Virus record (IMG/VR): IMGVR_UViG_3300037104_000087
Coordinates: 1-29,875 of that record
DNA length: 29,875 nt
Direction: 5' to 3' (one strand)
Origin: a virus
The position numbers were made by a program, and so were the translations under genes. The notes under the pieces were generated by a model. That model saw nothing but the letters and a program-made list of their open reading frames with translations, did no database searches and had not been told where the DNA came from. How positions within the stretch are numbered: position 1 is the stretch's first letter; each line of letters begins with the position of its first letter. Below are positions 1 to 29,875 of this stretch, piece after piece.

Positions 1-617
1 TAGGGCAAGCCGACGTTGGTCGTAACCATCGTCACGCTTGAACTGAGCAATGAACCGGACGGGACCGTAACCGGCGCGTCATATGTGAAAGCTGTCCCGC
101 TTGTGACAGTGATCGAAAAAATCCCATTGGCGGCGCCAAATGTCAGACCCTCGACGCCAATCTGCGCGTCCGTAGCCAAACCGTGCGAGGCCGAGCATGT
201 CACTGTGACAAGCGTTGTCCCCGTCGAGGAAACCGATAGGAAGGGCACGGAGACAGCCCATTTCTGATCCGCGACCAACGGCATCTGGGCGAGCGGATTC
301 AAGCCAGCGGGTGCGCCAATGGCGTAGGGGGAGCCATAGGCGGTGATTGCCTCGTCGGCGGCGAAGTTTTCCGTTCTGGCGTTGATTATAACATCAGGAT
401 CGCGGGGAACAACAATACTTCGCAACTGTTCGGTAGGTATATCCAAGCACCTGGAACACACAAGTATGCGGGTATTCTGTAGTGCGGCGCCCCTCCACTC
501 ATACTGCCACTGTAAATCTACGTGGTTTACACGAGCACCACAGCGTTGGCAAATAGCGTGGGCCTGTGGGCTGCGTGGATTAGTTCTAGCGCGCCCCGAT
601 AGTGATGAAAAGCCCAT
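1..617 (-). CDS. Conserved phage virion protein with zinc ribbon, 3' end missing
   Basis: The reading frame is open from an ATG two bases after the upstream GIY-YIG stop codon and runs off the left edge, giving at least 205 residues. The N-terminus (MGFSSLSGRARTNP) and two cysteine pairs, CQRCG near residue 23 and CSRC near residue 54, suggest a small zinc ribbon. The motifs HVDLQWQYEWRG and LRSIVVP recall a structural protein often found beside the neck gene in short-tailed phages, but this is from memory. After about residue 115 the sequence becomes Ser/Thr/Val rich and beta-like. It contains a module (SASHGLATDAQIGVEG ... NGIFSITV) resembling one in the decoration-like protein near 8 kb. 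Exact function is unknown; head-tail joining or tail attachment is likely from position. Confidence 0.75.
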   Translation of the reverse strand, partial: MGFSSLSGRARTNPRSPQAHAICQRCGARVNHVDLQWQYEWRGAALQNTRILVCSRCLDIPTEQLRSIVVPRDPDVIINARTENFAADEAITAYGSPYAIGAPAGLNPLAQMPLVADQKWAVSVPFLSVSSTGTTLVTVTCSASHGLATDAQIGVEGLTFGAANGIFSITVTSGTAFTYDAPVTVPSGSLLSSSVTMVTTNVGLP

Positions 618-619
618 AC

Positions 620-1399
620 TTATGCGTCCTCATACTTGAAAACGAGTCCGCCTGCACTTTTACGGTTATGTTTTCCTAGGCATAGTTTAATTATTGAACT
701 TATTGAAATGTTATAGTGGCGTCCCGCCTCGCTCGCGGATGAAAATTGTCTGCCATCGTCTATGCATATAATCCTGCGCGCCAATCTCATAGGGCCGGTT
801 GCGTGACGACCCTTACGATCGAGACCATTAACCACTCCTCGATCTCTCTGTTTATTTATCAAGACACGCTTGCGCCGGACCGCCAATCTTTTTTCTATGT
901 CGAGAATGCGGCGTTGTCGTTCCTTGACATCATGCATCTGATCAGAAAAAACAAAATGAACTCCGTCAGCGCTACGGTATTTCTCTCGGCATATATCGCT
1001 AACTGCCGTGACGCCCAGGCCGTATGATTTACCGGCGTGTGTTGCACTTGGAAACAACTTACCGGTCTCTAGACACAAAACAGACCGCCTATTGTGAGCT
1101 GGGACTCCCGCCATTCCCTCGCCGCCATCAGTGACATTCGCGAGATCAGCACGGGCCGCACGCCAGAATGCGATGCGCTCAATTTCTAGCGCGAACGCGT
1201 CTCCCTCAGACAGCCCGACTTGAACCATTCTCACTTCAACTGCCATCCCGAGCCGAGCGAGTTTACCTTGAATGGCCTTGTGGAAAATGTTGCGATTGTC
1301 TAGATTATTCGCTCGGCGACCCTTCCCCTTGCCGACATAGAAACATTCGTCGCGGTCAGGGCGCCAATGTTCGTAAACGTAGAACTTGTTTTCATTCAA
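620..1399 (-). CDS. GIY-YIG homing endonuclease with two NUMOD-like DNA-binding repeats
   Basis: Residues about 5 to 35 carry the GIY-YIG core: YVYEHW matches the GIY strand, FYVGKGKGRR the YIG strand plus the catalytic arginine region, and a glutamate lies in FALEIERIAFW. Two related C-terminal repeats follow, near residues 105-150 (RSVLCLETGKLFPSATHAG) and 210-259 (RRIICIDDGRQFSSASEAG). They have the NUMOD1-type pattern of a small beta pair plus helix-turn-helix used for DNA recognition. A basic linker lies between them. The start overlaps the neck-protein stop by ATGA, and the stop lies two bases before the next ATG, so the gene is translationally wedged into the virion operon. It probably encodes a free-standing homing nuclease rather than a phage function. 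Target site unknown. Confidence 0.88.
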   Translation of the reverse strand: MNENKFYVYEHWRPDRDECFYVGKGKGRRANNLDNRNIFHKAIQGKLARLGMAVEVRMVQVGLSEGDAFALEIERIAFWRAARADLANVTDGGEGMAGVPAHNRRSVLCLETGKLFPSATHAGKSYGLGVTAVSDICREKYRSADGVHFVFSDQMHDVKERQRRILDIEKRLAVRRKRVLINKQRDRGVVNGLDRKGRHATGPMRLARRIICIDDGRQFSSASEAGRHYNISISSIIKLCLGKHNRKSAGGLVFKYEDA

Positions 1400-2082
1400 C
1401 GGAAATAACTCGATATTTGCGGCGATATATACATTTGGGCGATTTCAGTTCCCGTCGCCGCCGCCGCGGCATATGTTCGATCGGCGCGCGGCTGCACAAT
1501 CGTCAGTTTATCAGGCGCCCAGATTGTTGCAAGCTCTACCGCTAGGGCATTAGCGAACGCGGCAAGCCACAAATAGGGTAGGTCAGCATTCTGTCCATTG
1601 GCGAAATTAGCGTCCTGCATTTGCTGTAGGGCGTAATAGCTGAATGATACCTCGTTGCCGTCCGGGACGGGCCAAAACGTCACAGTCGGAGATAGCAAGC
1701 GATCGTTCCAATATGTGCTTGGGAATCCTTGTTGATTTATGTTTGCGTAGCTGGCGTACTCGGTGCGGCTTATTGGCAGAATGTAGCGGTTTACCGCTGT
1801 GCTGCCGCTACCAACTGTAACGTACAAATCGAGAATGTTGACGACGTTGGCGGGAACGCCGTAGGTCGCCGTTCCCTGCACCAAAGGAACCGTCGTCAAA
1901 TTGATTTGCCAGAGGTTCGGCCCCTTATTTGACCAGTCCGCCAACACAAGGTTCGCGGCCATATGGGCGGATTCGAGGTGCTCCTGTAACAGTGCGGTCG
2001 GACGAATGCCAATCAACTGGAACGCATAGAGCGTTATTTGGCCTAAAGACGGGGCGAATGCATACGTTCCCGATGTCGTCAT
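1396..2082 (-). CDS. Head-completion / neck (head-tail connector) protein
   Basis: 228 residues. The pattern of an N-terminal helical part (ALLQEHLESAHMAANLVLADWSN split around residues 30-53), then VPLVQGTATYGVPANVVNILD, then a C-terminal helical region ending in ATGTEIAQMYISPQISSYFR, resembles the gp4/gp6-like adaptor family sitting under the portal in podovirus-type necks. The assignment rests on this pattern and its place next to the zinc-ribbon virion gene, not on a catalytic motif. Its ATG overlaps the stop of a 29-codon ORF and its stop overlaps the GIY-YIG start, so it belongs to a coupled late operon. Another tail or head-closure role is possible. Confidence 0.7.
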   Translation of the reverse strand: MTTSGTYAFAPSLGQITLYAFQLIGIRPTALLQEHLESAHMAANLVLADWSNKGPNLWQINLTTVPLVQGTATYGVPANVVNILDLYVTVGSGSTAVNRYILPISRTEYASYANINQQGFPSTYWNDRLLSPTVTFWPVPDGNEVSFSYYALQQMQDANFANGQNADLPYLWLAAFANALAVELATIWAPDKLTIVQPRADRTYAAAAATGTEIAQMYISPQISSYFR

Positions 2083-2168
2083 TGTTCGTTATCCATCACC
2101 GGCGAGCGCTCACAAAGGGTCAGAAAGCCGCCGAGACAGGCGAGCCAGAAGATTGCAACCAACGTCAT
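2079..2168 (-). CDS. Small single-pass membrane protein, 29 aa
   Basis: ATG with a purine-rich upstream stretch (AAGGAGACGGAGTCGG) and a stop that overlaps the next ATG as ATGA. The product begins MTLVAIFWLACLGGFLTLCE, a short hydrophobic helix followed by a polar tail. The ribosome-binding site, coupling and amphipathic layout support a real gene despite its size. It could be a small membrane-active phage protein; no family recognised. Confidence 0.5.
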   Translation of the reverse strand: MTLVAIFWLACLGGFLTLCERSPVMDNEQ

Positions 2169-2202
2169 TTTCCGACTCCGTCTCCTTCGCTTAGCAGGAT
2201 CT

Positions 2203-2283
2203 TCACTCGACGTAACCCAGCGCATAGACGGCGATCGTCCAGCCGACATCCTGACTGATGATCAGTGGGGGCAGATCGAGCAT
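2203..2283 (-). CDS. Possible tiny ORF, 26 aa
   Basis: ATG preceded by TAAGGCGCG, in the short gap between the sialidase-like gene and the 29-aa membrane ORF. The product starts MLDLPPLIISQDVGW and has a moderately hydrophobic middle. Only the spacing and plausible Shine-Dalgarno support it. It may be non-coding leader sequence instead. Confidence 0.3.
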   Translation of the reverse strand: MLDLPPLIISQDVGWTIAVYALGYVE

Positions 2284-2309
2284 CGCGCCTTACGTCTCAA
2301 ACAACCTAA

Positions 2310-3542
2310 TTAAAGTCCTGAGGTTGTAAGTGATGATAGCAATATTTTTGCTGCCAAAACGTCTTCTCTGGCGCGATCTGCCACGATCCTAATCGTGGTG
2401 CCGTCGAAATGGACACCAGGATATTGGCAACCGCCGCCCTTTGATGCACTAGGCCAAAGGGCAACCTGCGACACACCCTGCCAGACCGCATAGCATCCGA
2501 CGATGACGCCGGAACGTCGGTCAAACAATGCCAGTAGCAGCGGATCGCGCTGGTTATTTGTTGGGCTGGTGTAATCTCTAGGGTTGGAAACTAGCAAAAA
2601 ACGGCCATCTGGCAAAACTAACCCGTCTCCCGCAGATGACGCATTCGGCAAATTTGTCTGAACAAAATTACCCCATGACGCTCCACCATCGATTGTTTTT
2701 TGAGACCACCACCAATGTGGATATACATCGTTAACCGGACGCCAGATACGGAAACCATTCAATGAGGATTTCCAATAGGTGATAGGTTCGCACCCGAGCA
2801 GAGCAACACCTCCCGTGCCTTGAGGCACCGGATTGGGGTCGTTTGCCCACCCAACAACCCAAGGCGAAGGCGCTCGATTAGGAGTTGAACCGCCCCAACA
2901 ACCATTAAATAAGCAAAGCGCTGTTAATGCATCGCCCAACGTCGCATCTTTGACATAATTTCCCAACGACGCCCCAACGACGCCAACGTAAGCATCCGGA
3001 GCACACAAGATCAGATTACCAAGCGACCCGTCGTCGTGGCACTCACGCGCAAACAACCCTAGTCCTGTGTAATCATTACCGCCACCGTATTCTAATTGAT
3101 CAACGCAGGCAGTCGCATACAACTTTCCAGAATACTCAACAAAACACCGCGGCCATGACATCCGAGTGTGCGAGTAGTATGCTTTGGTTCCGTTACTCCA
3201 TATATCAGGAGCCGGTACTAACGTTTGCAGACCATAGGTCGTCGACCAATCGTCCGTCGTAGAGTCGATGACGGGGAACATCCCAATTTCAGCTTCTAGA
3301 TGCACGGCTGAAGTCGACATAAACCACCATCGACCGTGAAAATAGTGCGTGCGAATATGGTGGTGATAAGTATGGTAAAGGATGTCGCTTTCGGCTGTGT
3401 GGTCAATTGTCGGCGGTGTTCCTAGTGGCGTCAATGCAGTAAACGTCTGAACGCCCGGAGCTACTCCGTATAGGCCCACCGCGTCGGATAGTGGGATCCC
3501 TCCCCAATCAAGTGGAAATGCTGGCACGCTCCCATGCATCAT
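2310..3542 (-). CDS. Sialidase/BNR-repeat-like beta-propeller virion protein
   Basis: The ATG chosen overlaps the previous stop by ATGA and gives 410 residues beginning MMHGSVPAFPLDWGGIPLSD. An upstream in-frame start would add about 50 Arg/Asn-rich residues that are a shadow of the previous gene, so it was rejected. A textbook Asp-box (TIDGGASW) lies near residue 287. Repeated aromatic strands such as HGRWWFMSTSAVH and DGLVLPDGRFLLVSNPRD fit a six-bladed sialidase-type propeller. In a virion cluster this suggests a tail spike or fibre component that binds or trims surface glycans. Only one clear Asp-box is seen and the arginine triad of true sialidases was not verified, so binding without catalysis is possible. 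Confidence 0.65.
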   Translation of the reverse strand: MMHGSVPAFPLDWGGIPLSDAVGLYGVAPGVQTFTALTPLGTPPTIDHTAESDILYHTYHHHIRTHYFHGRWWFMSTSAVHLEAEIGMFPVIDSTTDDWSTTYGLQTLVPAPDIWSNGTKAYYSHTRMSWPRCFVEYSGKLYATACVDQLEYGGGNDYTGLGLFARECHDDGSLGNLILCAPDAYVGVVGASLGNYVKDATLGDALTALCLFNGCWGGSTPNRAPSPWVVGWANDPNPVPQGTGGVALLGCEPITYWKSSLNGFRIWRPVNDVYPHWWWSQKTIDGGASWGNFVQTNLPNASSAGDGLVLPDGRFLLVSNPRDYTSPTNNQRDPLLLALFDRRSGVIVGCYAVWQGVSQVALWPSASKGGGCQYPGVHFDGTTIRIVADRAREDVLAAKILLSSLTTSGL

Positions 3543-4351
3543 GGCGCTTGATATCCCTGTGCACTGACGCGCGTCGCCGTTCCTGTAGTCACCATTGCCA
3601 CGTTCATTGCGGTTGCGGCTGTGCCGCCGAGTGGAGAGGGAAACGTGATGCTTGCTTCTTGTGTCATGAGAGCCGGCGCATAACCGCGCCAAATCACGGT
3701 CGACGCCCCGTCCAAGACAACAATCTCCGAAGCAACAGCCGATGCGTTCAAATATTGGAGTGCAGTTAGGTAGTTCTTGATTCCAGACGCGCCCGCAGCA
3801 GAAAGAGCGACAGTAGATGTATCAGTAATGCCACCTGTTACTCCGGCATATTTCCATTCCAACTCTGGAATGGAATATGGTTTTGTCACACGAACTCCGA
3901 CCGCGGTTGCTACATCTGCCACCACCTGCCCTGTACCTTTTGTTGATACATTTACCGTTCGCGCCACAGCTCCAGTTACAACTGGATTTGTCGTGCTAGC
4001 GTCAACGCCAGGGGCTGTCTTGCCGACAATGGCGACAAGATTTGTCGTTCCCGGCGTCGTTTGATCGATCCCAACCTTTCCGATGACATTATTTCCGGTT
4101 GCGATCGAACCTTGTACCGCAGCCAAAAGATCGGGATATGTCACATACAGCGGCGCTCCGCTGCTGTTGGTGGGAAAGACACACAGGTCTCCGGTCAAAT
4201 CCATCGTCAGATTCATCGTCTGACCGACATTAAGGCTTTGACCACCGCACGCCGTAACCGTGAAGGCCGATACCGCTTGCTGCGCCGAGGCAAAATTACA
4301 GCCAAGCCCAAGAACCGTCGCCGCGACGACAAAGCCCAGAATTTTTCTCAT
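3539..4351 (-). CDS. Virion-cluster protein with N-terminal signal peptide
   Basis: 270 residues from the ATG preceded by GAGGATAGGG; an earlier in-frame ATG eight codons upstream overlaps the previous gene and lacks that ribosome-binding site. The N-terminus MRKILGFVVAATVLGLGC is basic then hydrophobic, followed by NFASAQQA, with a likely signal peptidase site after FASA. The mature part is Thr/Val/Ala rich and beta-like, with repeated short motifs (GVDASTTNPVVTGAV, GTGQVVADVATAVGVRVTKP). Its stop overlaps the sialidase-like start, so the two are probably co-translated. A secretion signal is unusual for a virion protein. It may be a fibre or base component routed through the envelope, or a secreted non-virion protein. 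Family not recognised. Confidence 0.65.
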   Translation of the reverse strand: MRKILGFVVAATVLGLGCNFASAQQAVSAFTVTACGGQSLNVGQTMNLTMDLTGDLCVFPTNSSGAPLYVTYPDLLAAVQGSIATGNNVIGKVGIDQTTPGTTNLVAIVGKTAPGVDASTTNPVVTGAVARTVNVSTKGTGQVVADVATAVGVRVTKPYSIPELEWKYAGVTGGITDTSTVALSAAGASGIKNYLTALQYLNASAVASEIVVLDGASTVIWRGYAPALMTQEASITFPSPLGGTAATAMNVAMVTTGTATRVSAQGYQAP

Positions 4352-4361
4352 AGCCCTATCC

Positions 4362-5003
4362 TCACAACGGCGCATTGCTGAATTGAACGAAAGTTGTCGC
4401 CACCGATCCCGTACCGCTGTTTAGCGTCACCTTGGCCCATAGGAAGGGAGTGGACATAACGCCCTGTGCTGTCGCCGCAGATGCAACCATCGGGCTAAGG
4501 CCCGTACTCCACGTCATTGCGTTTGGATTGACTGGATTGGTCGCCGAGTTAGGATCATCATTCGAGAAATATAGCGTGTAGTTTGCCGTTCCTGAGACGT
4601 TGGCTTGGATCGACGCCGCGCCAAAGGAGTAATTATCAAACCGGACCCACGGGCTGTCGGCGACGCCGTTCGTCCCAACTGTGATTGCATTACCACCTGC
4701 CGTCGCCGAATTGGTGATATTGGTGACAGTGAGATAACTCAAAACCGACGCGACACTCGCCCCGGAATTCGTCACGGTTTCAGAAATTGGGCTACCGGCC
4801 CAATCAGTCCCTGTAATTGTGAATGAGATTGCCGCCGCAGTCGTAATCAGCACGCGACGCGGCGTATCCATCGTCGCCACGCCGCCGGAAACAAGCGTCC
4901 CGTTGAGCGTCAACGATCCCGCCGCGCTAGGCGTCTGCGATGTAGCGATATTGCTCGTATTTGCGGCCACGAGCCTGCCAACAGTGACCACGACAGGGCG
5001 CAT
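4362..5003 (-). CDS. Beta-rich virion protein of unknown function
   Basis: 213 residues starting MRPVVVTVGRLVAANTSNIA, with AAGG eight bases before the ATG. The protein is almost entirely Ser/Thr/Ala/Val/Gly with few charged residues (LTLNGTLVSGGVAT, WAGSPISETVTNSGAS), typical of stacked beta-sandwich virion proteins. A predicted strand-rich end reads SVATTFVQFSNAPL. It follows a hairpin terminator candidate after the small Lys-rich gene and precedes the signal-peptide gene by ten bases. Probably a capsid decoration, collar or fibre-base protein; no specific family recognised. Confidence 0.65.
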   Translation of the reverse strand: MRPVVVTVGRLVAANTSNIATSQTPSAAGSLTLNGTLVSGGVATMDTPRRVLITTAAAISFTITGTDWAGSPISETVTNSGASVASVLSYLTVTNITNSATAGGNAITVGTNGVADSPWVRFDNYSFGAASIQANVSGTANYTLYFSNDDPNSATNPVNPNAMTWSTGLSPMVASAATAQGVMSTPFLWAKVTLNSGTGSVATTFVQFSNAPL

Positions 5004-5022
5004 TATCTTTGCCTTATATAGA

Positions 5023-5046
5023 AACGGGGGCCGCTAAGCCCCCGTT
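5023..5046 (-). terminator. Candidate intrinsic terminator hairpin
   Basis: A perfect 9-bp inverted repeat (AACGGGGGC / GCCCCCGTT) with a six-base loop, read on the minus strand just after the Lys-rich small gene and followed by TTTCTATAT. The strong GC stem fits a Rho-independent terminator, but the U-tract is short. It lies directly before the next gene, so attenuation of the late operon is also possible. Confidence 0.5.
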
Positions 5047-5071
5047 CATTGAAGATGCCTTTAGGTCACGA

Positions 5072-5458
5072 TTAATCGTCGCGGCCTTCGGTTTCCTTTT
5101 CAAGCTTGCGCCCAGGCGCCGGAGTGCCTTTGTTGGCTGCCGTGAAGGGATTAGCCTCACAACCGCCGCCAGAGGCCCTACGAGGCCGACGACCACCATT
5201 GCACATGGCCTTCTCGCCTTCGACCTTGCCGCCTTCCTTACGCTTCTTGACCTTGCCGCCCTTCTTGGCGTGCATTTCTTCGGCTTCATCCTCGGGCTTG
5301 CCCTTGCTGTAACGTTCGGGCTTGTCCTTGATGTCTTCCTCAGCTTCGTCTTTGCCTTCTTCTTCAAGGCGTCCGCCGCTGGCGCGATGTTTGGCGACGA
5401 AGGCGTTGATCTTGCCTTCAGTGCCATGAGTGTGGTGGTAACCCTTGTGGCCCTTCAT
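5072..5458 (-). CDS. Small Lys/Glu/Gly-rich virion-cluster protein with KGG motifs
   Basis: 128 residues, strongly charged, with no predicted globular core. Start MKGHKGYHHTHGTEGK is preceded by AAGGAG. The middle carries KKGGKVKKRKEGGKVEG, and the C-terminal third reads RRPRRASGGGCEANPFTAA. The stretch around GGKVEG followed by GxxPRxxR and GG is closely matched in the larger Lys/Gly-rich protein near 11.9 kb, so the two share a module. A competing 137-residue frame over the same DNA is Arg/Pro-biased and judged a shadow. Placement between the beta-helix-like protein and the beta-rich virion gene suggests a minor structural, DNA-binding or head-filling protein. Confidence 0.7.
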   Translation of the reverse strand: MKGHKGYHHTHGTEGKINAFVAKHRASGGRLEEEGKDEAEEDIKDKPERYSKGKPEDEAEEMHAKKGGKVKKRKEGGKVEGEKAMCNGGRRPRRASGGGCEANPFTAANKGTPAPGRKLEKETEGRDD

Positions 5459-5469
5459 AGTCGTTCTCC

Positions 5470-6498
5470 TTACGAGGCCACAGCCTTACCAGACGTGGCG
5501 AACGTCGGGACTGCGCCGGTATTGTACAAGAAACCAGAACTCGACGTTTCCCAAGCGGTGGCCCCAGCCGACATACAGGTGGGGTCAAGGATAAACATTC
5601 CGCCAGGAGCAGTTAGGTTGAATACCTGCGCCATCGTCGTCGCGCTACCGGACTTAACTGCGACAATGAACTTGCATCGTTCAAATATCGCTTCCCGATC
5701 GATACCGCCAGCGGCTGATGTCACATGGAATGCGCCCGAACCAGAACCGGTAAGATACGCCAGCCACTTGCAATTAACGAACTGATTGCGTGGCGAGCCG
5801 CCGGTGAACACTACAGTCGAATTCGCCGCCGTCCTTGCCGTAGTATCGTCGCCGAAAAAGCAATCGACGAACTTGTTTTCTCCAGCTCCACTAATTGCCA
5901 GCGAGTTAGAGGTCGCGCTGTTGGCGGAAGCCGTATCGTTCATGCCTTGAAACGATACCCCTTCGTAATAGTTACGCCCGCCATTTTCAATCCACGCTAC
6001 CTGCCCCGCCGCGCCGGTCGTGAAACCGTTGAAGACGGAGAAGTTGGCAAAGTAGCAACCCGTTGCGGTAACATTGAACATGTTGCCAGAGTTGCCGAAC
6101 GTCGCCGCCGTATACGTAGTGGTCGGCGGCGCAAAGCGAGCGCGGGCGTTCATCCCAACCGGCGCAGTCATGCCGATTAGGTGCGTAGCATTCTTGGCCC
6201 AAGTGATCGTTCCAGTCGTCGCCGAAGGAACAATAGCCTGAGCCAATGCGACAGACATTCGCATCGTGTTCATCGTGTCGCCGCTGCCGACGACAACAAT
6301 CACGTCATTGTTGTTAGCGACAGCGCTATTATACGCCTGATAGATCGTCGCAAACGGACTATCAGAGGTCCCGACGTTGCCATCAGAACCGCTGTTAGGA
6401 TCGACAAACCACCAGTTGCCATTGAAGAACGGAGCCCCGCCGATTCCCATAGTCGGGACACCGGCAACTTCGAGGCCACTAAGATGAGTGATACCCAT
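5470..6498 (-). CDS. Beta-helix-like virion protein downstream of major capsid
   Basis: 342 residues starting MGITHLSGLEVAGVPTMGIG. The next segment (WWFVDPNSGSDGNVGTSDSP) is the usual entry into a pectate-lyase-type right-handed beta helix. Successive rungs follow, with repeats such as YFANFSVFNGFTTG, YYEGVSFQGMND, NKFVDCFFGDD and NQFVNCKW, each with the aromatic/Asn spacing of parallel coils. It is the gene after the major capsid protein, separated by 12 bases. In several podovirus-like genomes a protein with this N-terminus follows the capsid gene (from memory). Likely a head-fibre or decoration protein; enzymatic activity is not indicated. Confidence 0.75.
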   Translation of the reverse strand: MGITHLSGLEVAGVPTMGIGGAPFFNGNWWFVDPNSGSDGNVGTSDSPFATIYQAYNSAVANNNDVIVVVGSGDTMNTMRMSVALAQAIVPSATTGTITWAKNATHLIGMTAPVGMNARARFAPPTTTYTAATFGNSGNMFNVTATGCYFANFSVFNGFTTGAAGQVAWIENGGRNYYEGVSFQGMNDTASANSATSNSLAISGAGENKFVDCFFGDDTTARTAANSTVVFTGGSPRNQFVNCKWLAYLTGSGSGAFHVTSAAGGIDREAIFERCKFIVAVKSGSATTMAQVFNLTAPGGMFILDPTCMSAGATAWETSSSGFLYNTGAVPTFATSGKAVAS

Positions 6499-6510
6499 TT
6501 TTGGCCTCCT

Positions 6511-7425
6511 TTAGGCGGTGGGGAACGAACCCCAAATGCAACGGGGATTGTACCAGCTAAAGCTGTATCTTTCATATCCTTTAACAAGGAGGTTGTCAGT
6601 AACGAAGTCAACCTGCATATCCGTCTCGAACTTAATGCGCTCCATGTAGGAGAGCCCATCAATATTCGTGAGCATGAACCAAGCGTAGGGCGACGTGAAG
6701 AACTCGTTGACCATGTAACCCTCGGGCAAGCCGTTCGCAGTCATCATGATTGCATTCACATCGTTGTCCGCAGTGCCGGGTCGCAACTCGGTCTTGAGCA
6801 GCCGAATGACGGCTGGCTCCAACTGCGCCGGGATCAAGAGCTTGCGTGCTCGTGCGAACACGAGCAGGCCAGCTTGGTCCTTGAAGCCGGTCCGGATGCT
6901 GATCATTGCATTGAGCAATGAGGCTTCGTTCAGGTCAACCTGTGTCGTCGGCGTGTTGGCGTAAGTGCCGCCGTCAATTGGATGCACGGTCGAGCAAAGC
7001 GCCACGCCATCGCCGCCGACAGCCGTGTTAACGGTCGTCGCCGTGTTGAGCGGGTTCGCCCCATAGATTTCCTTGGTCTGCTGAAAAGACTCGATCAGAC
7101 CGAGGTTCGACGGGTGGAACTGCGTCTTGTACACGTTGTCGTCAATGGCTTTGCGAGTGATCGCATAGCCAAGGCCGATTTCCGTGTGTTCCTGATTGTA
7201 GATGTACCGCTCGCCAGCGCCATTGTCGAAAGCGGTCTGACCGCCTTCGGTTTTGAGCTGGGCCAAGCCGAGGAAGCGAAGCTCAGCGGTTCTTTCGAGC
7301 GCCAACTTGCTATCGTGCTTGGTGTACATCTTGTCGTAACGAGACGGAATCATCTCGTATTTGCCTTCAATCCCACGGAGGCCGGGGAGAAGAAGGTCTT
7401 TAATCGCACTAAGATTAACGGCCAT
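6511..7425 (-). CDS. Major capsid protein (HK97 fold, Mu gpT-like)
   Basis: 304 residues starting MAVNLSAIKDLLLPGLRGIE, typical length for a capsid protein without a long delta domain. Diagnostic stretches are KMYTKHDSKLALERTAELRF, the E-loop-like region with FDNGAGERYIYNQEHTEIGL, CSTVHPIDGGTYANTPTTQV near the middle, and the C-terminal core LLVFARARKLLIPAQLEPAV followed by a CIWGSFPTA tail. These match the Mu gpT-like branch of HK97-fold capsid proteins as I know it. It lies between the decoration-like and beta-helix genes, with scaffold-like and portal genes upstream. The product would assemble into the icosahedral shell; no protease gene was seen nearby. Confidence 0.85.
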   Translation of the reverse strand: MAVNLSAIKDLLLPGLRGIEGKYEMIPSRYDKMYTKHDSKLALERTAELRFLGLAQLKTEGGQTAFDNGAGERYIYNQEHTEIGLGYAITRKAIDDNVYKTQFHPSNLGLIESFQQTKEIYGANPLNTATTVNTAVGGDGVALCSTVHPIDGGTYANTPTTQVDLNEASLLNAMISIRTGFKDQAGLLVFARARKLLIPAQLEPAVIRLLKTELRPGTADNDVNAIMMTANGLPEGYMVNEFFTSPYAWFMLTNIDGLSYMERIKFETDMQVDFVTDNLLVKGYERYSFSWYNPRCIWGSFPTA

Positions 7426-7439
7426 TGTCCCTGCTCCCT

Positions 7440-8327
7440 TTAAATGCCAGCGAAGCCGCGAGGCATAGAGTTGTTAAACCCTACGACAATGCGGTTATAC
7501 GCTGTGGTTGGATCGTTGCCATTGGCGCCCGACAATGGGTCGGCAACGCCGAGAGGCGATCCGGGGAACCCGACGATGCGGAACGGCAAGAAACTGTTGC
7601 CCGCAGCGCCGACAGGGAAGTTGGCGTCAAGAGTGTACTGATCGGCATAGGTCGCCGAAAGGCCGTTAGCCGTGTTGACCGTACCGAGAGAATGGCCGAT
7701 GTTCTGGCCGATGTAAGTCAACCCAACCGCAGTGGCGGTCGTATTGCTGTTGGCGGTCTGAACAAGGAACTGTGCATTCGGGTCGGTAATGAGATAAGCG
7801 ATGCCATCAGCCGCAGCATCTGAACCCGGCCAATAATTGGACCAAGTTCGGCGCTTCTGCGCGGTCGATAGATAAGTGCAGCCGGCGAAGATGCCCGCGA
7901 CAGGATAAAACACAACCGCCGTGCCGACACCAGTCGAGACGGCGCCAGAGAAGTTGTGCGTAAACGTCGTCGTGGACGAGGACAGGATTTGCCACGGGCC
8001 ATTGACCGTACCGGCGGTCGTCGCGCCGTAGATCACAACCCATGCGCCAACTGGCGGAGCAAGGGCCGGAGACAACGCAGTAAACGTCTCGGTCATTACG
8101 CCGTTAGAAAGCGACTGTCCGGTAACAGCGAGGGCCGTTGGCGCGGGGCACTGGATAATATAACCGGTACCCAAACCAGTCGTGCCAGTCGCCTGACAAA
8201 CCGGATCGCCAAAACCAATTGCCGTGGTATTCGTGCTAAGAATGGCCGCCTGCGTCTGCTCGAAAGTAGGGGCAGAACCAGAGCCTCGATATTGCTGAAA
8301 CCCGAAAGGCGTCGAAGTGTTCGCCAT
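7440..8327 (-). CDS. Head decoration/stabilisation-like virion protein with inserted beta module
   Basis: 295 residues starting MANTSTPFGFQQYRGSGSAP. Later motifs include GIFAGCTYLSTAQKRRTWSN, WPGSDAAADGIAYLITDPNA and the C-terminal NDPTTAYNRIVVGFNNS. I associate this arrangement with a conserved virion protein encoded beside the major capsid gene. Residues about 61-141 (LAVTGQSLSNGV ... FTHNFSGAVSTG) interrupt it with a Thr/Ser/Val-rich segment resembling an inserted beta domain. A related pattern appears in the truncated gene at the left edge. The start has AAAGGAGC upstream. Likely coats or cements the capsid; direct proof is lacking. Confidence 0.72.
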   Translation of the reverse strand: MANTSTPFGFQQYRGSGSAPTFEQTQAAILSTNTTAIGFGDPVCQATGTTGLGTGYIIQCPAPTALAVTGQSLSNGVMTETFTALSPALAPPVGAWVVIYGATTAGTVNGPWQILSSSTTTFTHNFSGAVSTGVGTAVVFYPVAGIFAGCTYLSTAQKRRTWSNYWPGSDAAADGIAYLITDPNAQFLVQTANSNTTATAVGLTYIGQNIGHSLGTVNTANGLSATYADQYTLDANFPVGAAGNSFLPFRIVGFPGSPLGVADPLSGANGNDPTTAYNRIVVGFNNSMPRGFAGI

Positions 8328-8478
8328 GACGGTAGCTCCTTTGAGGGAAGCTCTTCATCACCGCCGAGGCGACTAGGGCCGATTTAGGGGGTTACTGTCT
8401 CACGCCGGGGAGACAGATGGAAGTATCTATTTCACAAACCGAAACGAATGTAAAGGGACTCCGGGCCTTTCTTTACAA
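8328..8478 (-). promoter_or_regulatory. Intergenic control region with two hairpins before capsid genes
   Basis: This 151-base gap is one of the longer clean gaps in the virion operon. Just after the upstream stop lie overlapping inverted repeats (GTAAAG / CTTTAC and AAAGG / CCTTT). Further on is a 7-bp hairpin, CTGTCTC / GAGACAG, at about 8395-8416. Neither has a strong U-tract. A TTTACA at the start of the gap could be a -35 element, but no good -10 follows. I read the gap as a site for RNA processing, attenuation or extra expression of the capsid genes; which one is not decidable here. Confidence 0.35.
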
Positions 8479-9081
8479 TTATTCCGGGATAGCCATTGGC
8501 TCAAAAGTTTTCCTGATCTTCACGAGTGGTTGGTCCTTGTTTGATCGCTCAAACTGGCCTTGCGGGGCGGCGACAAGCTGCTCCTCTTTGGCTCGCACCT
8601 GACGACGGGCCCGCTGAGCATCAATTTTCTTGACCTCCTCGGTAATTTCTTCCGGGCGCTCCATAAGTTGCTGACCATCGACTATAATGGTCTCTCCCTT
8701 ATAGCCGGTTGGCATCAATTCCGGGTGGCGGCCAGCCGGTACAGGTTCCCAGCCCGTTTTACGGAGCGAAACCTGATAGGACGGGTTCTCAGCCCCATAG
8801 ACGGTCAAAGTCTTCCATTCATACGACCACCCGTCTGGGATGATTGACTGATCAATGGCGTATTTGTCCGTTCCTTGGTCCATTCCGCCAAGATGATCAC
8901 GCAATTCTGCCGAACGAGCCGCAGCGCGAGCGCGGGGATCATCCTCACGCAGGGCGGGGCGCAACGCGGCGCGAGACGGAGCAGCGGTTTCGGTAGACGG
9001 TTCAGTCATTGTATTCTCCAAGGGGGATGCTTCCACTTTTGGCTGTCGAGGGGGGCGAGAGACGCCCTTGGGCCACGCCAT
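8479..9081 (-). CDS. Conserved phage structural-cluster protein, unknown function
   Basis: 200 residues from the ATG that overlaps the previous stop as TGATG. A second ATG at base 9009 (residue 25, MTEPSTETAAPSRAA) has a better ribosome-binding site (TTGGAGAATACA) and may be the true start. The core reads DQSIIPDGWSYEWKTLTVYG, then YQVSLRKTGWEPVPAGRHPE, then MERPEEITEEVKKIDAQRA, a Trp-rich globular part followed by a charged helix. I recall this pattern beside scaffold and capsid genes of podovirus-like phages but know no defined role. Possibly a capsid assembly or minor head protein. Confidence 0.65.
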   Translation of the reverse strand: MAWPKGVSRPPRQPKVEASPLENTMTEPSTETAAPSRAALRPALREDDPRARAAARSAELRDHLGGMDQGTDKYAIDQSIIPDGWSYEWKTLTVYGAENPSYQVSLRKTGWEPVPAGRHPELMPTGYKGETIIVDGQQLMERPEEITEEVKKIDAQRARRQVRAKEEQLVAAPQGQFERSNKDQPLVKIRKTFEPMAIPE

Positions 9082-9983
9082 CAGTTTAGCCGATTTTCTT
9101 TTTGCAGGGCAATTTTGTTCTTATAGTACTCCTGCGGAGTCAGGCCGCTTGCCTCAGCCGCCTCAACCTCGGCAGAAGAAAGCCGCACAATGCGCGGGTT
9201 GCCACCTGGCGTCGAACCGCTGCGCGTAACCGGCGCGGCCGGAGGGGACTGGCGACGCTGGACGACCTTAGCCGCTTGTGCGGTTGGGTCTTCCTCGATC
9301 TCAACCTCATGTCGAGGCGTCATCTTCATCGTGTCTTCGATCGATGTGAAATAGTCGTCGGTATCCGGCTGATAGCCATCAGCGACCGCGATGTTGTGCG
9401 CCGCAATCATCTTCTGCGTCAGGCGCGGATCGGTAGCGCATTGAGGGTGTGCCCTGACCCACTGCGCAGACCTAGGCGTAAGCTGTGAGGCCAGCGCTTC
9501 GACGGGATCGGCCTTCGGCGCTTCCTGCTTCGGACGCGCCGCGTAGGCTTCTTTGCCGTTTTCAAGCTGCAAGAGCTTCGCGGCGTTGCTGGAAATCTCA
9601 ACCTGGACTTTGGCCGCCGATTTGTGATCCGCCTGCGACAGCGCGATAGCCAGATTGCCTTCCAGCGTGGTCAGATTGTTCTTGACCGTATCAATCGCGC
9701 TATTGATTAGGTTCATATTGGCGTCGTCAACCTCAGTCTTGGCCTTAAAAACCTGCTGAGACGCATCGTTGGCGCGCCGTTCCGCGGCTTCCCGTCCGGC
9801 CTTCTCTTCGGCTAATTTGCGCTTTAGTTCTTCGATCCCCTCTTCGGGCTCAACAATCTTAGCTGCCGCCTTGTCAGGCTTGACTATCTCAATCTCAGGC
9901 TCTTTCGGCGCGGCTTTGCCGGCCGGTTTCTTCCCGTCTTCGGCATCAAGATCAATTTGGATGTCTCTATCGTCGTTCGACAT
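9081..9983 (-). CDS. Probable scaffolding / capsid assembly protein
   Basis: 300 residues, acidic at the N-terminus (MSNDDRDIQIDLDAEDGKKP) with a long heptad-like coiled coil at about residues 48-130 (EGIEELKRKLAEEKAGREAA and continuing). The C-terminal half is basic and disordered (RRQSPPAAPVTRSGSTPGGN) and ends SGLTPQEYYKNKIALQKENR. The acidic, coiled-coil, basic-tail layout, together with a place between portal and capsid genes, fits a scaffolding protein that guides procapsid assembly. There is no catalytic motif, and a minor internal head protein cannot be excluded. Confidence 0.6.
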   Translation of the reverse strand: MSNDDRDIQIDLDAEDGKKPAGKAAPKEPEIEIVKPDKAAAKIVEPEEGIEELKRKLAEEKAGREAAERRANDASQQVFKAKTEVDDANMNLINSAIDTVKNNLTTLEGNLAIALSQADHKSAAKVQVEISSNAAKLLQLENGKEAYAARPKQEAPKADPVEALASQLTPRSAQWVRAHPQCATDPRLTQKMIAAHNIAVADGYQPDTDDYFTSIEDTMKMTPRHEVEIEEDPTAQAAKVVQRRQSPPAAPVTRSGSTPGGNPRIVRLSSAEVEAAEASGLTPQEYYKNKIALQKENRLN

Positions 9984-9995
9984 GGATTCCTCGTT

Positions 9996-10388
9996 TTACC
10001 AGAGCCTATCGGGTTTATCGATACGACCTCGGATTGCCGTGTCGGTCAGCATCCGGCACTGAACGTCGCCGATGTCCATATCCCACCCGTCTGAAGCTCT
10101 GAAGATCACCCAATCTCCAACGCGAGGTCTGTCGTCGTGCCCCCACCACCCATCAGATGGGATGAAGGCAGACGGTCCCATTTTCACAATCAGTCCTATT
10201 TTTGATTGATATCGCCCCTCATCAACGCTCTTACCGGGACGAATAATGCCGCCTTTGGTTATCTCCGAACCCATGTAAATGGCGCAAAGTACGTGGGTAT
10301 TGAAAAACTCAATCCCCGAAATGTCGCCGAGCTTATCCAGAAGCTCCTGTTTCGGATCGCCCTTATGTTGCATAGCGATTGCAGGCAT
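9996..10388 (-). CDS. GroES/Cpn10-fold phage protein
   Basis: 130 residues starting MPAIAMQHKGDPKQELLDKL, coupled to the previous gene by TAATG. The segment VLCAIYMGSEITKGGIIRP resembles the co-chaperonin barrel strand and mobile-loop region. GLIVKMGPSAFI, RVGDWVIFRASDGWDMDIG and QCRMLTDTAIRGRI match the order of later GroES strands. Phage GroES-like proteins, such as T4 gp31, let host GroEL fold the capsid protein. Here it is near the capsid and scaffold genes, consistent with that role. It is longer than bacterial GroES and the mobile loop is not obvious, so it may be a structural protein with the same fold. Confidence 0.65.
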   Translation of the reverse strand: MPAIAMQHKGDPKQELLDKLGDISGIEFFNTHVLCAIYMGSEITKGGIIRPGKSVDEGRYQSKIGLIVKMGPSAFIPSDGWWGHDDRPRVGDWVIFRASDGWDMDIGDVQCRMLTDTAIRGRIDKPDRLW

Positions 10389-10600
10389 TAGTCCTCTCTC
10401 TTTTCTTCCGGCTCTTTCGCCGCTTCGTCACACAAATCAAGGCAGTCGCGAAAGGCCGCGATCCTGCCAACCCGTTCTTTGTACGCACCTATATCATGGA
10501 CCGCCATTCCAAGCGCAAGCTCTTCCATTTGCTTGCCGATGGCTTCCTTGATCAGTTCCTTCAGTTTGTACTCAAAAAGCTGGTTGAACGTCAGGGCCAT
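10388..10600 (-). CDS. Small helical protein, unknown function
   Basis: 70 residues from ATG; a GTG one codon upstream is also possible. MALTFNQLFEYKLKELIKEA and the following residues are predicted helical and highly charged, ending EAAKEPEEKRED. It overlaps the preceding stop by TGATG and the next start by TAATG, so it is translated within a coupled set of three small genes between the Lys/Gly-rich protein and the GroES-like gene. No family recognised. Confidence 0.55.
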   Translation of the reverse strand: MALTFNQLFEYKLKELIKEAIGKQMEELALGMAVHDIGAYKERVGRIAAFRDCLDLCDEAAKEPEEKRED

Positions 10601-10830
10601 CACTTTTCCCCGAGCGAGATAATTCGGTCGGCAACCTTGCTATGGAGGGCCTTGTTGTTGTCCCACGCATCGGCTTCTGACCGATTTAGCAACGTAACGC
10701 GATGACCGCCCGGCCTGGTCCCAATAACGCTATTTGTCGCAGGATCAACGGAAACGCTACAGGTTCCATTGATGCTCAGGACGCCCGGCAAAAGCAAATC
10801 CTTAAACCACGACATGCTTTCTTTCGCCAT
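10600..10830 (-). CDS. Small virion-cluster protein, unknown function
   Basis: 76 residues starting MAKESMSWFKDLLLPGVLSI. The phrase KDLLLPG also occurs near the start of the major capsid protein (AIKDLLLPGLRGIE), which may be coincidence or a shared assembly peptide. The remainder is a small mixed alpha/beta pattern with VTLLNRSEADAWDNNKALHS. It follows the Lys/Gly-rich gene by two bases. Function unknown. Confidence 0.55.
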   Translation of the reverse strand: MAKESMSWFKDLLLPGVLSINGTCSVSVDPATNSVIGTRPGGHRVTLLNRSEADAWDNNKALHSKVADRIISLGEK

Positions 10831-10832
10831 GA

Positions 10833-11996
10833 TCAGTCGCCCTTGTTGCCTTCCTTGGCAAACTTGTTACCGTATTCCTTCCGCTTCTCAAGCCGCCCCT
10901 CAGCACCGCCGCCACCAGCATCCATCTTGGGAAACAGTCGACCGCCAGCAGCGCGCATCGGGGGCATACTAGCCGGCATACCGCTAGGCATCGCTCCTGG
11001 CATACCAGCCGGCATACCGCCAGCCGCTCCGCCGCCCATTGATGCAGGCGGGATAACCGGGGGCGGAATTGGATGTGGAGGAGCGCCCGGAGGCATCATA
11101 GGCGCGCCTGCGCCCATCGCGCTATCAGGCTTTTGCGCGATTATAACATTCACATTAACCTTGCCCTTGCTGGCCTTACCGCCGCTCGCGCGCGCAAGAC
11201 GACTAGACGCCGCAATTGCCTTTTTCTGATCGGCCGCGGCGTCTGTATCCAAAACAACGGAACTTGGTTTATGGAACCCAATCTGGGAGGCGCGGGCCAA
11301 TGCGCCCGCGTAATCTGGTGCCTTGACAAGCCCCCTGCTTGATCCTTGGGCTACTTTCCATCCCCGGCCACCGTCAGCCCGGGCTAGGCGTCCGCCTGTC
11401 GGACGAGTTCCCGTAACCTCGCTATTGCCAACAACTTCGCCTCCCTTGGCCTTGTGCGCCTTCCCTCCCTCTTTCTTGCCGGTTCGCGCTTCAGGCTTGA
11501 CCATTTTGTCAATGAGCCTGCGATCTTCCTTCGCATCAGAATGAGCCTCGCCGCCTTCAGCCTTCTTCACTCGGCCGCCCTTCTTAATCCCGCCGGCCTT
11601 CGCCATCCAAGACTGCACAGGATGTGAGCCAAGCATCCCCTGAGGGTTAGGGGTCCGCGCCGCATTGGCGACCTGCGCTTGCGCCGCAGCGGGGAGATTA
11701 AGCATAGGGCCAGCCGTACCAGCGCCTGCCGCCGTAGGGGCAGCGCCGCCTAGATCGCGCTTGGCGCGCGGCTTCTTGCCGGCATGGTGCGTCGCCTCAG
11801 CGCCCTCTACCTTGCCGCCACGCTTGAACATACGAGGATTCTTCGGCTTCTCGCCCGTCTTTTCCTCAGTATGCATTTCGCCGGGGACTTTGTATCCACT
11901 GGCGTCGATCTTCTCGCCCTTGTAGTCATCGCCATCAGCGAGACGGTGGGCTTTCTTCTTCATGGCCTCGCGAGCGGCTTTTGATGCTTCCGACAT
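10833..11996 (-). CDS. Large Lys/Gly/Ala-rich virion protein with repeated GG motifs
   Basis: 387 residues from MSEASKAAREAMKKKAHRLA, two bases after the upstream stop. The longer in-frame ORF adds 38 residues that overlap the previous gene. The protein is basic and low-complexity, with repeated short motifs: MFKRGGKVEGAEATHHAGKK, KKGGRVKKAEGGEAHSDAK, GKKEGGKAHKAKGGEV, TGGRLARADGGRGW, ASGGKASKGKV and RAAGGRLFPKMDAGGGG. A Met/Pro/Gly-rich stretch (GGMPAGMPGAMPSGMPASMP) lies near residue 345. It is likely an internal head, minor capsid or DNA-binding virion protein, and shares its GGKVEG module with the small gene near 5.2 kb. Disorder makes family assignment hard. Confidence 0.65.
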   Translation of the reverse strand: MSEASKAAREAMKKKAHRLADGDDYKGEKIDASGYKVPGEMHTEEKTGEKPKNPRMFKRGGKVEGAEATHHAGKKPRAKRDLGGAAPTAAGAGTAGPMLNLPAAAQAQVANAARTPNPQGMLGSHPVQSWMAKAGGIKKGGRVKKAEGGEAHSDAKEDRRLIDKMVKPEARTGKKEGGKAHKAKGGEVVGNSEVTGTRPTGGRLARADGGRGWKVAQGSSRGLVKAPDYAGALARASQIGFHKPSSVVLDTDAAADQKKAIAASSRLARASGGKASKGKVNVNVIIAQKPDSAMGAGAPMMPPGAPPHPIPPPVIPPASMGGGAAGGMPAGMPGAMPSGMPASMPPMRAAGGRLFPKMDAGGGGAEGRLEKRKEYGNKFAKEGNKGD

Positions 11997-11997
11997 T

Positions 11998-12246
11998 TCA
12001 TGCGTCCCTACGTTGATCATTCGCGGCCACAAACGCCGCTTGCGACAATGCAAATCCAAGTTTCGAGGCCAGATCATAGCCCCCGTCGTCAAGCGACTGT
12101 TCTCCGTCAACCCCTAGAAAATACTCGATATCGTCGTCAACTAAGATCAGACCGCACCCGCGCAGATAACCACCAGAGACAGCCTTAGCCGGGATGGCGT
12201 CAACATTATCGGCCAATCGCCGTAGTTTGTCACCAAGGCGGCTCAT
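11998..12246 (-). CDS. Small acidic protein, unknown function
   Basis: 82 residues from an ATG overlapping the stop of the large virion protein as TGATG; a TTG one codon earlier is possible. It starts MSRLGDKLRRLADNVDAIPA and continues with GYLRGCGLILVDDDIEYFLG, a short beta pair with acidic turn. Its stop is two bases before the Lys/Gly-rich protein ATG. Unrecognised; tight coupling argues for a real gene, perhaps a virion accessory factor. Confidence 0.55.
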   Translation of the reverse strand: MSRLGDKLRRLADNVDAIPAKAVSGGYLRGCGLILVDDDIEYFLGVDGEQSLDDGGYDLASKLGFALSQAAFVAANDQRRDA

Positions 12247-15185
12247 CAATGGGCTTCGCGATGATAGGGCATATTCACGCGCGCCGTCATTCGCAGCGCC
12301 CGATCGGTCGCGCCGCCAGCGGAATATCCAGCGCTTTCGGGTTTCTTTGCCCTCAGCATTGCGAGAACCGGCGCATTGCTGGCGTCAAATCCATTCGGCG
12401 AGCCGCCATTCTGAAAATGGTATGCGGCGTGAAGTGCGCGATGGATATAGCCACCCTGCTTACGGCGGGTGCCGGGGATGTAACCACCGCGATGCTCTTC
12501 GCCGCCGTCTCCCTCTCCCTCAGACCCTCCGCCGACGCCGCTCGCACTATCAGCCGCTGCTTGGGCTGCCATGCCAGCGTCGCCTTGCGCCCCTTGCATG
12601 CTGTTTTGGCCGCCACCACCATTCCCCGTGCCGCCAGCGCTCGGATCATACCCGCCGTTGGGGCTTGTATCCTGGGCCTGGACACTGGGGCTGTTGGCGA
12701 TCTGCGCCCCAATAGCGTTGCTAAGAGCGGCAGCGTCCCCTTCTGGGCTGCTCGTGACATTATCTGTCACATCTGACGGCCGTGGACCAAACGCTGCATC
12801 AGTGTTCATCTGAGCGGCAAGAGCCGATGTGGCGGCGCTAGACGGCCCCGTGGGGGCCGAAGGGGCAGACGGCGCGGATGGTGCAGACGGCGCGCTATCC
12901 CCAATCCGTTGGCCGATATCGCCGCTTACATTCATTGAGGTATTTTGAGAAGAGGTCCCGTTGACCCCAAAGTTTCCACTGAGGCTAGGGGACGCCGCGG
13001 TAGCGCTAGCAACCGATTGCGCAGTGTTGGCCGCTTCGGCGTCGGCTGCGTCTTGCTGTGCGGCCTTGGCCCGCGCTGATTGCGATAGCGCAGACGAAAG
13101 AGCCGCGTCTTGACTAGGCGTTCCGCTGACAGTCATTGGCGAATCTTGCGGCGCAACGCCCGACAGATTGAAATTAGTAGACGGCGCAACCGTCGATACA
13201 GGCGACAACCCTCCATAAACCGCAGCATTTTGTGCGGCTTGTTGGGCAACTGAATTAGGAACGGGCGTTCCATTAACGTCTGCTGGGACCGCCGAGGCAT
13301 CATCCGTAGCCCTCAGCCCGATCTTACTCGACGGCGCTATTGCGGCAGAAATGGCCGGGTCCATGGAAATCCGGCCGTTGTCCATATAATTATTGACATC
13401 AAACGATGGTGCTTTAGCAGGATTCAACGCCGCACTTATCCCCGTATCCATCGCGACGGGCGCTTGGTCAACGGATGGGGGCGCGGCGGCGGCCGTTGAG
13501 GGCGCAACACCAGTCATCAACGTTATTGCTTTATCAAGCGCTCCGGCTACCGGATCATTGACCGGGTTATTTGGGTCTGCGGCGGGGGTCGCAGGCCGAT
13601 CCGGCGCCTTCGCTGGGTTCAGGGCGGCAGTTATGCCGGCGTCCATCGCCATAGGAGCGTTAGCTACATCGCCAAAGGGCGCCTGCGCTCCCATTGTGTC
13701 TGGAGGCGTCGCCAGCGTGCTGTTATCGGGGGCAGTTATGTCCTGTGCAGAGAAAGGCGATTGAGACGCCCATTCTTTCGAGGCGGCAGTATCTCCCCCT
13801 TCCTCGATGCTGCCAATGTCGGGAGCTTTGTTTTGCAGATCAGTTGACGCGCTAGGATATGTCAAGCCAGCGGTAGGCTGATAGTCGACATTGTACATAT
13901 TGCCGCCAGCGTAGTCGCCTCCCCACGTCGGGTTAGCCTGCGGCCCGGCCGCGTCTGGCGTCATATTCCCTAACGTATTGAAATTGGTCGTCATTCCAGG
14001 CATTTGGCCGACAGCGCTCGGGTCCCCTATCGTCCCTGTGTAACCTGGGACGTTGGCGTAAGTGGACCCCGTGTCCGTCGTCAGCCCATCGGTGGCAAGC
14101 TTAGCATACTGATCTTCCGTCATGCCGTTAACATCGGCGTAGTTTTTTGCCACAGCGGCCGGCCCTGCAAACCACGCCTTAGCGGCATCCGTCAAACTAC
14201 CAAATTGAGTTGCATACTGGCTTAATTTCGCCGTGGCCACAGCTTCCTGCGCATCAGGGCTGGAGAGAAACTGTTTCGCCGTCATAGATACGCCTAGAAC
14301 TTCCTGCGTCCACGAGGGGATGTTTGCGCCCATAACTTGATATTTGCCGTAAGCTTGGTCGCCTGCTGCTGTCGTTGGCCCGATTGCAGAATATGGATTA
14401 GCCTGCCCAATAGTCTCAATCTTGGTCGCTATGTTGTTTTTTAGACCTTCGATCGGATCGCTTCCCATCCCAGTCGGCATTTGGCTGCCAAGGGATGGCG
14501 CATCCGAAGACGACCAAGAGCTTGGGAGAGAACCGTAAGCTGTGCCGGGGATCGAACCATAATTAGTGGCGGCTGGTGCATCGCCGCCCGGAACGGCGAA
14601 TTGCTGCGACGAAGGGGCGGCCGTGGCTAGGGGGGCGTCCGCGACGGGCGCCGAAGTCGCGTCTGGCGTGGTCTGATCGGTTTGTGCCGCGCTATAAGAC
14701 TTCTTCAACGAATCCCATAGACCTCCAACTTGCTGAGCGATGGCGGGGCCATAATCGGGAGATGAAATAGACGTTGCGGCCGAAGTCGGCAAATTGCCGT
14801 TTGAGGCGGCATCCTGATGGGCGCTCGTCGCGGAGGAAGAGGAAGAGGAAGACACTGAACTATCCGACGAACTTGAACTCGCGGACGACGACGTTGAGAC
14901 AGGGGGCCACGGCGCAACCGGCTTAACCGCAGGATATTTGTATCCGAAAATCTGATCCCAGGTCGGGGTGTTGGTCCCTAGCACCTCATCAAGTGTGTTG
15001 TTATAACCTCCGTTGGCGAAGCCGCCGCGCGCGTAATGGCGAAGCGTGCTGAGCGCCTGTCGGATAATCCCGGCATCTTTAGGCGTCGAGGACGAGACGT
15101 GCCCGATATCCGAGCCAATCCCCTTCGCAACCATAGTGGCGCGACGGATGGATTTGGCGGGGTCGCTAAGCGCTGGACTTGCCAT
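12246..15185 (-). CDS. Large internal virion protein with lysozyme/transglycosylase-like domain
   Basis: 979 residues, mostly low-complexity Ala/Ser/Pro/Gly. Start MASPALSDPAKSIRRATMVA has AAGGAA upstream inside the portal 3' end. A Ser run lies at about 97-125. At about 255-360 is a globular part: ANPYSAIGPTTAAGDQAYGK, YQVMGANIPSWTQEVLG and TDAAKAWFAGPAAVAKNYAD. This resembles the lysozyme/SLT-like domain of phage internal virion hydrolases, with the Glu of IETIGQ a possible catalytic residue. Later come three related copies of APVAMDTGISAALNPAKAP (about 13.6, 13.4 and 13.3 kb), a SAP repeat, and C-terminal RGGYIPGTRRKQGGYIHRAL. It probably acts during genome entry by opening peptidoglycan. 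Activity is inferred only. Confidence 0.7.
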   Translation of the reverse strand: MASPALSDPAKSIRRATMVAKGIGSDIGHVSSSTPKDAGIIRQALSTLRHYARGGFANGGYNNTLDEVLGTNTPTWDQIFGYKYPAVKPVAPWPPVSTSSSASSSSSDSSVSSSSSSSATSAHQDAASNGNLPTSAATSISSPDYGPAIAQQVGGLWDSLKKSYSAAQTDQTTPDATSAPVADAPLATAAPSSQQFAVPGGDAPAATNYGSIPGTAYGSLPSSWSSSDAPSLGSQMPTGMGSDPIEGLKNNIATKIETIGQANPYSAIGPTTAAGDQAYGKYQVMGANIPSWTQEVLGVSMTAKQFLSSPDAQEAVATAKLSQYATQFGSLTDAAKAWFAGPAAVAKNYADVNGMTEDQYAKLATDGLTTDTGSTYANVPGYTGTIGDPSAVGQMPGMTTNFNTLGNMTPDAAGPQANPTWGGDYAGGNMYNVDYQPTAGLTYPSASTDLQNKAPDIGSIEEGGDTAASKEWASQSPFSAQDITAPDNSTLATPPDTMGAQAPFGDVANAPMAMDAGITAALNPAKAPDRPATPAADPNNPVNDPVAGALDKAITLMTGVAPSTAAAAPPSVDQAPVAMDTGISAALNPAKAPSFDVNNYMDNGRISMDPAISAAIAPSSKIGLRATDDASAVPADVNGTPVPNSVAQQAAQNAAVYGGLSPVSTVAPSTNFNLSGVAPQDSPMTVSGTPSQDAALSSALSQSARAKAAQQDAADAEAANTAQSVASATAASPSLSGNFGVNGTSSQNTSMNVSGDIGQRIGDSAPSAPSAPSAPSAPTGPSSAATSALAAQMNTDAAFGPRPSDVTDNVTSSPEGDAAALSNAIGAQIANSPSVQAQDTSPNGGYDPSAGGTGNGGGGQNSMQGAQGDAGMAAQAAADSASGVGGGSEGEGDGGEEHRGGYIPGTRRKQGGYIHRALHAAYHFQNGGSPNGFDASNAPVLAMLRAKKPESAGYSAGGATDRALRMTARVNMPYHREAH

Positions 15186-17457
15186 GCTCGGCTTCCTTAA
15201 CGACGGGCTCAGCGACGGCAGCCCCCTGAGGGTGCGCCACGATCTCTTTGGCTATCTCCAACAGGCGAAGTTTTTCGTTGCTCTGCCTGTCTTCCTGAGA
15301 ATTAGCGTCTTTAAGAGCTATGTCTGCCCTTTGCTGATTGACCTGTAATCGCTTCGTCTTGGCGTCCATCAGACGCGCCTTAGCCGTCGCCACGTCGACC
15401 GGAGTATCCACCTGCTTGTTTGCGCCTGCGGCGATCTCTTGGACCTTGGCCTTGGTTTCCGCCGCCTTGGACTGGGCATCAAGCATTCTCGCTTGTGCGG
15501 TCATTGTATCGGCTTGGCCCTTTTGTTGCAGTGCAATAAGCTGCGGCGGCGGCTTGGCCTGCGCGCTGGCTGGGGCAAAGAACTGTTGCGGATTAGCAAA
15601 ACCGAGGGCCTTGATGCATTCCGTGTCGATCGCAATTGGATCATAAAGCGACGGGCTCGCTGCCGACAGTTGCTTCAGGGCTTGCAGCTTCATCGCCCGC
15701 TGGATTTGCGAAGAGGTGTTGGGATCTGCTTGCGGGCTCAAGTCACAATCGTCTAGCGCCTTAAGGAAAGTCTCCTCGTCCCATTTTTTCGCCGGCTTCT
15801 TGTTGCGCTGCCAGAAGCTTTCGGGATGCTCCTTGAAGCAGTCGACCAAGAGACGGAATTCCTCGCACTGCGCGGCGTGCATCCGCTTGTGGACGGAGTT
15901 GAGAACCTTCGTCGCCTGCTCAATCAATGCCAGCGTCGTTCCGACCGGGGCGTCTTGCTTGCCCTCGCCAACCGGTTGCTCAGCCGTACCGCCGACGCGC
16001 ATCCCGGTTTGCGCCATGTTGTCAATGAAGCCAGCAAACGCAGTGCTGATGTCCTTATAAGGCAGCGGCATAACCATTTGCTGGATCGGCGCGCCACCAG
16101 TCTTGACCTGAGCCCCGCCGCCGGGTGGAACGCGGAAGATGTTGGTGTTCTGCCGCGCGCCCGTATCGGCATACAAGAATCCAGGGAAATTCGCGTACAT
16201 CCCAGCGTCAAGCATCTCACGCCATGCCGCCGTGATGGCGTTCGTTGTATTTCCGAGAATATGCAAAAGTCCGATAGGATAGAAGCCAAATCCCGGGACA
16301 AAGATATATGGAACGATGTTAATCTTAGCTTCCGGCAAATCCTCTTCATCTTCCGCATAATTTCGGACTACGGCCAATGCCTGCTTGGTTGATACATCCA
16401 TCGTAACGCGATAGGGAATTTCAAGCCCTGTCTCTTCACCCTTTAGCTTGTGCTCAAACCCCTTGATGTTCAGCTCGCAATAGCACTCGTAAATCTCACG
16501 ATCACGGTCGTCAGGATTTGTGCTTTGGACCGTGACGCCCTGTTGGGATTTCTTTTCCAACTGCACGGCGTCAGGCTGTTGCTGAAGCGGCGTAGAGAGT
16601 TCGATATCGCGATAGACGCCAAGGATTTGCAACCGCTTGACGGTGCTAGGTCGCATCATGGTGCGATGCGTGATGCGCTTCGCATTGTGGATATCGGTCG
16701 TTGCGTCGTTAACGATCAGGTCGTCGGCGTCAACCGTCTCGCTCACTGGACGATTGCGCAGTGGACAGAAATAGACCTTCTTGAACGCCAGACCGCCAAA
16801 TCCAAGCATCAGCAGCATGCGATCCGTATCGGGATAATACTCGCTCGCCGTGATGGTCAGATAATGATTTAGATCGCGTTCTAGCGCGTTGGCTAGGGTA
16901 TCCTGGCCGATCGTCGCGTTGTTATTGTCGTTGCGAACCTTGACCGGGCCGTCAACGGGAAGAAGCTCAGATCGCGCGTTGGCTTGAAACCGGAGAACCG
17001 CTTCTTGCAAGAGCGGATGGCGGACTTTGCTCATGCCCTCGACAGGAGCCCCGTCAGCCGCGCCCTGGAGGCCAGGCACTTCAATCTTCAAGCCAAGCAG
17101 CCTAATCCCCTGCGCGCGCTCCTCGATCCACTCCTTGCGGCTCTCTAGGTCATTATCAATGCCGCGCAGAAGATCGTCACAGATACGGCTTAGCTCGTCT
17201 TGCTCGATATCGGTTACGAGGTTCCCAAACCAAGATGTGTCTTTGCGGCGCGGCGCATTTAGGGGCTTGCCATCCAGGCTGACTGTAACCGACCCGTCGC
17301 CGTGATCAATACGAAGGATTGCCCCGTTATCATCAAACTCAGGCGTATCGCCATTTTCGTCAACTTGGATGATAATGTCTTGGTCTGGCGCAGACACGGC
17401 TTCGCTATCCGGCCCGAGTTGTCTCAGGTTCGGATTGAGGCCGGGTGTCATGCCCAT
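15166..17457 (-). CDS. Portal protein (P22-type)
   Basis: 763 residues starting MGMTPGLNPNLRQLGPDSEA after TAATG coupling. An acidic, beta-like N-terminal part is followed by a core with KVRHPLLQEAVLRFQANARS, DGPVKVRNDNNNAT, MLLMLGFGGLAFKKVYFCPL, DDLIVNDATTDIHNAKRITH and VPYIFVPGFGFYPIGLLHIL. These fit large P22-like portal subunits forming the dodecameric DNA gate and head-tail connector. The last 170 residues (ALQQKGQADTMTAQARMLDA onward) are Ala/Gln/Lys-rich and helical, like the barrel of such portals. Size and location after terminase and before virion genes agree. Its stop lies inside the next gene by 20 bases. Confidence 0.85.
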   Translation of the reverse strand: MGMTPGLNPNLRQLGPDSEAVSAPDQDIIIQVDENGDTPEFDDNGAILRIDHGDGSVTVSLDGKPLNAPRRKDTSWFGNLVTDIEQDELSRICDDLLRGIDNDLESRKEWIEERAQGIRLLGLKIEVPGLQGAADGAPVEGMSKVRHPLLQEAVLRFQANARSELLPVDGPVKVRNDNNNATIGQDTLANALERDLNHYLTITASEYYPDTDRMLLMLGFGGLAFKKVYFCPLRNRPVSETVDADDLIVNDATTDIHNAKRITHRTMMRPSTVKRLQILGVYRDIELSTPLQQQPDAVQLEKKSQQGVTVQSTNPDDRDREIYECYCELNIKGFEHKLKGEETGLEIPYRVTMDVSTKQALAVVRNYAEDEEDLPEAKINIVPYIFVPGFGFYPIGLLHILGNTTNAITAAWREMLDAGMYANFPGFLYADTGARQNTNIFRVPPGGGAQVKTGGAPIQQMVMPLPYKDISTAFAGFIDNMAQTGMRVGGTAEQPVGEGKQDAPVGTTLALIEQATKVLNSVHKRMHAAQCEEFRLLVDCFKEHPESFWQRNKKPAKKWDEETFLKALDDCDLSPQADPNTSSQIQRAMKLQALKQLSAASPSLYDPIAIDTECIKALGFANPQQFFAPASAQAKPPPQLIALQQKGQADTMTAQARMLDAQSKAAETKAKVQEIAAGANKQVDTPVDVATAKARLMDAKTKRLQVNQQRADIALKDANSQEDRQSNEKLRLLEIAKEIVAHPQGAAVAEPVVKEAEHGKSSA

Positions 17458-17669
17458 TAAACAGCTAAGTCCTTAGTCTCTAGTGGGACAACCTTGAAGC
17501 CGTGATCCCATAAGGTGGCCAGCAGCCAATCGGTACAAGCAGCGGAATCCCAATCGCCTAGGCAATGGGCCGATGGCTTGGCGATAAGTTTCATCATCAC
17601 TTCGCGAGCGCCGTTTCCGACATTAAGAGGGGCTCGGCGAGCGGAAAGATCGACAACCTCTGCGCTCAT
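17457..17669 (-). CDS. Small protein of unknown function before portal
   Basis: 70 residues (MSAEVVDLSARRAPLNVGNG start) overlapping both neighbours by a few bases. The C-terminal half, HCLGDWDSAACTDWLLATLW, looks helical with aromatic residues. No family recognised. Coupling between the preceding ORF and the portal start indicates co-translation. Confidence 0.5.
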   Translation of the reverse strand: MSAEVVDLSARRAPLNVGNGAREVMMKLIAKPSAHCLGDWDSAACTDWLLATLWDHGFKVVPLETKDLAV

Positions 17670-17893
17670 TCCTTAAGCGCCTCGTCGAGCGTCAAAACTT
17701 CAAGCCAATTGCCAACATTCAATGCGGCCTCCGCCAGCATCGGCTCATCTATTAGAAACCGTCCGCGAGCAGAGACCGCAGCGCGCAAATAGTCTGCCGC
17801 TGTCTCGATCGACGAATACCCGACAAAGCGCTTTCGTATGCGCACGAACTCCGCGTAGTCCATCGGCCAATCGTCCCCGGCTCCAGCGCTCAT
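17666..17893 (-). CDS. Small protein of unknown function
   Basis: 75 residues starting MSAGAGDDWPMDYAEFVRIR. The body FLIDEPMLAEAALNVGNWLE is predicted helical and acidic. The stop overlaps the next start by four bases (ATGA). A 22-codon GTG ORF directly upstream ends exactly before its ATG and might be a leader peptide. No homology recognised. Confidence 0.5.
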   Translation of the reverse strand: MSAGAGDDWPMDYAEFVRIRKRFVGYSSIETAADYLRAAVSARGRFLIDEPMLAEAALNVGNWLEVLTLDEALKE

Positions 17894-17958
17894 TTACCAA
17901 ATTCCTTGAACGCCATTGCGGCCCAACGAGCGGTCTGCGACGCGATTAACTATCTCGC

Positions 17959-18108
17959 TCACTTAGCAAGCTCCAAGCGAACCGCCCGAACTCCCATGAT
18001 GTGCGCCCGGCTGTGCTTCCACCAAAGCCACGAGTTAGAAGCGACCGCGAGCGTGAAATGGATTGCCGCGACGATGACGAGACAGAAGGAGAGAGAGATG
18101 ATGTCCAT
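17959..18108 (-). CDS. Small membrane protein, 49 aa
   Basis: Not an obvious annotation target because of size. The ATG follows AAGGGGAAGTAAC. The product MDIISLSFCLVIVAAIHFTL plus AVASNSWLWW is one membrane helix with an aromatic interfacial belt, then a basic tail (KHSRAHIMGVRAVRLELAK). The gene fills the gap between the GIY-YIG gene and the small proteins before portal. It might be a holin-like or other small membrane protein, but no lysis partner is adjacent. Confidence 0.55.
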   Translation of the reverse strand: MDIISLSFCLVIVAAIHFTLAVASNSWLWWKHSRAHIMGVRAVRLELAK

Positions 18109-18131
18109 GTTACTTCCCCTTGTTTTCTTCC

Positions 18132-18461
18132 TTACGGCGACGGCCTATCAAGTATATGCCAAGTTGGGTTTAAAATTGAACTTGGAAGACCATAAGCGGT
18201 CTTACAATTACAAACATCAGGCAAGCTTAGAATTAGCCGGCCCTCCGTTATCTTCGCTTCGTTTTTGTCGTCATACATACCAAAGACGCACATTACGGCT
18301 TTCATGCCGTCGTCTTTTATCCGTTGGCAGCGAGGCCACGCCGCAGACGCGCTATCATATATGTGGTTATTCAGGCGAGACTTCAAATTCCTTGAAATAC
18401 CGACATAGAACACAGTCGCATCGCGCGGGTCAATCAGACCGTAAACCTTCCATTCTCTCAT
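18132..18461 (-). CDS. Small GIY-YIG nuclease-domain protein
   Basis: 109 residues from the ATG overlapping the preceding stop as ATGA; an upstream in-frame start would add ten residues. The N-terminus MREWKVYGLIDPRDATVFYV then GISRNLKSRLNNHI is a complete GIY-YIG half-domain: VYGL for GIY, FYVGIS for YIG, and an Arg in the following helix. The later segment has a Glu in AKITEGRLIL that fits the metal-binding residue. With no DNA-binding repeat it is a minimal domain, so it may be a small endonuclease or a repair-type nuclease. Its position between the HTH-like gene and the pre-portal genes suggests insertion into the head operon. Confidence 0.8.
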   Translation of the reverse strand: MREWKVYGLIDPRDATVFYVGISRNLKSRLNNHIYDSASAAWPRCQRIKDDGMKAVMCVFGMYDDKNEAKITEGRLILSLPDVCNCKTAYGLPSSILNPTWHILDRPSP

Positions 18462-18667
18462 TTCTTGGCCTTCGCCCTTTGGCGATACCAAGTGCGTCGC
18501 GACATCCCGAGCGCTAGCCAGGGCTTCTGTGCCTCAATAGACTTGCCGCGGTCCTTATCAAGCGGCCGACCGGCGGGGCGCATCCAATGTGCCGGAAGCG
18601 GCGAATCAACCACTTTCTTGGTCAGTGTAGGGAAGACGATTTCGACGAACTTGATACCCATTGGCAC
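18458..18667 (-). CDS. Small HTH-like DNA-binding protein
   Basis: 69 residues from GTG at the given end; the ATG six bases in (base 18661) is the more likely start. The C-terminal half, RPAGRPLDKDRGKSIEAQKP then WLALGMSRRTWYRQRAKAKK, looks like a short helix-turn-helix with recognition helix SRRTWYRQR and a basic tail. There is no Shine-Dalgarno sequence. A promoter-like element ends just before the start, so the mRNA may be leaderless. It could be a regulator of its own promoter or of the head operon that follows, through the half-sites upstream. Confidence 0.6.
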   Translation of the reverse strand: MPMGIKFVEIVFPTLTKKVVDSPLPAHWMRPAGRPLDKDRGKSIEAQKPWLALGMSRRTWYRQRAKAKK

Positions 18668-18696
18668 AATATGGCACTAATGCCAAACAATGTCAA
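18668..18696 (-). promoter_or_regulatory. Sigma70-type promoter with overlapping inverted repeat
   Basis: On the minus strand a perfect TTGACA -35 box lies at the terminase large subunit stop, then a 17-base spacer and CATATT as -10. The predicted start falls at or next to the first codon of the small HTH-like gene, with no ribosome-binding site. The region has repeated TGGCA half-sites (TTGGCA, TGGCA and TGCCAA), candidates for an operator. It may drive the gene order leading to portal and head genes. Confidence 0.55.
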
Positions 18697-21401
18697 GAAG
18701 GGTAAAGCGGCTGTGGCGCACTCCCATGCCAGATTTTTGACTCCTCGATCTCGGCCAGCCTCTCCTCGGCCATTTGCAACAGCCCGCAATCGCGAAGATG
18801 TTTCAATCCTTGGCTAACAGTGTCAGGTATATCGTCGTGAGTACCCTTCGGAAATGTGGCTACCTGGTTAATAACCATGTCCGCCCATTCTCGATCAGGA
18901 GCCCATACTAACCCATAACGAACGGTTACTTCCTTATTCGTTAGTGGATCAATCTTCGTCGCTGGGGCAAAAACAGTTTGAACCGCATACATCCTAGCTG
19001 TTTTGTCGCCGTGCGGTGTAATTAACTGTACCATAAACTCACCGGCCGACAGAGATCGTCGTAATTCAGCCTCTAATGGCTTTCCCGCGGCTGTATTTTC
19101 AATGATTAACTTGTCAACCTTAAACTTCCGACACGTTTTTACGGTTTCGATTACCAGCTCTGGAAACTCTAGTCTCTTTTGCCAAGCCATCATCAGCATG
19201 ACATTCGGCGGACCCTCACGGTAGACGCGCTCGATTTGGGTCGCTGTGCCGTAACGGTTGACCATGTTAGTGGCCGCCGCCTTACCATCCGTGGAGAAAA
19301 CCCCCCAAACTGTTAATGCGCTGTAATCATTCTCTTGTTTGGTCGTGTACGCGGTATCCAGGCTCGCCAAGACGTAATCCATTGGCGGGAAGGCATCCTC
19401 GACCCACGTCTGCCACCATTCCCGCTTGATAATGCCGCCCCCACGCGGCTCGGGACGCTGCTGATACTGGCCGGCCCACAAGAATGGATGAGCCCGGAAG
19501 GGGTGGAGAACGCTTTCAGGATAGCGCTCTTCCCATGCCAGCTCGCCGTCTTCGGTTCGCGGGTCGGACCAGCCAAGCGAAGTCACGCATCGCCGATCTT
19601 TCTCGAACTCCATCGGCACATTGAAATGCACGTAGTCTGGATACTCGTCTAATATCAACCCACTAACGTCGGATTCGTGAACCCGCTGGCCCAAGACCAC
19701 GATAGCATCTCGCCCCAAATTGTTGAGGCGGTTTTGCATGGATTCCTTGAACCACGTGCATGTCCCGACACGAATGGTTTCCGATTCTGCCTCTTTAACC
19801 TTGTGCAAATCGTCAGCTAAAATCCGATTGCCGCGCTCGCCAGTGCCAACGCCCCCAACCGAGGATGCGTATTTCCAACCCCGTTTGGAGTTCGAGACGC
19901 GCCCGATGCCGTCTTTGGTGATCGACACCCGGTTGCCATAAAGCGACTGATATTTCTCGCTTTGGATGAGATAGAGAAACTTTTCGTTATCTCGCTCTGT
20001 CAAATCAGACGAGTAACTAAATGATACATAACGATAATCTGGTCTGTCGAGCGGCCCCCATTCCCACGCCGGCCAAAACACGTTGAGCAGCATCGAATTG
20101 TGGACGGCAATGTCGCCGGCAGTGAAACTATGATCTTCGTTCACTCTCAAACAGCGGCATTCTCCGGGGCCGCCATCATCAATAGATACGATCTCATCCT
20201 CAAACAGCGGACCTCGATCGAATGTTTGATAGACAAGAGGAAGAAGCGGGGCTTTCTTTCGCGGGCATAAGCCGGGCAATTCTCGGAACTTGACCGCATT
20301 ACCATGCGTCGCTGAAAACACATCCCATGAGTGATACATTCCGCCGGGCTGCCGGCGCGTTACCATCGGCCTTGACTTCTTCCGCAGGCGGGCGTGGATA
20401 CCTAGCCGCAAAAGAGCGTGTTGGATGTCCTTAGCTAGCTCAGCCCCGACAGTCGTGCAGGAGGCCATGTGCAGGTCGCCACGGGCGCGCTTGTGTCTTA
20501 TCTTAATCATGCCGTCGCATGACCAATATGCGCCAATGAAATTTGCTATTGTCTCCGCATCTGACCCGAGCACAAGAGGCGGTATTCGCTTCGTATAACT
20601 GCTCTTTTGAAACAGCCCGTGCTTCGCGAGCCAGCCGAGCGAGCCGCGAAGGCCAATCAATGTGGCCTTAGCATTCTTTGCCTTGGCCGAAGGCGACGGT
20701 TCGCGCCGACCAGTGATAAACCCGCAAGCCGCCGCACACCGTTCGAAATCTTCTAATACGTCTCCGTCGGCGTTGGTAAAGCTCGGCGAGTTTGTTAGCG
20801 AACCATCCCCTACCAGATAGCCGAGCAGTCTAGCCTCTTCGGGAGAAACAAGCGCCCTCATACCCTCTTCAATTGGGCTGACGGCAGCAAGAATATCCCC
20901 CACTTGCAGGTCGGCTGCCGGAATCCACCCTCTCGTCGTGAGAAATGGATGAGACGGCTCAGCCCGGACTTGGCGCCCATTGGCGGTAGTTACAACAAGC
21001 GTCGGCTGCACACCCTTATCGGCGATCTTCTCAACCTCGCGAAAACGACCACGATGAGTGAGGATTTTATCGCCGACAACCACATCGCCGAGGCGAATGC
21101 GGCCCCTCTGCGTCAGAACCATTTCGTCCACGTGTACCTCCTTCATAAAACCAGGAGGTACATTTATCAGCAATCTATGGATTTGTCCACGAGAAACCGC
21201 CTCCAGGTGTTGAGCCATCCCCTCGATGCACCAGCCATCGATGAATGGCTCGACTGGCTCTAGCACGTCCCAGAAATAGCGAACGAATTCAATTAGGCCG
21301 CCCGGACGGGACTGGCGCGCGCGCTCCTGGCGTAGTTCCCTTTCGCGGTACGCCCCCGCTAGCTCTTCCTTCTCTTTGCGCGATAAAGCGATCAAGTTCA
21401 T
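18693..21401 (-). CDS. terL: Terminase large subunit containing an intein
   Basis: 902 codons; without the 348-residue intein, 554 residues, a normal length. Extein motifs: start MNLIALSRKEKEELAGAYRE, the Walker A PPGFMK broken before S436, Walker B near 526-531 (RILADD), motif III-like AIVVLGQRVHESDVSG near 566-581, and the nuclease part with YVLASLDTAYTT near 676-687, LIIENTAAGKPLEAE and HDDIPDTVSQ. The protein would be the ATP-driven DNA packaging motor with C-terminal nuclease. The start overlaps terS by about 113 bases. The ATG itself has little ribosome-binding site, so translation may couple to terS. Splicing must occur to restore the P-loop before packaging. Confidence 0.92.
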   Translation of the reverse strand: MNLIALSRKEKEELAGAYRERELRQERARQSRPGGLIEFVRYFWDVLEPVEPFIDGWCIEGMAQHLEAVSRGQIHRLLINVPPGFMKEVHVDEMVLTQRGRIRLGDVVVGDKILTHRGRFREVEKIADKGVQPTLVVTTANGRQVRAEPSHPFLTTRGWIPAADLQVGDILAAVSPIEEGMRALVSPEEARLLGYLVGDGSLTNSPSFTNADGDVLEDFERCAAACGFITGRREPSPSAKAKNAKATLIGLRGSLGWLAKHGLFQKSSYTKRIPPLVLGSDAETIANFIGAYWSCDGMIKIRHKRARGDLHMASCTTVGAELAKDIQHALLRLGIHARLRKKSRPMVTRRQPGGMYHSWDVFSATHGNAVKFRELPGLCPRKKAPLLPLVYQTFDRGPLFEDEIVSIDDGGPGECRCLRVNEDHSFTAGDIAVHNSMLLNVFWPAWEWGPLDRPDYRYVSFSYSSDLTERDNEKFLYLIQSEKYQSLYGNRVSITKDGIGRVSNSKRGWKYASSVGGVGTGERGNRILADDLHKVKEAESETIRVGTCTWFKESMQNRLNNLGRDAIVVLGQRVHESDVSGLILDEYPDYVHFNVPMEFEKDRRCVTSLGWSDPRTEDGELAWEERYPESVLHPFRAHPFLWAGQYQQRPEPRGGGIIKREWWQTWVEDAFPPMDYVLASLDTAYTTKQENDYSALTVWGVFSTDGKAAATNMVNRYGTATQIERVYREGPPNVMLMMAWQKRLEFPELVIETVKTCRKFKVDKLIIENTAAGKPLEAELRRSLSAGEFMVQLITPHGDKTARMYAVQTVFAPATKIDPLTNKEVTVRYGLVWAPDREWADMVINQVATFPKGTHDDIPDTVSQGLKHLRDCGLLQMAEERLAEIEESKIWHGSAPQPLYPS
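20097..21140 (-). other. LAGLIDADG intein within terminase large subunit
   Basis: Intein codons 88-435 of the terminase ORF. It starts EVHVDEMVLTQRGRIRLGDV, lacking the usual Cys/Ser at position 1. Block B-like VRAEPSHPFLTTRGW carries the His. The homing nuclease has two LAGLIDADG helices: LLGYLVGDGSL (about 193-202) and FIGAYWSCDG (about 288-297). The end reads CRCLRVNEDHSFTAGDIAVHN then S. Aligned with the Ssp DnaB end, Cys417 replaces the Asp of YDL, the class 3 nucleophile position in block F. His-Asn end and Ser+1 are kept. The Trp and Thr of the class 3 triad are not at the expected places (Phe, Val). Splicing is expected but unproven. Confidence 0.88.
21133..21162. repeat. Perfect 10-bp inverted repeat at the intein N-junction
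   Basis: Arms TGTACCTCCT and AGGAGGTACA with a ten-base loop. In the minus-strand mRNA the downstream arm contains AAGGAGGU, a near-perfect Shine-Dalgarno followed five bases later by GUG in frame with the intein. The first arm covers the Walker A Pro codons and the second the first intein codons. Base pairing would hide the internal start. Confidence 0.7.
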
Positions 21402-21762
21402 CCTCGGTCAAACGCGCAAAATCGCCGGGTTTCCCGTTTTCGGCGCGATCAATGAGAAGCCCATACAGTTTGGCGAGAGAATCGGCCGCGCCTTTGGAAA
21501 CCGCCATCTGCCCTAGAGCCCGCGCATCCTTGCGGTCCTCCAGATACATCTGCGTAAGGCTTTCAATCGTGATCTCCGCCTTCGTGGCGCTCGGCGTAAG
21601 CAACTCAGAAACCCGCGCTAAAATGCTTTCTGTGGCTTTCAAGCGAGAGGCGTTGTCCTTATTGCGCTTGTAGCCTGCCAAGACATAGGCTTCGTCCCCT
21701 GTTTTGCCCTTAGCTAGCTCTTGGGCGAAGCGCTCATGTTTGGGGTTAGTCAAAATCGGCAT
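21289..21762 (-). CDS. terS: Terminase small subunit
   Basis: 157 residues starting MPILTNPKHERFAQELAKGK. The N-terminal part TGDEAYVLAGYKRNKDNASR then LKATESILARVSELL is the helix-turn-helix type DNA-binding head of the Terminase_2-like small subunit family. The middle is a helical oligomerisation region and the C-terminus a Pro/Gly/Arg-rich tail (KGTTPGARAPVPSGRPN) that overlaps the large subunit start. Order terS then terL, and the overlap, fit a packaging pair. It would recognise phage DNA ends and recruit the large subunit. Ribosome binding is poor upstream, so it may be coupled to a small membrane ORF. Confidence 0.82.
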   Translation of the reverse strand: MPILTNPKHERFAQELAKGKTGDEAYVLAGYKRNKDNASRLKATESILARVSELLTPSATKAEITIESLTQMYLEDRKDARALGQMAVSKGAADSLAKLYGLLIDRAENGKPGDFARLTEDELDRFIAQREGRASGGVPRKGTTPGARAPVPSGRPN

Positions 21763-21916
21763 TTCGGCTTCGCCCTACTGGCCACAATGCAACCCTTTGA
21801 TTCTTATGATATTCTTTGAAATATTCTTTATGAAAGGCTTTAATCCCAACCAACCCGACAATAAGCGCCATTAACCACACCACAAAAACTGCGGTCAGAT
21901 AAGCAACGTTCCACAT
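21746..21916 (-). CDS. Small membrane protein, 56 aa
   Basis: Minus-strand ATG ORF before terS, overlapping its start by 17 bases. MWNVAYLTAVFVVWLMALIV then GLVGI is a clear transmembrane segment, followed by a Lys/Tyr/His-rich tail (KAFHKEYFKEYHKNQ). There is no strong ribosome-binding site. It could be a lysis-related or superinfection-related membrane protein. Too little signal to name a family. Confidence 0.5.
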   Translation of the reverse strand: MWNVAYLTAVFVVWLMALIVGLVGIKAFHKEYFKEYHKNQRVALWPVGRSRNADFD

Positions 21917-22412
21917 TGTTATAACAGCCGCTTTTTAGGGTTGGTAAGGATTGGCGTTAGAAAGGCATGGCATAGGATGGCTCGCTTAACACCCGCGTCT
22001 TTTTAGGCAGCGGCCAATCCTCTAAATCTTTATTTTTCAAACGCTTGATCAGCCTGGCTCCACCCCTTGCGCGCCTCGTCCGACTCGTCCGACGCTCATG
22101 GCGTTGACGAGCGCAATCCCGCGTTCGGCATGAAAAGGACCAGTCAGAGTTAGCCGCTCCAACTGGTCCAAATTGATGAAGCCATTCCGTAGTTCGGTCT
22201 GACGCGAACCCGCGAAACGCTCGCCATCCGTAACGCTGACGAGTGAATCAAATTGCGAGACTCCCGTCAAGCCCGGACTGCGGATTTTCTAAGGAAAACC
22301 GCATGTTTGACGAAGAGTCGTCAAGTCCCATTGGGCTTAGCGACGGGTGTATTGCCAAACGGGTCGTCGAAACCGAGCACCCGCGCGACAAGTCTCATGA
22401 TCCGTTTGCGCA
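21917..22412. other. Gene-poor stretch with possible broken reading frames
   Basis: No strong gene lies here. On the minus strand a 73-codon frame with TTG start (about 22049-22270, LVSVTDGERFAGSRQTEL, then GIALVNAMS) looks protein-like. A +1 shift near 22099 continues it into SDESDEARKGWSQADQAFEK, ending at 22030. A third frame ends LEDWPLPKKTRVLSEPSYAM at 21957. These suggest a frameshifted or decayed small gene, or several tiny genes. A hairpin lies near 22281-22301. On the plus strand a 58-codon ORF (22303-22476) has a Shine-Dalgarno but overlaps the Panacea gene and is doubtful. Confidence 0.4.
22283..22299. repeat. Imperfect direct repeat, copy near the Panacea gene end
   Basis: GATTTTCTAAGGAAAAC here and GATTCTCTAGGGAAAAC at 23225-23241 agree at 15 of 17 bases and flank the Panacea coding region. 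They may mark a cassette boundary, or the match may be chance. Confidence 0.35.
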
Positions 22413-23024
22413 TTACCTTCTCCTGAGAAGAGAGGCCGCCGCCGGGGACGGCAAAGTTCTTTCCAATGAACGATAAGAATGAACAACACGCGAGATGTCG
22501 CGTGGATGAAGATCACTTACCGCCCGAACGACATCTTCCAATGAAATCGGGATTCTCCCAGATTCCACTTCTGTATACTCAGGGCAATTCTCTTTTGAAT
22601 GTGTCCAGGCCCTAAGCTGTCTTGCAGTCTTGGTCCCGAAATCAGCAAAAACCTTTTCAAGCAACCGCAAATCAGAATTGCTCATTTCTTCGAGTCCGTC
22701 CGGCGCATTGGGCTGAACAACAACGTCGCTTGCGCCCTCTAGCCGAATATATTTGGACCAAACACCCTGATCTATGTTTCCGTTTATCCCATTCAACGCG
22801 CTGGAACAGACCGGACCATGTTTGATAGAATAATACTCATCATACAGAAGCGGTCGCCCCCGCTGCTTTATGCTTTCTCGTTCTGCGATATAGAGAAGCT
22901 TGGCGAGTGCCATTTTTTCGATATGGCCGCCATTTTTGGAGGCAAAGAATGCGCACGCCTGAGCTGCCTTCTCCGAGCGGAAACCCACCAGAGGACTGAA
23001 AGCGAATTTCGACTCTATCGCCAT
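22413..23024 (-). CDS. Panacea/DUF4065 (SocA-like) domain protein, possible antitoxin
   Basis: 203 residues from MAIESKFAFSPLVGFRSEKA. FRSEKAAQACAFFASKNGGH, then MALAKLLYIAERESIKQRGR, then YDEYYSIKHGPVCSSAL is the Panacea/DUF4065 signature: a Glu-Lys start, the K-LLYxAxRE helix and the GPV motif. Members of this family are antitoxins paired with many toxins, and SocA is a proteolytic adaptor for a toxin in Caulobacter. An upstream in-frame start would add a 74-residue N-terminal part, but a second frame there encodes a natural-looking short peptide whose stop overlaps this ATG, so I chose the inner start. No toxin is evident next to it. C-terminal 64 bases overlap a doubtful plus-strand ORF. 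Confidence 0.75.
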   Translation of the reverse strand: MAIESKFAFSPLVGFRSEKAAQACAFFASKNGGHIEKMALAKLLYIAERESIKQRGRPLLYDEYYSIKHGPVCSSALNGINGNIDQGVWSKYIRLEGASDVVVQPNAPDGLEEMSNSDLRLLEKVFADFGTKTARQLRAWTHSKENCPEYTEVESGRIPISLEDVVRAVSDLHPRDISRVVHSYRSLERTLPSPAAASLLRRR

Positions 23025-23668
23025 CGCGCCCCAGCTGCCTTCTTGGCGATTGCCGACCGCTCGGCCGGCGTCATCTGTTCCGCGCGCGGGCTCTTTGGTC
23101 GTCTCCCCCGAGGCCCTTAAGAGATAAGGTATCACGATTCGGGAGAGGCCGACACAGATAGCCGTTACGCCGGATATGGCGCGGCGCGCGAGGGTCAACA
23201 AGGACTCAGCCATTGTCAACGCCTGATTCTCTAGGGAAAACTTCAAACTGAGACACTACCAGAGTTTTTGAGGGTTGGCATTAGACCACTTTCTCAATTC
23301 TAACAATCAAATGATCGCGCCCGTCGATATTGGGCCATACTAAGCTCCCGCGCAAAACGTCCGAGACCTAGCCTGACACGGTACAGGTGCAGTTTCGGAG
23401 ATGCAGGGTGATCGTCGGCGCTTGGTCAAGAGACGCCGCGCGGGATTGGAAAGGGACGGTCTGAAAGCACGCCACAGACTGCTAACGCCCAGATGGGCTG
23501 AGGCCACTGCTTGCGTTACCGCGAAGCTCATCCCAACTGAATTAATGCGGCGCGGCTTGACGGGGAGGATTATCAAAGCCGCGCCAGGGCCGCTTCACTT
23601 CGCTGTTGCCACGGAGAAATGAGCGGCAGGCGATTTGGCACAACTAGAGCGCCAAGGCAAAACGATTT
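23025..23668. other. Gene-poor stretch with short ORFs and remnants
   Basis: No complete gene is convincing. At 23015-23116 a minus-strand frame ends PRAEQMTPAERSAIAKKAAG then ARWR, a pattern common in small basic proteins; its stop overlaps the Panacea ATG. At 23281-23367 another minus frame ends VWPNIDGRDHLIVRIEKVV, which looks like a real protein C-terminus without its beginning. Opposing 70 to 80 codon frames at 23340-23622 are Arg-rich and probably shadows. The direct-repeat copy at 23225-23241 lies here. The area may be a decayed gene or cassette scar. Confidence 0.4.
23225..23241. repeat. Imperfect direct repeat, copy upstream of the Panacea gene
   Basis: GATTCTCTAGGGAAAAC, the partner of the copy at 22283-22299, 15 of 17 bases matching. 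The two repeats are about 940 bases apart with the Panacea gene between them. Confidence 0.35.
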
Positions 23669-23950
23669 CTATAGAGGTTCGTCCTCAATGTCAATAGGGG
23701 CCTTATGGCCCAAAACTAAAGCCCGAAACGATTTCCAGCGCTCAATCATCATTTCTGCCAACTCGACCATGTCGGCGTTGGCTCCCTCATCAAGGTCTGG
23801 CCAAAAGATAGTCCCGTCATATCCCTCGTAAATATCGTAATATTCCTCATTGAATTTTGGCTCTAGAGAAATCCCAACAATGCCGCGATTGGCATACAAT
23901 GTGCGGCCAGAGGAAAACGTGATAGTATCTCCGTCAAACTTGATTGCCAT
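23669..23950 (-). CDS. Small acidic protein, unknown function
   Basis: 93 residues starting MAIKFDGDTITFSSGRTLYA, with AAAGGGGGCGG upstream. Beta-like N-terminal half and acidic helical C-terminal half (EGANADMVELAEMMIERWKS). It follows the 191-residue gene by 12 bases. Composition and ribosome-binding site support a real gene. No family recognised. Confidence 0.6.
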   Translation of the reverse strand: MAIKFDGDTITFSSGRTLYANRGIVGISLEPKFNEEYYDIYEGYDGTIFWPDLDEGANADMVELAEMMIERWKSFRALVLGHKAPIDIEDEPL

Positions 23951-23962
23951 TTTCCGCCCCCT

Positions 23963-24538
23963 TTAATATGGCCTCAATGAGTTGATCCCGCGATCCAAAA
24001 GCCCGTAATGACCGGCGAGACGCCAGAGGCCGTTTTTCAACATCCCCTCGTCTGAGGGAAACGGCTCGTCAAACGTGCAGCAAAGCCTTTCCATGGCCCT
24101 AGGAAGCCGGGTGTGGATTGGGATGAGTATTTCATTTGCCCGCGCCACATGACGGTCTAATTCGGCGATCCGCGCCTGTTCGGCGGCTATTTGGGCTTGC
24201 GTGGGATAATCGGGCAACGCCAGCAATCCGAGATTGTCTGATCCGCACCCTTCAACTGGGAACCCATGAGCGGATTTGGCTGTGTTGACATCGTTGGCGT
24301 AATCACATCCGGCGCGATAACATGCGAAATAGAGCCGTTCCGGCCGACGCCACATTCTTCCAACAAAGCGCCCAAGAGGCGTCGCCATGCGCGGGTCGTC
24401 GTTTCCTAATCTGTGCGGCTGAGCGAGTGCGACGGCCATGATTTCGCGTCTCTCAGCTTCCTCTCTCGGTGTGGCGCGCCTTGATAAACCTTTTACTTCC
24501 GTTGTGAAAACAATGGCTTGTCGTGCTGTCGCGTTCAT
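23963..24538 (-). CDS. Conserved-looking phage protein, unknown function
   Basis: 191 residues (MNATARQAIVFTTEVKGLSR start) overlapping the previous stop by ATGA. An Arg-rich region with cysteines (RPERLYFACYRAGCDYANDV), a coiled helix (AQIAAEQARIAELDRHVARA), and an end with MLKNGLWRLAGHYGLLDRGI. The end looks like a compact helical domain. No family recognised. Position between replication and packaging genes suggests an accessory role. Confidence 0.6.
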   Translation of the reverse strand: MNATARQAIVFTTEVKGLSRRATPREEAERREIMAVALAQPHRLGNDDPRMATPLGRFVGRMWRRPERLYFACYRAGCDYANDVNTAKSAHGFPVEGCGSDNLGLLALPDYPTQAQIAAEQARIAELDRHVARANEILIPIHTRLPRAMERLCCTFDEPFPSDEGMLKNGLWRLAGHYGLLDRGINSLRPY

Positions 24539-24840
24539 TCTACGGCCTCATAGGTGGCAGCATCCGCTGTGGCAGGATCGATTGGTCGCAACGGGTTGTC
24601 GCCGCCTGCTGGCGCAGTCCCCTGCTGATCGTCGGGCACAATTTTCGCCCCCTCAAGATCGTCGGCCAGCGCGAACAGCAATTCGACAATCTGCGCGCGC
24701 CGAAACGGGTTTGGCGTCGGATTGTGAGCGAGCCGCGTCCCGACCGCCGCAATCACAATGATTGAAGCCTCAACGCCTGCGTTGAAACTAGTGAGATTGA
24801 CGACGGAGGTATCTCCGCGATGGAAGGGCGATCGCTTCAT
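24535..24840 (-). CDS. Small protein, unknown function
   Basis: 101 residues starting MKRSPFHRGDTSVVNLTSFN. It has a hydrophobic Ala/Ile stretch (VEASIIVIAAVGTRLAHNPT), then a helix with acidic and Leu residues (RRAQIVELLFALADDLEGAK), then a Pro/Asp-rich tail. Stop and start overlaps (ATGA) with both neighbours indicate co-translation. Unrecognised. Confidence 0.55.
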   Translation of the reverse strand: MKRSPFHRGDTSVVNLTSFNAGVEASIIVIAAVGTRLAHNPTPNPFRRAQIVELLFALADDLEGAKIVPDDQQGTAPAGGDNPLRPIDPATADAATYEAVE

Positions 24841-25382
24841 TTCTCACCCATCCCCAGCGAGGCGCGCGCGGCGGGCGACAGCGTGACAGGGCCGCGAAGG
24901 TGTGGGAATCCGGCGGTGAGCGCGTCCGCGGCTTCCTGCGGCGTCTGCGGCTGGCTCCGGCGGCCGCGTGGGTCCGGGCCGGGATCAATCGATCGGGCGA
25001 GGCTGGCGAACAGCGCCGCAACGCGCTGGCGCATGTATGGGTCGTAAGCCCGCGGGGGAGGGAACGTCCAATAACGGTCGCTTTCCTCGCGCCCGGCCTC
25101 AAAGTCCTCCGGCCATTGCGTCGGGACGGTCGCAATCCCGTACTCGCGAATGAACTTCGTGGAAATTCCGTGATCCTCGAAATAGATCATCCAGGCGTGC
25201 CATTCGGCCGGCGTGGCAGGTCCGGCGACTTTTGGCTCTTGGTTGCGGATTACAAAGCCCATGCCGTCCCTCGCCCGGATCGCCGCCCCGAAGATGACGC
25301 CCCAATTCTGGTTGTTGATCTCAGCGCCCGTAGGCGTGCTGCGCGCCCCCGAACTGTCCGACCTTGTTTGCGATTTTCGCAT
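24837..25382 (-). CDS. Conserved-looking phage protein, unknown function
   Basis: 181 residues; ATG preceded by GGAAGG at proper spacing, overlapping the replication gene by 62 bases. The core GFVIRNQEPKVAGPATPAEW, then HAWMIYFEDHGISTKFIREY with several aromatics, then WPEDFEAGREESDRYWTFPP looks globular. The C-terminus is Ala/Pro/Arg rich. Position after a replication protein suggests a role in replication or host takeover. No family recognised. Confidence 0.6.
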   Translation of the reverse strand: MRKSQTRSDSSGARSTPTGAEINNQNWGVIFGAAIRARDGMGFVIRNQEPKVAGPATPAEWHAWMIYFEDHGISTKFIREYGIATVPTQWPEDFEAGREESDRYWTFPPPRAYDPYMRQRVAALFASLARSIDPGPDPRGRRSQPQTPQEAADALTAGFPHLRGPVTLSPAARASLGMGEK

Positions 25383-26052
25383 ATCGGCCTTCCATTATTT
25401 TTAGCAGGTTTGTTTCGTTGATAACCCAATCGATGTCGCACTTCCAATTGCGATCGCCCATTTGGCCGAGCAGTTGGGGCGAGCCACGGATGCGCGCCAT
25501 CACTTCGTCAAAGCCCGCCGCCCAGGTCGCATAGCCCAACACATCGACGAGGTCTTTCGCCCGAGCGAGGATTTTCACCCTTCGGCTGTCGGTTACAGCC
25601 CTCCAATCAGCCAATCCGGTTTGCGAGGCAAGTGCGTGCCAGCGATCGAGGAAGCCATCGACAATCGCGTCCGCCTGTGAAGTGTCTCGTTTGGGTTTTG
25701 AAGGGGGCTTAGCGAACAGGTCGAGGTCGACCGAATGGCCGTTCGAGCTTTCTTTCGTTCTTGGTTCCGTAGGAACCTCTTTCTTTCTTTCTTCTAAAGA
25801 AAGGGCCAAATCATGTACGCGCGTAGGCGCGGGCGATTCAGACGAATTAAGATGGATTTCAGACGACTCTAAGACGGGTTCAGACGCGGGGTCAAGACGT
25901 TTTAAGACGCGGGATTGGTAGTATCGCTGGTTGCGTTCACGCCTTAGTTGTGCCGATTTGATGCCTTCGAGCTTCGTCAGCGTCGCGGCAATCTGCTCAG
26001 GCGAGCACCCAGCGGCAGCCATCGCGCCGGCAACTTCGGCGGGGCTGTTCAT
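25321..26052 (-). CDS. DnaT/phage O-like replication protein
   Basis: 243 residues from the ATG that overlaps the T5orf172 gene stop. A short N-terminal helical part (MNSPAEVAGAMAAAGCSPEQ) is followed by a charged linker. The C-terminal domain has DGFLDRWHALASQTGLADWR, then AVTDSRRVKILARAKDLVDV, then RNWKCDIDWVINETNLLKIM. This is the pattern of the DnaT/DnaD-like C-terminal part in phage replication proteins that load helicase. The nearby DnaA-domain protein supports a replication module. Whether it binds origin DNA or only partners the helicase cannot be told. Confidence 0.65.
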   Translation of the reverse strand: MNSPAEVAGAMAAAGCSPEQIAATLTKLEGIKSAQLRRERNQRYYQSRVLKRLDPASEPVLESSEIHLNSSESPAPTRVHDLALSLEERKKEVPTEPRTKESSNGHSVDLDLFAKPPSKPKRDTSQADAIVDGFLDRWHALASQTGLADWRAVTDSRRVKILARAKDLVDVLGYATWAAGFDEVMARIRGSPQLLGQMGDRNWKCDIDWVINETNLLKIMEGRYAKIANKVGQFGGAQHAYGR

Positions 26053-26477
26053 TGGAGAGAATCCTCCCCGTAATTGCTGATAACGGCGTCTGTGGCGTAA
26101 TCAGCGCCATACCCACGCGAAATTAAGTCATCGACTAACTTGGCCGGGGTTAGGATACCTCGTTCGACGGACTCTATGCACCAGCAATCTGTAATTACAT
26201 AGCTTGCGAGTGATAGATCGACGGCAAACCACTCTCCGCGAACACGGTATCTGTCGAGCGCTTTGTGGGCCGCCCGCTCCATAAACATCGCCATTTCTCG
26301 ATTGGGGAAGTACCACTCTGCATTTATTTCGAGAGAAAAAGGACTTGCAGTTCGCAAACTAGCAAGACGGCCTGTGGGATCAGCACTTATCCCAATTTTG
26401 CAAATTGTTGCGTCGGCCGAAACATTCGCCGGCAGCGGTATTGACGATGCGATGAGATACAGAAAGCACTCGCTCAT
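26049..26477 (-). CDS. T5orf172 / GIY-YIG superfamily protein
   Basis: 142 residues (MSECFLYLIASSIPLPANVS start). YLI, CKIGISADPTGRLASLRTAS and PFSLEINAEWYFPNREMAMF, then MERAAHKALDRYRVRGEWFA, give the T5orf172 domain: the KIGIS strand stands for YIG, the Arg of GRL is catalytic-type, and the Glu of FMERAAH fits the active site. Such proteins sit near phage replication and repressor genes. A nuclease or DNA-damage-related role is likely; whether it is a homing element is not established. Short C-terminal region of unknown function follows. Confidence 0.72.
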   Translation of the reverse strand: MSECFLYLIASSIPLPANVSADATICKIGISADPTGRLASLRTASPFSLEINAEWYFPNREMAMFMERAAHKALDRYRVRGEWFAVDLSLASYVITDCWCIESVERGILTPAKLVDDLISRGYGADYATDAVISNYGEDSLQ

Positions 26478-26478
26478 C

Positions 26479-26676
26479 TCACCGCTCCGTGAGTTGCGAG
26501 AGGGTGCCGGCGGCGTCTTTGAGGGCGCGCTTGGTGCTCTCGACCTCCGATTCGCGCATTCGTGGGAAGGCGCGGCGGAAGTCAGCTTTTTGCACGAGAT
26601 TGATTGCGTTGATCTGAGCGCCTAAAGAAACGGGCTTGCGCGTTGGCGCCGGTTGCTGTAGTTTTGGCTGGTTCAC
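26479..26676 (-). CDS. Small basic protein, unknown function
   Basis: 65 residues from a GTG start with GGATGGG upstream. Gln/Pro/Lys-rich N-terminus (MNQPKLQQPAPTRKPVSLG) and a helical, charged C-terminus (MRESEVESTKRALKDAAGT). Its stop precedes the T5orf172 ATG by a TGAGATG junction. A small DNA-binding or regulatory protein is possible. No family recognised. Confidence 0.5.
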   Translation of the reverse strand: MNQPKLQQPAPTRKPVSLGAQINAINLVQKADFRRAFPRMRESEVESTKRALKDAAGTLSQLTER

Positions 26677-26701
26677 TTGCTACCCATCCTAGCGGTGACA
26701 T

Positions 26702-26736
26702 GGCCCGGTCGAAGTCGTTTGCGCGACTCCCGGGCC
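26702..26736. repeat. Inverted-repeat hairpin in an intergenic gap
   Basis: Outer 7-bp stem GGCCCGG / CCGGGCC with an inner 5-bp stem AGTCG / CGACT and six-base loop. It lies between the 76-aa and 65-aa genes. No U-tract follows, so it is more likely an RNA-structure or protein-binding site than a terminator. Confidence 0.45.
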
Positions 26737-26797
26737 GATCTTTTGGGCGTGTTGGCCCATCACAACTTTCAAAGGGTACGCCTAGATTCCCTGGGGG

Positions 26798-27028
26798 TCA
26801 ATCGCAAGGGGTAGGGGCTACCGCATCGCCGAGACGCAATGCGAATTGCTCGCCGACCTTCGGATAGTTGATCGTCCCGGGATAAGGCCCGCCGGGCCAT
26901 AGGGGCGCGCCGCGCAGCATCCACGCGATCATCGGCGGCATCACCGGGCCGACAAAGTTCGGGGCTGGCCGCCATTGAGCGTCGAGCCAGGCGTCAAGTT
27001 CGGCGGTCGTTTGCTGGCGGCGCTTCAT
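26798..27028 (-). CDS. Small protein, unknown function
   Basis: 76 residues from MKRRQQTTAELDAWLDAQWR, starting at the ATGA overlap with the DnaA-like gene stop. Pro/Trp-rich middle (PMIAWMLRGAPLWPGGPYPG) and an ending FALRLGDAVAPTPCD. An upstream in-frame start would lengthen it by 33 residues that shadow the DnaA-like gene. No family recognised. Confidence 0.55.
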   Translation of the reverse strand: MKRRQQTTAELDAWLDAQWRPAPNFVGPVMPPMIAWMLRGAPLWPGGPYPGTINYPKVGEQFALRLGDAVAPTPCD

Positions 27029-27585
27029 GCGGCCGCCGCCCCCGGCAAAAGCCTCCCGTGCCAATCGCGACTGCGGCGCGCAATCCATGCGGCGCTCGTC
27101 TCGCTGATCTTCTCGAACGAACTCCAATCGCCGTCAATGCGCCGAGCATGGGAGCGAATCGCGGACCTGACTGTCGTATGGTCGAGACGATTGAACATGC
27201 GGGCAATGCGGTCGAAGCTCACGCCAAGCTCCCGACGAACACGATATATGGCCTCAGCGCGGGCGAAACAGACCTCCACAACGCGGGATTTACCGAGAAT
27301 GTTGGCGGCAGACAATTCGTAGATCACAGCGGTTTCGGCGATGATCTCGCGCGCCCGCATCCGCTGGTAAATTCGCTCAACGGCTCGCGCCGCCCGGAAG
27401 GGTACCACTTCCGGTCCGAGCCGATCGCGGGCGCCGGCGGCGATCTCGCGCAGGCGAGTCTGACGCTTTGCCCTCACACTTACCCAATTTCGCCCAGGAG
27501 CCTTCTTTCCCCACACGCTGCGGTCGACCGGCAAAAGGGCTGTCGCCATGCTGTCGAGGGTTGGCGGGATTTCAACGAGGCTCAT
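27025..27585 (-). CDS. DnaA domain IV-like DNA-binding protein lacking AAA+
   Basis: 186 residues. Residues about 92-150 carry the DnaA C-terminal pattern: LSAANILGKSRVVEVCFARA, then a helix, then LGVSFDRIARMFNRLDHTTV and RSAIRSHARRI, where RLDHTTV matches the DnaA signature GRDHTTV. The N-terminal 90 residues are Arg-rich, without Walker motifs, so it is not a full DnaA. It could bind DnaA boxes at a phage origin, compete with or regulate host DnaA, or recruit it. Start overlaps the methyltransferase stop by ATGA. Nearby DnaT-like protein strengthens a replication role. Confidence 0.75.
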   Translation of the reverse strand: MSLVEIPPTLDSMATALLPVDRSVWGKKAPGRNWVSVRAKRQTRLREIAAGARDRLGPEVVPFRAARAVERIYQRMRAREIIAETAVIYELSAANILGKSRVVEVCFARAEAIYRVRRELGVSFDRIARMFNRLDHTTVRSAIRSHARRIDGDWSSFEKISETSAAWIARRSRDWHGRLLPGAAAA

Positions 27586-29564
27586 GACTCTACCTTTTCA
27601 ATCCGATTGGTCCGATAGTTCGGTTGGTCCGACGAAGAACTTGCAATTGTGGCCGTTGTATTTGCCCCCCCCACACAACCTGTGCCGCCGAATAGCGGCC
27701 CGTGGTCTACCGATTTTCCAGCGTTGCGGGCTTTGATGCTTTCGTGCGCACGGACCAGCGGTCCCTCGACACACAGCGCCATGCGTCGCGCAATGTCGGC
27801 GCAGTATTCGGCTTCGCGCTCAATCAAGACGGCGTTAAAACATTCTCGCCATGCCGCCTCGCCGGTTGTGCCAGTTCCGGCGAACGGATCAAGGATTGTG
27901 CCACCGGGCGGCGTCACCAAGCGGCAAAGCCATTGCATCAGGTCGACCGGTTTGACCGTCGGATGTTTGGAACCAAGCCGGTCGTCTGCATCGGCCTTGG
28001 CGCTGTAGAAAAAGCGGGAGGCGGAGCCGGAGTCGGCGCGCGGGTCTCCGCCTTCGACGCGGGCCATGCGTCCGTAAATTCCGTTTTGCCCCGCAGCGTC
28101 CGATGGCTTGCGACCGCTTGTTTTCCCTTGTTGGCCGGCGCTATCAGGGAACGCCGCCAGCACCTCCGCTGATCCGTCGTGACAAATATTGGCAGGCCAG
28201 CGGCCTAAAGACTGCCCGGCGCCCATCTTAGTGTCGCGAGATGATTGACTTCCGTAAATCCCTTTGCTGATTCCGCTTTCCGAGGAATTGCCTTTTACGA
28301 GCAATCTGTCGTCAGTCTCGATCCTTGTCGCGTCAACATTGATCGCGCCCGTCCCCCAGCGCAGCACGTTCGCCGCGACCGTTCCTTCGCTCAGGGGCTT
28401 GCGGGCGAGGCAGATCGGCTCGTGAGCGGGTTTCAGCGCGGTTCCTATTCCGTCAGGAATAATTGGTTTGCCGCACCGCTCACAATAATCCCATGCTCCG
28501 CGCTCTTGTGGCTTCGATTGTCTGGCCAAAGCTCCAGGTTCGACCTTGGATTGTTCAGCGGCGCATGATCTTTGTGATGAACGCATTCCACCCGCGTCAG
28601 CAGGCGGCCTATCCATCTTGCCATCACGAGCCGATGCTCCATCACGTAGCCGTCCGCTCGCGACATCGGGGTAAATTCCGGCGGGCAGCGAACGTATTTC
28701 ACACTCACGTAGTTGCCCCGTCTCTTGCGGTAAGTCGCTCCGCCCCTCCAAGCCGGGTTGAGGATTCCGGTTAAACCGCTCCCCGGTCGTTTGGTCCCCA
28801 GTCCATTCGCCGCATAAGGGCGAAGACGGTCTGCAAAACTCTTGCTGCGGCAAGACAGACTGCAAAACGTCGCCTCGTTCCTCTTGCGAACTGACGGAGG
28901 CCGATGCACCATCTTCCCGCAGGTCGCGCATGGAATTGACGGCGCGACCCGCTGTCCGCTGTTCGAGATCCCAATCATTACTGCCGCACACATAGGGCCG
29001 CATGTCTTGTTCCTGGTCGCCTGAAAACGGTTTTTGGGCGTCCAATTTTTGCCGCAGACCGCGCAGGTCCGAACCGCAGGAACAGCGTTCTTTCTTCGCA
29101 TCTAAGCTCTTGCCAATGTTATGAGATTTCGGAAAACCTGAACCATAATTCCAAGACAGCATATCGCGGATTTCAAAGCCCGCGTCCTCGATCGCGCAAG
29201 CGAGGCGGTGATAGGAGCGTGTCCCGCCGAAGGCGATAACATGCGCGCCCGGCTTCAAAACGCGGAGGACTTCGACCCAAAACTCAATGGCGAACGCCGT
29301 AGCGCCGTTGTCCCATTCTTTCCCCATAAACCCCTTGGCGAGACGCGTGTAACCGTCAGCGCCCTTGCGTGAGCGGTCTGAGGTCTGTGTGTTGTCGGCT
29401 TGCGATGTCTTGCCAAAGCGCTTGACGATCGAAACCAGCGCATAGGGCGCGTCGGTGATGCAGGCGTCGATGCTGTTGTCGTCGAGCGCCTTGATGACGT
29501 CCATGCAGTCGCCAGGGTAGAGAACAGCGCGACCGTCGAGAAAACGCAGTGGCGTTGTACTCAT
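27582..29564 (-). CDS. Beta-order DNA methyltransferase with overprinted insertion
   Basis: 660 residues. Motif IV DAPY at 38-41; conserved FMGKEWDNG, EVLRVLKPGAHVIAFGGTRS and DMLSWNYGSGFPKSHNIGK follow. Motif X/I region: SKHPTVKPVDLMQWLCRLVT and DPFAGTGTTGEAA at 559-571. This is the beta order of N6-adenine or N4-cytosine methyltransferases (DAPY variant of DPPY). Residues about 155-373, between the two halves where target recognition is expected, are Arg/Gly/Asp-rich and are read from the DNA of the nested HNH gene in another frame. They end next to GIGTALKPAHEPICLARKPL, the conserved restart. Without the insert it is about 441 residues, normal for the family. It may protect phage DNA or alter host methylation. 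Confidence 0.85.
   Translation of the reverse strand: MSTTPLRFLDGRAVLYPGDCMDVIKALDDNSIDACITDAPYALVSIVKRFGKTSQADNTQTSDRSRKGADGYTRLAKGFMGKEWDNGATAFAIEFWVEVLRVLKPGAHVIAFGGTRSYHRLACAIEDAGFEIRDMLSWNYGSGFPKSHNIGKSLDAKKERCSCGSDLRGLRQKLDAQKPFSGDQEQDMRPYVCGSNDWDLEQRTAGRAVNSMRDLREDGASASVSSQEERGDVLQSVLPQQEFCRPSSPLCGEWTGDQTTGERFNRNPQPGLEGRSDLPQETGQLRECEIRSLPAGIYPDVASGRLRDGASARDGKMDRPPADAGGMRSSQRSCAAEQSKVEPGALARQSKPQERGAWDYCERCGKPIIPDGIGTALKPAHEPICLARKPLSEGTVAANVLRWGTGAINVDATRIETDDRLLVKGNSSESGISKGIYGSQSSRDTKMGAGQSLGRWPANICHDGSAEVLAAFPDSAGQQGKTSGRKPSDAAGQNGIYGRMARVEGGDPRADSGSASRFFYSAKADADDRLGSKHPTVKPVDLMQWLCRLVTPPGGTILDPFAGTGTTGEAAWRECFNAVLIEREAEYCADIARRMALCVEGPLVRAHESIKARNAGKSVDHGPLFGGTGCVGGANTTATIASSSSDQPNYRTNRIEKVES
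28445..29101 (-). CDS. HNH (HNH_3) endonuclease nested in another frame of the methyltransferase
   Basis: 218 residues wholly inside the methyltransferase gene, same strand, frame shifted by one. It starts MRRKNAVPAVRTCAVCGKNW with CxxC (13-16) and CGPMC (34-38), then CATCG (58-62) and CSLSC (80-84), two zinc-finger units. The nuclease core at about 152-204 reads YVMEHRLVMARWIGRLLTRV, ECVHHKDHAPLNNPRSNLEL and WPDNRSHKSAEHG: the HNH_3 pattern with HH, Asn and late His. Such free-standing nucleases are homing-type. Ribosome-binding site is weak (AGAG). It starts just after the methyltransferase SLD and ends inside its G-x-GTALKPAHEP motif. A shadow would not show a complete domain, so the reading frame is real. 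Confidence 0.85.
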   Translation of the reverse strand: MRRKNAVPAVRTCAVCGKNWTPKNRFQATRNKTCGPMCAAVMIGISNSGQRVAPSIPCATCGKMVHRPPSVRKRNEATFCSLSCRSKSFADRLRPYAANGLGTKRPGSGLTGILNPAWRGGATYRKRRGNYVSVKYVRCPPEFTPMSRADGYVMEHRLVMARWIGRLLTRVECVHHKDHAPLNNPRSNLELWPDNRSHKSAEHGIIVSGAANQLFLTE

Positions 29565-29595
29565 CGAATGACCTCGACAATTTTGATCCCGTAGG

Positions 29596-29694
29596 CTAGC
29601 GGACGTCGCCGCTCAGCGTGTCCGTGTCAAATTCCGCCGTCGGCATATCCTCGGCGCGCAGGCCCTCCGGTAGCGGTTTCTCGGGTTTATTCAT
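29596..29694 (-). CDS. Small acidic protein, 32 aa
   Basis: ATG overlaps the regulator stop as ATGA, with GGAGGAAAGG upstream. MNKPEKPLPEGLRAEDMPTA then EFDTDTLSGDVR is Glu/Asp/Pro rich and unlikely to fold alone. A longer in-frame start 34 codons upstream would shadow the regulator. Could be a small regulatory or anti-host peptide. Confidence 0.55.
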   Translation of the reverse strand: MNKPEKPLPEGLRAEDMPTAEFDTDTLSGDVR

Positions 29695-29875
29695 TGGGTT
29701 TCGCCTTTCCTCCACATATCCGGCCGGAGTTCGTGCATGGGAACGCCCGTCACTGTCTCGACGGATCGCGCCCGATCGGCCGGGCAACGTCGCCAAGCCG
29801 ATACCGCCTGGCGCTTGACGCCGATGCGGCGGGCGAGTTCTGCGGCGCCCCCGACGGCATCGATTGCCCGTTGCA
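29691..29875 (-). CDS. YdaS/Cro-like HTH regulator, 5' end missing
   Basis: The frame runs in from the right edge and gives 60 residues: QRAIDAVGGAAELARRIGVK, then RQAVSAWRRCPADRARSVET, then TGVPMHELRPDMWRKGETQ. The AELARRIGV-x-RQAVSAWRR helix-turn-helix and the closing LRPDMW are the YdaS-like Cro family, a phage regulator often opposite a repressor. It is likely the first gene of the leftward operon, so it could regulate early expression. Its start lies beyond the window. Confidence 0.8.
   Translation of the reverse strand, partial: QRAIDAVGGAAELARRIGVKRQAVSAWRRCPADRARSVETVTGVPMHELRPDMWRKGETQ

Follow-up and report, generated by a model that had tools for sequence, protein, structure and literature searches.

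Inside the gene for a phage DNA methyltransferase (MTase) lies a second complete gene, for an HNH endonuclease, read from the same strand one frame off, with the MTase frame running through it without a stop. The pair was found in a stretch of 29,875 nucleotides of viral DNA (IMG/VR record IMGVR_UViG_3300037104_000087), the whole of which is here called the window, and it recurs at the same offset in related loci. Taken as a whole, the sequence comparisons make it probable that a mobile gene for a homing endonuclease has been overprinted on the MTase gene that houses it and is tolerated there without splicing.

The nested gene pair

The original prediction had placed an HNH open reading frame (ORF) of 218 codons inside an MTase ORF of 660 codons, same strand, one frame off, and our analysis confirmed its coordinates. 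The main features are:

27582..29564, minus strand: ORF of a phage N6/N4 DNA methyltransferase, 660 codons plus stop, reading through the insert
28452..29123, minus strand: MTase linker filled by the insert, between GFPKS (codons 143-147) and GIGTALKP (codons 372-379), by comparison with insert-free MTases
28445..29101, minus strand: nested HNH endonuclease ORF, 218 codons, opened by ATG and closed by TAG, shifted +1 against the MTase frame
28988..29065, minus strand: first zinc-finger-like unit of the HNH frame, C13xxC16...C34, C38, from the translation and common to locus L014 by alignment
28850..28930, minus strand: second zinc-finger-like unit of the HNH frame, C58xxC61...C80xxxC84, its cysteines invariant in 21 homologs
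28526..28588, minus strand: HNH catalytic core ECVHHKDHAPLNNPRSNLELW, residues 172-192, its His and Asn columns invariant in 21 homologs

The MTase ORF matched Pfam N6_N4_Mtase (9e-24) and PHROG 67 (6e-61), and the best-covered named match of its product was from a Caulobacter phage. The first base of the HNH ORF is base 2 of MTase codon 155, a shift of one base. As predicted for the boundaries of the insert, the HNH ORF starts within the SLD codons and ends within GIGTALKP; the ends of the element are approximate rather than placed to the base, and so is the host codon of insertion. The MTase-frame translation of the insert segment matched no family in Pfam or PHROG.

The HNH protein matched several PHROG HNH endonuclease families, the best being PHROG 20891 (E=5e-14), and carries the catalytic motif of the HNH superfamily, zinc-finger-like CxxC pairs and the motif ECVHHKDHxPLNN...NLELWP. 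It had been predicted to be an HNH_3 protein with two zinc-finger units; the HNH assignment and the cysteine pairs stood, but the specific family did not, since the match to Pfam HNH_3 (PF13392) stayed below the cut-off (E=0.015, 15.4 bits versus a curated 24.8). In the predicted structure the core has a pLDDT of ~86-93, and no solved fold was matched at E <= 0.001, either by Foldseek with the predicted model or in a PDB search with the HNH profile. The ATG is preceded by a weak ribosome-binding sequence, AAGAG. Programmed frameshifting was considered as the source of the HNH protein in the window and is unlikely, since the HNH frame has a TAG immediately 5' of that ATG.

Other genes of the window deserve mention. 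A large ORF at 18693-21401 (minus strand), apparently a terminase large subunit, contains an in-frame LAGLIDADG intein (LAGLIDADG_3 5e-15, Intein_splicing 2e-7), and a probable GIY-YIG/I-TevI-like endonuclease gene at 620-1399 (minus strand; weak I-TevI DNA-binding match, 0.001) lies between structural genes and is the third apparent homing gene within 30 kb. Just downstream of the MTase gene, 27025-27585 (minus strand) encodes a protein with a DnaA C-terminal helix-turn-helix (Bac_DnaA_C 1.5e-11).

Recurrence, stop avoidance and patchy spread

A scan of viral contigs with the window HNH protein returned 23 loci, 22 of which (L014-L035) were nested in the same MTase, in the same linker and at the same offset; in all of these the MTase frame was open. 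A wider set of 84 loci comprised the best 80 of 210 relatives, from a scan with an alignment, and four loci from bacterial and archaeal genomes. Among these 84, the HNH gene was nested in this MTase in 80, always at offset 1, although the loci were picked by similarity to nested copies and remoter relatives may be less often nested. Across the 80 nested loci the host frame held 0 stops and the other forward frame 3-24; the exceptions were L111, in which the HNH gene is antisense, and L123, L145 and L146, in which no open frame surrounds it. The four genomic loci were three of an intein-like type and one, L153, of the type with paired cysteines described below, which is nested in chromosome 2 of Cupriavidus necator UYPR2.512, presumably in a prophage. 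Of 71 non-redundant elements the catalytic motif was found in 70, and both MTase motifs were joined in one frame in 50 of the 71 host ORFs by a simple pattern, some of the others running off the contig end. Two kinds of counter-example had been named in advance, namely MTases with the same segment but no HNH frame, and relatives with an HNH frame full of stops; element-free MTases lack the segment, and the HNH cores are free of stops in 70 of 71 elements.

The offset makes an open host frame easy to maintain. Because the third base of each HNH codon is the first base of a host codon, a host stop arises only where an HNH codon ending in T is followed by a codon starting with AA, AG or GA (a fatal T). 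A C in place of this T never alters the HNH residue, so openness can always be reached with the HNH protein unchanged, and any protein could be carried at this offset with the host frame open. When the window HNH gene was recoded synonymously with the codon usage of the window, 10.1 +/- 2.7 stops appeared in the MTase frame and 0 stops never occurred in 20,000 draws, versus 0 observed across the insert and 12 in the unused forward frame, which bears out the earlier claim of a frame open beyond chance. On the third-base test, the window has a fatal T at 0 of 53 junctions against 13.6 expected (P ~1.6e-7).

Across the 71 non-redundant elements, T was found at 0 of 3,455 stop-prone junctions versus 2,088 of 8,738 (24%) other junctions; the expected number of stops was 878. 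As a control, non-nested members of the HNH family had a fatal T at 87 of 226. A second control, 67 relatives of the HNH protein of L039 that occur outside this arrangement and are mostly free-standing, gave 27.1% versus 28.8%. An open frame was an entry criterion for the nested elements, but only 4 of the 84 loci failed it, so that the criterion explains little of the stop depletion; the tests take codons as independent, with descent outside the model. Based on these codon counts, we concluded that the host frame of nested elements is demonstrably kept open by selection.

In a G+C-rich window with many spurious long ORFs, the nested gene might be suspected of having arisen by chance or of being a relic in decay, within an MTase segment that is ordinary linker. 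Against this stand the homology to PHROG HNH families, the intact ORF in the same frame in 22 of 22 close relatives, the stop-free cores and the stop avoidance already evident in the window alone. We give this reading practically no chance and regard it as refuted by the conserved dual frames.

Phage HNH genes are often carried by group I introns, and the authors who described a related insertion, the ShiLan domain (see below), also weighed the possibility of an intron (PMC11855218). An unrecognised self-splicing intron removed from the mRNA would, however, have no cause to shun host-frame stops, which none of the 3,455 junctions makes, and Rfam gave no group I or group II match in the window or in seven loci (L014, L097, L118 and the four non-nested exceptions). 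An intron was accordingly set aside as extremely unlikely. An intein in the window MTase was likewise rejected, as Pfam gave no match to a Hint or intein domain there.

The distribution of the element is clearly patchy and, as far as these trees can tell, does not track the MTase tree. When HNH presence and absence were mapped on an MTase tree built without the linkers, at least 42 changes were counted, on a FastTree topology that has long branches and is rough. The MTase nearest to that of the window (L038, 73%) has no insert, and L014 carries an HNH protein 67% identical to that of the window, yet its MTase is more distant than that of L038. Open frames, patchy tree and comparison of linkers all support the predicted arrangement, in which a mobile HNH gene occupies a tolerant linker and leaves the host gene open.

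Several other arrangements were observed. In L071/L111 an HNH gene of the window's family lies antisense between N- and C-terminal MTase halves, and in L123 and L146 the HNH gene lies between MTase-like N- and C-terminal halves, with a host frame broken by many stops and no Rfam intron. A different HNH family occupies the same MTase linker at another offset (+2) in L232 and in L008 (Escherichia phage BUCT618, annotated as an MTase), where a flanking SKxID motif is apparently repeated. L040 and L236 have out-of-frame HNH genes at offset 2 in another MTase site, with repeats of a P..E....A.KP motif on the flanks, and L236 has an additional in-frame insertion that resembles an intein.

Cysteine pairs and intein-like carriers

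The alternate frame had been predicted to be a disordered domain. Most of it does appear disordered, but a conserved four-cysteine motif is divided between its two ends, with the following halves in the window:

29076..29084, minus strand: MTase-frame CxC (Cys161, Cys163), which would form the N-terminal side of a clamp and is kept without change in 22 of 22 insert-bearing MTases of the clade
28461..28499, minus strand: MTase-frame GAWDYCERCGKPI, codons 356-368 (Cys361, Cys364), which would form the C-terminal side of the clamp and has the strongest host-frame constraint beyond HNH coding

All four cysteines (C161, C163, C361 and C364) are invariant in the clade of the window. Constraint on the host frame was assessed by redrawing HNH third bases from synonymous codons in the 21 aligned elements of the first HNH scan. 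Host identity exceeded the expectation from synonymous recoding mainly at AWPxCGRCGKP, opposite HNH residues 202-212 (host A W P x C.. C G K P); the main other column with a small p value was HNH residue 149, and the remaining host-frame excess was modest, with shared descent contributing. Both C-terminal host cysteines are present in 21 of 21 aligned elements, although their codons, both TGC and TGT, overlie varied HNH residues (Ile, Phe, Leu, Cys, His or Gly, Asp, then Ala or Val). The HNH third base over these cysteines was T in 50 of 50 cases versus 15.7 expected, in a list pre-sorted for clamps, the 21 of 21 being the less biased figure. AlphaFold2 modelling of the MTase protein chain gave a pLDDT below 50 for residues 164-358 and a moderate ~60-64 at the clamp ends, which is consistent with a clamp at the base of the loop.

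From these patterns we infer a zinc-binding Cys4 clamp that would shut the disordered loop at its base, and we judge it reasonably likely that the clamp is a real zinc-bound device for tolerating the insert. Cysteine pairs are absent from some insert-bearing MTases of sister clades (L118, L121, L126, L130, L134 and L147), which makes the clamp one solution and not a requirement.

The retention of both frames in many lineages would also fit a domesticated element, in which the loop or the HNH protein would by now work for the MTase or for phage defence instead of homing. Such an element would sit poorly with the patchy presence and the empty nearest MTases, and with a host-frame constraint that falls mainly at the clamp and not across the loop; we consider domestication very unlikely, and homing the better account of the element.

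It may also be asked whether the cysteines came with the element at all, or are the native zinc ribbon of one MTase subfamily into whose loop the HNH gene was inserted. Insert-free MTases have linkers of mostly 10-166 aa without Cys pairs. The exception is L219, an HNH-less MTase whose 51-aa linker reads KCTC...HICH (CxC...CH), a possible HNH-less clamp or ancestral zinc linker, and in this locus the clamp could predate the HNH gene. On the other side, clamp-bearing MTases are scattered on the tree (31 changes) amid cysteine-less relatives, and the C-terminal pair is encoded within the HNH ORF. Furthermore, a second element (L039 and L262) at a different MTase site, just before the LDPF.G motif, has cysteine-pair ends of its own, CPQC...CPHC and CPNC...CQKC, while the HNH protein of L039 is only a distant relative of that of the window (33% over 144 residues). 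A native ribbon is therefore unlikely in our estimation, and the clamp seems, from these comparisons, to travel together with the element. A search of IMG/VR for clamps without HNH, using an AWPxC..CG-like DNA pattern, returned 24 contigs, of which those previously known carry HNH and nine new ones were chance matches in unrelated frames, leaving L219 as the sole HNH-less clamp candidate.

The same HNH family, at the same offset, was also found at about 24 loci within Hint-like insertions that lie a few codons upstream in the MTase and have the layout VYG/CLSEDTEI...DQIVSRNHRC...(HNH)...VWCVxVPTGAFVARRNGKxFxTGN/SGFPKS (slashes mark the borders). Joined halves of these insertions gave only weak Hint matches in Pfam (best, Hint_2, 5.7e-5; one of three gave none), and a joined construct, with a query that differs from L097 by one residue, matched an intein in the PDB at 3e-5. 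We call these carriers intein-like on the basis of motifs and of weak similarity below curated thresholds. In a quick HNH tree, one clamp group fell inside the intein clade with a support of 93, which suggests that carriers have been exchanged. An HNH gene in the intein-like arrangement is also present in L337, a jumbo phage record, and out-of-frame HNH genes in intein-like insertions may have been reported already. In L273, L285 and L287, HNH genes lie antisense inside apparent inteins of phage terminase-like ORFs, with the intein frame open.

Proposed explanation and known systems

We propose that the element occupies a linker where a phage DNA methyltransferase tolerates it. One frame encodes a zinc-finger HNH endonuclease, and the host frame runs without a stop through a loop of ~195 residues, mostly disordered, with the ends CxC and CxxC(G). 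A small amount of HNH protein would be made from the internal start codon and would cleave MTase alleles without the element, which would then be copied across by repair, while ribosomes from the MTase start would read through the insert and yield a full-length, presumably active MTase. Held together by zinc, the four cysteines would close the loop at its base and leave the enzyme able to fold, and splicing of RNA or protein would be unnecessary. Beside introns and inteins this would constitute a third way, in which a homing endonuclease gene is overprinted in a sense frame that can silently be kept open and its ends encode a zinc clamp in the host frame, with an HNH lineage that moves between clamp, intein-like and unclamped carriers; we lean towards this broader statement.

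Overlapping genes are usually seen as a new protein invented upon an existing one. In this case a mobile protein that is itself old is repeatedly written over host sequence, with the host frame held open by selection (0 of 3,455). The four cysteines offer a concrete, mutable mechanism by which an unspliced insertion of 200 residues could be tolerated, and the carriers link intein-borne homing genes to homing genes without a splicing device. Automatic annotation generally picks a single frame and leaves the second unseen, and such elements are therefore probably under-counted.

Like free-standing phage HNH homing endonucleases, the window HNH protein combines an HNH motif with zinc fingers; unlike the window gene, the mostly free-standing relatives of the L039 HNH have an open overlapping frame at this offset in 0 of 67 cases. 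Like an intein with a homing endonuclease, the insert lies in frame within a host protein and would spread its own endonuclease, but it lacks a Hint domain, and its endonuclease is encoded out of frame rather than forming a domain of the insert. Pacc40 gp60, described in PMC11855218 as a divergent helicase-methylase fusion with a hidden HNH-like ORF of 160 aa, shares the hidden out-of-frame ORF in a phage methylase and, compared by description, differs in being a fusion and in the site.

The closest known system is the ShiLan domain, an insertion in mycobacteriophage DNA methylases described in 2023 (Gosselin 2023, PMC9957025) and identified in 2025 as an HNH gene out of frame with its host, for which the authors conclude homing between phages (Arsenault 2025, PMC11855218). 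The element had been predicted to be recurrent but unnamed; recurrent it is (80 of 84 loci, from the best 80 of 210 relatives plus four), but the kind had a name already from these two papers. Insertions fitting ShiLan are present in HanShotFirst, StellaBean, Optimus and Rutherferd (L001, L002, L003 and L010), and in the StellaBean record the nested HNH gene is already annotated as gp98. As in the window, the ShiLan HNH gene is out of frame, encodes zinc fingers and fills the linker of the same MTase family (GFPKS to GTALKP) with the host frame open, at the same offset (L001-L003), with a patchy spread and with no splicing element detected; its host frame has CDC...CSWCG ends and a fatal T at 0 of 55. 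The two HNH proteins are distant (31% over 67% of the query, E=4e-7, for that of Mantra), and the ShiLan gene encodes ~195 aa with a GTG start and a TAA stop, versus 218 aa, ATG and TAG in the window. PMC9957025 and PMC11855218 report no stop-avoidance statistic and, on a text search, do not mention a cysteine clamp, and the accessible text of PMC11855218 describes no intein-borne out-of-frame HNH. The window insert thus belongs to a kind already known, the ShiLan-type out-of-frame HNH insertion, to which the present analysis adds the stop-avoidance statistics, the proposed four-cysteine clamp and the related HNH genes in intein-like insertions.
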